Virus record (IMG/VR): IMGVR_UViG_3300028592_000026 | Coordinates: 1-46,002 of that record | Strand: one strand, 5' to 3' | Origin: a virus | DNA length: 46,002 nt | In this document: positions 1 through 46,002 of the stretch, piece by piece | Layout of the letters: every line of letters starts with the position of its first letter | Numbering within the stretch: the stretch's first letter is position 1 | Made by a program: the position numbers and the translations under genes | The notes under the pieces: generated by a model | Database searches by the model: none | Told to the model about the DNA's origin: nothing | What the model saw: only the letters and a program-made list of their open reading frames with translations

Positions 1-3
1 GGC

Positions 4-183
4 CTATTTGGCATTCATCGCCCTGATAGCTGGTCGGGCGAACATCTTCTCTTGTGCGCGGTGGATGGTCGCCCTGAACTCGTTGATATCGTCGGCGTGC
101 TCCACGGGGAGCAGGACGAATGCGTTCCAAGCATCGGCGAGCAGCAACACAACGCGCTGCTCGGCATCGGTTAGATCGGCCAT
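4..183 (-). CDS. Small phage protein between HNH and TerS
   Basis: A 59-residue ORF starts at ATG 183 (MADLTDAEQRVVLLLAD...) and stops with TAG at 4-6. Its start overlaps the end of the HNH gene by 13 bp. If the molecule is circular, TerS would start 7 bp after its stop, so the order would be HNH - this gene - TerS. The protein is acidic at the N-terminus and predicted helical, with no membrane segment or known motif. Function is unknown; its place in the packaging block suggests a terminase accessory role, which is inference only. Confidence 0.7.
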   Translation of the reverse strand: MADLTDAEQRVVLLLADAWNAFVLLPVEHADDINEFRATIHRAQEKMFARPAIRAMNAK

Positions 184-488
184 CCATCTGCTCCGATCTG
201 TTGCTTGGGTGCCTTGTACCCGAACTGATCAGCGGTCACGATCAGGTCGCAGGGCCGGCATAGGTTCTCGGTGTTCTCGTCATCGTCGCTGCCACCATGG
301 GCTAGCGGGATGATGTGGTTCACTACCGTTGCGATCGATACCCGCTTGGACTTGAGGTGCGTCCATCGTCCTGTGCAGGCACACCGTTCGCAGAGGCGGT
401 GCGTGCGCTCGAGTCTGCGTCTGCGGGTCTCTACTGCCTTGCGTCCGCGTTGGCGGGGTGTAGGCTGCGCTGCCATGTTCATCGCCAT
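171..488 (-). CDS. HNH endonuclease (terminase-associated)
   Basis: A basic N-terminus (RKAVETRRRRLERT) leads into a zinc-knuckle HNH fold: CERC, then VVNHIIPLAHGG with the catalytic-type histidine and N/D-rich turn, then ENLCRPCD. This is the standard phage HNH arrangement. In HK97-like cos phages an HNH protein beside the small terminase takes part in genome packaging and cos cleavage together with TerL. The ORF is open up to 533; starts at 488, 482 or 476 are all possible and none has a strong ribosome-binding site. Start 476 would share a CATG with the divergent gene at 475. Confidence 0.9.
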   Translation of the reverse strand: MAMNMAAQPTPRQRGRKAVETRRRRLERTHRLCERCACTGRWTHLKSKRVSIATVVNHIIPLAHGGSDDDENTENLCRPCDLIVTADQFGYKAPKQQIGADGWPI

Positions 489-783
489 ACTCGCGCTCGC
501 CCTAGATGGGCCAATCACCAAGTGGGATAGCAAGCAGCCCAGCGTCGATTACATTTCATCAGCCAGCGCTTACGATGTTGAACGTTGCATTCTTGATTCG
601 TCAGGTTGGGGTGCGCCCCAACTGTACCGCTGGCCCGATCGCCCAGATCGGTCGATGCTTACTTGGAGCAACCCGAGCGACACCGTGGGCGGTCGGCTTG
701 ACCTCCATAGAAAGCCAGATGGGTTACATGTCCGCGGTTGGGATGTCCCCAAGCGGATTACGATCTGCGCTCCACCTAAATGA
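475..783 (+). CDS. Short secreted-type hypothetical protein
   Basis: The only plausible gene on this strand here encodes 102 residues, starting at ATG 475. A very short hydrophobic N-terminus (MFIAILALAL) is followed by a soluble domain with the pattern DVERCILDSSGWGAPQLYRW, RSMLTW, GRLDLH and GLHVRGW. This looks like a small periplasmic protein family of sphingomonads, recalled from memory and not verified. It is transcribed against the late and left operons, so it may be a moron-type accessory gene. The start overlaps the HNH start head to head. The signal peptide is shorter than usual. Confidence 0.6.
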   Translation: MFIAILALALDGPITKWDSKQPSVDYISSASAYDVERCILDSSGWGAPQLYRWPDRPDRSMLTWSNPSDTVGGRLDLHRKPDGLHVRGWDVPKRITICAPPK

Positions 784-981
784 TTCCCGCCCACGCGAAC
801 AGGTGCCGACCGCTGTTGCAAAGCCGTTTGGCTGAAGAGTGTCGCGTCGGATGAACGATGGGCGGGTCTGGCCCGAGTGTCATTTGTACTCGCAAGGGCC
901 AGAACGCGAAACGCCCACTCACCTTTCGGCTGCGGGCGCATTGATTCATCGTGGTTTTCTTAGCACAGAGCCATTCCCGAA
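784..981. other. No convincing gene; inverted repeat at the right edge
   Basis: Open frames in this stretch have shadow-like composition. An 8-bp inverted repeat, ATTGATTC at 940-947 and GAATCAAT at 979-986, brackets 31 bp and overlaps the stop codon of the leftward gene ending at 982. It could be a weak terminator or an operator; I cannot decide which. Confidence 0.3.
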
Positions 982-1182
982 TCAATCCCCTTCGTGGGGC
1001 AATGCGGTTTGGAACTCAACGCGACGTTCCTTCGGATAGTAGTGAGCAACCCTGCTGTCGCTTAGGTGTGATCGAGTACCTTGTTCGCGGACTCGTCCTC
1101 GGCTCCACGCGCTTACAATGTCGAGACCTAACCTGTCGCGGAGCATCTGTGTTTTGCGCTCTCCGAGCCGGGTGATCGCCAC
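982..1182 (-). CDS. Small basic hypothetical protein
   Basis: A 66-residue, arginine-rich ORF starts at GTG 1182 (reads VAITRLGERKTQMLRDRLG...). GGAG lies about 8 bp upstream, and the stop of the preceding small ORF is 3 bp away, so the two look translationally coupled. Residues 10-30 could form an amphipathic helix. No family is recognised. The coupling and ribosome-binding site make it more than a random frame, but it is weakly supported. Confidence 0.45.
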   Translation of the reverse strand: MAITRLGERKTQMLRDRLGLDIVSAWSRGRVREQGTRSHLSDSRVAHYYPKERRVEFQTALPHEGD

Positions 1183-1185
1183 TGG

Positions 1186-1296
1186 CTACTCCGTTTGCGC
1201 TATGGGTTCTATGGTCAGGCGCACCTTACCCCACCGCCCCTCGTCGGCTCCAGCCTCGATAGCCAACACACGATACTTTGCGCCTTCGTGCTCCAC
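1186..1296 (-). CDS. Small hypothetical protein, possibly 5'-truncated
   Basis: The frame from 1323 down to 1186 encodes a clearly protein-like segment (KFAVGQEVEHEGAKYRV..., ending IEPIAQTE), resembling a small beta-rich domain. The only start codon is GTG 1296 (36 residues). Upstream in the same frame an ATG at 1383 opens 19 codons that end in TAA at 1324-1326. Either the gene really starts at 1296, or a 65-residue gene has been broken by one nonsense codon. It is coupled to the next gene (TAG 1186-1188, then GTG 1182). Confidence 0.4.
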   Translation of the reverse strand: MEHEGAKYRVLAIEAGADEGRWGKVRLTIEPIAQTE

Positions 1297-1386
1297 CTCT
1301 TGCCCGACAGCAAATTTGCGGCATTATGTAGCAAATGCACCAACACCTAGATAGATGTAATCGTCTGCGGTGCGTATCGTCATCGT

Positions 1387-1941
1387 ATGACAGACATAGC
1401 CCTAGAGGCGCTTAAGCGTAAGCGCGCAGAGATCACCGGAGAGATAGCCCGGTGCCAAGCCCGTTGGTCAGCACTTACCAAAGACCTTGAGCATCTGGAC
1501 GCGACGCTACGGCTGTTCGCCCCTGACTTCGTGGCGGAGAGCGTGCTTCCCAAGGTATTCACCCCGCCCAAGTCGTGGAGCAAGCGGGGCGAGATGAGCC
1601 GCGCTGTTCTGTCGATCCTGCGCGTTGCCAAGGGTCCGCAATCCACGCGGGAGATTGCGCTCCAGATCGTGGCTCAACGCGGCCTAGAGGGCGATGCGGG
1701 TATTGTGTCGATTATGACCCGGCGCGTCGGCGGGGTGCTGCGCCACGGAGGGCCTCGATCTCGATCGGCTTGGCCATCACCCTTCCTCCAGCATCTTGTC
1801 GATCATGTCCATGAAGACGTCGCGCAGAGAGCCGCCGTTGGCGTTGTAGCTCTCGTAGGCGTCATCGATCATAGCAGCGCTCGGCTCCCGGATAGCGGCG
1901 ATGACGGCGCGGACGGCGGCTGTCAGTTCGCGGTCACTTAG
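1387..1941 (+). CDS. Coiled-coil/winged-helix protein with replaced C-terminus
   Basis: Residues 1-35 are a charged coiled coil. Residues about 75-120 (RGEMSRAVLSILRVAKGPQ..., STREIALQIVAQRG, TRRVGGVLRHG) look like a winged-helix domain of a family common in alphaproteobacterial genomes. After residue ~120 the frame runs into DNA that is coding on the opposite strand (the gene at 1777-2025), so the last ~65 residues are an artefact of a fusion: the real 3' end is missing. The related wHTH protein at 8545-9033 shows what an intact relative looks like. No good ribosome-binding site is visible. Confidence 0.6.
   Translation: MTDIALEALKRKRAEITGEIARCQARWSALTKDLEHLDATLRLFAPDFVAESVLPKVFTPPKSWSKRGEMSRAVLSILRVAKGPQSTREIALQIVAQRGLEGDAGIVSIMTRRVGGVLRHGGPRSRSAWPSPFLQHLVDHVHEDVAQRAAVGVVALVGVIDHSSARLPDSGDDGADGGCQFAVT
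1712..1777 (-). pseudogene. Truncated start of a lost left-operon gene
   Basis: ATG 1777 overlaps the stop of the upstream gene as ATGA, exactly like the other couplings of this operon. It opens a sensible N-terminus (MAKPIEIEALRG), then turns into an arginine/alanine-rich shadow of the opposing gene and stops at 1712. I read this as the first ~12 codons of an operon gene cut off by recombination near 1745-1765. Confidence 0.45.
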
Positions 1942-2025
1942 AATCGATCTAAGAGGAGGCGTGCCGACCTCATCTTCGAAACGGATATCGCCGAGTGCGC
2001 GAGCGGCTCGCTCAATCGGTGTCAT
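1777..2025 (-). CDS. Hypothetical early protein
   Basis: An 82-residue acidic, mostly helical protein (MTPIERAARALGDIRFEDEV..., ending MIDKMLEEG). The start at 2025 gives an ATGA overlap with the upstream gene; an in-frame ATG at 2037 is possible but less likely. The RAARAL / AAVRAVIAAIREPSAAMIDDA pattern is typical of small early proteins in phages of sphingomonads. No domain of known function. Confidence 0.75.
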   Translation of the reverse strand: MTPIERAARALGDIRFEDEVGTPPLRSILSDRELTAAVRAVIAAIREPSAAMIDDAYESYNANGGSLRDVFMDMIDKMLEEG

Positions 2026-2282
2026 GCCGGTTTCCAATGGGTCGGCTCCGGCACGCGATACATCCGATCTTCCCGCATCCAGTGCTCCTGATCGGCATAG
2101 TCATTGTCGGGCGGGATCGGGGCGTAGAGACCGCCGTCCTGCCATTTCCGCATCTCTGCATCTGGCGCGAATGTGCCCCAGACCGCGCGGTACTCGCCAA
2201 GAATGGGGCCTTCCGTCACGCGCTTTGTGATGATGACAGTGCCATCCTTCGGGGCAGTGTCGATCGGTTTCCAGTCGGTCAT
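2022..2282 (-). CDS. DUF551-like phage protein
   Basis: An 86-residue protein with the N-terminal signature MTDWKPIDTAPKDGT and later IPPDNDY, EHWMREDRMYRVPEPTHWKP. This W-KPI-TAPKDGT opening recurs in small phage early proteins of the DUF551 type, whose function is unknown. Start ATG 2282 overlaps the preceding stop as TGATG; a GTG lies one codon earlier. Confidence 0.75.
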   Translation of the reverse strand: MTDWKPIDTAPKDGTVIITKRVTEGPILGEYRAVWGTFAPDAEMRKWQDGGLYAPIPPDNDYADQEHWMREDRMYRVPEPTHWKPA

Positions 2283-2815
2283 CACCGTCCCTCGAAATAG
2301 CTGGCCAGATTATCAAGCGTCGTGCGGATCGTGGCAAGGGCGTGCATCTGCTTGCGCCCACCGTATGCCGGCAAGCTGTCGTGAATAAGCAGCCGGTCCA
2401 TGAAACCGAGGATCTCGAACGGGATCGATGACCTCGCGCTGCGCCATTCGGTGCGAGCTCGAGCCTGTGCTGCTGTGCGGGCCATGCCATAGTCCGTTTC
2501 GCCTCCAGTCGTGCGCTCGCCGTAAGATGCGACCACGCGGGGCAGCGCTTGGGCTCGCTCGTGTAGCTTTCGGTAGGTGTCCCCTGCCCACCATTGACGT
2601 TGAGTTATCACCTCGCCTCGGTGCCAGCGATCCAAGCGGGGCGTCTTGAAGAACCTGCGCGTCAACCCGATCGGCTGCTCGTTGCTGTCGATCTTTGCCG
2701 GGTTGATCATCTCCCAGTCGTCGCCCTTGGACAGACGCTCGAGCGTGGCATCGACAACCTCTATGCGCGGCGCGAGAGCCTCCCGGTGCCGGCGTCTGCG
2801 TGCGGCTCGTGCCAT
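2282..2815 (-). CDS. DUF6456-like helical early protein
   Basis: 177 residues. It starts at ATG 2815, directly after the stop of a 13-residue linker ORF, with GGGAG upstream. A basic N-terminus precedes FFKTPRLDRWHRGEVITQRQWWAGDTYRKLHERA and RVVASYGERTTGG, a pattern resembling DUF6456-type proteins of alphaproteobacteria and their phages. Between the helicase and small unknown genes, it could be a late-gene regulator, but that is inference. Confidence 0.6.
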   Translation of the reverse strand: MARAARRRRHREALAPRIEVVDATLERLSKGDDWEMINPAKIDSNEQPIGLTRRFFKTPRLDRWHRGEVITQRQWWAGDTYRKLHERAQALPRVVASYGERTTGGETDYGMARTAAQARARTEWRSARSSIPFEILGFMDRLLIHDSLPAYGGRKQMHALATIRTTLDNLASYFEGR

Positions 2816-2857
2816 CTAGATCTCCCGCCCATCTTCGGTTCGTTCTGTGGTTGTCAT
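2816..2857 (-). CDS. 13-residue coupling peptide
   Basis: ATG 2857 overlaps the helicase stop as ATGA. The ORF (MTTTERTEDGREI) ends with TAG at 2816-2818, immediately before the next ATG at 2815. It bridges the gap between two genes and may keep ribosomes moving through the operon rather than make a functional protein. Confidence 0.4.
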   Translation of the reverse strand: MTTTERTEDGREI

Positions 2858-4326
2858 GCTGCCTTCCCCGTGATGCGGCTGTTGCGATGATCGAACATGA
2901 CGGTCTCGACACAGCACTCGCCGGGCAGGCCCATGCGGACCTTGACTACGGCAAGCTGCCCCTCGTTCTGGGTCTTGTCCTTTCGGTGATAGACGAGGCC
3001 GTAGTCGGCCTTGTTCGACCAGTTGGCGGAATCGGAAACATCGTAGAGGCTGGGCATCTGGTTAACGCCCTTCTGCGGCTTCGTCGGGTGCGCCACTATC
3101 CACACCGCGACGTTGTGCTGACGTGCAAATCGTTTCACAGCCCTGATCGCTCGACCGACATACTCGGTCACTGTCTCATCATGCCGGCGCTTGTGTTCGA
3201 CCTCATTCCAAGGGTCGAAAATGAATAGCTTGCACCCATCCCGAACAGCCGCGGTGCGGGCCAATTCAAGCAATCCGTCTATATCGATTTCCAGATCCTC
3301 ATTCAGCGAATTGCTGATGATGCGGACTTGAGCCTCCAACGTCGCGAAGGCATCGCGCCGCTGAGGATGGCTAGGGAACTCATATGCCGAACATCCGATC
3401 AGCGCTCGGGCGATATGATCCCGAAGGATCGGCTTCGGCGCGGTCTCGAAGCTCCCAACGCAAACATTCATGCCTCGCATGACGGCGTGGGCAATCACGG
3501 TGTTCGTGATGGTGGTCTTGCCCATGTTGGCGTAGCCGGTGAACACGGTGAGCGTACCGGGGACAATCTCGATCTTGCCGTCCATCGCATCGATCCCGAG
3601 CGGCATCCCTCGTACTTCCGGCATGTCGGGGAAGTCGCTCAGGCGGTACAGACCTTCCACCGGGACGGGCTTGGCCTCACGCAAGGCGCGGTGGACAGCA
3701 TCAGCCCCTAACTCGGTCAGCACTTCATTCAGGTCTTTGCAGCCGAACGGGTAGTCGACGAAACTGCATCGATCGGCACCGATAAGCGCGATCAGATCGG
3801 CCCGGAGCGCCTTACCCGCCGCGTCGTCATCGGTCGCCAGGATGATCCGCGACACCCGATTGATCTGGTCCCGTGCCCGCCACAGGAACTCGTACCGCTT
3901 TGCGTTCGCGGGGTCGTCGGTTTCAGCGGAGGGCGCCCCGTTGGGAACCGATACTGCGCGCCAGCCTAGCTGAAGCGCTGTCAGCGCGTCCCACTCCCCC
4001 TCGCAGATGACCAAGGGCTGGTCGCTGTCCTCGATCAAGCAGTCGTGGTTCCAGAGCGTCAGTGGCGCGTCCGGATCCATCATGTGCCGCTTCTCGGAAG
4101 TCAGCCGGTACTTGTGATTTACCGGCTTCCCCCACTCGACGTAAGGCACCGACAGCCATGCTGCGCCGTTGCGGTGAACGGTCGCCAGCCCAAACTTTCC
4201 CGCCAGCTCGGCGGAAATCCCGCGGGCTTCGATCCATGCGACGTGCTTCGGGTGAAGAGCCTGTTCCTCCTGCGAACTGGCAGTTGTGGCAGTACCAGAC
4301 CCATCCGTCATCGGTTCGCGTTGCAT
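2854..4326 (-). CDS. Toprim/DnaB-like primase-helicase (T7 gp4 type)
   Basis: 490 residues. The Toprim primase core shows ICEGEWDAL at about 107-115 (metal-binding Glu/Asp) and ILATDDDAAGKAL at about 162-173. A RecA-like helicase domain follows, with Walker A GYANMGKT (264-271) and Walker B LFIFD (367-371). The N-terminus HPKHVAWIEARGIS matches the linker that normally follows the primase zinc ribbon, but the zinc ribbon itself lies in another frame (see 3923-4414). Start choice is open: ATG 4326 or ATG 4311, neither with a strong ribosome-binding site, or entry by frameshifting. It should prime and unwind at the phage replication fork. Confidence 0.9.
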   Translation of the reverse strand: MQREPMTDGSGTATTASSQEEQALHPKHVAWIEARGISAELAGKFGLATVHRNGAAWLSVPYVEWGKPVNHKYRLTSEKRHMMDPDAPLTLWNHDCLIEDSDQPLVICEGEWDALTALQLGWRAVSVPNGAPSAETDDPANAKRYEFLWRARDQINRVSRIILATDDDAAGKALRADLIALIGADRCSFVDYPFGCKDLNEVLTELGADAVHRALREAKPVPVEGLYRLSDFPDMPEVRGMPLGIDAMDGKIEIVPGTLTVFTGYANMGKTTITNTVIAHAVMRGMNVCVGSFETAPKPILRDHIARALIGCSAYEFPSHPQRRDAFATLEAQVRIISNSLNEDLEIDIDGLLELARTAAVRDGCKLFIFDPWNEVEHKRRHDETVTEYVGRAIRAVKRFARQHNVAVWIVAHPTKPQKGVNQMPSLYDVSDSANWSNKADYGLVYHRKDKTQNEGQLAVVKVRMGLPGECCVETVMFDHRNSRITGKAA

Positions 4327-4414
4327 TGAGGCACCTGTCTCGCTTGTTTTTTCGGGTTGCGGAACATTCGGGGCAAAGCTGCTTGCCGGGCTTATCGGGC
4401 TTCCAGTGGATCAT
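3923..4414 (-). CDS. Primase zinc ribbon, frame-split from helicase
   Basis: The first ~50 residues form the zinc-binding domain of a T7-like primase: CPEC at 14-17, C28 and CHNC at 42-45, followed by QFAGG. After this the frame is a shadow of the helicase and runs to a stop at 3923. The helicase frame is offset by +1 and opens at 4326, 88 bp after this ATG, so the two halves of one ancestral protein overlap. Either a +1 (or -2) ribosomal frameshift in about 4260-4285 joins them, or the phage makes two polypeptides. No homopolymer is present after the CHNC motif, which argues against a simple sequencing error. The start overlaps the upstream gene as ATGA. Confidence 0.7.
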   Translation of the reverse strand: MIHWKPDKPGKQLCPECSATRKNKRDRCLNATRTDDGWVWYCHNCQFAGGTGSSPEARRMDRSPRDFRRAGGKVWAGDRSPQRRSMAVGALRRVGEAGKSQVPADFREAAHDGSGRATDALEPRLLDRGQRPALGHLRGGVGRADSASARLARSIGSQRGALR

Positions 4415-5076
4415 AGCGGCACCACTGGCTGAGCATCGCGAGCGCCATGCTTGCGGAAGTAGCCCTCGATGTAGGGGATCGGATCGACAGCACGCTCGAT
4501 CTGCGCCGCTGTTATCGCTCTAGCCGTTTCAGGCTTGCCGTGGTCTCGGACCCATTTGCCGACCAGCGCGGGCTTGCCAACATACGCCTTAGCGTCAGTC
4601 CAAAAGCGAGTATCAGAATCTGGCTGCGCAGCGCCCGAACCTTTAGGTTCGGAACTACTACTACATCCTCCATCCTCCATCTGCGGAGAGTTTTCCCCAC
4701 TGGTGGGGAACTGGTTCGGAACTTCATCGGCTTTAATGCCCACATAGTTCCGAACTTCATCGGTCTGTGGGTACACCGAGTTCGGTTTTTTGGGGCGTTG
4801 ATAGACAGCGAAGTTCCGAACTGCGCCGAGTTTACGCCCGTCAATTTCGTACTCGGTGAGGCACCCAGCCTCTTTCAGCTCTGTCAAAAGCTCCACAGCA
4901 TCCGCATTATCAGCCGGGAGAATACGCATCTTGAGCTTGAGCGGCGACCATTCGAATGAGCCTTGGTCGTCGCACTCGTTCCAGATGCCCATGAACAGGA
5001 GGCGAGCGAGCGGGGAAACGGACACCACGCGCTCATCAGTCCAAAAGCCGGGATGGATAGACCGGATACGGGCCAT
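4411..5076 (-). CDS. Replication initiator-like protein (O-type)
   Basis: 221 residues. The N-terminus MARIRSIHPGFWTDERVVSV, RLLFMGIWNECDDQG and SPLKLKMRILPADN is the hallmark of a winged-helix family found in phage replication modules (DnaT/lambda O-like N-terminal domain). A low-complexity acidic/serine linker (about 120-155) separates it from a C-terminal helical part (FWTDAKAYVGKPALVGKWVRDHG). It lies directly before the primase/helicase and probably binds the origin and loads the helicase. Confidence 0.8.
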   Translation of the reverse strand: MARIRSIHPGFWTDERVVSVSPLARLLFMGIWNECDDQGSFEWSPLKLKMRILPADNADAVELLTELKEAGCLTEYEIDGRKLGAVRNFAVYQRPKKPNSVYPQTDEVRNYVGIKADEVPNQFPTSGENSPQMEDGGCSSSSEPKGSGAAQPDSDTRFWTDAKAYVGKPALVGKWVRDHGKPETARAITAAQIERAVDPIPYIEGYFRKHGARDAQPVVPL

Positions 5077-5519
5077 TACTCGCCATACTCCATGGTGATG
5101 ACGAGCCGCGGTCGATCGCTGTAGCGCTTGCGCACGATCAGATCGGTGACTTGGCTATCGTCTTTGAACAGGACGCCGTTGCAGCCGTCGAGAGCGGCTT
5201 TGGCGTAGTTATCGGCATCAGGGCGTGTGGTAGGGTGAACTAGCCCCTCAACGGCCTCCCGCTGGCGCTTCTTCGGCATAGACTTAGGGATCGGCACGTA
5301 GGCGGTGACGCTGAGCGTGAGCTGCCCCTGAAACGGTGCACGACCGTTCATGCGGTCGAACGCAGCGATCTTAATCAGATCCTCGTACCGCGCAGTCTTC
5401 GCCGGGGTATAGGCGCGCGGAAAGCGGCCGGCAGTCGAGATACGCGGACGACCCTTGGCAACGGGGATGCCCGGTACCGTCAGGGTAATTGTCTCTGGAT
5501 CGACCGCGAGATTGCTCAC
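5076..5519 (-). CDS. rusA: RusA-like Holliday junction resolvase
   Basis: 147 residues from GTG 5519, which overlaps the upstream stop as GTGA. Motifs are VPGIPVAKGRPR (DNA-binding strand), RPDADNYAKAALDGCNGVLFKDDSQV (the Asp cluster that binds catalytic metals) and IVRKRYSDRPRLVI. RusA cuts Holliday junctions formed during phage recombination and replication and can free concatemers for packaging. A longer reading to 5567 exists but would overlap the neighbour. The stop overlaps the next gene as TAATG. Confidence 0.92.
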   Translation of the reverse strand: MSNLAVDPETITLTVPGIPVAKGRPRISTAGRFPRAYTPAKTARYEDLIKIAAFDRMNGRAPFQGQLTLSVTAYVPIPKSMPKKRQREAVEGLVHPTTRPDADNYAKAALDGCNGVLFKDDSQVTDLIVRKRYSDRPRLVITMEYGE

Positions 5520-5695
5520 CGGGCAATCCCCCGCTGATTGGCGAGGCCACGGGCAAGCATAAGGCAACGCGCACGCTCCTCGCTGATCTTGCGGGTGCGG
5601 GCCTTACGTGCGCGGTCAGCCTCTTCCCTGCGTGTTGTTGCTGCGGGGTGACGGTGGATGTGGCGACGCCAGAAGTTCACAAATCGGGCGATCAT
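5516..5695 (-). CDS. Small basic early protein
   Basis: 59 residues from ATG 5695, with an ATGA overlap to the previous small gene. Tryptophan and histidine near the start (MIARFVNFWRRHIHRH), then a very basic helix (REEADRARKARTRKISEERAR). Probably nucleic-acid binding from composition alone. Unknown family. Confidence 0.65.
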   Translation of the reverse strand: MIARFVNFWRRHIHRHPAATTRREEADRARKARTRKISEERARCLMLARGLANQRGIAR

Positions 5696-5832
5696 TTCCG
5701 GCACTCCATGCGAGCCAGGACGTCGTTCCAACGGTCACAGGTAGGAGCGCGAACGGCCTTCAGCGGCTCAATCGCGAGCGCCCTGCCCTTCAGGTCGAGA
5801 AGAACACGGCTCGGGGCGTAGACGCGGATCAT
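5692..5832 (-). CDS. 46-residue early protein
   Basis: ATG 5832 overlaps the stop of the upstream gene as ATGA, and its own stop overlaps the next start as ATGA. The product (MIRVYAPSRVLLDLKGRALA..., ending VLARMECRK) has a balanced composition and two short predicted strands. The perfect double coupling is the main support. Function unknown. Confidence 0.7.
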   Translation of the reverse strand: MIRVYAPSRVLLDLKGRALAIEPLKAVRAPTCDRWNDVLARMECRK

Positions 5833-6041
5833 ACCCTCTCCTTTGGTTTGGAGAGGGACTTGGCATCCTGCTGTTCACAGAAATTCGCGAACCAGATGGC
5901 ACGGTGAAAATCGGTCCACTTGCCCCATTCTGCGCAGCCGTAGGGCCCGATGTACTGCCAGCGCCAGAACAGCCAGAGGAAGCGTACTCGCTCCTGCACA
6001 CGCCAGAAGCGCCCCTGACGCCGGACGCGGAAAGCGCTCAC
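5829..6041 (-). CDS. Small tryptophan-rich early protein
   Basis: 70 residues. The N-terminus is rich in Trp, Phe and Arg (RRQGRFWRVQERVRFLWLFWRWQYIGPYG), then EWGKWTDFHRAIWFANF. The aromatic stretch is too charged for a clean membrane span. ATGA overlaps at both ends place it firmly in the operon. No known family. Confidence 0.7.
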   Translation of the reverse strand: MSAFRVRRQGRFWRVQERVRFLWLFWRWQYIGPYGCAEWGKWTDFHRAIWFANFCEQQDAKSLSKPKERV

Positions 6042-6466
6042 GCTGCCACCTTCCCGCCGACCACGGTCAGCTTGACGCGGAGGTTCTTGTCCTCGTTCGG
6101 GCCTATGTCGCGACCCGCCTCGCTATCGGGATGGTGGGCCTGATCCTTTGCGCGAAGGTAGTCGCGCATCGCCGAACTGGCTTCGTCGTGATCGACGGCC
6201 TCAGGCGCTTTGACGATTAGGTTCCCTGTGGGCAGTACCAGCGAGAGAAGGTCGAGCGGGATCGCCTCGCTTTCCGCCAACGCATAGAGCGCCGACACGG
6301 GAAGCATTACGGGCCGCGATCCGCCTTCCTGCGGAAAATAGGTCAGGAGCGTCGGGTACGGGATACCGCTGTCGAACGACACGGCCTTAAGCGCGATGCC
6401 GCGGCGGTCCATTTCCCTGCGAATGACCGACTGGCGCTGACGCACGATCTCGTCACTGGAAGCCAT
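6038..6466 (-). CDS. Putative phage regulator (CII-like position)
   Basis: 142 residues. The N-terminal part (DEIVRQRQSVIRREMDRRGIALKAVSFDSGIPYPTLLTYF) reads as a helix-turn-helix of the XRE/CII kind. A middle segment has SALYALAESEAIPLDLLSLVLP and the tail is charged. GGAG lies upstream of ATG 6466. It follows the Cro-like gene in the left operon, where lambdoid phages keep CII-type activators; the exact role is inferred from fold and position. Confidence 0.6.
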   Translation of the reverse strand: MASSDEIVRQRQSVIRREMDRRGIALKAVSFDSGIPYPTLLTYFPQEGGSRPVMLPVSALYALAESEAIPLDLLSLVLPTGNLIVKAPEAVDHDEASSAMRDYLRAKDQAHHPDSEAGRDIGPNEDKNLRVKLTVVGGKVAA

Positions 6467-6471
6467 GATCT

Positions 6472-6720
6472 TTAGCTCCGATGCTGCGCAGAAGCGCGGT
6501 TGTGATGAACGATGATTTGATCCGGCCTGACCCGCGTCTTCTGGGCACTGTCGCGTGGAAGCTCGCCTTCGAGCTGCTTGCCGCTCGGGTAGCGGTGGGC
6601 AGCGATATGCTCAGGGTCGTGGATTGGCCCGCAGACGGCCCGGATCAGGAGATAGGGACCGAAGCAAAGACCGGTGGCGAAGATGCCGCAGCCAGCGATC
6701 AGGAAGTGGAGGGCCGTCAT
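6472..6720 (-). CDS. Single-span membrane protein
   Basis: 82 residues from ATG 6720 with AAGGAG about 10 bp upstream. The N-terminal ~30 residues form one hydrophobic span (ALHFLIAGCGIFATGLCFGPYLLIRAV); the rest is a cytoplasmic, charged tail. The start codon shares CATG with the divergent gene at 6719. Function unknown; possibly an early host-membrane effector. Confidence 0.65.
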   Translation of the reverse strand: MTALHFLIAGCGIFATGLCFGPYLLIRAVCGPIHDPEHIAAHRYPSGKQLEGELPRDSAQKTRVRPDQIIVHHNRASAQHRS

Positions 6721-6847
6721 GTGGACGAAGCTCCTTGAGTGGCTGTGCGGCCTGTTCCGGGTCCAGCAGTCAGGCGTGTGCCGGTGCGGCAAGCCGACCC
6801 AAGGCGGGGCGCTCTGCGACCAGTGCTGGAAGGATGAGCAGATTTGA
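6719..6847 (+). CDS. 42-residue zinc-ribbon peptide
   Basis: ATG 6719 has GGAGG 7 bp upstream. After an amphipathic N-terminus (MWTKLLEWLCGLFRV) comes a compact four-cysteine knuckle, CRCGKPTQGGALCDQC, ending DEQI. The cysteine spacing is the strongest evidence that it is real. It runs against the left operon and overlaps the divergent gene by 2 bp. Likely a small DNA- or protein-binding peptide. Confidence 0.65.
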   Translation: MWTKLLEWLCGLFRVQQSGVCRCGKPTQGGALCDQCWKDEQI

Positions 6848-6941
6848 CCGCCGCTGTTTCACGCGCGCCAGCAGGGATGGACTCCCCGCGGCGCGCGCCC
6901 TTACCGTCCGAAGTGCGAGGAACAGACGGGAGGGATTCGAA
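6848..6941. other. Short non-coding gap
   Basis: I see no gene on either strand that I trust between the zinc-ribbon peptide and the gene at 6942. A frame from a TTG at 6844 has arginine/proline shadow composition. The stretch holds the ribosome-binding site for 6942 (GGGAGGG at about 6928-6934). Confidence 0.4.
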
Positions 6942-7223
6942 ATGGCGGACGAGGCACGCGCTCAGGCTATCGGCGAACACGCGGCGATCAGGTATCTTCT
7001 GGCGGATATCGTTCACCGGGTATGCAGGCAGCAATCCGACCCAGCTGGATACGCCAAGGACTGGTCGCGCAGCAGCCTCAAAGGCTGGGATCGAGCCGTG
7101 GATCGAGCACCGGGAAACGAAGTGGTCAGCCACGCCGCTCTCCACGAACTGGAGACGTTCTGGGCGAACCTTCTTGAAGCCTTTCCAGAGCATGGCGCCA
7201 CTCAGCCGCGGCGAGATGGCTAG
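6942..7223 (+). CDS. Helical hypothetical protein
   Basis: 93 residues from ATG 6942 with a strong GGGAGGG upstream. Helical and charged throughout (MADEARAQAIGEHAAIRYLL, IVHRVCRQQSDPAGYAKDW, HAALHELETFWANLLEAFPE). The composition is that of a genuine cytosolic protein. It is transcribed against the left operon and overlaps the 3' end of a small membrane-protein gene by about 98 bp. Unknown function. Confidence 0.7.
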   Translation: MADEARAQAIGEHAAIRYLLADIVHRVCRQQSDPAGYAKDWSRSSLKGWDRAVDRAPGNEVVSHAALHELETFWANLLEAFPEHGATQPRRDG

Positions 7224-7332
7224 TAGCCCCATCAGTGGATCTAGTACCCACTTCAGGCGCACGCCCTGTAATCACCAGCGCGACCAGCACGGCATAGGCG
7301 ACTGCGAGAACGATGATCGTGGCGGGGATCAT
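7126..7332 (-). CDS. Small membrane protein downstream of Cro-like gene
   Basis: 68 residues from ATG 7332, overlapping the Cro-like gene's stop as ATGA. The first 22 residues (MIPATIIVLAVAYAVLVALV) are a clear membrane span. The remainder overlaps the convergent gene at 6942-7223 and has less convincing composition, so the true gene may be shorter or frameshifted. Confidence 0.5.
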   Translation of the reverse strand: MIPATIIVLAVAYAVLVALVITGRAPEVGTRSTDGATSHLAAAEWRHALERLQEGSPRTSPVRGERRG

Positions 7333-7526
7333 GCTGCGGCATCCGTCGGGACCGGCGGCAAGTGACGTTCGAGGGCGATCAGCGTCGCGGCGCTGGGGTT
7401 CCACCCCGTGTCCTCGATGCCCTGCAAAGTGTTCGGGTGAAGCCCGGCCTTCTCGGCGAGACCTTTCTTGGTAACGCCCGGGCTCTTGAGATGGTCGCGG
7501 ATGCGCTCGATGGTGCTGATAACCAT
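7329..7526 (-). CDS. Cro-like XRE repressor
   Basis: 65 residues. A single helix-turn-helix domain: TKKGLAEKAGLHPNTLQGIEDTGWNPSAATLIALERHL. Its size and divergent position relative to the CI-like gene are those of a Cro protein, the first product of the left early operon, expected to bind the same operators as CI and shift development to lysis. Its promoter (7534-7562) overlaps an operator. Confidence 0.85.
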   Translation of the reverse strand: MVISTIERIRDHLKSPGVTKKGLAEKAGLHPNTLQGIEDTGWNPSAATLIALERHLPPVPTDAAA

Positions 7527-7533
7527 GACCGGC

Positions 7534-7562
7534 TAGAAACCACATCTGAATGTGTTTTTCAA
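7534..7562 (-). promoter_or_regulatory. Early-left promoter with operator in its spacer
   Basis: Read leftward: -35 TTGAAA (7557-7562), 17-bp spacer, -10 TTTCTA (7534-7539). The dyad CACATCTGAATGTG at 7541-7554 fills the spacer, so repressor binding would block RNA polymerase. It drives the Cro-like gene and the operon down to 1777. Confidence 0.65.
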
Positions 7563-7571
7563 GCGACAAAT

Positions 7572-7585
7572 CACATCAGCATGGG
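7572..7585. promoter_or_regulatory. Second left operator
   Basis: CACATCAGCATGGG is an imperfect copy of the operator dyad, 31 bp from the one at 7541. Read toward the promoter it matches the upstream operator of the right block (11107-11120) at 12 of 14 positions. It overlaps ATG 7581, an alternative CI start, and could mediate CI autoregulation or cooperative binding. Confidence 0.55.
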
Positions 7586-7610
7586 GTTTGTACCTGCTAG
7601 GCGCGCTCGT

Positions 7611-8276
7611 ATGGCCCGCACCCCGGAAGATCGCCGCGAGATACTTCGCAAGTTCATGTCCGAAAAAGGGCTCAAGCCGGGGCCATGGGCTAAGCAATCA
7701 GGCGTCGCGGCCAACTCGCTCTACAACTTCCTCAACGGCCATTCTGACGCCTTGGACCACACCACCTATGCCAAGCTTGCCCGAACGCAGCAGGTTCCGG
7801 TTTGGCGCTTGAGCGGGGACAAGCCAGAACCACCCGGCCCGTCCTCGCTATGGGTCGCCGGCCATGTAGAAGCGGGAGTTTTTCGCGAAGCTGTTCAATG
7901 GGATCAATCGCTGTGGTATTCGGTTGATGTGCCTGTGCCCGATCGATTCCGGCGCGTCGCGAAAGCCCTAGAAGTCCGCGGCCCGTCGATGAACCTTGAA
8001 TACCCGGATGGGTCCGTCGTGGTGTGGGTTGACGTGCTTGATGCCCGCCCAATGCAAGACGGCGATCATGTCATCGTCTATGCTCACCGGCACGACGACA
8101 GCATCGAAGCAACCGTCAAGGAGCTTCGCGTCATGAACGGCCGGAGGTGGCTGTTGCCGAAGTCAACGGATCCAGCTCACCAGGCCCCTATCGATCTCGA
8201 CGAGCCCGGCGAGGGAATTCGCGAAGTGGAGGTGAAGGGGATCGTGCTAGGCGGATACCGTCCTAGGCTGGTCTAG
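7611..8276 (+). CDS. CI/LexA-like phage repressor (S24 protease)
   Basis: 221 residues from ATG 7611; ATG 7581 would add ten. The N-terminal DNA-binding domain includes GPWAKQSGVAANSLYNFLNG. The C-terminal S24 domain has the self-cleavage dyad: Ser126 in VRGPSMN and Lys170 in EATVKEL, with Ala-Gly sites (VAGHVEAG, 82-89) as likely scissile bonds. It should hold lysogeny by binding both operator blocks and be inactivated by RecA-stimulated autocleavage. Neither start has a strong ribosome-binding site, as is common for CI genes. It converges on the lipoprotein relic 2 bp downstream. Confidence 0.88.
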   Translation: MARTPEDRREILRKFMSEKGLKPGPWAKQSGVAANSLYNFLNGHSDALDHTTYAKLARTQQVPVWRLSGDKPEPPGPSSLWVAGHVEAGVFREAVQWDQSLWYSVDVPVPDRFRRVAKALEVRGPSMNLEYPDGSVVVWVDVLDARPMQDGDHVIVYAHRHDDSIEATVKELRVMNGRRWLLPKSTDPAHQAPIDLDEPGEGIREVEVKGIVLGGYRPRLV

Positions 8277-8278
8277 CG

Positions 8279-8377
8279 CTAGCGGTAGACACCGTTACGA
8301 GCCATCAACCAGTTTATGTCCTGCTCCTGCGCTTTGTCGCGGCGGTTTCCAATATCAACGTTATCGTTAAACGTTTT
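8279..8377 (-). pseudogene. Detached 3' end of the immunity-region lipoprotein gene
   Basis: Read on the minus strand this encodes KTFNDNVDIGNRRDKAQEQD...NWLMARNGVYR then TAG (8279-8281). The first part is identical to codons near the end of the lipoprotein gene at 10734-11069. Joining that gene to this segment restores an uninterrupted reading frame of about 115 codons. It is the original gene end, separated by the mobile element. Confidence 0.85.
8308..8377. repeat. 70-bp direct repeat, left copy
   Basis: Starts ACCAGTTTATG and ends TTAAACGTTTT. It is identical base for base to 10751-10820. It abuts the left terminal inverted repeat of the mobile element exactly, which is the layout of a target-site duplication. 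Confidence 0.95.
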
Positions 8378-8399
8378 GGCGTTTATCCCCTTGACCCAC
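8378..8399 (+). repeat. Left terminal inverted repeat
   Basis: Begins GGCGTTTATCCCCTTG and ends ACCCAC. It matches the reverse complement of 10729-10750 over all 22 bases and diverges immediately inside. Confidence 0.92.
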
Positions 8400-8544
8400 C
8401 CTCCGTTGTTTTCGACCGAGCGTGCCGGAATACCGGCTCAGAAAGGGAACGGTCCTCCGGGGAAGCCTGAAGTCCACCTCTGAAGTCTGTGGACAACGCG
8501 GAGTCCCGCTTGCGTCGAAACTCGACAACGGCTATGCGGGCGAA

Positions 8545-9033
8545 ATGGCGACAACACTCCGCGACTTCATCGCCCAGCGCGAGACCGAGATCAGGGACCA
8601 GCAGAAGGCTCTGAAAGCGGAACTGCGCGAGCTTCAGATTGCCAAGGCCGCGCTTGATGGGCAGGTCGATGCCCCTGCCAACGGCGCAACGCCGACAATC
8701 AAAGAGATGGCTCGCGAAGTGCTGTCCGGAATGCCGAACGGCCTCAATTCAAGCGGCATCCTCGACGGGATCAAGAAGACGTTCGGGCGTGAGATCGAGC
8801 GGACCAGTCTCTCGCCTCAGCTAAGTCGCCTTAAGGACGACGGAGATCTCGTTCTGAACGGTGAGCTATGGTTCACCGCAGCGCACTGGAAGGCGTGGTC
8901 GGAATCTTGGGGGACCGATGCCCCACTCCAGCCGAACACCAAGCCCATTGAGGCTCGAATGGACGAGAACCCATTCGCCGAGCAGCGCTTTTCCGAGCAC
9001 AACCCGTTTGAGGAGGATGATACCCCCTTCTAA
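8545..9033 (+). CDS. Passenger: coiled-coil/winged-helix protein
   Basis: 162 residues from ATG 8545; the frame is open upstream to 8422. An N-terminal coiled coil (LRDFIAQRETEIRDQQKALK) is followed by a winged-helix domain (TIKEMAREVLSGMPNGLNSS, ERTSLSPQLSRLKDDGDLVL) and a DNPF/EE-rich acidic tail (EHNPFEEDDTPF). The tail resembles a protein-interaction motif. Likely a DNA-binding protein; its role in the element is unknown. Architecturally related to the truncated gene at 1387. Confidence 0.75.
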   Translation: MATTLRDFIAQRETEIRDQQKALKAELRELQIAKAALDGQVDAPANGATPTIKEMAREVLSGMPNGLNSSGILDGIKKTFGREIERTSLSPQLSRLKDDGDLVLNGELWFTAAHWKAWSESWGTDAPLQPNTKPIEARMDENPFAEQRFSEHNPFEEDDTPF

Positions 9034-9040
9034 CGAGAAT

Positions 9041-9060
9041 GGGGCACCCGAAGGTGCCCC
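9041..9060 (+). terminator. Hairpin after the wHTH passenger gene
   Basis: A perfect 8-bp stem, GGGGCACC/GGTGCCCC, with a CGAA tetraloop begins 7 bp after the stop codon. There is no U-run, so termination is probable but not certain. Confidence 0.55.
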
Positions 9061-9174
9061 AGAAGCCCGACCGGACGGCAATCCGGTCTAACCATCAACC
9101 CCGAACCCCCAATGATCAGAAAGGTAGGTGCAAGCGTGACGGCGTTAATAAGTAGCTAGCCGGTTGGACCGGCA

Positions 9175-9204
9175 GGCCCTGTCCAGCGTGAGCCGGACAG
9201 GGCC
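9175..9204 (+). terminator. Strong hairpin in the passenger region
   Basis: Stem GGCCCTGTCC/GGACAGGGCC (10 bp) with a 10-nt loop and no following U-run. It lies in the 190-bp gap before the TTG-start gene. It may be a terminator, attenuator or part of a small RNA; no other coding sequence is visible in the gap. Confidence 0.45.
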
Positions 9205-9250
9205 ATACTCCTACGCATGTATGACGAATCCGTCAACTTAGGAGGCCAAA

Positions 9251-9415
9251 TTGGCTAAATCACCACCACCACGTCAGACCTCTCCGAAGGTCTCTTCGCT
9301 GGCTTCCCGCGTCCTCTCGGGCGCTACGAAGCCGACCGCCGCTCAATCCCGCACCTTGGCCGCTTCGGCCTTGGGGCAGGACCAAACGCGCGGGCAAGCG
9401 CCTAAGCGCAAGTAA
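9251..9415 (+). CDS. Passenger: small basic Ser/Ala-rich protein
   Basis: 54 residues starting at TTG 9251 with a strong AGGAGG about 7 bp upstream. The product is rich in Ser, Ala, Lys and Arg (MAKSPPPRQTSPKVSSLASR..., ending PKRK) with no aromatic residues. I recall similar small basic proteins beside ISXO2-type transposases in sphingomonads. Probably nucleic-acid binding from charge. Function unknown. Confidence 0.65.
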   Translation: MAKSPPPRQTSPKVSSLASRVLSGATKPTAAQSRTLAASALGQDQTRGQAPKRK

Positions 9416-9656
9416 GCCTCGGCTCTCGTAGCCGAGTAACATTGACGACGCAGCGTGTAGGAATCTGGATCACTCCGGAGACCTGCACGCTGTTTTCGTC
9501 GTTGATTGCGCCCATGTTGGGCGCAAGAGCCTTCATCTCGTCGTCGTCGCGGATCAACCAACCCACCGACACGCACAGGATGATGCCTGGTGCTTCAAAA
9601 GATGCTAGATAGGACCACGCCGGAATGGGTTGGGCGCTGTCCTCCCATTCGATCAT
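9402..9656 (-). CDS. Passenger: 84-residue regulator-like protein
   Basis: 84 residues from ATG 9656. Composition is that of a small alpha/beta protein: MIEWEDSAQPIPAWSYL, VGWLIRDDDEMKALAPNMG, VSGVIQIPTRCVV. This family recurs with insertion elements in alphaproteobacteria (recalled, not checked). It is divergent from the next gene with the two ATGs sharing CATG at 9654-9657, so the pair cannot have separate leaders. The 3' end overlaps the TTG-start gene by 14 bp. Confidence 0.65.
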   Translation of the reverse strand: MIEWEDSAQPIPAWSYLASFEAPGIILCVSVGWLIRDDDEMKALAPNMGAINDENSVQVSGVIQIPTRCVVNVTRLREPRLTCA

Positions 9657-9867
9657 GACGAGAGGGCATTCGCCAGTGGAACGCGTGACTCTAGCTGAAG
9701 CCATAGCCGCCGGGGACTTAGAACCCTTCATCCGGCAGGCGGAAGCCGATGGCATCGGCCCCGCTGATCGAGAACGGTTCGAAGCGATAGCGACGCGCGT
9801 CATAGCGCCCCCACCATCAGATCAAACATCGCGTTCACCCGCTCGCGATGGTTCTGGCGGAAAGTGA
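9655..9867 (+). CDS. Passenger: 70-residue acidic/basic protein
   Basis: 70 residues from ATG 9655. The helical part VERVTLAEAIAAGDLEPFIR and GIGPADRERFEAIATRVI is followed by a conserved-looking tail, PSDQTSRSPARDGSGGK. The tail overlaps the transposase 3' end by 68 bp on the opposite strand. It pairs with the divergent gene at 9402-9656; a two-component module (for instance toxin/antitoxin or regulator/target) is possible but unproven. Confidence 0.65.
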   Translation: MTRGHSPVERVTLAEAIAAGDLEPFIRQAEADGIGPADRERFEAIATRVIAPPPSDQTSRSPARDGSGGK

Positions 9868-10702
9868 ACTCACCCAGATAGCGTTCCATGTGCTTGCCGC
9901 TGATCTGGATATGCGTTGACCGCACCGACGCCTTGAACAGCCGCCAGAAGCCTTCCACGTGGTTCGTGGAGTGCGTCACGCCCTGCCGATAGTCGTAGTG
10001 CGTCCATTCTTTCGCGGAGTGCTTCACCGCACCGTGGATGTAGCCGTCGCCGGTGAGTAAGCCGTAGCTCATCAGTTCGTCGGTCGAGACAACCGAACCC
10101 TTTTCAACGTTCTCATTCACGACAGCGCGCAGGGTCGGCTTCTTCACGTCGGGAATAACCTTGGCGACCAGCGGGCCACCCTCCTGCTTCATACCCATAA
10201 CGATGGTCTTGCCGGGAGCGCCACGTCCGCGCTTACCACCCGAGCGGCGGCCCCCTACGTAGGCCTCATCGGCCTGAATATGGCCAGAAAGCAGGCCGTC
10301 GAAATCCGTGGCACCCATCAGCTTCCTGATCTGCATGCCGATACGGTAGGCGGTCTTATACGTCACCCCAAGCTGGCGCTGCAGCTCTTTGCCGCTGACA
10401 CCGTGGCGGGTCGTGGCGAACAGGTACATTGCATAGAACCAGCTAACCAGCGGTGTGCGGGTGTCGTGCAGAATGGTGTTTGCGGTCGGCGCGATCTGGA
10501 ACAGGCAATGCGGGCAGGCATAGACGCGGCGCTCGCGTAGCTTGTGGAACTCGCCCTCGATCCCGCAATCCGGGCAGAACATTTTCAGGCCGCCGAAGCG
10601 AACCGTCATGATGTGCTCAAGGCAGGCTTGATCGTCGGGGAAGCGCGCGAAGAACTGGCGGACGCTAAGTTCGGGCGATGCGGAAGGACTGCGCTTGCTC
10701 AT
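9800..10702 (-). CDS. IS1595-family (ISXO2-like) transposase
   Basis: 300 residues. The N-terminal zinc ribbon has CPDC and CPHC (about 43-66). A helix-turn-helix segment, SGKELQRQLGVTYKTAYRIG, is followed by the ISXO2-like DDE-type catalytic domain with IQADEAYVGGR (first Asp), VSTDELMSYG (second Asp) and STNHVEGFWRLFK (the final acidic/Asn-His motif). Full length with intact motifs, so probably active. It starts 27 bp inside the right inverted repeat. Confidence 0.95.
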   Translation of the reverse strand: MSKRSPSASPELSVRQFFARFPDDQACLEHIMTVRFGGLKMFCPDCGIEGEFHKLRERRVYACPHCLFQIAPTANTILHDTRTPLVSWFYAMYLFATTRHGVSGKELQRQLGVTYKTAYRIGMQIRKLMGATDFDGLLSGHIQADEAYVGGRRSGGKRGRGAPGKTIVMGMKQEGGPLVAKVIPDVKKPTLRAVVNENVEKGSVVSTDELMSYGLLTGDGYIHGAVKHSAKEWTHYDYRQGVTHSTNHVEGFWRLFKASVRSTHIQISGKHMERYLGEFTFRQNHRERVNAMFDLMVGAL

Positions 10703-10728
10703 GCAAGCTTAATGGCAGAACTCCTAAC

Positions 10729-10750
10729 GTGGGTCAAGGGGATAAACGCC
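10729..10750 (-). repeat. Right terminal inverted repeat
   Basis: Reverse complement of 8378-8399 across 22 bases. Its outer end joins the right copy of the 70-bp direct repeat with no extra base. Confidence 0.92.
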
Positions 10751-11069
10751 ACCAGTTTATGTCCTGCTCCTGCGCTTTGTCGCGGCGGTTTCCAATATCA
10801 ACGTTATCGTTAAACGTTTTACGCAGCGCCGTGTGGTTTCCCCGCGCCTCATCCAAAGATGCCGCCACCGCCTTGAGATAGCGGTCGGAGGATTCAAGAT
10901 CGCTTTTCAGGTTGGCGACTTCCGTCTCCAGCTCGGCAACTTTGTCCTTTAGGCGGCCTGCCTCGTTAAGGGCATCTACTGCCCTGTCATCCGCTCGCCG
11001 AGCCGTGTCCACGGGCGTTTCGCACCCCGCGAGCGCCAGCGCCCCTGTCACTATCATTAGTAGCCGCAT
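10734..11069 (-). CDS. Coiled-coil lipoprotein of the immunity region (C-terminus altered)
   Basis: 111 residues. A lipoprotein signal peptide (MRLLMIVTGALALAGC, lipobox LAGC) is followed by a long coiled coil (LNEAGRLKDKVAELETEVAN...). The coding sequence runs into the mobile element's inverted repeat, so the original ending LMARNGVYR is replaced by WRLSP. The coiled-coil lipoprotein form resembles o-spanins, but its place between repressor and right promoter, away from the lysis genes, suggests a lysogen-expressed surface protein such as a superinfection-exclusion factor. That is inference. Confidence 0.8.
   Translation of the reverse strand: MRLLMIVTGALALAGCETPVDTARRADDRAVDALNEAGRLKDKVAELETEVANLKSDLESSDRYLKAVAASLDEARGNHTALRKTFNDNVDIGNRRDKAQEQDINWWRLSP
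10751..10820. repeat. 70-bp direct repeat, right copy
   Basis: Identical to 8308-8377. It lies inside the lipoprotein coding sequence and abuts the right inverted repeat of the mobile element. Confidence 0.95.
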
Positions 11070-11106
11070 AGGCCCCTCCCCGAATCACACCGTAGCGCAC
11101 GAAAAA

Positions 11107-11159
11107 CACATGCTGGTGTGATTTAGTGCTTGCGAACCACATTTGAATGTGATTATACA
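11107..11159 (+). promoter_or_regulatory. Early-right promoter with two operators
   Basis: Rightward -35 TTGCGA (11130-11135), 18-bp spacer, -10 TATACA (11154-11159). Operator CACATTTGAATGTG (11138-11151) sits in the spacer and has perfect 6-bp arms. A second operator, CACATGCTGGTGTG, is at 11107-11120, 31 bp upstream. The block mirrors the left one at 7534-7585 in sequence, order and spacing. It drives the right operon; the lipoprotein gene reads the other way from the same gap. Confidence 0.7.
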
Positions 11160-11207
11160 GTGCCCATCAGCCGCCCACAGTGGGCCGGTATGATGGGAGA
11201 ATGAACC

Positions 11208-11846
11208 GTGACCAAGCAGGTCGAGAAGTTCGAGGTTCGCAACCGCTGGACCAACCGCGTCCAGTTCACCGCCGAAATCACCTGCGCGCCAGATGCCACG
11301 CTCGGCATTAAGCTCGGTCTGGCCGTCCGCTGGGGCTATCGCAACGATGCCGACCTGAGCGGTGCCGACCTGCGCGATGCCGACCTGAGCGGTGCCGTCC
11401 TGAGCGGTGCCGTCCTGAGCGGTGCCGTCCTGCGCGATGCCGACCTGAGCGGTGCCGACCTGCGCGATGCCGACCTGAGCGGTGCCGTCCTGAGCGGTGC
11501 CGTCCTGAGCGGTGCCGACCTGAGCGGTGCCGACCTGCGCGATGCCCCAAAAATCGAAAACATCCACCAGAAGGTTTACGCCGCCGCCTCGCAGCCGGGT
11601 GCGCTCGACATGGGCGATTGGCACATTTGCGAGACCACCCATTGCCGCGCCGGATGGGTAACTCATCTGGCTGGCGAGGAGGGTAAGGCCCTTGAAGAGC
11701 GTATCGGCACGCCTGCCGCGGCTTCGCTGATCTACCTCGCAAGCGATCCCACGCTGGACCGGTTTCCCGACTTCTATTGCAGCAATGCTGATGCCTTGGA
11801 GGACATGAAGCGCCTCGCAGAGCTTGAGGCAGCCAAGTCGGCCTGA
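11208..11846 (+). CDS. Pentapeptide-repeat protein
   Basis: 212 residues from GTG 11208 with GGGAGA about 10 bp upstream. Residues 47-112 are about 13 tandem A(D/V)L(S/R)(G/D) units that should fold into a right-handed beta-helix. A conserved C-terminal domain follows: [33 protein letters not shown]. This two-part architecture recurs as the first gene of phage early operons. DNA-mimic pentapeptide proteins can inhibit gyrase, but no such role is shown for this family. Confidence 0.88.
11346..11543 (+). repeat. 15-bp tandem repeats (pentapeptide units)
   Basis: About 13 near-identical 15-bp units alternating forms such as GCCGACCTGAGCGGT, GCCGTCCTGAGCGGT and GCCGACCTGCGCGAT. The DNA-level identity suggests recent slippage or recombination that can change copy number. 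Confidence 0.85.
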
Positions 11847-11856
11847 CCTCCCCAGA

Positions 11857-11885
11857 GGGTCAGGCGCCCCTCCCCTGCCTGACCC
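11857..11885 (+). terminator. Hairpin after the pentapeptide gene
   Basis: Stem GGGTCAGGC/GCCTGACCC (9 bp) with an 11-nt loop, 10 bp after the stop codon. No U-run follows, so it may attenuate rather than end transcription into the operon. Confidence 0.45.
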
Positions 11886-11920
11886 CGAGGATGAAGTCAG
11901 CTTCTCCAAAGGATCACGTA

Positions 11921-12160
11921 ATGTCGATCGACTGGACCACCAAACTCGAAACGAGCCATGACAGGCCGCGCTCTGCCTTTGTGCTTGGGCGTCGCGCGAG
12001 CCGGGATCGGCGCTGCGTCGCTATCCGCGGCGATTTCCAGCAGAAGCAGTTCGAGCGCGATCCGCAGCAGGACTGGTCAACGGTCTGGCACTACAACGAG
12101 GACGGCACGCTCGACGGTGACACCACCGGCGAGTGGAAGCTGCGGAGTGCTGTGGCATGA
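11921..12160 (+). CDS. Small early protein
   Basis: 79 residues from ATG 11921 with AAGGA about 10 bp upstream. Beta-rich, polar sequence (MSIDWTTKLETSHDRPRSAF, TVWHYNEDGTLDGDTTGEW). No recognised domain. The stop overlaps the next start as ATGA. Confidence 0.75.
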   Translation: MSIDWTTKLETSHDRPRSAFVLGRRASRDRRCVAIRGDFQQKQFERDPQQDWSTVWHYNEDGTLDGDTTGEWKLRSAVA

Positions 12161-12504
12161 ACGCGCCCGTCCGCAGCGACACGCTCGATCCCCGCCAATC
12201 TGTTGAGCTGGCATGGCATCACGCACCGGAAGCACAGACGCTTCTCGCTGACTGCGCCATCACCCCGCCGCACTATGTAAGCCGCAAGCTGGCCAGTCAC
12301 GAGCGCTGGTCGCTGGACGACGAGTTCATCCACGGGTTCGACCGCAATGACGACCGCGTTGATGCGCTGATCCGTCTGTCGAGCCGCGCGTTCGAGGATG
12401 CGCAGAAGGCTGGTGCTCCGGTCGAGATCCTCCGCAAATGGCCATGCCATGACACGGTGATCCGCGCTGCGATTGCGGCTGCTCATCGGAAGGCGGCGGC
12501 ATGA
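12157..12504 (+). CDS. Hypothetical early protein
   Basis: 115 residues from ATG 12157, coupled by ATGA on both sides. Contains VELAWHHAPEAQTLLADCAI, HYVSRKLASHERWSLDDEFI and DALIRLSSRAFEDAQ. Mixed helical composition, cytosolic, no known family. Confidence 0.72.
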   Translation: MNAPVRSDTLDPRQSVELAWHHAPEAQTLLADCAITPPHYVSRKLASHERWSLDDEFIHGFDRNDDRVDALIRLSSRAFEDAQKAGAPVEILRKWPCHDTVIRAAIAAAHRKAAA

Positions 12505-12872
12505 GCGCGCAGCATACGCCGGGGCCTTGGGCGGTCGAAACACCGATGGGCGAAAGCGCTCCTTGGATCGTGCAGGACGGCAAGCAGGCCTATGAGTGGG
12601 AGCCTATCGCCACCCTCGGCGATTGCACCGAGGACGACCTGCCCAAGCGCAGCAAGGCCCAGAAGACGATCGAAGCCAACGCCCGCCTGATCGCAGCCGC
12701 GCCGGAGCTTCTTGAGGCCCTGGAAGATTTGCTCAGAATCGCTGCGCTGTGGGAAATTCTCGACCGCGGCAAGAACATCGATCTGGATTCGTCCGATGCC
12801 GCTCGCGCGGCCCGAGCCGCCATCGCCAAAGCCCGCGGTGAATCCCCCTCTATTACAAAAGGGGAAGGATAA
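12501..12872 (+). CDS. TPGPW-type phage early protein
   Basis: 123 residues. The opening MSAQHTPGPWAVE and the later KAQKTIEANARLIAAAPELLEALEDLLR are the signature of a widespread small phage protein whose function is unknown. The C-terminus contains DAARAARAAIAKA. Ends with TAATG coupling to the next gene. Confidence 0.82.
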   Translation: MSAQHTPGPWAVETPMGESAPWIVQDGKQAYEWEPIATLGDCTEDDLPKRSKAQKTIEANARLIAAAPELLEALEDLLRIAALWEILDRGKNIDLDSSDAARAARAAIAKARGESPSITKGEG

Positions 12873-13381
12873 TGGCTGACCTTCAGCCGTGCGCGCATTG
12901 CGGGGCGACTGACGGGCGCCTTGAGCAGTCGTTCTACCGAGCCAGCGACGAGTTCGCGATATGGTCTGTCGAGTGCCTTGATTGTGGCTCGGAGATTGCC
13001 AGCGACACTAGCCAAGTCGAAGCCGACGAGCATTGGAACCGTCGCGCACCCGATCCCCGCATCGCCCGTCTCGAAGCTGACAAGGCTGAACTGGTGGAGG
13101 CCCTAGAGCGGTTGGTGAACCGTGGCAGCAGGAACGACCCGCTTGATTTCCTCAACGCCGAGCGCGTCTTGGTTCGTATAAAAGGCGATACCCTCTCCCT
13201 TCGTGATGGCCCCCGCGCGCCCGAGTGCGCCGTGTCCCCGCTGCCCACCGGTAAGCATCAGGTCGATACCAGCATGGAGAGCGGGCCGCACAATTGTTTC
13301 TTCTGTGAGAGGCCTATGCCTGCCCTCGACCGCATCCAGGGTGATGATGCCTCTAATGGATTGGGAGGCGGCCATGAGTGA
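12872..13381 (+). CDS. Lar-like zinc-ribbon protein
   Basis: 169 residues. N-terminal two-CxxC ribbon: CAHCGATDG at about 7-15 and VECLDCGSEI, then EADEHWNRRAP, which is the Lar-type restriction-alleviation signature. A coiled coil (IARLEADKAELVEALERLV) follows and a second C-pair (CFFCERP) is near the C-terminus. Lar proteins of lambdoid phages protect DNA from type I restriction; homology here is limited to the ribbon. Confidence 0.7.
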   Translation: MADLQPCAHCGATDGRLEQSFYRASDEFAIWSVECLDCGSEIASDTSQVEADEHWNRRAPDPRIARLEADKAELVEALERLVNRGSRNDPLDFLNAERVLVRIKGDTLSLRDGPRAPECAVSPLPTGKHQVDTSMESGPHNCFFCERPMPALDRIQGDDASNGLGGGHE

Positions 13382-13712
13382 TAGCGCTTCGCCTGACGGC
13401 GACCGGGCTGTCGCGCCTTCGGCGTCGAGCCCGCAAGCGGTCTCGCCCGTCCCGGCTTCCATCCCTAGCGCGGGGGAGTTCATCCGCAAGGCATCGAATC
13501 TCTATCACGCGTCCCTTGCGATGGAGGATGCCGCTGATCGGGAGATTTTTGCCCGAAAGATCGAGGTGACATGCCGAGCGACTGCTGATTGGCTGACCGC
13601 CATCGCGTCAGCGATCGAAGCCCGCAGGGCCGGAACCGAAGGGTCCGGTGCGCAGCACGAAAGCGCGGTGACCGAAGGTCAGACCCCCACCCCTGATCGG
13701 AGGTCCACATGA
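13374..13712 (+). CDS. Hypothetical early protein
   Basis: 112 residues from ATG 13374, 8-bp overlap with the previous gene. Serine/proline-rich N-terminus, then a helical core (GEFIRKASNLYHASLAMEDA, VTCRATADWLTAIASAIEAR) and a polar tail. No known domain. Confidence 0.7.
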   Translation: MSDSASPDGDRAVAPSASSPQAVSPVPASIPSAGEFIRKASNLYHASLAMEDAADREIFARKIEVTCRATADWLTAIASAIEARRAGTEGSGAQHESAVTEGQTPTPDRRST

Positions 13713-14158
13713 CCCCCACAAATCCCAAGAGCGATGACGGGTGGGTCTCGGTGGCATGGGACGATCCCCGGCGCATCTTCGTCTTCGGTTCCAATCTTGC
13801 CGGCCGTCACGGAAAGGGCGCTGCGCTGTTTGCGCGGACGCGGCGCGGCGCGATCTATGGTCAAGGCGAAGGGTTACAGGGCCTAAGCTACGCGATCCCG
13901 ACGAAGGACGGAAGCCTCCGCTCGCTGTCGCTGGATAGCATCCGTCAACACGTTGAGCGCTTCATCGCCTTTGCCCGTCAGCACCCCGAATTGCAGTTCC
14001 AACTCACGGCCATCGGCTGCGGATTGGCTGGCTATCGGCCTTGGGACATCGCCCCGATGTTCGAGAATGCACCGGCCACCGTCGAACTGCCGCCCGAGTT
14101 CAAAGAGGCGATGCTCGGACACGTCATCACTCGCGCCCTGCAAGAGGCCCGGCCATGA
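13709..14158 (+). CDS. Macro-domain-like phage protein (A1S_2505 type)
   Basis: 149 residues. RIFVFGSNLAGRHGKGAALFA, GAIYGQGEGLQGLSYAIPTKDG and TAIGCGLAGYRPWDIAPMF are the conserved blocks of a phage protein family related in pattern to macro domains (Gly-rich loop after a strand, then an I-GCG-AG loop). That suggests ADP-ribose or nucleotide binding. With an ADP-ribosyltransferase-like gene at 18231 in the same operon, an ADP-ribose-related role is conceivable but not shown. Confidence 0.75.
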   Translation: MTPTNPKSDDGWVSVAWDDPRRIFVFGSNLAGRHGKGAALFARTRRGAIYGQGEGLQGLSYAIPTKDGSLRSLSLDSIRQHVERFIAFARQHPELQFQLTAIGCGLAGYRPWDIAPMFENAPATVELPPEFKEAMLGHVITRALQEARP

Positions 14159-14268
14159 CCCCCGCCCGCCAGCCCGAAACCATCCCCTGCGGCTTCAAGC
14201 GCTTTAACCGGCTGCTCGAACAAGCTGACGCCATCTCCCGCGCTAACCAGGAGAACGGCAATGGCTGA
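14155..14268 (+). CDS. 37-residue early peptide
   Basis: ATG 14155 overlaps the previous stop as ATGA. The product (MTPARQPETIPCGFKRFNRL, then a short helix) is small and polar. It overlaps the next start by 8 bp. Supported mainly by operon spacing. Confidence 0.6.
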   Translation: MTPARQPETIPCGFKRFNRLLEQADAISRANQENGNG

Positions 14269-14440
14269 GGCTCTTGTTGTTATTGGGATGATGGGGGCTT
14301 TGGCATTTGTTGTTGCTGGGATCGAGACTGCGCTTTTCCGGCGCGTGCCTGACGGCACCGGTGCTCTCATGCTGCGCACGAAGCCCGTTCCGGTCTTCGC
14401 CCTCCGGGTTTCCATCACCTCGCGAAAGGAAGTCGCATGA
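14261..14440 (+). CDS. Small membrane protein
   Basis: 59 residues from ATG 14261 with AGGAG about 9 bp upstream. The first 22 residues are hydrophobic (ALVVIGMMGALAFVVAGIET), one membrane span, then a short basic tail (ALRVSITSRKEVA). ATGA overlap with the next gene. Role unknown. Confidence 0.68.
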   Translation: MAEALVVIGMMGALAFVVAGIETALFRRVPDGTGALMLRTKPVPVFALRVSITSRKEVA

Positions 14441-14754
14441 CCCTCGAACAGCAACTGGTCGCGCTGTGCTCCGAGCATGGCCTCAACAATCTTAGTATCG
14501 GGGTGAGTATCCGCCCTGACGGCTCGCACTACTTCGGCTCCTATGCTCACCGTGACGGCCAATGCGGCTCGTCAAGTCTTTTACGAGACAGCATATCTAG
14601 CTCGACCGGCGAGGCCATTACAGCCGTTCTCGCAAAATGCGGTCAGCCGTTGATCGCCGTTCCCGAGTTGCAGGCCGCCGATGGTTACTGCCCCGGCTAT
14701 TGCGCTCTTGGAGAAGAGCATAACGGCCCTTGCCCTCGGGCGGAGGCCGCGTGA
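14437..14754 (+). CDS. Hypothetical early protein with C-terminal cysteines
   Basis: 105 residues. N-terminus MTLEQQLVALCSEHGLNNLS, a beta-rich middle (PDGSHYFGSYAHRDGQCG) and a terminal cysteine/histidine cluster (GYCPGYCALGEEHNGPCPRA). It may bind zinc. No named family. Confidence 0.7.
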   Translation: MTLEQQLVALCSEHGLNNLSIGVSIRPDGSHYFGSYAHRDGQCGSSSLLRDSISSSTGEAITAVLAKCGQPLIAVPELQAADGYCPGYCALGEEHNGPCPRAEAA

Positions 14755-15155
14755 TGCACACGGAGCGCTTCGCTCTTGGCGATGAAGTATGGTGGCACGT
14801 TCCAACGGTCATGGACCATTGCCGCACATGGTCACCAGATATCAGCCGGCCCACGAGGATCATAGCTGTGAAGGACCGCGACCCGTGGCCGAACGTCGTC
14901 AATCCATGCCATCCGCAACTTGTTCGCGTCTCGCCAAACTACTGCCCTTGGGGCGATGAGTTCGACGGTTCGTGGCTGCTACCAGTCGGGATCAAGTCGC
15001 ATAACGATCCAGCGTATCGAGCGCTCTCCACGTCAGCGATGAGCGCCGAAGGCCAAGACCCGCAGGGGCTTGGGGCGGAGCCCGCCAGCGCGACCGGCGA
15101 AGCCGGGGACGCCAAAACACCCCCGCCATCCCCCACTATCGGAGAAGAACGATGA
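14754..15155 (+). CDS. Hypothetical early protein
   Basis: 133 residues from ATG 14754 (TGATG overlap); GTG 14751 is possible. An N-terminal beta-rich domain (RFALGDEVWWHVPTVMDHCR, TRIIAVKDRDPWPN) has the look of a small barrel. The C-terminal 45 residues are low-complexity (Gly, Ala, Pro, Ser). Function unknown. Confidence 0.68.
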   Translation: MHTERFALGDEVWWHVPTVMDHCRTWSPDISRPTRIIAVKDRDPWPNVVNPCHPQLVRVSPNYCPWGDEFDGSWLLPVGIKSHNDPAYRALSTSAMSAEGQDPQGLGAEPASATGEAGDAKTPPPSPTIGEER

Positions 15156-15361
15156 ACGCTGTAGCGCATCTAGCGCCGGCAACGGTCACCCTATGGGGTG
15201 AGGTCTATCCGATCACCGTATTCAATGACGGCAAGGGCTGGTGGATTGCCGAGCCCGAGGGATATCACGGCCCTGCGTGCGGTGCATCGCGGCATAGTCC
15301 TCAGGATGCCGTTGACCGGCTTCTGACGACCGTAGCCTGGCACATGGAGCGCGCGGCATGA
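15152..15361 (+). CDS. Small early protein
   Basis: 69 residues, coupled by ATGA at both ends. Beta-strand pattern VTLWGEVYPITVFNDGKGWW followed by a helix (SPQDAVDRLLTTVAWHM). No recognised family. Confidence 0.7.
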   Translation: MNAVAHLAPATVTLWGEVYPITVFNDGKGWWIAEPEGYHGPACGASRHSPQDAVDRLLTTVAWHMERAA

Positions 15362-16035
15362 CCCGGGGCATTGGCGACAATCAGCCCCCGCCGCGCGAGG
15401 CCTTCTCCCTCCATATCGAGGAACTGTTCTCGCTGGTATCAGCGACGACAGCCGGTGCTGTCGTAGCGACTGACGAGCAGGAAGCCGCGCTGGACAGCCT
15501 TCTCGACGATCTGCGCAAGACCCGCAAGGATGCGGACGCTCAGCGCGCCTCCGAGAAAAAGCCGCACGACGACGCGGCCAAGGCGGTTCAGGCGGTGTGG
15601 AAGCCTCTGCTCGACCGGTGCGACGCGGCAGCGGACGAAATCAAGCGCCTGTTGACGCCTTACCGCCAAGCCAAGCTGCGGGCAAAGGACGAGGCAGCGC
15701 GAAAGGCCCGTGAGGAAGCCCAGGCGCGGCAGGAGGCGGCGCAAGCGGCTCTCCGCCAGTCGGATGACCTTGAGGCCCGGTTTGCGGCAGAGAGCGACCT
15801 TAAGGTGGCCAGCAAGCTAACAGCAGCGGCGAACAAGATTGATCGCACTGCGACGGGCCTGCGGACCCATTGGGAAGCCGAGATCACTGATCGCCGTGCT
15901 GCGCTCAACTTCTACCTGAAGCGCTCGCCAGACCGGTTCGAGGCATTGCTCCAGCAACTTGCCGATGAGGATGCGCGCGGCACTCGCGGCGCTGTCCCCG
16001 GCGTACTGTTCCACGAAAGGAAGCGGGCCGCATGA
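15358..16035 (+). CDS. Coiled-coil recombination-module protein
   Basis: 225 residues. A long alanine/lysine/glutamate-rich coiled coil (about 45-150) ends in a conserved-looking domain: KIDRTATGLRTHWEAEITDRRAALNFYLKRSPDRFEALLQQLADEDARG. This type of protein lies just upstream of single-strand annealing proteins in many phages. It may cooperate with the annealing protein; no catalytic motif is seen. Confidence 0.7.
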   Translation: MTRGIGDNQPPPREAFSLHIEELFSLVSATTAGAVVATDEQEAALDSLLDDLRKTRKDADAQRASEKKPHDDAAKAVQAVWKPLLDRCDAAADEIKRLLTPYRQAKLRAKDEAARKAREEAQARQEAAQAALRQSDDLEARFAAESDLKVASKLTAAANKIDRTATGLRTHWEAEITDRRAALNFYLKRSPDRFEALLQQLADEDARGTRGAVPGVLFHERKRAA

Positions 16036-16664
16036 CAGACAATCTCCGCATCTGGCGCAAGGTCGAAAAGACCAACCCCGCGCACACCAAGAAGGTCAAC
16101 CAGCGCGGCGGCTTCACGTCGATCTGCGCCAACTATCAGATCCTTGCCGCGACGGAGCAGTTCGGCCCGATCGGTATTGGCTGGGGCTACACCACCGGCC
16201 ATCCCATCATCTGCGACACGCTCGTGATGGTGCCGGTGACCCTATGGCACGGCTCGCGGGACAACACGTTCGGCCCGATGATTGGCTGTGACGAGTGGAA
16301 AAGCGATAAGGGCAGGATCGATAGCGACGCGCCCAAAAAGGCGGTCACAGACGCGCTTACAAAGCTCTTGTCGCAACTCGGCTTCAACGCCGACGTGTTC
16401 CTCGGCCGCTTCGATGACAGCAAGTACGTTGAGGCTGTGACTCGCGAGTTCGCCGAAGCAGAGCGCGCCGCGAACGCTCCGCCGCCCGACGCCAAGATCA
16501 ACGACAAGACCCGCGACTGGATCACCGACAAGCTGACCGAGCGTCAGCTTAGCGCGATCGACCTGTGCGGTTTCCTTGGCGTGACCAGCCTCAAGGACCT
16601 GACCTACGGCAATATCGATGCCGTCAAGGAATGGCTCGCCAACCCTCAGCAGAAAGCAGCATAA
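16032..16664 (+). CDS. Rad52/Erf-like single-strand annealing protein
   Basis: 210 residues. SICANYQILAATEQFGPIGIGWGY, CDEWKSDKGRIDSDAPKKAVTDALTKLLSQLGF and FDDSKYVE are typical of phage annealing proteins with a Rad52-like fold. The C-terminus is a small helical domain (DWITDKLTERQLSAIDLCGF). It anneals complementary strands in phage recombination, acting with the SSB encoded immediately downstream. Confidence 0.78.
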   Translation: MTDNLRIWRKVEKTNPAHTKKVNQRGGFTSICANYQILAATEQFGPIGIGWGYTTGHPIICDTLVMVPVTLWHGSRDNTFGPMIGCDEWKSDKGRIDSDAPKKAVTDALTKLLSQLGFNADVFLGRFDDSKYVEAVTREFAEAERAANAPPPDAKINDKTRDWITDKLTERQLSAIDLCGFLGVTSLKDLTYGNIDAVKEWLANPQQKAA

Positions 16665-17032
16665 TGTTCATCGCCACATTCACCGGCAATTTGGGCCGAG
16701 ATCCTGAGACGCGTTCGACCAGCGGCGGGGACGTTTGCTCGTTCTCGGTCGCGGTCAAACAGGGCTTTGGACGTGATGCCAAGTCCGAATGGTTCCGCTG
16801 CTCGGTATGGGGCAAGCGGGGCGAAACCATTACCCGCTATCTGCGCAAGGGGATGAAGGTCACCGTCGTCGGCGAAATGACGATCGGGGAGTATCAGGGC
16901 AAGCCGCAATACGATGTCAGGGTGGTCGATGTCGATTGGCCATTCGAAGCGCAGGGCGGGCAGCAAGAGCGCCGCGAGACGACTCAAGAGGGTGGCCCGA
17001 GCGGCGACCTTGACGACAGCGTGCCCTGGTAG
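16664..17032 (+). CDS. ssb: Single-stranded DNA-binding protein
   Basis: 122 residues. The OB fold is clear: MFIATFTGNLGRDPETRSTS, FSVAVKQGFGRDAKSEWFRC, VWGKRGETITRYLRKGMKVT, VVGEMTIGEYQGKPQYDVRV. A flexible tail ends DLDDSVPW, an acidic tip like the DDDIPF of bacterial SSBs that recruits partner proteins. TAATG coupling to the annealing protein fits a joint role. Confidence 0.93.
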   Translation: MFIATFTGNLGRDPETRSTSGGDVCSFSVAVKQGFGRDAKSEWFRCSVWGKRGETITRYLRKGMKVTVVGEMTIGEYQGKPQYDVRVVDVDWPFEAQGGQQERRETTQEGGPSGDLDDSVPW

Positions 17033-17037
17033 CTCCG

Positions 17038-17388
17038 ATGCTCCCTCCCCGCATCCCGAAAAAGTCGAAGCGCGCAAGCCGGTGGAAATCACAGGCTCAC
17101 CGTGATTTCGTTCGTGGCCATGCCTGCTGCAAATGCGGATCCATGACCGCTGTTGAGGTTGCGCATGTCCGCCTCGGCTCTGGCGCTGGGATGGGTCAGA
17201 AGCCTGATGACTGGCGGACGGTTAGCCTCTGCCACGACTGCCACAACGGTAACGGCAAGCCCCAGCACAACATCGGCGAGCGGTCATTCTGGCGCGGCAT
17301 CGACCTTGAAGCGCTGATCGAGGCCTTCATTGCCGCCAGCCCGCGCAGGCATGTGATTGAGCAAATCCGAAAGGAGCGAGCGCAATGA
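17038..17388 (+). CDS. DUF968/HNH-like putative nuclease
   Basis: 116 residues. Basic N-terminus (PRIPKKSKRASRWKS), CCKCGS and VAHVRLGSGAGMGQKPDDW, then SLCHDCHN: the Cys4 plus His pattern of DUF968/HNH-type phage proteins. The C-terminal helix ends in KERAQ. Probably a structure-specific nuclease in recombination. Confidence 0.78.
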   Translation: MLPPRIPKKSKRASRWKSQAHRDFVRGHACCKCGSMTAVEVAHVRLGSGAGMGQKPDDWRTVSLCHDCHNGNGKPQHNIGERSFWRGIDLEALIEAFIAASPRRHVIEQIRKERAQ

Positions 17389-17780
17389 CCGGCCAGACCA
17401 TCCGCCTCAACAGTGTCGGCAATCGCGCCTTGGCTCATCGTTGGATCGACATCGCCCCTCCCGGCGCCGTCGTGAACATCAAGGAAGCAAACCGGACGAA
17501 CGATCAGAACGCGCTCATGTGGGCGCTACTCTCTGACATCGCTCGCGCCAAGCCCGAGGGCCGCGTCCTACCGACCGAGATATGGAAATGCCTCTTCATG
17601 TCGGCATGCGGACAGGCCGTGCGCTTTGAGCCGGGGCTGGATGGCGAAGGCGTCGTCCCCGTTGGCTTCCGCAGCTCGCGCCTGACCAAGGCCGAAATGA
17701 GCGACGTGATCGAATGCATCATCGAATACGGCACGCGCCATTCGGTGCAGTGGTCCGAACCCCATCAAGACGCAGCCTGA
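17385..17780 (+). CDS. ninB: NinB recombination protein
   Basis: 131 residues. Signature blocks are NRTNDQNALMWALLSDIARA, PTEIWKCLFMSACG, VPVGFRSSRLTKAEMSDVIECIIEYG. NinB (Orf of lambda) is a mediator that binds SSB and ssDNA and helps load the annealing protein, which fits the gene order annealing protein - SSB - nuclease - NinB. Confidence 0.9.
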   Translation: MTGQTIRLNSVGNRALAHRWIDIAPPGAVVNIKEANRTNDQNALMWALLSDIARAKPEGRVLPTEIWKCLFMSACGQAVRFEPGLDGEGVVPVGFRSSRLTKAEMSDVIECIIEYGTRHSVQWSEPHQDAA

Positions 17781-17796
17781 CAGAGAGGAGAGAACG

Positions 17797-18009
17797 ATGT
17801 TGGTACTGAAATCGACGCATGGAGCCGAACTCGATACCGCGCACCGGATTTCGGGACTTGCTTGCGAACAGCGAGATTTGAGCAACGAAGCCGCCGCCGC
17901 CAACGCTAGGTCGGCTGAGCGCTGGCGCGAACGAGCCATCACTGCGGAAGCGAAAGTCGCGCGCATGACCGGAGGCCTTCGCCAGAACCGCGGCAAGCCG
18001 CTCGCGTAA
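17797..18009 (+). CDS. Small early protein
   Basis: 70 residues from ATG 17797 with GAGAGGAG upstream. Helical and alanine/arginine-rich (EAAAANARSAERWRERAI), ending RQNRGKPLA. No known motif. Confidence 0.7.
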   Translation: MLVLKSTHGAELDTAHRISGLACEQRDLSNEAAAANARSAERWRERAITAEAKVARMTGGLRQNRGKPLA

Positions 18010-18061
18010 CAGTTTCTCCCAGGGACGGGGCGCCAGTCCAATAAACGGCCCCGCTAATTCG

Positions 18062-18229
18062 ATGACCGACAGCCAACTGGCCCGTCTATTCCAGCAACAG
18101 GAACGCGCCGAACGCGAGTTGGCGATGATCCGCGCGCGAATAGCAGCGGCTCGACCGGATTACGCAGCTCGTCATGGGTTGCTCGCCTATCCGTCCGTCG
18201 AGACGATGCGCAAGGCAGTGGGGGCTTAG
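18062..18229 (+). CDS. 55-residue helical protein
   Basis: ATG 18062 to TAG 18229. Almost entirely a charged helix (MTDSQLARLFQQQERAEREL, MIRARIAAARPDYAARHG). It ends 1 bp before the next ATG. No clear ribosome-binding site. Confidence 0.62.
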   Translation: MTDSQLARLFQQQERAERELAMIRARIAAARPDYAARHGLLAYPSVETMRKAVGA

Positions 18230-18230
18230 G

Positions 18231-18575
18231 ATGTACAAGCGCTACTACCATGGCGGTCCTCGCGGCCTTGGGATGATCCTGCCAGCCTCGGCAACCGGAG
18301 CGGAATCGACCAGCATCCTCACTGGCTCTCGTGGCATCCACGACCCGAATAAGGTATATGTGACAACCTCATTCGAGGCGGCGGTGATGTTCGCAGCTGG
18401 GCACGATCACGGCTGCGTCTACGAAGTATCCCCCGTGAACCCGCGCCCGGACCCCGACTGTAGCGAGCTTGGCCTTGCTTGGGAATGCGACAGCGCCGCG
18501 GTTATTCGCCGCCACCGCATCCGAGGCAAGGCTCTGAAGCTCGCGCGTCGGGCGCTGCTGGATGAAGCCGCATGA
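18231..18575 (+). CDS. ADP-ribosyltransferase-like protein
   Basis: 114 residues from ATG 18231. YYHGGPRGLGMILPAS near the N-terminus, NKVYVTTSFEAAVMFAAGHD in the middle and GCVYEVSPVNPRPDPDCSEL toward the end match the order of motifs in Arr-type and related ADP-ribosyltransferases: a His-Gly NAD-binding strand, a Y-T-S-A segment, then a V-Y-V-P-DPD region. Target unknown; phage enzymes of this fold modify host polymerase or RNA. The call rests on motif order and size. Confidence 0.6.
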   Translation: MYKRYYHGGPRGLGMILPASATGAESTSILTGSRGIHDPNKVYVTTSFEAAVMFAAGHDHGCVYEVSPVNPRPDPDCSELGLAWECDSAAVIRRHRIRGKALKLARRALLDEAA

Positions 18576-18613
18576 CCCTCATCCTCTATACTGAACCGGG
18601 GAGGCGGGGGTGA
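18572..18613 (+). CDS. 13-residue coupling peptide
   Basis: ATG 18572 overlaps the previous stop as ATGA, and its own stop (18611-18613) overlaps the GTG start at 18610 as GTGA. The product is MTLILYTEPGRRG. Probably a translational bridge rather than a functional protein. Confidence 0.4.
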   Translation: MTLILYTEPGRRG

Positions 18614-18792
18614 CTGCACCGGCGCGCTTCAAGCAGGAAGACATCAAGCGCGTGATGGCTGGTGCCCGCGCCGCTGGCTTCACTCGTGTGCGCGTCGGCA
18701 TTGACCCTAACGGCAACATCGTGGTCGAAGCGAGCAACGATCCTGGCGAGGCCCCGGATCGAGCCAACCCGCTGGACAGGCTGCTGCGATGA
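18610..18792 (+). CDS. Small protein upstream of integrase
   Basis: 60 residues from GTG 18610. FKQEDIKRVMAGARAAGFTRVRVGIDPNGNIVVEA forms a helix followed by a beta hairpin, as in small DNA-binding domains found directly before phage integrases. It overlaps the integrase start by ATGA. It occupies the usual excisionase slot but lacks a clear excisionase motif. Confidence 0.65.
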   Translation: MTAPARFKQEDIKRVMAGARAAGFTRVRVGIDPNGNIVVEASNDPGEAPDRANPLDRLLR

Positions 18793-19871
18793 AAACCCGC
18801 TATGATAACGTCACCGTCAACCGCGACCGGCACGGCAAGCTCCGTGCGCGATACCGCAAGGCTGGCGAGAAGGCGTTCTATCTCGACACGCTTCCGGATC
18901 AACCGGGCTTCGAGAAAGAACTGGCCGACAAGCGTGAAGCACCGCGAGACAGCGAGCTTAGGCACACGCCGGGCAGTGTCAACGATCTGCTCACCAGATA
19001 TTACAAGGCCGCCGACTTCGCCGCCAAGGGTACCGCGGAAACTCGCAAAGGCCGCCGCGGCATCCTCGAATCTTTCCGCGAGGGCTACGGCAACGACCGC
19101 GTCACCGACTTCAGCTTTGAGCATATCGAAGCGTTGCTGCTCGCCAAGACCGAAAAGAAGAAGGCCGACAGCGGGCGCACGGTTGGTGGACAGGTCGCAG
19201 CGCGCAAGCTGCGCAAGGAGCTTCGCCGGCTGTTCGCCTATGCCAAGAAGCTGAAATGGATCCAGACCAACCCGGTGGAGGAAGCTGAGAAAATCGGCAA
19301 GGCCAAGCTGTCTGGCTATTACCCTTGGACCGAAGACGATATTGCCCAGTATCAGGCCCGGCACAAGTTCGGCACCAAAGCCCGTCTAGCGTTGGAAATC
19401 TTGCTGTGGACAGGGCAACGGCGCGGCGATGGCCGGATGTTCGGGCCCAAGCACGTCATCGACGGCAAGATCAATTATCAGGCCGCAAAGACCGGTTCTG
19501 ACCTATGGCTTCCCGTGGCGAGCGATCTGCGCCGCGCGATTGACGCCATGCCCAGCGTCGGCATTCAGACCTATATCGTCACCGATTACGGCAAGCCGTT
19601 CACGAACGTCGGGTTCGGCAACAAGATGCGGGAATGGTGCGACCAGGCAGGGCTCCCGCTCTGCACCGCCCACGGACTGCGCAAGGCGATCGGACGCCGC
19701 ATGGCGCAGATGCGCTCGACCGACGAAGAGATGATGGCGGTCGGCGGCTGGCGCACAGCGTCACAGGTCCGCACCTATACCGATTCCGTCAATCAAGAGG
19801 ATCTGGCGAAGGCGACGATCGACCGCCTCGACTCGCGCTATTCGGTCAAGAAGGGTCCGGAAAATGACTAA
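18789..19871 (+). CDS. int: Tyrosine integrase
   Basis: 360 residues. An N-terminal arm-binding part is followed by a core-binding domain and the catalytic domain: Arg in TGQRRGD (211-214), Lys234 in AAKTG, His295 and Arg298 in AHGLRK, Trp321 in place of the second His, and the nucleophile Tyr330 in VRTYT. It catalyses site-specific integration and excision. The putative attP core lies 69 bp after its stop. Confidence 0.95.
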   Translation: MKTRYDNVTVNRDRHGKLRARYRKAGEKAFYLDTLPDQPGFEKELADKREAPRDSELRHTPGSVNDLLTRYYKAADFAAKGTAETRKGRRGILESFREGYGNDRVTDFSFEHIEALLLAKTEKKKADSGRTVGGQVAARKLRKELRRLFAYAKKLKWIQTNPVEEAEKIGKAKLSGYYPWTEDDIAQYQARHKFGTKARLALEILLWTGQRRGDGRMFGPKHVIDGKINYQAAKTGSDLWLPVASDLRRAIDAMPSVGIQTYIVTDYGKPFTNVGFGNKMREWCDQAGLPLCTAHGLRKAIGRRMAQMRSTDEEMMAVGGWRTASQVRTYTDSVNQEDLAKATIDRLDSRYSVKKGPEND

Positions 19872-19939
19872 CCACCTCCGATTTGATTTGCCTAACCGAT
19901 CGCGAAACGCTAGGATTTCTGCGAGTTTCGGCAAGGGGC

Positions 19940-19958
19940 TGGTGGGCCCGGCAGGACT
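19940..19958 (+). other. Putative attP core (tRNA 3'-end identity)
   Basis: TGGTGGGCCCGGCAGGACT is the reverse complement of a typical tRNA 3' end: CCA tail preceded by A, acceptor strand CGGGCCC and the T-arm strand CCTGC. It stands isolated, with no tRNA body around it, just after the integrase. This is the classic attP signature of phages that integrate into a tRNA gene and restore its 3' end. Confidence 0.75.
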
Positions 19959-19961
19959 AAA

Positions 19962-20024
19962 ATTTCCGTGCGCAAATACAGCGACGTTGCTTTGTCCAAC
20001 CATCCCACAGACCCCCACGGAAAT
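19962..20024. repeat. Inverted repeat beside attP
   Basis: ATTTCCGTG (19962-19970) and CACGGAAAT (20016-20024) form a perfect 9-bp inverted pair. Candidate integrase arm-type sites or a weak hairpin. Confidence 0.45.
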
Positions 20025-20110
20025 CTGCGGCGCCCCGCGCGCCGTGTCTAACCTTTTGGGGCCGTCCGGTTGCCGCCGAACGACCCCGACCAAAGGCATT
20101 GGAGGTGCCC

Positions 20111-20752
20111 GTGGCTGATTTCGAATATAGTGCCGATGGCAAGGTGGCGGAAGCTTTCCCGCTTTGCTGGCCTGCCGGGTGGCCTCGGGTACAGCGCCGC
20201 GAGCGGTCGCGCTTTGGTCTGACTTTCGCCGCCGCGCGGGATGAGTTGTTCGTCGAGCTTACCCGAATGGGCGCTCGCCAGATCATTCTCAGCACCAACG
20301 TCGCTCTACGCCGCGATGGGCTGCCATATGCAAATGAGAAAGACCCCGCCGACCCTGGCGTGGCCGTCTATTTCCAGCGCAAGGGCAAGTCGATGACGTT
20401 CGCGTGCGATCGATGGGATCGAGTGCGTGATAACATCCGCGCCATCTGCAAGACCATCGAAGCACTGCGCGGGATTGAGCGGTGGGGCGCTTCCGACATG
20501 ATGGAGCGGGCATTCACCGCCTTTGTCGCGCTGCCCGCGCCCGGACAGACTGTAACGCTGTCTTGCTGGCAGGTTCTAGGTATCGCGCCCGGCTCTACCC
20601 GCGACCTTATTGATCGCGCCTACCGCGCGAAAGCCCGTGACGCGCATCCAGACTCGGGTGGCTCTCGCGAGGCATGGGACGCGCTGACAGCCGCATATGA
20701 GCAGGCAAAGGCATCCACCCCCTTAAAGATGTCGCACAGGTGCGAGTCGTGA
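20111..20752 (+). CDS. J-domain protein
   Basis: 213 residues from GTG 20111 with GGAGG 7 bp upstream. The N-terminal region (FPLCWPAGWPRVQRRERSRF) and central domain are typical of a phage J-domain family. The C-terminal J domain has the invariant HPD tripeptide in AYRAKARDAHPDSGGSREAW. It could recruit host DnaK to a phage complex. Confidence 0.85.
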   Translation: MADFEYSADGKVAEAFPLCWPAGWPRVQRRERSRFGLTFAAARDELFVELTRMGARQIILSTNVALRRDGLPYANEKDPADPGVAVYFQRKGKSMTFACDRWDRVRDNIRAICKTIEALRGIERWGASDMMERAFTAFVALPAPGQTVTLSCWQVLGIAPGSTRDLIDRAYRAKARDAHPDSGGSREAWDALTAAYEQAKASTPLKMSHRCES

Positions 20753-20799
20753 GCAGTCCGCAGCATTCCGGGAACGGAATTGGGGTGGGCTGTGCATGA
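20749..20799 (+). CDS. 16-residue coupling peptide
   Basis: GTG 20749 overlaps the J-domain stop as GTGA, and its stop (20797-20799) overlaps ATG 20796 as ATGA. Product VSSPQHSGNGIGVGCA. It couples translation to the frame starting at 20796, not to the methyltransferase frame. Confidence 0.35.
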   Translation: MSSPQHSGNGIGVGCA

Positions 20800-21451
20800 C
20801 GTGGCTCTACATCCCTGGCGTTGCCTGTCCCTCTGCGCAGGCGTCGGAGGACTCGATCTCGGCATCCGACTTGCCGAGCCAGAGGCTCGCACCGTCTGCT
20901 ACGTGGAGAGGGAAGCCGCGGCTGCCAGCATCATGGTCGCGCGCATGGAAGACGGGTGGCTCCATCCGGCGCCTATCTGGTCTGACCTTGCCACCTTCGA
21001 CGCTGGAGCATGGCGTGGCGCAGTGGATTGCGTCGTGTCGGGCGATCCCTGCCAGCCCAACAGCGTCGCCGGGCGAGGGCTCGGCGCCGACGATGACCGC
21101 TGGCTCCTCGATCGCGTCATCGACACCTTTGATCGCAGCAGGGCTGCTCGTCTCTTCCGCGAGAACGTCCCGGGGAATGCGGACGGGCAACTCGGTGTGC
21201 TCGTCCCAGCATTGGAAGGATTGGGTTGCCGCGTTGCGGTCGGACTGTTCAGTGCGAAGGAGCTTGGCTTCGCCCACGGACGCGAGCGGCTGTTCGTCAT
21301 GGCCGACCGTGCGGACATCGGACACCAATGGGCCCGGTCTGCACGGCGACGGCGGAATGGACCTGCGAACGGCGGCGGCGACATGGGCGACACCATCGGC
21401 GCAGCAATTCGAGCCCTATCAGCATCCCCGCCAGAGGTGGTGGAGCAGTGA
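20792..21451 (+). CDS. DNA cytosine-5 methyltransferase, short form
   Basis: About 219 residues from GTG 20792; TTG 20780 is the upstream alternative. Conserved C5-methylase motifs are present in order: motif I SLCAGVGGLDLGI, motif IV SGDPCQPNS with the catalytic Cys, motif VI FRENVPG and motif VIII HGRERLFVM. The target-recognition domain and motifs IX and X are missing, so it is shorter than classical enzymes (300 or more). It may be degenerate, or the missing part may be supplied elsewhere. Role: self-protection against restriction or epigenetic control. Confidence 0.82.
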   Translation: MHDVALHPWRCLSLCAGVGGLDLGIRLAEPEARTVCYVEREAAAASIMVARMEDGWLHPAPIWSDLATFDAGAWRGAVDCVVSGDPCQPNSVAGRGLGADDDRWLLDRVIDTFDRSRAARLFRENVPGNADGQLGVLVPALEGLGCRVAVGLFSAKELGFAHGRERLFVMADRADIGHQWARSARRRRNGPANGGGDMGDTIGAAIRALSASPPEVVEQ

Positions 21452-21641
21452 AGAAGGCATGCGTTCCCCGCTTGCAGCGGGTCGGGCTAGGCGTGAATCG
21501 AGCCTGTTCCAGTCTCGACCAAAGGCGCCTATCCCTAACGTGAAGGAGTTGAGCGCATGCTTCGAGAATGGTCCGATCGCGTCACCAAACCGGCCCGTCG
21601 CGTTCCGCCGGCACTGCAATATGTCATCGGAGGCGCGCTGA
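20796..21641 (+). CDS. Alternative-frame ORF overprinting the methyltransferase
   Basis: 281 residues from ATG 20796, with GGGGTGGG upstream and ATGA coupling to the preceding mini-ORF. Very rich in Ser, Ala, Trp and Pro (MTWLYIPGVACPSAQASEDS..., WATPSAQQFEPYQHPRQRWW). Similar long alternative-frame ORFs accompany phage cytosine methylases, where they may simply mirror a conserved GC-rich gene. It extends 190 bp past the methylase stop. Real translation is uncertain. Confidence 0.35.
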   Translation: MTWLYIPGVACPSAQASEDSISASDLPSQRLAPSATWRGKPRLPASWSRAWKTGGSIRRLSGLTLPPSTLEHGVAQWIASCRAIPASPTASPGEGSAPTMTAGSSIASSTPLIAAGLLVSSARTSRGMRTGNSVCSSQHWKDWVAALRSDCSVRRSLASPTDASGCSSWPTVRTSDTNGPGLHGDGGMDLRTAAATWATPSAQQFEPYQHPRQRWWSSEEGMRSPLAAGRARRESSLFQSRPKAPIPNVKELSACFENGPIASPNRPVAFRRHCNMSSEAR

Positions 21642-21688
21642 CCCTGGCAGCGCTTGGGATCGTGATTGTGGGGCTGTCGGGTGCCTAA
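21557..21688 (+). CDS. Small single-span membrane protein
   Basis: 43 residues from ATG 21557 with AAGGAG about 10 bp upstream. Basic N-terminus (MLREWSDRVTKPARRVPPAL) then one membrane span (YVIGGALTLAALGIVIVGL). It is the last gene of the right operon and converges on 21685-21972 with a 4-bp overlap. Confidence 0.68.
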   Translation: MLREWSDRVTKPARRVPPALQYVIGGALTLAALGIVIVGLSGA

Positions 21689-21972
21689 TCCTGCAACACC
21701 CACCGCCTAACATCCTCATCGGTCCACAGCGGACGGAATACGGCGGACTGGTAATAGAATCGATTGTGGCCGCGGCATCCTTTGGTGAGCCTGCACCGAC
21801 ACCGGCGCCCGATCAGCGAATAGCTCGCGCCCTTGATCCTGGCCAAGCGCCTCAGGTCATCCCTGCCAAGATCCCTGCGCTCCCCGCACTTCGTACACAG
21901 CACTCGTATCGGCGCTTTCGCCTCTATCATCGCCCCTATCGTTCTCACCCATAGCGGAAATGCTGTTGCCAT
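21685..21972 (-). CDS. Zinc-ribbon hypothetical protein
   Basis: 95 residues; a start at ATG 21930 (MIEAKAPIRVLCTKCG) is also possible. CTKCGERRDLG and RRCRCRLTKGCRGHNRFYY form a four-cysteine ribbon. Similar proteins with a C-R-C-R-L-T signature occur in phages of this group. Likely DNA or RNA binding. Confidence 0.75.
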   Translation of the reverse strand: MATAFPLWVRTIGAMIEAKAPIRVLCTKCGERRDLGRDDLRRLARIKGASYSLIGRRCRCRLTKGCRGHNRFYYQSAVFRPLWTDEDVRRWVLQD

Positions 21973-22005
21973 GGGCGGAACATTGGTGGAACGTAGGCGA
22001 AGAGT

Positions 22006-22188
22006 CTAGGCGTCCTGAACCTTGGCGTGCAGATCGTCCGACGCAAGCTTGGCGGCTTCGTAGCGCTGCTTGAGTTCGTCCTGATCGGCTCCACGGGTGA
22101 CGCTTATGAATCCTTCGTACAGCGCCTTGGCAGCTGGGAGGTTATCGCTCACCAGCTCGATCGCCTTGAGTATCGTGCGCAAATCCAT
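22006..22188 (-). CDS. Small helical protein
   Basis: 60 residues: MDLRTILKAIELVSDNLPAA..., DQDELKQRYEAAKLASDDLH. Amphipathic helices, acidic, no membrane span. It follows the lipoprotein gene by 5 bp in the late operon. Unknown function. Confidence 0.75.
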   Translation of the reverse strand: MDLRTILKAIELVSDNLPAAKALYEGFISVTRGADQDELKQRYEAAKLASDDLHAKVQDA

Positions 22189-22193
22189 ATCGA

Positions 22194-22532
22194 TTATCCT
22201 TTGATCGCGGTCAGGAGAGCCGCCACAGCCTCGTGGGCTGCAATAGCGGCTGTCGGGTAGCTGGAAGCGTTGCCGGCGCTGTACGCGGCTCGCACGGCCT
22301 TCACCGCGGCATAAGCGCGACGATCCGCCGCCTTCACGCGCTCAGTCTTCGCAGCGCCAGTGGCGAGCGCGAACTGAGCGGCGGCTTGATACGCAAGCTC
22401 GACACCGATAACCGCGCGAGTGTCGAGAGATTGCGTGGCAGTGCTACCACCCGAGGCCACCCCGCCAAGTTGGCCGGCACACCCCGCCAATAGGAGGAGA
22501 GCCGGCGCGAACGCTGTCCAGATTTTTTTCAT
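22194..22532 (-). CDS. Lipoprotein of the lysis region
   Basis: 112 residues from ATG 22532 with AAGGAG upstream. The signal peptide and lipobox are clear (MKKIWTAFAPALLLLAGC). The mature part is an alanine-rich helical protein (ELAYQAAAQFALATGAAKTE, AYAAVKAVRAAYSAGNASSY). Its position among lysis genes suggests an outer-membrane role, but it lacks the proline-rich form of Rz1-type o-spanins. ATGA overlap with the HNH gene. Confidence 0.75.
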   Translation of the reverse strand: MKKIWTAFAPALLLLAGCAGQLGGVASGGSTATQSLDTRAVIGVELAYQAAAQFALATGAAKTERVKAADRRAYAAVKAVRAAYSAGNASSYPTAAIAAHEAVAALLTAIKG

Positions 22533-23221
22533 CGATTGCTCCTTGCTTTGCGTCGGTTCCGGGCCTGTTCGGCTGCCGTCGCCCATCGGCAATTCTCAGG
22601 CCTGTAATTGCCGTCGTTATCGATACGGTCGATGCTCAAATCATCTGCATAGCCATTGGCCCGCGCCCATGAAGAGAAGGCGTCATACTCGTGCCACTCG
22701 GGGCAAACTGTGATGCCGCGACCTCCGTAGTTTTCCCACCGGGTGGCATTCGGATTTCCGCAGCGATGACGCATGTTGCACCATATACGGTAGAGCCGCG
22801 TGTTTCCGGCCCCCTTGCTCTCGCCGTGGGTGCGATTGTGGGCACGCCGGTTACGGCGGTAACATCCGCAACTGACGCTCTTTCCAGAGCGCAAGGTCGC
22901 CAAATCGAGCATCACCTCTTGCCCGCACTCGCATAGGCAGCGCCACACCGACCGCTTCGGCCGTTTCACGTACTCCACCGCTGTCAGCATGTTGAACTTC
23001 TGGCCAGAGACATCCTCGTATGGTTGGTTCCGCAATATTCGCTCTTGGAAAAGGCACCCACACGATGGAGTGACGCCGTTCCTCGGATTGCGGATTCCAT
23101 TGATGAAAACTTCGCGCTCAGTGCCGCAATCGCATCGCACCAGCCACCGCTTGTTGCGCTTCACTACACCAACAAAACGAACCAATGTCTGCATACCAAA
23201 GCGGTCACCGGGCTGTGGCAC
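22529..23221 (-). CDS. HNH homing-type endonuclease
   Basis: 230 residues from GTG 23221 with a strong AGGAGG. Two tandem SCGC-type zinc modules (SCGCLFQERIL and SCGCYRRNRR) lead into a homing-endonuclease C-terminal domain: RLYRIWCNMRHRCGNPNATR, YGGRGITVCPEW, IDRIDNDGNYRPENCRWAT. Such genes are self-mobile, cutting allele-free DNA. Here it interrupts the lysis cassette right after a very short lipoprotein ORF. Confidence 0.9.
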   Translation of the reverse strand: MPQPGDRFGMQTLVRFVGVVKRNKRWLVRCDCGTEREVFINGIRNPRNGVTPSCGCLFQERILRNQPYEDVSGQKFNMLTAVEYVKRPKRSVWRCLCECGQEVMLDLATLRSGKSVSCGCYRRNRRAHNRTHGESKGAGNTRLYRIWCNMRHRCGNPNATRWENYGGRGITVCPEWHEYDAFSSWARANGYADDLSIDRIDNDGNYRPENCRWATAAEQARNRRKARSNR

Positions 23222-23283
23222 TTTGTCCTCCTATCGTTGTCGAGTCAGCTTACTACTCGGCGAGTCGGGGAGCAATGTGTCGA

Positions 23284-23337
23284 TCAGGTTTTGCACGATG
23301 CCAGTGCTAGGCACAGGGGGATGAATAGGGCTTTCAT
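23284..23337 (-). pseudogene. Truncated lipoprotein (spanin-like start)
   Basis: ATG 23337 overlaps the upstream stop as ATGA and opens 17 codons: MKALFIPLCLALASCKT, then TGA. The hydrophobic segment ending LASC is a lipoprotein signal with its lipobox, but there is almost no mature protein. It looks like the start of an o-spanin/Rz1-like gene whose remainder was lost, perhaps with the endonuclease insertion. Confidence 0.45.
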
Positions 23338-23597
23338 GAGGCAGGTTCCTTTGCGGGAGGATCAGATGGCGGCGCGTTGGCAAGGCTCTGCCCCATTCGA
23401 TCGACGCTGCGCTGCGTCCACCGCTCCTTGATCGCGCCAACGATCAGGGTGAGCACGACAAGGTAAGCGGATGGGTCGAAGGTATGCTGGGCAGAGGCGC
23501 GCCAAATGCCGACGCACATAGCCACGAACACGCCGGCCGCGATGAAGCCGAGAAGTCCGATCTCGCTTCCGTGGTCACTGATTTTGGGTATCGTCAT
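23334..23597 (-). CDS. Membrane protein, possible holin
   Basis: 87 residues. Hydrophobic segments at about 14-32 (IGLLGFIAAGVFVAMCVGIW) and 43-57 (SAYLVVLTLIVGAI) are followed by a charged tail (RMGQSLANAPPSDPPAKEPA). Two spans and position directly after the endolysin suit a holin. ATGA coupled on both sides. Confidence 0.65.
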   Translation of the reverse strand: MTIPKISDHGSEIGLLGFIAAGVFVAMCVGIWRASAQHTFDPSAYLVVLTLIVGAIKERWTQRSVDRMGQSLANAPPSDPPAKEPAS

Positions 23598-24151
23598 GCC
23601 GCCCTCCCGTAAAGCTGGGCCTCAGCGGCTCGCCTCGCCACTAGCCCTTTCAACTCGCGTCCATTGTCGAACCTCCAGCGCGCGAACTGCGCTTTTGCCC
23701 CGGCATAGTCGCCTTCGTTGTGCAGCCGGCGCAGGGTGCTCTCCGCCACTTGCCCGGCGCCAAGGTTGAAGGTGAAGCTCGCCAGCGCATCGAACTGGTT
23801 CTGCGTCGTGATCGGGAACAGGCGGCGCACATCCGCCTCTGCTTCGGCGATGTCCTCGATCAACAGCGCCTCTGCTTGGGCCGGTGTGATCGCCATTCCA
23901 GGCTTAACGTCGGGCCCGGTGTGGCCGTAGCCGATGGTCCACACGCCGCCTGTGTCCTGATAGGCCTTCAGTTCAAGCCCCTCGGCATTTTTGATCAGGG
24001 TGAGGCCAGCGGGCGACATGCGCTTGAGACCACCGCCATTGCCGACGCCAAGCTGATCCAGCGTGCTATCGAACAGGGCGACGGAGCCCGGCTTGTTGAA
24101 GTCCGCGCCCGCAGCTCGGGCAGCATCGAATATTGCTTTGCGATTGATCAT
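23594..24151 (-). CDS. Endolysin (GH24 lysozyme/muramidase)
   Basis: 185 residues. The GH24 core is IKNAEGLELKAYQDTGGVWT then IGYGHTG, giving the Glu57-Asp66-Thr72 catalytic triad. The C-terminal part FDALASFTFNLGAG is also conserved. The first ~45 residues are an extension without a signal peptide, so the enzyme needs a holin to reach the peptidoglycan. It cleaves the glycan chain at lysis. Confidence 0.92.
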   Translation of the reverse strand: MINRKAIFDAARAAGADFNKPGSVALFDSTLDQLGVGNGGGLKRMSPAGLTLIKNAEGLELKAYQDTGGVWTIGYGHTGPDVKPGMAITPAQAEALLIEDIAEAEADVRRLFPITTQNQFDALASFTFNLGAGQVAESTLRRLHNEGDYAGAKAQFARWRFDNGRELKGLVARRAAEAQLYGRAA

Positions 24152-24585
24152 TCTTCTTCTCCCACCCCTGGAATCAAGTCGAGCGATGTCAGGAAATCAT
24201 CCAGCCCCGCGTTGCCGGTTTTCACCTTCGTACTAGCCATGCCGAGCAACTGCTGCGCTTGGCGCAAGATCGGGTTGTCCGGATCGAGCCGCGCCAATTC
24301 CCCAGCGATCAGCCGGTATGCCATCAACGCCGTGTTGGACTGGCGTTCGAGCGCGAGCATCTGCGCTTGGTAGCTCTCGACCTTGCCTTCCAACGCGATG
24401 ATGCGTGACAGCGCGCTTTCTGCGTCCAGCCGCTTTTCGGCCTTGCGTGCAACCAGCGCCCTCGTGGTAGCGTCGCTGATCGCGGGCCAGCCACGCCAGA
24501 GCGCGATCATGGCCGTGACCATCAAGGCCCAGCCCCAAGGCGCCCGCGCAACCGAGCCGCTCAAAATCGCTGCGAAGTGCTGCAC
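24148..24585 (-). CDS. Membrane-anchored coiled coil (i-spanin-like)
   Basis: 145 residues from GTG 24585, directly after the upstream stop. One N-terminal span (WGWALMVTAMIALWRGWPAI), then a coiled coil (KAEKRLDAESALSRIIALEG...ESYQAQMLALERQSN) and a polar tail. This N-in, periplasmic-coil layout is that of an Rz-type i-spanin or a tail/lysis accessory protein. Confidence 0.6.
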   Translation of the reverse strand: MQHFAAILSGSVARAPWGWALMVTAMIALWRGWPAISDATTRALVARKAEKRLDAESALSRIIALEGKVESYQAQMLALERQSNTALMAYRLIAGELARLDPDNPILRQAQQLLGMASTKVKTGNAGLDDFLTSLDLIPGVGEEE

Positions 24586-25020
24586 TCACGCCCCCACCCT
24601 CAAGAAGTCTGTCGGGCGCGCGGCCCAATATGCTCCCAGCCCCCCGGCTGTGAGCGCGGAAGCTTGCTTCCGGTCGATCCCGAAAGGCAGTATCGATAGC
24701 TGGACAAGCGCGAGGCTGAGCGTCCACCACCAGCCCTCAGCCGGCGGCAACGCGTCCATGAGCCTTAGCCCGTCGATCGCCAGCATCGGCACGAGCAGCG
24801 CGTAGGCAAACAGGCACGACGAGCCGCGCAGAAACCGCGAGCCGATTACGAACGCGGCCATGTGCTGAACCGCATTCACCTCAAGCTCGGGGACGCCCAA
24901 TCGATACGCGATATGCCCGACCGTCCACGATGCGACGATCACACGGGCAAGCGCGTTGAACGGCGCAACGACAAACATCGTCACGACGATCGCTGCGATG
25001 TAGGCATCCCCGGCTCCCAT
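24586..25020 (-). CDS. Multi-span membrane protein
   Basis: 144 residues with about four hydrophobic segments (DAYIAAIVVTMFVVAPFNAL, AAFVIGSRFLRGSSCLFAYA, LLVPMLAIDGL, WWWTLSLALVQLSILPF). Candidate holin or antiholin because it lies just upstream of the i-spanin-like and endolysin genes. No named family recognised. Confidence 0.65.
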   Translation of the reverse strand: MGAGDAYIAAIVVTMFVVAPFNALARVIVASWTVGHIAYRLGVPELEVNAVQHMAAFVIGSRFLRGSSCLFAYALLVPMLAIDGLRLMDALPPAEGWWWTLSLALVQLSILPFGIDRKQASALTAGGLGAYWAARPTDFLRVGA

Positions 25021-25022
25021 GG

Positions 25023-25166
25023 TCAGCCGCCTCCGATCGGGCCTTCGTCCTGCGGCGGCGGATCAGGCGGAGGTGTCGGCGTAGGACTGGGGGTCGGCGG
25101 ACTTGGCGAATGCTGCCCTCCATCCATCCTCACCGGCTCGGGATATTCGATCAGGTCTCGGTACAT
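25023..25166 (-). CDS. Proline-rich small protein
   Basis: 47 residues from ATG 25166 with GGGAG upstream. After MYRDLIEYPEPVRM comes a Pro/Ser/Thr-rich tract and a C-terminal Gly tail. Located between the tail fibre and lysis genes. Typical of small virion-associated or linker proteins; function unknown. Confidence 0.65.
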   Translation of the reverse strand: MYRDLIEYPEPVRMDGGQHSPSPPTPSPTPTPPPDPPPQDEGPIGGG

Positions 25167-25184
25167 GGTTGCTCTCCCTTGTGA

Positions 25185-27824
25185 TCAATCCGCTCGCCAA
25201 GATGCGGGCTCCAGATTGATGAGGTCCGTCGTCGCGGGCACGTCGTAGATCAGCAGCTCACCATCGATGATGTCGCCGCGGCACATCCCGATCATAGACC
25301 CGCTTGCAAAGGCTGGGAGGAACACGCGCACCGTGCGATCCGCGCGCAGATGGCGGGGGATCGTCATGAGCAGCGTGCCGTCGGCGATGGTGGTCACGGC
25401 AAGGTCGCCCCACAACGAGGTGTGTCCGCCGAAGTCCTGCTGATAGCCGAAGGTGCTTGGCGATGTGACGCCAGCGCCTAGAACGTCGACGATCAGCTCA
25501 CTGGTGTAGCCAGGCGGGATCGAGCCGAACAGTTCGAGTACGGCGTTGGCGAATGCCTGGGCGTAAAGCGCATGCCCCTTGCCCGGCGTCTGGTGGATGT
25601 TGTCGCGGAGCTGATAGCCGCCGCGGGGGTCGTTACGCAGACTCGGTTGCGGGTTTCCAAGCTCTTCGCAGATATCGACGTAGCGCACGCCCTTCTCAAG
25701 ACAGACGCGCTTGATCTCACCTCGGTACCACGCCCCGGCATCATCGTTTTGCGTGACGAAGCCCGTATTGCCACCAGCGGCGTATGAGTACCAGATGTAT
25801 GGTATCATCACGATCGGGATGACGCCGGCTGCCAGCAAATCATCCAAGCCATCGGTCCATGTCGTGGTGAACACGGCCCGGTTGGTCAGACCCTGAATAT
25901 CGTTCGTGCCTGCGCAAATGCCCACCACCGAAGCGGTCGTGCTGGGCAGGAAGGCCAACGTCGCCGCGAAGATGCCAGCACTATCCCCGCCAACGCCGCC
26001 AACGTTCCATAGCGGCCCGACCTGAAGCCCGTGCGATCCCTCCAGCAACTCAGGAACACGGCTCGGCCATGTGCAGGCGCCCATATCCTCAACGGTGCTG
26101 TCGCCGCCGAAAAGGATGCCGCCTTTCAGGTTAATACCACCAGACACCTGGTTGCTCTTGTCGAGCGTATATGTATCGAAATGATAGGTGTTGGCGTCGA
26201 TCGCGTAATAGCCAAGGCCGACTTCTTGAATGTCGCCGACATTTCCCATGCTAATAGGCTGGCGCAGGAATGATTCACCGTTAGGCCTAATCACCACTTG
26301 ATTTGCCGAAATGCGCGTGATCGACCACCGCGAGCGCTCAAACCGGAAGACCCCATTGACCCCTTTATTGGGGTAGGGAAGGTTCGTTAAATCCTGAAAA
26401 GGACCTCCCAGCGTCTTGGCGATCTGATGGGCCGGGTCATCAATCCCTGCGACCACCGATGCATACGCACCCGCGTATCCATTCGTGCCGCGAACGAAGA
26501 TGCCAACCGCCCCCGAAGTCGGGATGTCGGCCATCCCCATCTCCACAGTCTCACCGACAGCGATCTGCACGAAGCCAACGGCGAAGTTGCCGCCCAACCC
26601 GGTAAAGCTCACCGAAGAAGTGGACGAGGCCGTTGCTGCAACATCGGTCCATGTGTCATTGGTCGGTGGCCACTGGTTCGGCCTGCGTAGAAACACCTGC
26701 TTTGCCGCCGCGGTCATGTCGATCAGCCGCTGCGTGCGGTGCCGGGCAAACTCCATCGGCGGACGCTGTGGGATCACATGCGGCTCGGGGTCAGCCGGGA
26801 ACATGGTCGTGATACCGACATCGCGCAGCGTCACCGACGTCGGCTTGGCGAACGACATCGCCGCCATCGTCCCGTACAGTGGCGGGGAACCATCGAGGCC
26901 GGGAATGGAGATCGTCGTCAGCGGATCGACATCGAGCGATACACCCGTGAACATGCCCGCATTGGCGGTGCTGAACGTGTAGGTTGTTGCCTCGTCCGAT
27001 ACAGCGGTGAAGCGGACGACATCACCCCCTGCCTTTGCCGCGTTAAAAGCTGTCACCACATTGCTGGCACCGGTTGGCGAGCCGAAGGTCAGCATGTTAG
27101 GCCGTACCGCATCGGCAACGCTCGTCTTGTTGAGCGCGACTTGATCGGCCTGCTGGCGCACCCACGCACCAACGCTCAGCGCTGTGCTGTCAGCTTTGAT
27201 GATGTTGATGTCGTCGGCGAGACCGGTGTAGTCGCCAGGCGTCCAGAAGAAGTCACCCGGCGCGATACCCGACGCGTTGAGCGATTGGCGCTCGTTTGAG
27301 ATCGGCGCTGCCTTGAACGTGGCAAGGGTTAGGTACGTCGGGCCTGCGGGACCTGCGGGGCCAGTCGCTCCGGCGACAACCCCAGACATATCAACGACGA
27401 TGCTTTGTTGCACCAACGTTGCGGGAATGGCACCTAGCGAGCCGACGCCCCCGGCGCTCCCCCCGACTAGGAACTTGCCCTCAAAGTACCTTGCCTGCGT
27501 ATTTTCGTCACCCGCGTCAGTCTGAATATCGAAATACCACACCCACTCGACATCCTCGCCGACCTCGGCAGGGGCGGGGACACTTTCCATATCCGCCTTC
27601 GCGATCGTCATGGTCAGGTGACTGACTGGCGTTCCATCGTCATCTTCAACGCTATCGAGGGTAACCGTAGGCGTGATTTCAGGGCTTGCCGGGTCATTGT
27701 CCCAGTCCTGCAACACGACGGCACTCAGCACGGCCCCTGTAAGATCCATGCCGCGAAGAGAGATGGGAACGACAAGCGCGTTCGTTCGGACCCCCCGCAA
27801 GGGGACCGTTGCAGTTTTGATCAT
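25185..27824 (-). CDS. Tail fibre with SGNH hydrolase domain
   Basis: 879 residues. The N-terminal ~120 residues are an attachment domain (MIKTATVPLRGVRTNALVVP...). A collagen-like GPAGPAGP stretch follows, then a beta-rich region. From about 560 comes an SGNH/GDSL hydrolase: GGDST (about 573), CAGTND (about 640) and DNIHQTPGKGHALY (about 740) give Ser, Gly/Asn and Asp-His. A virion-borne esterase probably deacetylates host surface polysaccharide during adsorption. Confidence 0.85.
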   Translation of the reverse strand: MIKTATVPLRGVRTNALVVPISLRGMDLTGAVLSAVVLQDWDNDPASPEITPTVTLDSVEDDDGTPVSHLTMTIAKADMESVPAPAEVGEDVEWVWYFDIQTDAGDENTQARYFEGKFLVGGSAGGVGSLGAIPATLVQQSIVVDMSGVVAGATGPAGPAGPTYLTLATFKAAPISNERQSLNASGIAPGDFFWTPGDYTGLADDINIIKADSTALSVGAWVRQQADQVALNKTSVADAVRPNMLTFGSPTGASNVVTAFNAAKAGGDVVRFTAVSDEATTYTFSTANAGMFTGVSLDVDPLTTISIPGLDGSPPLYGTMAAMSFAKPTSVTLRDVGITTMFPADPEPHVIPQRPPMEFARHRTQRLIDMTAAAKQVFLRRPNQWPPTNDTWTDVAATASSTSSVSFTGLGGNFAVGFVQIAVGETVEMGMADIPTSGAVGIFVRGTNGYAGAYASVVAGIDDPAHQIAKTLGGPFQDLTNLPYPNKGVNGVFRFERSRWSITRISANQVVIRPNGESFLRQPISMGNVGDIQEVGLGYYAIDANTYHFDTYTLDKSNQVSGGINLKGGILFGGDSTVEDMGACTWPSRVPELLEGSHGLQVGPLWNVGGVGGDSAGIFAATLAFLPSTTASVVGICAGTNDIQGLTNRAVFTTTWTDGLDDLLAAGVIPIVMIPYIWYSYAAGGNTGFVTQNDDAGAWYRGEIKRVCLEKGVRYVDICEELGNPQPSLRNDPRGGYQLRDNIHQTPGKGHALYAQAFANAVLELFGSIPPGYTSELIVDVLGAGVTSPSTFGYQQDFGGHTSLWGDLAVTTIADGTLLMTIPRHLRADRTVRVFLPAFASGSMIGMCRGDIIDGELLIYDVPATTDLINLEPASWRAD

Positions 27825-27837
27825 GTAGGACTCCGCT

Positions 27838-29787
27838 TCAGGTAATGACGGCGCTCACGCTTTCAGTGCGCGTCAACTGCGTGCTGGTGTCGTCGTAGGT
27901 AACCACCCAGAAGTATCGGGTCCCTGCGCCTATGCCCGACACAGTTTCTGACTTGCCTTCGCCCAGAGCGCCCGTGATGGCCCCAGGGCCTGCGGCATAG
28001 GTGGCAGTTCCGAAATTGTCCGTCGTGTTGTGCCAGATCTCAAGGAAGCTCCAGCCGATGGAGACCGGGCATTGGAATGCGATAGTCGCGGCGCCGCCAG
28101 TCGCATCGGTGGCGTTCAGACCAGTTGATTTGAGGCCTGCCAACTTCGGACCATTGATAATGCTGTCCAGTTCTTCGGTGGACGGGATCGAGATCGCATC
28201 CGGCGCCGCCCCGTTCGCTGCCAAGGCAGCCGCGTGTTTCGCCGCAGTTTCGGTCATGAACGTGAAGTTCCAGGTCATCGATGCGGGATCGACCTCGCGC
28301 CTAAGGACGACAACGTTCGCCTCTGCCAACCCGAAATCTGCCACAAGGTCAGCCGACAGGGTCAGCAAGTCGCCGCCTTTGTAGCGACGCATCCGCGACC
28401 CGAGCGGGAGCGTGATCGGCCCTGCCTCGCGACCGTCATAAAGTCGATATGCCGCGAGCTGGGCAGCCTGATCGAAGTCGTTGACCAGATCGAACGGCAC
28501 CTCTTGCCGCTTGACCTCGCCATCTTCGGTCACCCAGTCCGATACGGCCAACTCGATCGTTGATTGCTGTGCCTGCCATTTGTGTGCTGGGCTAATGCAC
28601 TTGGGGATCGCGGTGTTGAACCGATCGCGCCACGGCTGGCCGCCTGCAACCGTGATCGCTCCTTCCACGAGGTCATCGCGCGTGATCGTGTCGAGTGCGA
28701 TGCGCGGCGCGCTGATCTTGAGACCAAGCTTACCGCCCTTGAAGCAAGGTTCTGCCCCGCCCGATTCAAGAATGCGCTTGAGGTTCGCCCACTTGTCGCC
28801 GGGCTCCCAGATGACGCCGTTGCAGGTCCATTCGTTCTCTTCGCAGACATTCGCCAACTCGACGAAATCGTCTACAACTATGCCGTCCCACGGGATGCCG
28901 ATGCCATAGACCAGCCGGTATTCGCTATCTCCATCCGCTACGTTGCGCTCCCATGTCCCGAGCGCATAGTTGAGGCCATGGATGCCGGGACTGTCGGTCC
29001 ATTCCCATGTGCCAGACGCGGTATCGAAATCTGCTTTTTCGGTTCTTGGGTCTGCCCATCGGTGCGCACCATCTCCACCGGGGTAAGTGTCGTCGAGCCG
29101 CGGGTCATACCGTTTGACGCCCTTGCCCCGAATGCCCAGTTGGGGCGCCCCCGAGGCATACTTACCGTTCTTGCTGTCCCAGCGCAGCGCCCATCCCACC
29201 GCGGCCATACCCGACAACTTGTAGCCCGCCCCCCAATCAGGTGGGGTCGACGGGGTCCAGTGTGCTGGTGCTTTGAGAGCGGACGATTCCGGCTTAGCCC
29301 CCAACTGGGGGTACAGGTGCATGAAGCTTGAAAAGTACCCTGTCGCAGCTCGCACGCCGTCTCCGCCCGGAGCGCCTACCCCGATTTCCGCAAAGTCGGC
29401 ATAATAAGTATCGATCGATTCAATCGGGCCGCCGACCGAGTAGACCGTCGCCATGAACAGCTGGGTATTCGGAACATCATTGACGGTCGGGCCGTATCCG
29501 ACTTGATGCACGATGTTGCCGCCGCTGTACGTGTTCCCCAGCATCATGGGCGCAGGCATGTCCGCACCGATTTGAATTTCGGCCACGGAACCGACATAGC
29601 GGGGGGGGCGCTTCGCCGTGACCTGTGCGCCGATGCTGGCGCCGGCCGCCGCGGCGCCCGCAATCGTGCCGATCTTGGTCAGTAACGCCGCTGTGGCGAC
29701 TGACCCGACCCCTAGCGTGCCAGCCGTGAGTGCAACGGCTGCGACGACGCCGGCGATCTTGCCGACTGCCCTGAAGACGCCGCTCAT
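27838..29787 (-). CDS. Tail tip attachment protein (J-like)
   Basis: 649 residues from ATG 29787, ATGA overlap with the upstream gene. An N-terminal Ala/Gly-rich hydrophobic part (GVVAAVALTAGTLGVGSVAT) precedes a tail-hub domain (PAPMMLGNTYSGGNIVHQVG) and a C-terminal fibronectin-like domain (SIGWSFLEIWHNTTDNFGTA, RYFWVVTYDDTSTQLTRTES). This is the baseplate/host-specificity protein at the tail tip. Confidence 0.82.
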   Translation of the reverse strand: MSGVFRAVGKIAGVVAAVALTAGTLGVGSVATAALLTKIGTIAGAAAAGASIGAQVTAKRPPRYVGSVAEIQIGADMPAPMMLGNTYSGGNIVHQVGYGPTVNDVPNTQLFMATVYSVGGPIESIDTYYADFAEIGVGAPGGDGVRAATGYFSSFMHLYPQLGAKPESSALKAPAHWTPSTPPDWGAGYKLSGMAAVGWALRWDSKNGKYASGAPQLGIRGKGVKRYDPRLDDTYPGGDGAHRWADPRTEKADFDTASGTWEWTDSPGIHGLNYALGTWERNVADGDSEYRLVYGIGIPWDGIVVDDFVELANVCEENEWTCNGVIWEPGDKWANLKRILESGGAEPCFKGGKLGLKISAPRIALDTITRDDLVEGAITVAGGQPWRDRFNTAIPKCISPAHKWQAQQSTIELAVSDWVTEDGEVKRQEVPFDLVNDFDQAAQLAAYRLYDGREAGPITLPLGSRMRRYKGGDLLTLSADLVADFGLAEANVVVLRREVDPASMTWNFTFMTETAAKHAAALAANGAAPDAISIPSTEELDSIINGPKLAGLKSTGLNATDATGGAATIAFQCPVSIGWSFLEIWHNTTDNFGTATYAAGPGAITGALGEGKSETVSGIGAGTRYFWVVTYDDTSTQLTRTESVSAVIT

Positions 29788-30206
29788 CGTCCTACAGCCC
29801 ACGCAGCAACGAACTCCGCCTTGCTCACCTCGATCGGGAGCATGCGGCTCATATCGGCCTCGTGCCAGCCGAGCACCTTTTGCCCGCCCGCCGCGATGAC
29901 CAGCGCATTGAACGGGGCGAGGCCGGGAAGCATGGCGATGTCCCCAACGATCAACCTTGCTGGCGCGATGCGCGGGAAGAGCGAGTCCAAAAGCGCTTCG
30001 AGGCTGTCGTAGCCTGTAGCCTTGAGTGCTTTGACTGCTCCGGCATAGGTGGAGAACCTTGGAACCGTGGGCGTCCGAACCTTCAACGCCTTGGCCTGCG
30101 CCTTGCCGAGGTGAATGCAGTTGCCCCGCGTGTCCCACGCGAACGGTTTGTCCCGAAAGCGCTCAATCACTTCCGCGGTGCGGCTCACGCGTTCGTTGAG
30201 GTTCAT
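29784..30206 (-). CDS. DUF6950-like tail assembly protein
   Basis: 140 residues from ATG 30206. ERFRDKPFAWDTRGNCIHLG keeps the Cys-Ile-His block that replaces the DCxxF of NlpC/P60-type proteins at this place in siphophage tails. The C-terminus HEADMSRMLPIEVSKAEFV is also typical. Located between tail genes, it probably acts in tail tip assembly or cell-wall penetration. Confidence 0.72.
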   Translation of the reverse strand: MNLNERVSRTAEVIERFRDKPFAWDTRGNCIHLGKAQAKALKVRTPTVPRFSTYAGAVKALKATGYDSLEALLDSLFPRIAPARLIVGDIAMLPGLAPFNALVIAAGGQKVLGWHEADMSRMLPIEVSKAEFVAAWAVGR

Positions 30207-30820
30207 TCGATCGGCGCCGGGTAGTACATGCCGCCACCATCGCCGCTTCCGCCACCTACTACGCCGCCCGAACTCGATCCACGCGGCGCCGATGCAGCGC
30301 CCCAAGCCACGGAGCGAGCCACGCCCGACGCATTCGCCAGACCCTTTTCCCCCGGCCAGATTTGCTCGTGGAACGAAGGCGATAGGCAGTTGCCTTGGTT
30401 GATGAGGAACAGTCGTTCAGCATTAGAGACGCACGAGAACTCAAGCTGGCGCGCGTTGTTCTCGAATTTGAGCGACGGATTATCGATGATGAAATCCGCG
30501 ACCTGCTCGGCATCGCCAACCTCGGTCCCATCATCCTCATCGATCTCGACAACTGAAATGCGAATGCGGGCGTTTGCCAACGCGGGGTCATTCAGCGTTG
30601 ACGATGCCACGCCACTGGGCGGGTTGAACGTGATTGCCGCCGCTGGCGCTTCGTCGCCCACCCCTTCGTTCAGGCTCTCGAACCCGACAGGAACTCCTAG
30701 GACGCTATCTTCACTGGTGTACGTATTGCCATCGACAACCACCATGCCCCCGTCGCTAAGATAGGCCGTATGACCCGGTAGCTCGGCAAGCATGACAGCC
30801 GCGATGACGATGCGCTGCAT
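30203..30820 (-). CDS. Tail protein
   Basis: 205 residues from ATG 30820 (TGATG overlap; GTG 30823 possible). A beta-rich protein (MQRIVIAAVMLAELPGHTAY, RIRISVVEIDEDDGTEVGDA, LEFSCVSNAERLFLINQGNC) with a Gly-rich C-terminus. It occupies the slot of the baseplate hub protein between the tape measure and tip genes. Exact family not recognised with certainty. Confidence 0.7.
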   Translation of the reverse strand: MQRIVIAAVMLAELPGHTAYLSDGGMVVVDGNTYTSEDSVLGVPVGFESLNEGVGDEAPAAAITFNPPSGVASSTLNDPALANARIRISVVEIDEDDGTEVGDAEQVADFIIDNPSLKFENNARQLEFSCVSNAERLFLINQGNCLSPSFHEQIWPGEKGLANASGVARSVAWGAASAPRGSSSGGVVGGGSGDGGGMYYPAPIE

Positions 30821-31413
30821 CACTTCAACTCCGTCACAGTGAACTCGATCGAGGTTACCCGCTCGACCTCAAGCGGCGGTCGGGACGTGACCTGAATCGC
30901 GCCCTCCATTTTGGGGCCGCCCAACTCGATCACATCCCCATCTGCGAGCGAGACGCGCAGAAGGTTGCGCAGCCGAACTGTCGCCTGCCCGCTCCCGTTC
31001 GCAATCACCTGCTCTGCGACACGGTCGGCGTAGATCACCCCGCCTTTGGTGTAGTTAAGCCATTGCCCGGCCTTGATCGCGTAGTTCGGCGTCAGGCCGT
31101 CAATCGGGATCGACCGCCCGCTTGCCGTCGTCGCGGACACCAGTGGCGTACCGGGCGCACCGACGTTGAAGTCTGGTTGTGGGATTTCGATAATTCCACC
31201 TAACCGCTCCGCATCGTCGAACAGCGCCGACAGCCGACGCCAATCCGGCTCGACCTTCATCATCGGCGTGCGAACCGTCATCATCCATCGGTCACCGAGA
31301 CGACCCTCATAGGAAAGCGCCCCGCCCAATCCGGGCTGACGCCAACCCGAAAAGGCATAGGGCGTTGGTACCGCGGATGCGATCCGCAGTGAGGTCAGGT
31401 CAATGCTTGCCAT
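30820..31413 (-). CDS. Tail protein, distal-type
   Basis: 197 residues. Beta-rich: MASIDLTSLRIASAVPTPYAFSG, GRLGDRWMMTVRTPMMKVEP, IPQPDFNVGAPGTPLVSATT. It starts 1 bp after the tape measure ends, the usual place of a distal tail protein. Probably part of the tail tip ring. Confidence 0.7.
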   Translation of the reverse strand: MASIDLTSLRIASAVPTPYAFSGWRQPGLGGALSYEGRLGDRWMMTVRTPMMKVEPDWRRLSALFDDAERLGGIIEIPQPDFNVGAPGTPLVSATTASGRSIPIDGLTPNYAIKAGQWLNYTKGGVIYADRVAEQVIANGSGQATVRLRNLLRVSLADGDVIELGGPKMEGAIQVTSRPPLEVERVTSIEFTVTELK

Positions 31414-31414
31414 G

Positions 31415-33769
31415 CTAGGCCAGTCGAGCCCGACCCGCGCGGGCCTGGCGCCTTACCGTTCCAGCGACAACTTGTGCTGACTGCGTACCCGCAATGCCTG
31501 CGACGCGAGGCACGAATGCGGCCCCCTCCTCGCCCGTCACATAGACGACGATCGGGCGCTCATTGTCCTGTCCGGCACGCTCGACATTGATCTTTTCATC
31601 AGCCGACACGCGTACGCGCGGGATTCCGTTGATGGCCAGTACGTTTCGGTCAGTCCCTGCAAGACCGCCAACCTTGAATGAGCCTCCAGTGGCGAGCTTG
31701 GGAAGGTTGGTCGTCTTCGACCCGCTCCCGCCTCCGGATGCACCTCCAAACAGCGACCCGATCGCGGAGAGAATTCCGCCACCTCCAGACCCGTTCCCTC
31801 CCTCACCAAACAGCATCTTGGCGAGCGGCTTGATGATCGCCTGCTGGATAGCAATCCGGGCGAGGTCGTTGATGATCTGGTCGGCGATGTTGCCGAAGAC
31901 GTCCCCGAGCGATTTGCTTTGCAGGATCGCATCGGCAAGTCCGTCGTTGAGAGACTGGAGACCTTCGGCCGCGACAGACTGATAGGCCTCGTTGAGTTCC
32001 TTGGCGTCCTTGGGCAGGCTGTCCACATATCGCTCGAGCGGACCCATCGTGTCGCGCTTGACGGCTGCCTCTCGGGCACCGCGGGTGCTGTCGAGCTGCT
32101 TCAGCTTGGCCTCGGCAATCTGGTACTCGATATCAGTCGTGGCGTGCCGCGCTTTGACGGCCTCCAACGCGGCACGCTCCATCTCGATTTCTTTGTCGAG
32201 GATGCGCAATTGGATGCGGCGCCGATCTTCCTGCGTGCGGGCAGCATCGAGCTGATTGCGAAGCACCTCGGTATCGATCTCGATCACCGAGCGCTTCAGG
32301 TCTAGCTCCTGCTCGGTCAACTGGTCGTCGAGTTCCCAATTGACGAGCGTGTGCTGCTTCTGGGCATTCTGCGCATGTTGGAGCCGAAGCGCTTCAGCCT
32401 GCGCCTTCGTCAGTTCCCCGGATTTCTCTCGGCTATCGACATCGATATTGTAGGCGGCTTCCTCGGTCTCGATCCGAAGATGCTCCAACCGCGCACGCTC
32501 GCGAACGTCAGTGGTGATGTCCTGCTTGAGGCGCAGTTCCTCATCATTGAGTGAGGCCATCTCGCGGTTGAAGCGCTCGAGATATTCCGAGCTGCGATCC
32601 TTGGGGCCGCGCTTTGGCTTCCTTCCTCCGCTGCCGCTCGCCACGGGGAGCGCGCCATCGCCCACCGCAGCTTGAGGTGTCGGCTTGGGCGCGTTTCGGG
32701 CCGCAATTCGGCGCGCAACTTCCTGATTGATGGCGCTAGCAACATTGTTGGCAGTCTCATCGTTACGACCGCCCCTCACCTCACCCGCTAGCTTGCGCGC
32801 CCGCTTGGCCAAATCGGCATTCGACATGCCTTTAACGCCATATGTGTCGTTCTGACTGCGGTCGTACAGTTCGTAGGTGAGGCCAGCCAATCCGCCGAGT
32901 AGCGCGCCGGGAGCTTTGCCCACCTTCCCGCCGATAGCGGCCCCAGCAGCAATCGTGAGTGCGCCAGGAAGCTTTTCAGAAACCTGAGCTGCGCTAGCGG
33001 CCAGCCTGAACAACGCATCGGCGAGGCCAGCGATTGCCGACGCATTGTCGGCCACTACCCCGGCAATGCGCGCCTCGAGGACTTGCTTCAGCTCGGAAAG
33101 CTTATCCGCCGTCTTGTCAGCGTTTTGGATCTGCTCATCGGACAGGACGATACCGAGCCTGTGCGCAGCGTCGCGCAACTCATTGATGGCCTTTGAGCCA
33201 CCCGCCAGAAGAGTGTCTAGCTTCTGGCCCGACTTTCCGAACAGGTCGGTTTGCAGCCGAGCGCGCTTCGCCGGATCTTCGATCTTGGCGAAAGCGTCGG
33301 CCAGCTTCGGGATCAGCTCACCCGCGGTATAGACGCGCCCATTCGCATCCTGAAGTGCAACGCCAAGCTCACGGAATGCGGCTACCTGCGATTTCTCTCC
33401 AGCTAGCGCCTCGCCCATTGTCTTGGTGAGCTTGGCAAGCGCCTTGTCCATTTCATCGGACGTGATGCCGGCCTGCGATGCCGCGTACCGGTATTCCTGA
33501 AGCTCTTTCGCAGAAACGCCAGCCTGCTGCGCCACCTCCCCCAACGAAGAAGCATAATCCAACGCCCGCTTGCCGGCCGCGACCAGCGCCGTGGCGGCGA
33601 CACCGGTCAGGAGGGTGTTGAACCCACTCCGGATCTTCGAAAGCTCTTGCTGAATCGCCGTCGCGTCACGGCGGGCAATCCCTCTCGCGCGCTTGGTCCC
33701 CGCCTCAAATTGCGCGGTGTCTATCCCGAGCGTTACTCGGAGCGCGCCGATCAAGCCGCCATTTGCCAT
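31415..33769 (-). CDS. Tail tape measure protein
   Basis: 784 residues from ATG 33769 with GAGGGG 7 bp upstream. Long alpha-helical coiled coils (DVRERARLEHLRIETEEAAY and others), an N-terminal domain with SSLGEVAQQAGVSAKELQEY, a hydrophobic stretch in the middle and a Gly-rich C-terminus (GGNGSGGGGILSAIGSLFGG). The length sets the tail length, near 120 nm by the usual 0.15 nm per residue (family rule, inferred). Confidence 0.92.
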   Translation of the reverse strand: MANGGLIGALRVTLGIDTAQFEAGTKRARGIARRDATAIQQELSKIRSGFNTLLTGVAATALVAAGKRALDYASSLGEVAQQAGVSAKELQEYRYAASQAGITSDEMDKALAKLTKTMGEALAGEKSQVAAFRELGVALQDANGRVYTAGELIPKLADAFAKIEDPAKRARLQTDLFGKSGQKLDTLLAGGSKAINELRDAAHRLGIVLSDEQIQNADKTADKLSELKQVLEARIAGVVADNASAIAGLADALFRLAASAAQVSEKLPGALTIAAGAAIGGKVGKAPGALLGGLAGLTYELYDRSQNDTYGVKGMSNADLAKRARKLAGEVRGGRNDETANNVASAINQEVARRIAARNAPKPTPQAAVGDGALPVASGSGGRKPKRGPKDRSSEYLERFNREMASLNDEELRLKQDITTDVRERARLEHLRIETEEAAYNIDVDSREKSGELTKAQAEALRLQHAQNAQKQHTLVNWELDDQLTEQELDLKRSVIEIDTEVLRNQLDAARTQEDRRRIQLRILDKEIEMERAALEAVKARHATTDIEYQIAEAKLKQLDSTRGAREAAVKRDTMGPLERYVDSLPKDAKELNEAYQSVAAEGLQSLNDGLADAILQSKSLGDVFGNIADQIINDLARIAIQQAIIKPLAKMLFGEGGNGSGGGGILSAIGSLFGGASGGGSGSKTTNLPKLATGGSFKVGGLAGTDRNVLAINGIPRVRVSADEKINVERAGQDNERPIVVYVTGEEGAAFVPRVAGIAGTQSAQVVAGTVRRQARAGRARLA

Positions 33770-33799
33770 GAACGCCCCTCGTGATTATGAAGCTTCGCC

Positions 33800-34027
33800 A
33801 TGACGACAGGCGAACTGCTGCGGATGCTGGTTGTGGATGCCCTCGTGATCGTGGGCTTCGCTGCTGGCGCGTTTCTGCTCTACACGGCTATTTTCGTTGC
33901 GCCGCCGGGGACGCAGTTGTTCTTTAGTCTAGGCGCGATCGCCTGTGCGGTCGTCCCGCTCCCTTTGGCGCTAGTGCTTCACAATCAGATTGTGCGCAGG
34001 CGTTTGCGATCAGGCGACGATAGCTGA
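33800..34027 (+). CDS. Two-span membrane protein, moron candidate
   Basis: 75 residues from ATG 33800. Two membrane spans (VVDALVIVGFAAGAFLLYTA and LFFSLGAIACAVVPLPLALV) and a basic tail (IVRRRLRSGDDS). It lies on the opposite strand inside the tail operon, between the chaperone and tape measure genes, and ends 2 bp from the chaperone stop. That arrangement marks a moron: a gene expressed independently, often in the lysogen. Confidence 0.7.
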   Translation: MTTGELLRMLVVDALVIVGFAAGAFLLYTAIFVAPPGTQLFFSLGAIACAVVPLPLALVLHNQIVRRRLRSGDDS

Positions 34028-34029
34028 TC

Positions 34030-34631
34030 TCAGCCGAGATGCGCCGTAGCCCCCTGCCACGAGGTTAGAATGCTGAGCATTTGCTGCGGGGTCTGCTTCT
34101 GCGACTGAGCCGGCGCAGCGGGCTTCCGCTTTCCTCCGGCTAGCGTGATGGCGATATCGACCCGGCTCTGATACCCGTTCCGAGCGCGGTTGAGCAGTCG
34201 CGGCGTTTGATGCCAGAAATCATCGGGTGGCCAACCCGCCTCGCACCACCCCTCGTAGTGATCTAGCCAGTTCCACGCTTCGCCTGAGGCTTCGGAGCCT
34301 TTCCCGTCTCCCTAGCCTCCTCTGGCCCGCCGAACGCTGCAGCAAGGCCCTCCGATACCGCGAGCCTCGCCTTGGCAGGTCCGCAGGTCGAGAGCAGATC
34401 GTCCACGGCGCTCATCGGCATCTCGTGCGCGCGCTGGAGTCCCGCCCAGAAGATGGCTCGTAGGACAACGAGGTCGTCCGCATCCTCGCTGAACTTCGAC
34501 ACCAGTTCCGTCATCTTCATGCCCGTTGCCTGCTGGGCATAGATGAAGGCGGACACGTCGTATGTCAGGAGATACGATTCCCCGCCGATCTCGAGCGAGG
34601 TTTCGCCGCGGAGAGGATTGTCAGGCAGCAT
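34030..34631 (-). CDS. Tail chaperone fusion gpGT by -1 frameshift
   Basis: Reading begins as the 122-codon G protein and can slip by -1 at GGGAAAG (34299-34305). It then continues GSEASGEAWNWLDHYEGWCE and on to TGA at 34030-34032, giving a protein of roughly 200 residues. The downstream frame has no start codon of its own nearby and convincing protein composition (WPPDDFWHQTPRLLNRARNG). In lambda the GT fusion binds tape measure and tube and is left out of the virion. Confidence 0.8.
34263..34631 (-). CDS. Tail assembly chaperone gpG (GTA-gp10-like)
   Basis: 122 residues: LRGETSLEIGGESYLLTYDV, ISAFIYAQQATGMKMTELVS, DLVVLRAIFWAGLQRAHEMP, SEGLAAAFGGPEEARE. The pattern is that of the small tail chaperone of gene transfer agents and related siphophages (GTA-gp10). 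It is the unshifted product of the G/GT pair; the frame ends at 34263. Confidence 0.85.
   Translation of the reverse strand: MLPDNPLRGETSLEIGGESYLLTYDVSAFIYAQQATGMKMTELVSKFSEDADDLVVLRAIFWAGLQRAHEMPMSAVDDLLSTCGPAKARLAVSEGLAAAFGGPEEARETGKAPKPQAKRGTG
34299..34305 (-). promoter_or_regulatory. Slippery heptamer GGGAAAG (-1 frameshift)
   Basis: On the minus strand the sequence reads ACG GGA AAG GCT, so the heptamer G GGA AAG is in the correct zero-frame phase. It is the same heptamer used at the lambda G/GT site. After the shift the frame stays open to 34030. The zero frame stops 36 bp further on, at 34263. Confidence 0.82.
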
Positions 34632-35062
34632 CAGGAAGCAGCCGCCTGCACCACCGCACCAGCGACGCGGATCGTGATCGTCGCCGTCTGGCGGTCATCG
34701 ATCGGGATCGTCTTCTCGTAGCCCTTGACGATGCCGGGGAAGGTGAATTCCTGGTTCACGCCCGACACGGTCGGAACCGAGACCATGATCTCGCGCGGCT
34801 GATCGTCGTTGAGCGCGCTGTTGATCAGCGTGTCCGTTGCGGAGCCAGCGTCGTAGTTGATGCCGAAGGTGATCTCGCCATTCTCGATCAGGCCGGTGAT
34901 ATACTCACGGGCTCGACCCGGGCTCTTGAAGTGGGTTGCCTCCACCTCTGCCACCTGCGGGTTGGGCAGGCTGATGCTGATGACTTCCGCCACCTGCGTC
35001 GGCGTGCCGCCGTCATTGTCGATCCACAGTTCGGCGCTCCAGCCGATCGTCGTATTCGCCAT
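34631..35062 (-). CDS. Major tail tube protein
   Basis: 143 residues from ATG 35062 (GTG 35065 possible). TTIGWSAELWIDNDGGTPTQ, VAEVEATHFKSPGRAREYIT, DDQPREIMVSVPTVSGVNQE and TITIRVAGAVVQAA show the beta-sandwich tube fold of lambda V-type proteins. It polymerises as hexamer rings to form the tail. The stop overlaps the chaperone start as TGATG. Confidence 0.9.
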   Translation of the reverse strand: MANTTIGWSAELWIDNDGGTPTQVAEVISISLPNPQVAEVEATHFKSPGRAREYITGLIENGEITFGINYDAGSATDTLINSALNDDQPREIMVSVPTVSGVNQEFTFPGIVKGYEKTIPIDDRQTATITIRVAGAVVQAAAS

Positions 35063-35080
35063 CACGTCGCTCCTTGTAGA

Positions 35081-35551
35081 TTACTTGATTTTCGCCAGTT
35101 TTGCCGCTTGCTTGGCGCGGACCTTCTCGATGCGGGTCCACATGCGCCCGCCTACGCCCCGCAGAACTTCTTGCTGTGTCGCGTCCCATGCCGGGCGCCC
35201 CGCGGGCTGCGCAGCTTGATGGGCATTGCCGAACTCGGTCTGCACGCCAGCGGGATCGTTCGTGCCCGCGTAGACTTCGGCGAAGCTCTTGCCCTCACGC
35301 CGTGCGGTGCGCGCCTGTGACTTGTTCAATCGCGTTCCAGCGTGGATGCTGTCGCGATAGGTGCCGGGCGGGCGCTTTGGCGTGCTTGCCGGGTCTGCGT
35401 CCACCGGAGCCGCCGCCTTCCACGCATCCACGAATGGCTTGAGCGCCCCGATGCCGTCCTGCTGCATTTCCCGACGCGCGACGGTCCGCGGCAACTCCCC
35501 TAGCAGTTTGTCGAGTTCCTTCAGGCCATCGACCTGATCCATCTTGATCAC
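35081..35551 (-). CDS. HK97 gp10-like tail completion protein
   Basis: 156 residues: GLKELDKLLGELPRTVARRE, PPGTYRDSIHAGTRLNKSQA, AEVYAGTNDPAGVQTEFGNA. This is the HK97 gp10 signature; the protein caps the tail or head-tail interface. It overlaps the terminator gene by 4 bp. Confidence 0.85.
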   Translation of the reverse strand: MIKMDQVDGLKELDKLLGELPRTVARREMQQDGIGALKPFVDAWKAAAPVDADPASTPKRPPGTYRDSIHAGTRLNKSQARTARREGKSFAEVYAGTNDPAGVQTEFGNAHQAAQPAGRPAWDATQQEVLRGVGGRMWTRIEKVRAKQAAKLAKIK

Positions 35552-35952
35552 GCGGGGCGCACCCAGAACTGGTAATCATGCCGGATACGGTAGGCGACAC
35601 CGCCGCCGATCATATCCTCCGGATTAGGTCCGTCGTCGCTCACCAGAATGGCAGGGGGCAGAAACTTCCACCCGCCGACCGTGACTTCTGTCAGCCTCTG
35701 CATTTCGGCCTGAAGCGCGTCTGCGACAGCGAGCGCGCTTACCTGCGTCGCGCCGTAGCAATCGAACTGCACCCATGGGTTGATCAGCGTATCGGGGCCT
35801 TTGAACGTCCAGTCCTGCCCAGGCGCGGCCTTAGTCAGCACGATCGCAGGGAGCGCAGAATTGGCCGGCCGCAGTCCCCAATCAACGCGCGTGGCCACCA
35901 GTCCGGTAATCGTCCCGTTTGCCAGCAAGCGGGAACGCAAGGCGGGGCGCAT
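35548..35952 (-). CDS. Tail terminator (DUF3168 type)
   Basis: 134 residues: MRPALRSRLLANGTITGLVA, RVDWGLRPANSALPAIVLTK, PWVQFDCYGATQVSALAVAD. DUF3168 proteins form the hexameric ring that ends tail growth and joins it to the head. ATG overlap with the stop of the head-closure gene. Confidence 0.85.
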   Translation of the reverse strand: MRPALRSRLLANGTITGLVATRVDWGLRPANSALPAIVLTKAAPGQDWTFKGPDTLINPWVQFDCYGATQVSALAVADALQAEMQRLTEVTVGGWKFLPPAILVSDDGPNPEDMIGGGVAYRIRHDYQFWVRPA

Positions 35953-36305
35953 TACTCAGCCGCCCGTTGCGCCGTCACGCGCACGCCCTCGTTGAACCCC
36001 AAATCGGACACGGCTTGGATATCCCAAATAGGCCAGACACTCTGGTCCGCATCTGACACCGGGTAGCGGATGCGATCAGTGACGCTGATAGTGCGGGTCT
36101 TGGAGTTGCTCAGCACCTCGAATGTCGCGACCTGCGCACCACCTTCTTGCGCCGCCTTCCTCTGTTCGTTGCCACTGCCCCAGATTATGGCTGCGTTCGC
36201 GGCTAGATATGGCGCGAAAGCACCAGGCTGCGTCGTCATTCCGTCATCTACTGGCGGCCCGCTGCGCTCGATCACGATCTTGTGCTTGCGCGGGGTGGCC
36301 TTCAT
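35952..36305 (-). CDS. Head closure protein (head-tail adaptor)
   Basis: 117 residues from ATG 36305 (ATGA overlap); the frame is open upstream to 36449. KATPRKHKIVIERSGPPVDD, GAQVATFEVLSNSKTRTISV, TDRIRYPVSDADQSVWPIWD. Small beta-barrel adaptor of the siphovirus head-closure type that seals the portal channel. Confidence 0.75.
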   Translation of the reverse strand: MKATPRKHKIVIERSGPPVDDGMTTQPGAFAPYLAANAAIIWGSGNEQRKAAQEGGAQVATFEVLSNSKTRTISVTDRIRYPVSDADQSVWPIWDIQAVSDLGFNEGVRVTAQRAAE

Positions 36306-36601
36306 GCGAGTGCCGGGTCCCGGTAGCGCCACAGCAAGGATTTTACTGCATCGCTGATTGGGTCTCCGCCCTCTCGATTGTCGAACAGTGCCCCGAGAAC
36401 GAGAAGGATCGCGGCCTTCACCAGTGCCGGTGCATCCGCTTCCGTCCATTCGTGATCAGGGCGCTTGAGATAGTCGATCACAATATCACTTGCAGCCTCG
36501 GCCTGGAACGTGACCGTCGCTGCGATATCCGCGTCTTCAAACTCATCCTCGGTGAGCCGAAGGTGCGTGCGCGCTTCCTCGAGCGTGATCAGCGCGGCCA
36601 T
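36302..36601 (-). CDS. Head-tail connector (gp6-like)
   Basis: 99 residues from ATG 36601, TAATG overlap with the upstream gene. AALITLEEARTHLRLTEDEF, DADIAATVTFQAEAASDIVI and PALVKAAILLVLGALFDNRE are the hallmark of gp6-like connectors, which form a ring beneath the portal. Confidence 0.88.
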   Translation of the reverse strand: MAALITLEEARTHLRLTEDEFEDADIAATVTFQAEAASDIVIDYLKRPDHEWTEADAPALVKAAILLVLGALFDNREGGDPISDAVKSLLWRYRDPALA

Positions 36602-37392
36602 TACTTGGCGTCCTTCCCATCGCGCCCCTTCTTGGCGCAAAGGGTCCAGTCACCGCCGTCAGGCTTGCCGGCCGTTCCCTTGTTGGCGTGCCATAGCGAG
36701 CCGCCCCAAGTGACCGTGTCGCCTTCCTCGTAAGCCTGGCCATCCTGCCAGACACCGCGGTAGATCATGACCGGAAATGGGATTTGAAAAGCGTACTCGG
36801 TATCGCCCTTGTCGAAGCTGAAGCGCAGCGTGCGCCCATCCTCCATCAAGGTCAGGCCGATGTCCTCCGGCCCCATGCCGTGCTGACCATCCTTGCCGGG
36901 CTCACCGTCCTGCCCATCCTTGCCGACGACCTGGCCAAGCTCTTTCATGCGGCCATCGGTGAACGTCGCGACGAGCCCGCCGGTGCGATCAATCACCAGA
37001 TCAGCGATCCCAGCCCCATCCTTGCCCGGCTCGCCGTTGGTTGGCACCGGGATTTCAGCGACAGCCTTTGCGACGCCTTCCTCGATCAGGGGACGCACAT
37101 CGTCGAGAGTGATGCTCGTGCCATCCTTCGGCGCAGGGATCGCCTTCACCCGTTCCGACACAGCGCGTTCGACTAGTTCCCCAATGGCATCCATGTCTGG
37201 AGCGATGGGCTCCGGCGCGGCCGGAATATGCAGCTTCGAAACCTCACCCGCGACCATCGCGACGAAATCAGGCGTGTCCGCCTTGGCTTCCTCTAGCGCC
37301 GCAATACGTGCGAGCAGCGGGGCCGTCGCCGCCTCAACGTGCTGCTTTACGATGGCAGCCGTCGCTTCGGCGAGAGCCTTGGTGTCAAGCAT
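36601..37392 (-). CDS. Collagen-like head fibre/decoration protein
   Basis: 263 residues. An N-terminal coiled coil, two collagen-like GxY stretches (NGEPGKDGAG and GKDGQDGEPGKDGQHG) and a C-terminal carbohydrate-binding-like module (YRGVWQDGQAYEEGDTVTWG, LWHANKGTAGKPDGGDW). The module resembles chitin/polysaccharide-binding CBM5/12 domains. It lies between connector and portal genes, so it probably decorates the capsid or neck and binds surface glycans. Confidence 0.75.
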   Translation of the reverse strand: MLDTKALAEATAAIVKQHVEAATAPLLARIAALEEAKADTPDFVAMVAGEVSKLHIPAAPEPIAPDMDAIGELVERAVSERVKAIPAPKDGTSITLDDVRPLIEEGVAKAVAEIPVPTNGEPGKDGAGIADLVIDRTGGLVATFTDGRMKELGQVVGKDGQDGEPGKDGQHGMGPEDIGLTLMEDGRTLRFSFDKGDTEYAFQIPFPVMIYRGVWQDGQAYEEGDTVTWGGSLWHANKGTAGKPDGGDWTLCAKKGRDGKDAK

Positions 37393-38743
37393 TCAAGGCC
37401 TCCCGCAGATCTTTCTCGAAGAGGGCGAGCGCAGCACGGCGCGCTTCCTCATTGTCATTGGCGACTTCTTCAACCGGGGCCGGTGCCGGTGCGGCGGTGC
37501 CGAACGGGTCTTCCTGCGCATCCCGCTTCGCGAGGGCCGCGAGGCTGTAGTTTTGCTGCTGCAGATAAACAGCGTCACCACCCGCGGTGGGCTTCTTGTC
37601 GAGCTTGGCGCGCATCTCATCGATCTTCAGAATGCCGGCGCCCTCCTTCAGGACCTGCATCTGGGTCACGCTGTCCATGCGCAGCAAGTTGTCGATGTCG
37701 AACTCGGTGCCTAGCGTTTCACCAGTCGCCAAGCCCTCATCTAGGCATAGCTCGATCGCCTCAATCAGCACCTGAAGGCACTGCGAGTAATACTCGGTGT
37801 TGAGCGCCTGAACGTTGTTGTAACTGGGCAGATCGCCCACGCCGATCTTGTAGGGCGGAACGTGGTAGGTCGAGCAGATGACCTCGGCTGTCCACTTCAA
37901 CTGCTCAATCAACTGCGCGTCAGTCGATTTCATCGACATCGCTTCGTACTTCAGGCCATCGCCTAGAACCGCGACCTTGCCGGCGTTCGAACCACTGAAG
38001 TTCGCGTCCCAGTATTCCTTGAGCCGCACCGCGGTCTCGTCGCTGATCGCTTCTGGCGCTGTCAGGATACCACCGGGGCGAGCGCCGTTCTGGAACAGCT
38101 TCGTGCTGGCGTTCTGGATCGCGATGCCCTGCGTCGCTGCGAGCCCGTTAGCGAAGATCGGCGACAGCCCGACCAGCGGGTGGAAGAAGCAGTTGAACCG
38201 GTCGTGGATGATCTCGCGAGCGGGGACGACAATCTGCTCCCCCACGCCGCTCAGATTGTCCGCGCGCAGCTCGTAAAACACTTCACCGCTATCCGAGACC
38301 AGCGGCGTCACCAGATCCGGCGAAAGCACATAGAGACCAACGACGACGCCACGCCCATCCCTGCGCTTCAGGACGTAGGTGTTGCCGCGCTGGAGCTTTG
38401 ACAGCACCCAATTCTCGAAGAACTGAATCCGGTTCTGATATCCGTTCGGCTTCCGCAGTACAGGCGAATACGCTGGGTTCTTGACCTCGCTCCAGATGCC
38501 GTCGCTATCCTGCGCGACCAGCTTGACCCGAAGTTTTGAAATGTCGCTCGCGATCAGGGTTTGGCAGGCGAAGACGGCATGGTTTGCCAGCACGCTGTCC
38601 GGGCTAATCGGTGGGGCGTTCTGCTGCCAAGCGCCGGGGAAATATTCCCGAATGACTGGCCACCAGCCACCGCGCCCCTCGGCAACAGGGCTGAGGGCCT
38701 TTTTCTCTGCACCGCGGGAGATGGTGAAGCCGAACAACTGCAT
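37385..38743 (-). CDS. HK97-type portal protein
   Basis: 452 residues. FACQTLIASDISKLRVKLVA, FENWVLSKLQRGNTYVLKRR, EIIHDRFNCFFHPLVGLSPI, KLFQNGARPGGILTAPEAIS and VICSTYHVPPYKIGVGD are the classic blocks. The dodecameric ring admits DNA, anchors the motor and joins head to tail. It overlaps the decoration gene by 8 bp. Confidence 0.95.
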   Translation of the reverse strand: MQLFGFTISRGAEKKALSPVAEGRGGWWPVIREYFPGAWQQNAPPISPDSVLANHAVFACQTLIASDISKLRVKLVAQDSDGIWSEVKNPAYSPVLRKPNGYQNRIQFFENWVLSKLQRGNTYVLKRRDGRGVVVGLYVLSPDLVTPLVSDSGEVFYELRADNLSGVGEQIVVPAREIIHDRFNCFFHPLVGLSPIFANGLAATQGIAIQNASTKLFQNGARPGGILTAPEAISDETAVRLKEYWDANFSGSNAGKVAVLGDGLKYEAMSMKSTDAQLIEQLKWTAEVICSTYHVPPYKIGVGDLPSYNNVQALNTEYYSQCLQVLIEAIELCLDEGLATGETLGTEFDIDNLLRMDSVTQMQVLKEGAGILKIDEMRAKLDKKPTAGGDAVYLQQQNYSLAALAKRDAQEDPFGTAAPAPAPVEEVANDNEEARRAALALFEKDLREALNA

Positions 38744-39453
38744 CAGGCGGCCTCCCTCTCATTCGTGACGCGATAATTTGCTCGGACGAACTTGTTGATG
38801 TGAACGAGCGACCACGGCTTGAGCGTGCCGGGGAAGAACAGAACCCGCGGCTCGGTCTCGGTCCGCATCGGACGCGAGCCGTGCCAGTGCACCCCGTCCG
38901 CTTCGCTCCACGTCGCCTCGCCGTAACCGAGAATATGCGCGAGCCATGCCTGATCCGAGCCGGTGTATAGCTGCCCCGCTTCGATTGCTCCGTCCTGCGT
39001 GAACTTCTCGTACACCTGCGGCCTGCATCCAGCCGTCATCAGGATCATACTGCCATTGTACGGGCGGTTGGGGGCCGTCCCCTTGAAGATGACCAGATCA
39101 TCCGAGCGATCGAACAGCGGATCCAGCGGCCCACCAATCACCACGTCCAGATCCATGCACACGAACCGCTTGCCAAACATGGCGGCTGCATCGCGGCGGA
39201 ACATCGCGAGCCGGCGAAAGCAACTCGGTCGGCCATTGGCCCACCGCGGCGTCGTCACATCCTCAAACTCACCCGGCGGGGTGATGATCCTGACTTTCGG
39301 ATCAATGCCTCTAGGCATGTTGGTCACGCAGGCCAACTCGTGCGGCATCGCGAGATTGCGCGAGACCATCGAGGCCCAGATATTCACATGATCAGCGGTG
39401 TACGCGGTTCGGCCGTTCGGCTGCTTCCACAGCCAGGTCAGGATGGTAATCAC
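38743..39453 (-). CDS. GT-A-fold glycosyltransferase
   Basis: 236 residues. MITILTWLWKQPNGRTAYTA, CFRRLAMFRRDAAAMFGKRF then CMDLDVVIGG, with the DxD-type metal/sugar-nucleotide motif at 101-103, and YNGSMILMTAG and TGSDQAWLAHIL. Probably transfers a sugar onto a virion or host substrate. It is the last of four extra genes between the capsid and portal genes and is coupled to both sides (ATGA, TGATG). Confidence 0.8.
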   Translation of the reverse strand: MITILTWLWKQPNGRTAYTADHVNIWASMVSRNLAMPHELACVTNMPRGIDPKVRIITPPGEFEDVTTPRWANGRPSCFRRLAMFRRDAAAMFGKRFVCMDLDVVIGGPLDPLFDRSDDLVIFKGTAPNRPYNGSMILMTAGCRPQVYEKFTQDGAIEAGQLYTGSDQAWLAHILGYGEATWSEADGVHWHGSRPMRTETEPRVLFFPGTLKPWSLVHINKFVRANYRVTNEREAA

Positions 39454-40346
39454 GCGGCCTTGGCCATTTGCTTGAACAGCGGCGCATAGCGAACCACGAA
39501 GTCAGGCCGGTTTGTGCGCAGATATTCCCATTTCTTCGCGACCGCATCGTTAGTCATGACCGGACGAAGGCGCTCTACCGCCTCCCTTGGGTGACCCGAG
39601 TCGCACAGAAACATTGCCGCTCCGCACTGAAATAGCGGGGCTTTTTCTTCAGGTACGAATGAGGACCAATATTCCCATGCTTCGGCAATCTCTTCGGGTG
39701 ACCAGCGGTCAAGCGAGAGCGCTTTGAGTGAGACCTCCGACGCGTTCCATTGCGACTTGACCCGGAACACCAGCGTCGTCCCCGGCACCACCGCTTCGAC
39801 GAACTCGATGTGATGCCGAAGCCGATACAGGCACGCCGGAATTTCATAGCTCGGGAAGTGGCAGAAGTCCTGCCACGCCATGATCGCACCCGGCTGCAAT
39901 GCCTCCCGTAGTTCGGTCAGCACGGGCGAAATCTGAGGTACACGCTTTGGCGCATCGGTGATCAGGACGCCAATGGGGCCACCGCTCCATTGCAGGTCCT
40001 CAATCTGCCCCTGGTGAACCTCCACATGATCGATCAGCGGCCCGAGATTGGCCTTGAACTGCTGGAGGCTCGGCCCGATGGGGATCGCCCCACCGTGCTT
40101 GCCGTAGAACGCCTCGACCTTCCGCGCGTGCCCGGGTTTCGACAGGAACTTGTCATAGACCTGCACCTTGCGGTCAGCGCCAGAATCCCGAACGCCAGCC
40201 GCGATATAGGCCGTTGAAGCGCCTAACCACGCGCCGAACTCCACGATCGCGCCTTCACCAGCCTCCTTTGCTAGCCGATAGTATAACGACCGCTCGGCAT
40301 CGGTCGTCATTGCCGGAATAGGCTTTACGCCTTCGAGTGGGTGCAT
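39450..40346 (-). CDS. SAM-dependent methyltransferase (class I)
   Basis: 298 residues. GAIVEFGAWLGASTAYIAAG is the SAM-binding motif I, followed by VQVYDKF. VEVHQGQIEDLQWSGGPIGV and LQPGAIMAWQDFCHF complete a TylF/FkbM-like Rossmann methylase. Sugar O-methyltransferases of this kind accompany glycan synthesis, which fits the adjacent glycosyltransferase. The C-terminal 80 residues are helical. A 22-bp overlap joins it to the upstream gene. Confidence 0.8.
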   Translation of the reverse strand: MHPLEGVKPIPAMTTDAERSLYYRLAKEAGEGAIVEFGAWLGASTAYIAAGVRDSGADRKVQVYDKFLSKPGHARKVEAFYGKHGGAIPIGPSLQQFKANLGPLIDHVEVHQGQIEDLQWSGGPIGVLITDAPKRVPQISPVLTELREALQPGAIMAWQDFCHFPSYEIPACLYRLRHHIEFVEAVVPGTTLVFRVKSQWNASEVSLKALSLDRWSPEEIAEAWEYWSSFVPEEKAPLFQCGAAMFLCDSGHPREAVERLRPVMTNDAVAKKWEYLRTNRPDFVVRYAPLFKQMAKAA

Positions 40347-40807
40347 ACGACCTTTCCAGCAATCCGGTCCAAGCCCAACACCTGCGCCATGGCGAGGCGG
40401 TGGTTGCCCTGGTTCCCGATGAATACATTCCCGTCGCGGCCGATCAGAAAGGTGGGCAAAGGCCCTGCCTCCGCATCGAACCCGCGGCTTTTCATGTCCT
40501 CGAACATGCCGTCCACGCGGCTATAATATTGCTCGAGCAGCGCTCTCATTGACGCGCAGCCACGCACGCTCTCGCGCCGGCCAAGCCTCCCTGCGTAGGC
40601 GTGGCGGAACAGGTCCGTGTCTTCCCACGCCGCACCGCCGCGGTATCGCTGAGCAATCGCCCGGTGCTTGACGGCCTCCGCCAACGGGAAGCGTCGCGTG
40701 AGGTCCCAGTCACCACCGACAACGCCCTGAAGCCCATCAAGCGGCGATATCTTGAACCTGATCAGTTGCGGGGCGATCCATAACACCGACAACGATTTCG
40801 TCGCCAT
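40325..40807 (-). CDS. ParB/sulfiredoxin-like domain protein
   Basis: 160 residues; the start could be later (GTG 40786), since ATG 40807 overlaps the neighbour by 71 bp. LPTFLIGRDGNVFIGNQGNH and RLAMAQVLGLDRIAGKVVCT form a ParB-like core with the G-N-x-G-N-H-R motif found in ParB/Srx superfamily ATPases/nucleases. The N-terminal part (PQLIRFKISPLDGLQGVVGG) is unlike ParB. A nuclease, kinase or nucleotide-binding role is possible. Confidence 0.65.
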   Translation of the reverse strand: MATKSLSVLWIAPQLIRFKISPLDGLQGVVGGDWDLTRRFPLAEAVKHRAIAQRYRGGAAWEDTDLFRHAYAGRLGRRESVRGCASMRALLEQYYSRVDGMFEDMKSRGFDAEAGPLPTFLIGRDGNVFIGNQGNHRLAMAQVLGLDRIAGKVVCTHSKA

Positions 40808-41339
40808 CGGTCACTTCCTCGGCAATTCGATATCCATGGCGCTCAAGCAGGTCCCGCATACCCTCAAGCGAGGCGTAGCGGTTGAAATCCCCTAGCGGCT
40901 CATGCGGCGTGCCAGCGCGCCAGTTGTCGGCACGGTTGCGGTTGCCACAGAGAACCACGGTCGGAATGCGCTCGGCAATCTCCGCGAATACCGCATCAAT
41001 CGTCTCGCGCAGGTAATAGACCATCCGCACCGCCACGAGCGTGTCCTTGCCGTCCAGCAAAGCGATGCTGTCGCCGATCGACCCGTTGACGAACTCGACG
41101 CCTGCCACTCGCCACTTGCTGGCCAGTCTCAGCGCCTCAACGTGGCGTTCGCGGTTCTGCTCAACCGCGGTGACCTCCCTGCTCTCCTTGGCCATCAGCA
41201 GCGCAAGCACGCCCTCGGCTGAGCCGAGTTCGATCACATGTTCGCCAGTGACGAAGGGAAGGATGCGGGTGTACTTCTCTGGAACTTCGCCGCGGAAGAT
41301 CGCGGCCTGGTTCTTGCGGTAAGCGAGGCTCCCCGTCAC
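40737..41339 (-). CDS. Class I methyltransferase, second copy
   Basis: 200 residues. HVIELGSAEGVLALLMAKES is the SAM-binding motif I, then EVTAVEQNRERHVEALRLAS, FVNGSIGDSIALLDGKDTLV and VVLCGNRNRADNWRAG. A compact methylase unrelated in detail to the one at 39450. It is coupled to the capsid-side gene by ATGA. Substrate unknown. Confidence 0.78.
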   Translation of the reverse strand: MTGSLAYRKNQAAIFRGEVPEKYTRILPFVTGEHVIELGSAEGVLALLMAKESREVTAVEQNRERHVEALRLASKWRVAGVEFVNGSIGDSIALLDGKDTLVAVRMVYYLRETIDAVFAEIAERIPTVVLCGNRNRADNWRAGTPHEPLGDFNRYASLEGMRDLLERHGYRIAEEVTDGDEIVVGVMDRPATDQVQDIAA

Positions 41340-41626
41340 GCCGCTGCGATCTTCTCGCGCAGGGTAGCAGCATCCCAGCCGTTGAAGGGGTTCTTGCTCA
41401 GCTTCTCGCGGTACTCAGCCCGGAGTGCGGCCAGGTCGTCGCCAGTGCTGGACGGCGTCGGCGCATCGGCTTGAGCTATCTTGGCCCGCGGTGCCGTCTT
41501 CGTAGCGCGACCGAGCGCCAAGATAGCGCGTGCAGCAGGCCCTGAGAGGTACAGGGGCTCACCAGCGGTCAGCATGCGCGTTCCATAGCGCCTGCTCTTG
41601 GTGGCATAGACAGTGCGGTGGGCCAT
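41336..41626 (-). CDS. Small head protein
   Basis: 96 residues. MAHRTVYATKSRRYGTRMLT and AGEPLYLSGPAARAILALGR begin a basic domain; NGWDAATLREKIAAA ends it. Similar short basic proteins follow the capsid gene in related phages. Possible head-tail connector or decoration factor. Confidence 0.68.
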   Translation of the reverse strand: MAHRTVYATKSRRYGTRMLTAGEPLYLSGPAARAILALGRATKTAPRAKIAQADAPTPSSTGDDLAALRAEYREKLSKNPFNGWDAATLREKIAAA

Positions 41627-41638
41627 TCCCGTCTCCTT

Positions 41639-41668
41639 GAAAAAGGGCGGCGAGCCGAAGCCCGCCGC
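41639..41668 (-). terminator. Intrinsic terminator after the capsid gene
   Basis: On the minus strand a 9-bp stem (GCGGCGGGC/GCTCGCCGC, one G-U pair) with a TTCG loop is followed by CC and a run of five T. It starts 9 bp after the capsid stop. It should cut expression of downstream head genes relative to the capsid, which is needed in far higher amounts. Confidence 0.82.
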
Positions 41669-41677
41669 TCGTTACAC

Positions 41678-43123
41678 TCAGCTCAGGTCGTTGACCGGAC
41701 CGCCCCAAGCCACGCCAGTCAGGTACGCGACCGCAGAAGTGCGGCGACGTGCCCAGTTGATCGTGCGCTCGGCGAGGAAGCCGACGCTGTTGGTCTGCCA
41801 CAGCGAGACGGTCGAAGCAGCCGTTCCCGGCACCACGCCGATCGAGTCACCCGTCAGCGAGCTGTCGAGCATTTCGATTGAAGCCTCGCGGCTCATATCG
41901 AGGCGGATGCCGCCTTCGTCGGCCAGATACACATCGGCCGCGTTGATCATCGCCACCACACCAGCCGGGACATGCTCCGAGGTGATGACCGGGATGCCAA
42001 GCAGCATACCGCCGTTCATGCCGATGCCGTTGAACTCGCTCTGACCGAGCGCATTGACCATCATCGACAGCGCCAGCGCCGTGTCCGAGCGCATCACGAG
42101 AACACCGGTCGTCGGCGGGTTGTTCGCCGCAATGTACTCGTTCAGCAGCGAGCGGATGTCCGCGCGCACGTCGTCCGCATCACCCGTGCCCGACGCCGCG
42201 GCATGCGGGGCGCCATTGGTGATCGATGCCGGCGAAACGCCCGCGCTTGCGGTCTTGGCAGGATTGATGAAGTCGATGTCCAGACGGGCCTTGAGCGCCT
42301 CTGCGAGCTGGTCGCGCACGATCGCTTCGGCCGAAGGCGAGGAATCACGGATGACCTCATCGGTCAGCACCGCGATATTCGCGACCTTCAGCGGCTCCAG
42401 GGTCGTGCGGGCGAAGTCGAACGAGGTCAGAGGTTTTGCCTTGCCCTCGCCTACCCAGTAGCCCTCGCCGCCAGCCGTCTGGCTGATCAACGGAACTCGG
42501 AACGGAACTCGGCGCAGCGACGGAATGCCGTTCGTGCCGAACTTGCCGAGGATCGTCATCGGGCGCAGGAACGACACGAAGTCAGCGAAGGCCGAAGTCG
42601 TGTCGCCGACCAGATCCTCCGCCCAGCTTCCCGATTGGGTCGAGCCTGCAGGAACTTCCGCCTTCTCGATCGCCTGGAAACCGCGGTCTGCGAGGTTCTT
42701 CAGCGTGCCGAAGGCGTTGCTGTCCTCGCCATAACGGATGCCGGCGAGGCGAGCCGCGTCGTGGACGTTGCCCTTGGCCATGCCGAAGCATTTGACGAGG
42801 CGGGCAAAGCCAATGCCCGGATCCAGCTTGGGCTGGGTCTTGACCTGAATCTGTCCCTGACGGGTACCGGCGCCTTCATCGGCCTTCTGGCCAGCGACCG
42901 GCGTCAGCTTGGTCGTGTCGATCGACGTCTTCTCCATCGAGCGGAGACGCTTCAGGTGAGCGTCAATGGCCTCGACCTGCTCCTGGTTGTCGTCGAACTC
43001 TTCGGTCTGCGAGGCGTCGAGGGTCGAACCCTCACCCGCGGCCTTTTCCATGATGGTGGCATTGGCAGCCACCAGCGACGCGCGCTTCGTTTCGAAGGCG
43101 CTGATCTGCTCAGCGTAGTTCAT
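41678..43123 (-). CDS. HK97-type major capsid protein
   Basis: 481 residues. The N-terminal coiled-coil delta domain (EQISAFETKRASLVAANATI...VEAIDAHLKRLRSM) acts as internal scaffold and is removed by the protease. The HK97 fold follows: FADFVSFLRPMTILGKFGTN, LKVANIAVLTDEVIRDSSPS, LLNEYIAANNPPTTGVLVMR, RTINWARRRTSAVAYLTGVA. It forms the icosahedral shell. Confidence 0.95.
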   Translation of the reverse strand: MNYAEQISAFETKRASLVAANATIMEKAAGEGSTLDASQTEEFDDNQEQVEAIDAHLKRLRSMEKTSIDTTKLTPVAGQKADEGAGTRQGQIQVKTQPKLDPGIGFARLVKCFGMAKGNVHDAARLAGIRYGEDSNAFGTLKNLADRGFQAIEKAEVPAGSTQSGSWAEDLVGDTTSAFADFVSFLRPMTILGKFGTNGIPSLRRVPFRVPLISQTAGGEGYWVGEGKAKPLTSFDFARTTLEPLKVANIAVLTDEVIRDSSPSAEAIVRDQLAEALKARLDIDFINPAKTASAGVSPASITNGAPHAAASGTGDADDVRADIRSLLNEYIAANNPPTTGVLVMRSDTALALSMMVNALGQSEFNGIGMNGGMLLGIPVITSEHVPAGVVAMINAADVYLADEGGIRLDMSREASIEMLDSSLTGDSIGVVPGTAASTVSLWQTNSVGFLAERTINWARRRTSAVAYLTGVAWGGPVNDLS

Positions 43124-43179
43124 GATTGGGTTTCCATCTAAGGGAAGGTCGGCGCCTCCCGGCGCGAACCCGCGTTGGA

Positions 43180-43848
43180 CTAGTTCGAGAGGCGCTTGAT
43201 GTCGCGAATCACGAACGGCTTCGCCCTACCGCGGGCGGGGTCTTCCAGCTTCACGACGCGCACAGTCTTGCCAACCGCGGCGGGCGCATCGGGTTGCGGA
43301 ATTTCGGGTTCGGGAATACCGGCCTCTTGCCGCGCCTCCCGGTCAAGGGCTCTAATGGCGCGCAGCTCGGCATCGGCGCCATAGATCGATTTGAGTTCGG
43401 TGATCAGAGCCTGCGAGTTAGCCGGGATCGTCACCGCAGAAAGCTCAAACACCTCGGTCTCGCTGAACCGGATGCCGCCGCTGTCCATGAAACTGTACTC
43501 GATCGGGCGGAACCCCACGCTGACCGCACGAACAAGGCCGGTCTTGATCGAATCCCATGCCTCCTGAAGGCGATCCTTCAGAGTGACCGACTCCACGGTA
43601 TCGGGATGCGCGATCGACGCCTCGAACCCAATACCTTTGGCGGTCGGCTTATCGAACCTCACCGAACCGATCGGCTTGTCGTGCTGATGCTGCCAGAGGA
43701 ACGCCAATGGGTTGGTGAACTTCACACCCATGGGGTCGATGATATCTCCAACCCGATCAACGGTCGGGGTCGTTGCGATACCGCGGATGATCCGCTTTTC
43801 CTCGTCGATCGATTTGACCGACAGGACCGAATAGGCGCGGTTCTGCAT
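43180..43848 (-). CDS. HK97-type prohead protease (S78)
   Basis: 222 residues from ATG 43848; the frame is open upstream to 43935 over the terminase end. VDRVGDIIDPMG, FLWQHQHDKPIG with the catalytic His, and VRAVSVGFRP with the catalytic Ser (Ser110) are typical. It matures the prohead by cutting the capsid delta domain. An acidic/Pro tail is present. Confidence 0.92.
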   Translation of the reverse strand: MQNRAYSVLSVKSIDEEKRIIRGIATTPTVDRVGDIIDPMGVKFTNPLAFLWQHQHDKPIGSVRFDKPTAKGIGFEASIAHPDTVESVTLKDRLQEAWDSIKTGLVRAVSVGFRPIEYSFMDSGGIRFSETEVFELSAVTIPANSQALITELKSIYGADAELRAIRALDREARQEAGIPEPEIPQPDAPAAVGKTVRVVKLEDPARGRAKPFVIRDIKRLSN

Positions 43849-43861
43849 ATGAGCGGCCTCC

Positions 43862-45658
43862 TCAGCCGAATACGAGCATCTGATATTTCTTTGGGGCGAC
43901 GTCAGCCGCGGTCGCAGCTCCGATAGCCATCGCAAGCGCGATGGCTGCGTCGATCTTGTTTACCGACCGCGTTTTCGCCAGCCAGTGATTGCCCCATTTG
44001 TCTTCTTCGATGACCGCGGACATCATTGCCGAGATCAGCACCGGGTTGCGCTTCAAACGGATTCGACCCTCGAGCAGCGCGTCCTCAAGCAACCTTACCG
44101 AGCCAGGCATCCACATGCCTTCGCCGCCCGGTTCCAGAGGCTTGCCCTTCTTGAGGCCCCCTTGCGGATGCTCGGCAAAAGACAGGCTCAGACCCAATTC
44201 GTCGACGTCTTCCTCGAACCGCTTGAACGCGAACCGGTCATAGGCGACCAGTTGAACATCGAAGTCGCGGTCGTATTCGCTCAAGGTCTGCGCGACGTGC
44301 CGGTAGTTGATACTTTCCCCGGCTGGCGCATGGATATGCCGATCCCGCGCCCAAACTGCATAGGGCAGTTTATCCCGCAATTCCCGCGCCGCCAGCGTAT
44401 CCCCGGGCGTCCATGCCTCAACCCAGGCGTCAAACAGAGGTTTGTTGTTCGCGTCCGTACCGGTTCGAACAACCGCCCCTAACGCCGTGATGTCGCGGTT
44501 CTGTGAAAGGTCCAACCCGAGCCAAACCTGTTCGCCGTGATGCTTCGCAATATCGAAGTCCGCGATGCACGGCTCCAACGTCGCTCGAGTCATCCATGCG
44601 GTTTCAGCATCGGTCCAGATGCAGAAGTGAAGTCGCAAAATGCCGTTGAGTTGACCTGGTATCGCCTTCGCCTGCGCCACCGTCTCGCGCAGATACTCAT
44701 CGGTGATCGTCACCCCAAGCAGGGGGTTTGCTTTGATCCAGCACCCTTCGTCGCTGAGGGGGTCATCCCCCTCGTCCAAGGCGCAAACATAGCTGAAGGT
44801 GGTGTCGTCAATGATCTCGCCAAGGAATGTCGGGTCAGTGACCGCGTCAACGTTCCCCGCGGCAACCTTGACCGCGTGTTCGTGTTCCTCCCACGCGACC
44901 GAGTTACGATCGCTCCCGCTGTTCGTGATCATGAACAAGAGCGGCTCGCGGCGGAACTTGAAGCCGCGCTCCAGCATCTCAATAATCTTGCGGTCCGGAA
45001 GCTCGTGGACCTCGTCCGCTAGCACGAAATATGGACGCGGCCCCGATCCGGTCTTTCCCGTGTCCCGCGACACCGGCCGGAAGAAGCTGCCCGATGCGTG
45101 ATGTGCGATATTGAACTCGCGGCCCGGCCCGCCCGAAAACTCCAACCGCTTCGACAGCGCCGGCGCGGCCTTCACCATTTTCACCGCATCGGCGAAAAGA
45201 ATTCCCGCCTGTTCGCGCTTCGCAGCCGCCGCGTAGATCTGTGCGCCGGCCTCACCATCGGCGCAAAGACCCAGGATGCCAATGCCACCAGCGAGCGGAG
45301 ACTTACCGTTTCCCTTCCCCTGCTCGATATAAGCCCGACGAAACCGCCTTCGCCCATCCTCCCGCTTCCAACCGAACAGCGACCCGACGATGAACGCCTG
45401 ACTCGGGTCCAGCTCGAACGGCTTGCCCTCGAATTGCCCCTCGCTGAGCTTCAGGACGCTTTCGAAGAACCCGAACGCATACTCCGCGGCCTCATAATCG
45501 AACCGGATGCCATCCGTTCGATCAAGATCCGCCAGATGCCGCCGACAGGCATTGCGGACGTGCGGCCCCGCGATAATTTCGCCAGCAACGACCGCTTCCG
45601 CGTAAGCGCTAGTTCGGTCGCCCGAAATAGGTGTCAGCGGGATCGCTTTCGTCGCCAT
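43862..45658 (-). CDS. terL: Terminase large subunit
   Basis: 598 residues. The ATPase has EQGKGNGKS (Walker A, 112-120) and YFVLADEVHEL (Walker B, Asp-Glu at 215-216). The nuclease domain starts at LGLDLSQNRD and ends with KIDAAIALAMA. This Terminase_1-type motor translocates and cuts concatemers. Its start overlaps the small subunit by 50 bp. Confidence 0.95.
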   Translation of the reverse strand: MATKAIPLTPISGDRTSAYAEAVVAGEIIAGPHVRNACRRHLADLDRTDGIRFDYEAAEYAFGFFESVLKLSEGQFEGKPFELDPSQAFIVGSLFGWKREDGRRRFRRAYIEQGKGNGKSPLAGGIGILGLCADGEAGAQIYAAAAKREQAGILFADAVKMVKAAPALSKRLEFSGGPGREFNIAHHASGSFFRPVSRDTGKTGSGPRPYFVLADEVHELPDRKIIEMLERGFKFRREPLLFMITNSGSDRNSVAWEEHEHAVKVAAGNVDAVTDPTFLGEIIDDTTFSYVCALDEGDDPLSDEGCWIKANPLLGVTITDEYLRETVAQAKAIPGQLNGILRLHFCIWTDAETAWMTRATLEPCIADFDIAKHHGEQVWLGLDLSQNRDITALGAVVRTGTDANNKPLFDAWVEAWTPGDTLAARELRDKLPYAVWARDRHIHAPAGESINYRHVAQTLSEYDRDFDVQLVAYDRFAFKRFEEDVDELGLSLSFAEHPQGGLKKGKPLEPGGEGMWMPGSVRLLEDALLEGRIRLKRNPVLISAMMSAVIEEDKWGNHWLAKTRSVNKIDAAIALAMAIGAATAADVAPKKYQMLVFG

Positions 45659-45998
45659 CCGGCATGCTCACTTTCGTTTCGTCTACCGGCGTTGCGGCCA
45701 GCTTCGACAGGATCGCCGAATAGGCCTGCATCGCATTGACCCCCATTTCGGGGTCCGTGTTCAGCCTGGCACGCAGCCGGCAGGCCAAATGCAGCAGCGC
45801 TCGATGCGAACAGTTCAGCCACGGCAACTCTGAGGCGAATTCATGCCAGGCATCTCGCTCGGCATCAGTCATCGCTTTGTACGGCTCGCCAAGCGGGCGA
45901 GTACCCTTCGGCGCCTTGCGATCGGCGTATCGTCCTGCGTCGTGAAGCACCGCACCAGAGACAGCGGCCTTCGCAGCCGGCAATCTCGGCTTAGGCAT
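45609..45998 (-). CDS. terS: Terminase small subunit (P27 type)
   Basis: 129 residues from ATG 45998. KAPKGTRPLGEPYKAMTDAE then RDAWHEFASELPWLNCSHRA, LLHLACRLRARLNTDPEMG and SAILSKLAATPVDETKV fit the P27 small terminase family, which recognises the packaging site. It starts 4 bp from the end of the window, and the 59-residue gene at 4-183 would precede it on a circular molecule. Confidence 0.9.
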   Translation of the reverse strand: MPKPRLPAAKAAVSGAVLHDAGRYADRKAPKGTRPLGEPYKAMTDAERDAWHEFASELPWLNCSHRALLHLACRLRARLNTDPEMGVNAMQAYSAILSKLAATPVDETKVSMPDGDESDPADTYFGRPN

Positions 45999-46002
45999 TT
46001 CC

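Follow-up and report, generated by a model that had tools for sequence, protein, structure and literature searches.

We consider it probable (about 0.66) that two ordinary insertions, each duplicating 8 bp and lying 62 bp apart, were joined in vivo or in silico to give the 70-bp direct repeat around an IS1595-family element in the window, a virus record of 46,002 bases. The repeat and the element are real in this record. The length of target duplications serves both the classification of insertion sequences and the inference of transposase cut spacing. If the above reading is correct, the case shows how an element whose normal duplication is 8 bp can come to have a convincing long one. It also offers a simple check, in which the 8-mers abutting an element are compared with each other and with the target preference of the family.

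The element and its empty site

The region contains the following features:

8308..8377, unstranded: left copy of the 70-bp direct repeat, ending in the 8 bp AACGTTTT that abut the element (putative target site 2)
8378..10750, minus strand: IS1595-family (ISXO2-like) element, 2,373 bp, oriented by the strand of its transposase
8378..8399, plus strand: 22-bp terminal inverted repeat GGCGTTTATCCCCTTGACCCAC, the same at 22/22 positions in the phage-borne relative L006
8545..9033, plus strand: passenger ORF 1 (162 aa), without a match in Pfam or PHROG
9402..9803, minus strand: passenger ORF 2, 133 aa, no Pfam match
9800..10702, minus strand: 300-aa DDE transposase, ISXO2-like, with a zinc ribbon at its N-terminus (PF12762 and PF12760)
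10729..10750, minus strand: 22-bp terminal inverted repeat, opposite end
10751..10820, unstranded: right copy of the 70-bp direct repeat, beginning with the 8 bp ACCAGTTT that abut the element (putative target site 1)
10734..11069, minus strand: phage lipoprotein-like gene interrupted by the element, now coding for 111 aa and ending inside its terminal repeat; intact (115 aa) in the contig L012

The transposase matches the ISXO2/IS1595-type DDE domain PF12762 (2.5e-36) and, at its N-terminus, the zinc ribbon PF12760 (2.3e-8), both over the curated cut-offs, which bears out the assignment to an ISXO2-type element in the preliminary description. The zinc ribbon is a feature of the IS1595 family that is absent in the IS1016 group. 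A Pfam search of the window element yielded domains of the IS1595 type only and no IS1634-family transposase. In its combination of zinc ribbon, DDE_Tnp_IS1595 domain and terminal inverted repeats the element resembles other members of the family, which carry A/T-rich 8-bp duplications and, in some cases, passenger ORFs; by contrast, the window copy is flanked by 70 bp. It is an ordinary IS1595-family insertion sequence, new to the family and with variable passengers.

The two 70-bp copies are 100% identical and each directly adjoins a perfect 22-bp inverted repeat (22/22), as had been described. The probability of a chance perfect 70-bp match precisely at both ends of the element is negligible. 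Fusion of the flanks with a single 70-bp copy restores a 115-aa lipoprotein-like frame with its stop at 8279–8281, in agreement with the target gene proposed earlier. The interrupted gene retains 106 of 115 codons because the right 70-bp copy supplies most of the lost end, and its C-terminus reads WRLSP, not LMARNGVYR. Its product resembles Rz-like spanins only weakly (PHROG 89, E 0.005). A promoter and terminator scan of the region gave nothing beyond chance.

The empty site was sought with the restored lipoprotein as query. In a near-identical phage contig, L012 (IMGVR_UViG_3300028809_000050), the gene is uninterrupted and contains the 70 bp exactly once, which is the arrangement for which a search of related phages had been proposed. 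L012 and the window are 100% identical across 7321–8377 and differ by one mismatch across 10751–11203. Since L012 has a single copy, the duplication arrived with the insertion and not beforehand. A tandem duplication of 62–70 bp followed by an ordinary 8-bp insertion at its centre would produce long flanking repeats too, but L012 has one copy only, and an ordinary insertion leaves equal 8-mers, whereas AACGTTTT and ACCAGTTT match at 5/8 positions. The L012 sequence, for that lineage, and the unlike 8-mers rule out this order of events, to which we attach hardly any probability.

Duplication length in related elements

Relatives of the transposase were collected from one-genome-per-species contigs, mostly of Sphingomonadales and of other Alphaproteobacteria, and from viral contigs; an alignment of the transposases was also used. 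All relatives with both ends defined and a flanking duplication (69/69) have one of exactly 8 bp, A/T-rich in composition. This number combines 60 cases from the first set with 9 from a further search, the latter including L148, where a seeming duplication of 14 bp reads TCG-AAAATGTT-CGA and consists of 8 bp between the 3-bp ends of the inverted repeats. Duplications longer than 8 bp were found in none of the 69, in a scan that would have admitted perfect ones of as much as 399 bp. The 0/60 with another length place a 95% upper bound of ~5% on their frequency. The possibility that a long duplication is a trait of the clade is thus ruled out by the 69 relatives with 8 bp. An 8-bp duplication is also normal for the IS1595 family in the literature (PMC8101967, PMC12561309), with which the result for the clade agrees, as does the norm of about 8 bp given in the preliminary description; a literature search for long duplications in the family found none.

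The closest elements are IS1595-clade elements of Sphingomonadales (e.g., Sphingomonas L016, L018 and L019, and phage L006), with transposases 70–89% identical to that of the window; the 89% refers to a Sphingomonas relative. The inverted repeats of these elements and of the viral contig L014 are close to NNCGTTTATCCCCTTGACCCAC, those of L006 being identical over 22 bp. Duplications of 8 bp are present in L014, L016, L018 and L019 and absent in L006, and the passenger genes are unlike those of the window. Plasmid relatives reach 61% identity at best and their ends are not clearly paired, and a search of annotated phages with the transposase gave two distant matches only.

Long direct repeats around single copies are known for IS1549/IS1634 of the IS1634 family, where they measure 8–514 bp (PMC2266710), as the preliminary description had stated. 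The likeness to the window element is limited to the repeats: the transposases are unrelated, and in IS1549/IS1634 the long repeats are reported for several copies, compared with a single case here against 69 relatives. No mechanism is known for the IS1549/IS1634 duplications (PMC2266710).

Two target sites and how they may have been joined

The 8-mers abutting the window element differ between the left (AACGTTTT) and right (ACCAGTTT) ends, in a family where the usual repeat is 8 bp and not 70 bp, so no ordinary 8-bp duplication is concealed within the 70 bp. Each of them resembles a target in its own right. When all positions in the surrounding 2 kb are ranked by a target model, AACGTTTT falls at the 99.6th percentile and ACCAGTTT at the 94th. 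Among local position pairs with the same 62-bp spacing only 0.15–0.25% score equally well, and among those spaced 20–200 bp apart 0.03–0.12% do so (model with 69 sites). Site 1 is a mediocre target, and the test, which is statistical, draws mostly on site 2. The target signal of site 1 lies in the half distal to the junction (2.82 vs -1.84 bits), as expected if both ends of an element once used this site.

These properties suggest the following scenario. An IS1595-family element that duplicates 8 bp would have inserted in the 3' end of the phage lipoprotein-like gene, and another insertion of this element, oriented alike, would have taken place 62 bp away, using ACCAGTTT as site 1 and AACGTTTT as site 2. 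The left junction of the window would then be that of the insertion at site 2, and the right junction that of the insertion at site 1, giving 70 = 62 + 8. Joining may have happened in vivo, by recombination between two phage genomes within the shared 2.4-kb element, or in silico, if a mixed population was assembled with short reads that do not cross the element; the two routes yield an identical sequence. The empty site, the 8 bp in 69/69 relatives and the unlike but target-like 8-mers are direct observations and, with the precedent of ISApl4 described below, speak for this scenario; the existence of the two insertions and the manner of their joining are inferred. Against them counts that two insertions 62 bp apart are needed in one phage lineage or sample. 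Exact searches of IMG/VR with the inverted repeat and the 70-mer recovered neither intermediate and no further contig of the window phage with the element; their only hits were L014, L012/L158 and L013, which is the contig L006 under another label.

Mismatched flanks are common among the relatives. In ~14 of them the ends are intact or nearly so and the 8-mers on the two sides are unlike. Scored with a target model built from the 8-bp cases of the relatives, both 8-mers stand at or above the ~89th percentile in 9 of the ~14, and two of the 14 (L046 and L052) possibly represent decayed 8-bp repeats instead. Mismatched flanks with good targets on both sides are, on this analysis, the expected residue of recombination between two copies. 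A precedent comes from a closed genome with ISApl4, in which 8-bp repeats surround all insertions except four, and those four copies sit at rearrangements between copies (PMC12561309). An 8-bp duplication is thus a usual and not an absolute feature of the IS1595 family, because recombined copies lose it. ISApl4, from the IS1016 group of the family, shares with the relatives the A/T-rich 8-bp repeats, which are missing only at rearranged copies (PMC12561309), but differs from the window element in its size (712 bp), its 14-bp ends and in having the transposase as its single gene.

One of the 14 is the phage-borne relative at L006:4954–7034, which has 22-bp ends identical to those in the window and no target duplication. 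It lies within a DNA methylase gene that is short of ~0.5–0.7 kb when compared with homologues. It could be the deletion counterpart of the window duplication, but the reference in this comparison is homologues and not an immediate ancestor.

The main rival reading is the one favoured in the preliminary description, one insertion with a true 70-bp target-site duplication. In our version of it, the two ends were joined 62 bp wider apart than usual, for example by attack on both sister duplexes of a replication fork, or across a wide stagger with subsequent fill-in. Here one event suffices; the exact geometry, the perfect 22-bp ends and the single pre-insertion copy all fit, IS1549/IS1634 demonstrate that long and variable duplications exist (8–514 bp, PMC2266710), and in L006, with no duplication and ~0.5–0.7 kb missing, a similar misjoining could have had the opposite result. 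On the other hand, the 69/69 relatives have 8 bp, the target preference at the right junction resides in the half of the 8-mer distal to the junction, so that the weak half-site does not favour this origin, and the IS1595 family has no known mechanism for it and no precedent in our sample or in the papers found. We therefore regard one insertion event with a stagger of 70 bp as possible but unlikely, and less supported than two joined insertions. If true, it would give the IS1595 family its first long duplication, and those of IS1549/IS1634, which are unexplained, would stand less alone. The family, geometry, target gene, ancestor and 8-bp norm of the earlier account stand, and its single 70-bp target-site duplication is not supported, given the unlike and separately target-like 8-mers and the frequency of relatives with mismatched flanks. 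The better reading of the repeat is what that account listed as an alternative, an unusual two-step or assembly-type event.

Records in IMG/VR are mostly short-read metagenome assemblies and the window itself comes from a virus contig, both of which count in favour of a pure assembly error, in which one junction would have no biological basis, e.g., because overlaps at a bubble were joined wrongly. However, both junctions fall exactly at the ends of the 22-bp repeats and at target-like 8-mers. In addition, a bubble formed by the empty and the occupied site does not create the adjacency of the element to ACCAGTTT, which some molecule should have carried. An error of this kind appears very unlikely.

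Passenger genes and neighbouring sequences

Related elements among L014–L098 range from 1.4 to 3.9 kb and vary in passenger content. An ORF similar to ORF 1 is present in only 3/61 of the related elements (~32% identity). A stretch homologous to ORF 2 is more widespread, found in 19/61 with up to 82% identity, including the element at L014:1709–3087. The latter, on another viral contig, is 1.38 kb long, with ends of like type and an 8-bp duplication, TATTTATT; it contains the ORF 2 homologue, no transposase was recovered from it, and it is apparently a non-autonomous derivative.

A gene for a pentapeptide-repeat protein with an array of 15-bp tandem repeats occupies 11208–11846. Within the 10-kb L012 locus compared, similarity to the window ends at 11203 and restarts at 11836, leaving the pentapeptide stretch unmatched. 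Four CACAT-N4-RTGTG-like palindromes surround the region (7541–7554, 7572–7585, 11107–11120 and 11138–11151), arranged as two pairs with a spacing of exactly 31 bp; the pattern has 11 matches versus 4.0 expected. The first pair lies towards the 5' end of the ORF for the S24-type repressor (7362–8276), near its likely true start, and the second between the lipoprotein and pentapeptide genes. The pairs look like candidate operators of the phage repressor.

Follow-up and report, generated by a model that had tools for sequence, protein, structure and literature searches.

The window, i.e., the whole stretch of DNA analyzed, is a 46-kb IMG/VR virus record from a probable temperate phage encoding an integrase (PF00589, 1.2e-8) and an S24-type repressor. 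Its minus strand carries, in order, TerL, prohead protease, an HK97-type capsid gene, a small gene (sm), MTA, ParB-like, MTB, GT, the portal gene and a collagen-like gene, 3' of which smaller connector- and tail-type ORFs are found. MTA, ParB-like, MTB and GT form a cassette at 38743-41339 in which all four ORFs are intact, and the original prediction of four genes lying between the HK97 capsid and portal genes was thereby confirmed. The features of the locus are:

41678-43123, minus strand: HK97-fold major capsid protein, the upstream flank (PF05065, 1.9e-22; phrog_617, 4.9e-103)
41647-41668, minus strand: terminator-like UUCG hairpin with a T-run in the interval between the capsid gene and sm (9 pairs, 8 of them G-C)
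41336-41626, minus strand: sm, a small head-block gene, 96 aa (phrog_29995, 1.8e-16)
40737-41339, minus strand: MTA, class I SAM methyltransferase, 200 aa, motif I ELGSAEG, conserved LCGNxNRA
40325-40807, minus strand: ParB-like, a single predicted ParB/sulfiredoxin-fold domain with a conserved helical insert, P-motif GNQGNHR (131-137), no HTH, 160 aa
39450-40346, minus strand: MTB, class I SAM methyltransferase of the Methyltransf_24 type with a conserved C-terminal extension, 298 aa
38743-39453, minus strand: GT, predicted GT8-like GT-A glycosyltransferase, 236 aa
37385-38743, minus strand: portal protein, the downstream flank (PF04860, 1.3e-86)
36601-37392, minus strand: collagen-like protein with a weak CBM5/12 match (PF02839, 8e-4, below the Pfam cut-off)

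The ORFs overlap by 4 nt (sm/MTA), 71 nt (MTA/ParB-like), 22 nt (ParB-like/MTB), 4 nt (MTB/GT) and 1 nt (GT/portal). The proposed overlaps with one another and with the head genes therefore hold for the cassette, sm and the portal gene, but not for the capsid gene, which overlaps none of the genes downstream. The sm gene belongs to the normal head block and, lying between the capsid gene and the cassette, forms the upstream border of the insertion site. The UUCG hairpin 3' of the capsid gene (41668-41647) lies in a stretch with a folding energy of -21.5 kcal/mol (z -2.5), and comparable hairpins occur at this place in relatives, whether they have the cassette or not; it probably lowers the expression of all downstream genes relative to the capsid. 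Late expression of the cassette, as had been proposed, is likely, but it may be attenuated by this hairpin. Relative to the nearest relative (L004) the cassette genes are under purifying selection, with dN/dS of 0.13 for MTA, 0.10 for ParB-like, 0.13 for MTB and 0.05 for GT (rough values, dS being near saturation).

The GT protein was modeled by AF2 with a pLDDT of 88.8 (Foldseek E 3e-9), and the model aligns with LgtC (1g9r), a lipo-oligosaccharide enzyme, at Z 17.5 over 216 residues and with glycogenin at Z 17.4. The likeness to these enzymes of the CAZy GT8 type covers the fold, the DxD motif and a near full-length structural alignment, although identity is 13-16% and Pfam gives no match for the window GT. 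Membership of the GT8 family proper was rejected, since the curated Pfam family (PF01501) was found in only one of the 19 members, at E 0.21. The motifs DLD (101-103), YNGS (132-135), GSDQA (165-169) and FFPG...KPW are invariant in 17-19 homologues, DLD in 19 of 19, and a profile of the 19 homologues touches Skp1 galactosyltransferase and glycogenin; the only PHROGs match has an E of 0.0014. The protein is thus a predicted glycosyltransferase, GT8-like and of the GT-A fold with a DxD motif, in agreement with the original prediction. Clear homologues of GT alone were found among phage records in EBPR siphovirus 3 and Tetraselmis viridis virus S20, and a blastn search of the cassette against 50,697 phage records returned no match. 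As candidate relatives of the other three genes, those upstream of the S20 GT and gp10-gp13 of PAJU2 were rejected, being unrecognized by the respective profiles.

MTA and MTB are both class I methyltransferases. The SAM-binding motif of MTA is invariant in 23 sequences, which bears out the second methyltransferase of the earlier annotation; its Pfam matches, PF13489 (3.6e-5) and PF13649 (9e-5), both fall under the curated cut-offs, and no informative homologue was found outside the cassette. MTB had been described as TylF/FkbM-like, of which the methyltransferase class stood but the family did not: PF13578 (1.5e-8, over the cut-off) assigns it to the Methyltransf_24 type, TylF is matched weakly (0.027), and Pfam shows no FkbM match. 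DNA-methylase motif IV, sought as [DNS]PP[YFW] or PC[QN], occurs in 0 of 44 MTA and MTB sequences, and a DNA methyltransferase identity was rejected for both on this ground. Among the best matches of MTB in the plasmid collection are glycosyltransferases of Nostoc and Oscillatoria, matched in their C-terminal parts and arranged as MT-GT4-MTB in a single 1078-aa protein in Nostoc and as GT4-MTB in Oscillatoria. In Rhizobium tropici, a free-standing MTB homologue lies in a polysaccharide cluster, where it adjoins genes for GT2 and Branch glycosyltransferases, with an ABC-2 transporter gene near.

AF2 modeling of the ParB-like protein (pLDDT 94.8) gave one domain that includes a conserved helical insert. 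The leading Foldseek matches and VIA rows are Srx, ParB, Noc, KorB, PadC, SerK, SbnI or related proteins, and alignments with the ParB/Srx superfamily reach Z 6.4 over 82 residues (3.5-5 for SerK and SbnI), values that are below 8 and weak if taken alone. GNHR is invariant in all 24 ParB-like sequences, and GNQGNHR represents the GxxR phosphate motif of the ParB/Srx fold; the predicted structure and this invariant motif together support the ParB-like label, which had been given on account of G-N-x-G-N-H-R. The window protein shares the predicted fold and the phosphate-binding motif with the superfamily (SerK, SbnI, Srx, ParB-CTPase), but its 160 aa are fully occupied by the Srx-like domain and the insert, with no HTH and no dimerization domain, and it has no Pfam match, ParB and HTH families included. 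The ParB/Srx fold is best known for DNA partition; a partition protein was rejected given the single Srx-like domain and the lack of an HTH and of a Pfam ParB match. Sulfiredoxin, whose motif GCHR contains the catalytic Cys, was likewise rejected, as Asn takes the position of this Cys in 24 of 24 sequences. We predict that the protein adopts the ParB/sulfiredoxin fold and acts as a nucleotide-binding enzyme or switch.

Sequence searches of the PDB with ParB-like and MTB gave nothing useful. Distant relatives of ParB-like were detected by tblastn on haloarchaeal plasmids, with E down to 7e-10; the profile spans most of their domain, and the GxxR arginine is kept. By raw count of such neighbors, four of the seven haloarchaeal contexts are glycan or sugar-oxidoreductase clusters and three are uninformative. 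The Natronorubrum context includes a flippase, AglF, O-antigen ligases and GTs, the two Halobaculum contexts a flippase, an epimerase and Gfo/Idh/MocA (with a GT in one of them), and the Halobellus context WecB, a nucleotide-sugar dehydrogenase and GTs. Alignments of ParB-like and MTB run against 85k bacterial and archaeal genomes yielded no confirmed relative, a result that excludes close relatives only, because the homologues on haloarchaeal and cyanobacterial plasmids surfaced by tblastn.

A search for the same gene set in other phages had been suggested as a check, and in IMG/VR the ParB-like protein recovers 42 loci, the non-truncated ones having MTA upstream and MTB downstream. Among contigs with room for it, the complete trio was present in 35 of 35 found from MTA and 35 of 35 found from MTB, two sets that overlap and contain near-duplicates. 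MTA, ParB-like and MTB are thus an obligate trio in IMG/VR, and in one distant clade ParB-like and MTB are a single ORF. With these 42 loci, the invariant motifs and dN/dS of 0.05-0.13, the cassette is a real gene set and not a chance assembly. GT accompanies the trio in 32 of the 33 loci with more than 2.5 kb of downstream sequence (the exception being L044), whereas, of the 63 GT loci whose upstream sequence exceeds 3 kb, 40 lack the trio. GT can thus function by itself, the trio hardly ever, and these counts suggest that the product of GT is probably the substrate of the trio. The usual place of the cassette is between sm or the capsid gene and the portal gene, and it is also found downstream of the collagen-like gene; in L012 and L013, which have a conventional gene order and a different capsid/portal type, it lies between a connector-like and a head-tail gene. 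Pairwise-identity correlation was tightest for ParB-like and MTB (0.81); as evidence for movement of the cassette as one block it was indecisive, given that the correlation of the portal with the trio is almost as high.

Comparison of 72 portal relatives with both flanks revealed that the interval between capsid and portal is an insertion hot spot. In 51 of them, sm (or the capsid gene) is directly followed by the portal gene, 13 carry another insert, five GT without the trio, and three the full cassette. One of the vacant sites, with sm abutting the portal gene, is found in L054, whose portal is 78% identical. The four genes are an accessory insert, as expected from their description as no part of the standard head block. 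Other inserts at the site carry genes for GT2, GT9, hexapeptide acyltransferase, TupA-like ATP-grasp, phosphoribosyltransferase, MptE-like and methyltransferase proteins, and some include ORFs that, judged by eye, resemble homing endonucleases. The collagen-like protein with its carbohydrate-binding-like module had been taken to strengthen the glycan idea, a support that does not hold: every portal relative whose sequence extends far enough downstream has the gene (73 of 73), whether it carries the cassette or lacks it, and the CBM5/12 match is below the cut-off. It is a core gene of the lineage, outside the cassette, and no evidence for glycosylation; collagen repeats showed no clear difference with cassette presence. 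In L028 and L030, MTB and GT are separated by genes for collagen-repeat proteins. A module resembling the cassette but lacking ParB-like (portal, GT9, MT, MT, GT8-like) is carried by plasmid pUSDA31-2 of the cultured Bradyrhizobium elkanii (L290).

We hypothesize, with moderate confidence, that the four genes are a virion-glycan cassette, in which GT would modify a virion protein with a hexose that the trio goes on to methylate or perhaps phospho-methylate. This reading is drawn from the GT8-like GT, the linkage of trio and GT, the other sugar-gene inserts, the placement within the structural operon, the cellular contexts and the precedent of phage Corndog; the glycan-modification role named in the original prediction gains from the same GT and from the glycan contexts of the MTB and ParB-like homologues. 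During virion assembly, the GT8-like enzyme would use a nucleotide sugar as donor and attach its hexose to a phage structural protein, the best reading of the acceptor being a virion protein, either the capsid or another late protein. The trio would then finish the sugar, with both methyltransferases O-methylating it and the ParB/Srx-fold protein binding a nucleotide and either phosphorylating the substrate or gating MTB; we infer both this activity and the order of GT before trio. Some observations speak against this reading: the cassette is not confined to one capsid type (L012/L013), the trio locus L044 lacks GT, MTA has no informative homologue beyond the cassette, and the cellular homologues of MTB and ParB-like occur in surface-glycan clusters. 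To our knowledge, virion glycosylation has been demonstrated in few phage groups, mostly mycobacteriophages, and a lineage with vacant-site, GT-alone and full-cassette states provides a natural series for the roles of virion glycans in adsorption, stability and recognition.

The kind of system is already known. A glycosyltransferase and modifying genes sit together within a structural operon, as in a phage virion-glycosylation cassette, and in Corndog the portal and protease genes flank those for an O-methyltransferase, two GTs and a putative GlcNAc-transferase (PMC4351075). By published description, not gene-level homology, this block (gp35-gp38 of Corndog/Cluster O) resembles the window cassette in combining an O-methyltransferase with glycosyltransferases in the head operon alongside portal and protease, and it has been linked to virion glycosylation (Freeman et al. 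2023, as cited in PMC12363180); it differs in its position and in having no ParB-fold gene, the Corndog ParB-like gp90 being encoded elsewhere. Few Corndog capsid peptides were seen, a dearth left unexplained (PMC4351075), and PMC11256854 and PMC12363180 credit Freeman et al. 2023 with virion glycosylation of Che8, Corndog and Myrna. What is new is the obligate trio with its undescribed ParB/Srx-fold family, the finding that the trio depends on GT, and the association of this family with haloarchaeal glycan clusters; our literature search found no paper describing the trio, the gene set or the ParB-fold member.

The main rival is modification of the host surface (LPS, capsule or another glycan), either at a late stage of infection or during lysogeny, which would block re-adsorption or superinfection. 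It suits a probably temperate phage whose GT has LgtC as its closest solved fold, the surface-glycan clusters around the cellular homologues of MTB and ParB-like fit it as well as they fit a virion target, and lysogenic conversion via phage LPS-modifying genes is known, with epsilon15 cited in PMC5537653. We nevertheless consider it unlikely: the genes are located inside the structural operon with overlapping ORFs instead of in a separate lysogenic-conversion locus, hydropathy predicts no transmembrane segment in any of the four proteins, and the insert contains no flippase or lipid-carrier gene. A DNA modification or anti-restriction system is highly improbable. Phage ParB-fold/methyltransferase fusions are predicted to act on DNA (PMC12704722) and MTB weakly matches phrog_2675, a 'DNA methyltransferase' (4e-4), but the DNA-methylase motifs are missing from all 44 sequences, the GT is GT8-like, the neighbors of the homologues are glycan genes, and no nucleotide-hypermodification gene was found among the scanned window proteins (a subset of the ORFs). 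The late DNA modification offered earlier as an alternative is therefore not retained.

Within the virion-glycan reading, an attractive, more specific version would have ParB-like phosphorylate a sugar (or a protein) as its kinase, after which MTB would methylate the phosphate to give a methyl-phosphate cap. SerK and SbnI, which have the same fold and are among the fold matches of ParB-like, are kinases, and some bacterial SAM methyltransferases fused to a ParB fold bind ATP (PMC12704722). In one clade, ParB-like and MTB are fused. WbdD, which phosphorylates the end of a glycan and then methylates the phosphate (PMC3482155), could follow a similar logic, with a domain that uses NTP coupled to a methyltransferase that completes a glycan, but its kinase fold differs from the ParB/Srx fold and its context is a polysaccharide O-antigen. 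Since the ParB/Srx fold also acts as a CTP switch and its nucleotide specificity is unpredictable from sequence (PMC12704722), this version is doubtful. We suggest only tentatively, at low confidence, that the ParB-like family may represent a new glycan-modifying class, which, as a sugar kinase or a subunit gated by a nucleotide, would work with the partner methyltransferase to cap the virion glycan (methyl-phosphate or methylated). The ParB/Srx fold would in either form be extended to glycan modification as a likely function, for which the haloarchaeal gene context gives independent support. The family, unnamed in Pfam, is common to phages and haloarchaeal plasmids.

A cultured analogue of the window's cassette is found on the Bradyrhizobium elkanii plasmid pUSDA31-2, which carries phage structural genes; its module (L290:3885-6490) comprises a GT9 gene, two methyltransferase genes and a GT8-like gene, all downstream of portal. 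Other glycan-type inserts, with sialyltransferase, methyltransferase and glycosyltransferase annotations, were located in the head-tail regions of the deposited phages PAJU2 (L042:7780-9723) and Tetraselmis viridis virus S20 (L038:4125-9708), and profiles of the trio (methyltransferases MTA and MTB and the ParB-like protein) recognized none of these insert genes.

Distant relatives of the ParB-like protein, annotated as hypothetical, are encoded on haloarchaeal plasmids (seven loci), with glycan or sugar-oxidoreductase genes close by in four of the seven contexts.

ParB-like relatives, haloarchaeal plasmids
L285:6800-7630
L286:6818-7633
L287:6923-7531
L288:1043-1852
L289:7103-7498
L291:7040-7585
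L292:6716-7546

In some relatives the cassette itself contains genes for collagen-repeat proteins, placed between MTB and the glycosyltransferase gene (L028:4769-5941, L030:9328-10134) and possibly serving as glycan acceptors. Homing-endonuclease-like ORFs occupy the same capsid–portal hot spot in relatives, their HNH/NUMOD4 or GIY-YIG assignment being putative and read by eye.

Homing-endonuclease-like ORFs
L008:10305-10874
L023:6240-6923
L018:4833-5654
L102:5183-6016

The window phage is probably temperate, since it encodes both an integrase and an S24-type repressor. Host surface glycans could be the substrate of its GDSL/SGNH hydrolase domain.

Further genes of the window
7362-8276, plus, S24-type repressor
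9800-10702, minus, IS1595-type transposase, within the phage record
12872-13381, plus, weakly similar to Lar, a restriction-alleviation protein (E 4e-6, slightly below cut-off)
18789-19871, plus, integrase
25185-27824, minus, 879-aa protein containing the GDSL/SGNH domain, downstream of tail genes

Immediately 3' of the capsid gene lies a strong terminator-like UUCG hairpin (41647-41668, minus strand); similar GC-rich hairpins occur at this position in cassette-bearing and cassette-less relatives alike.
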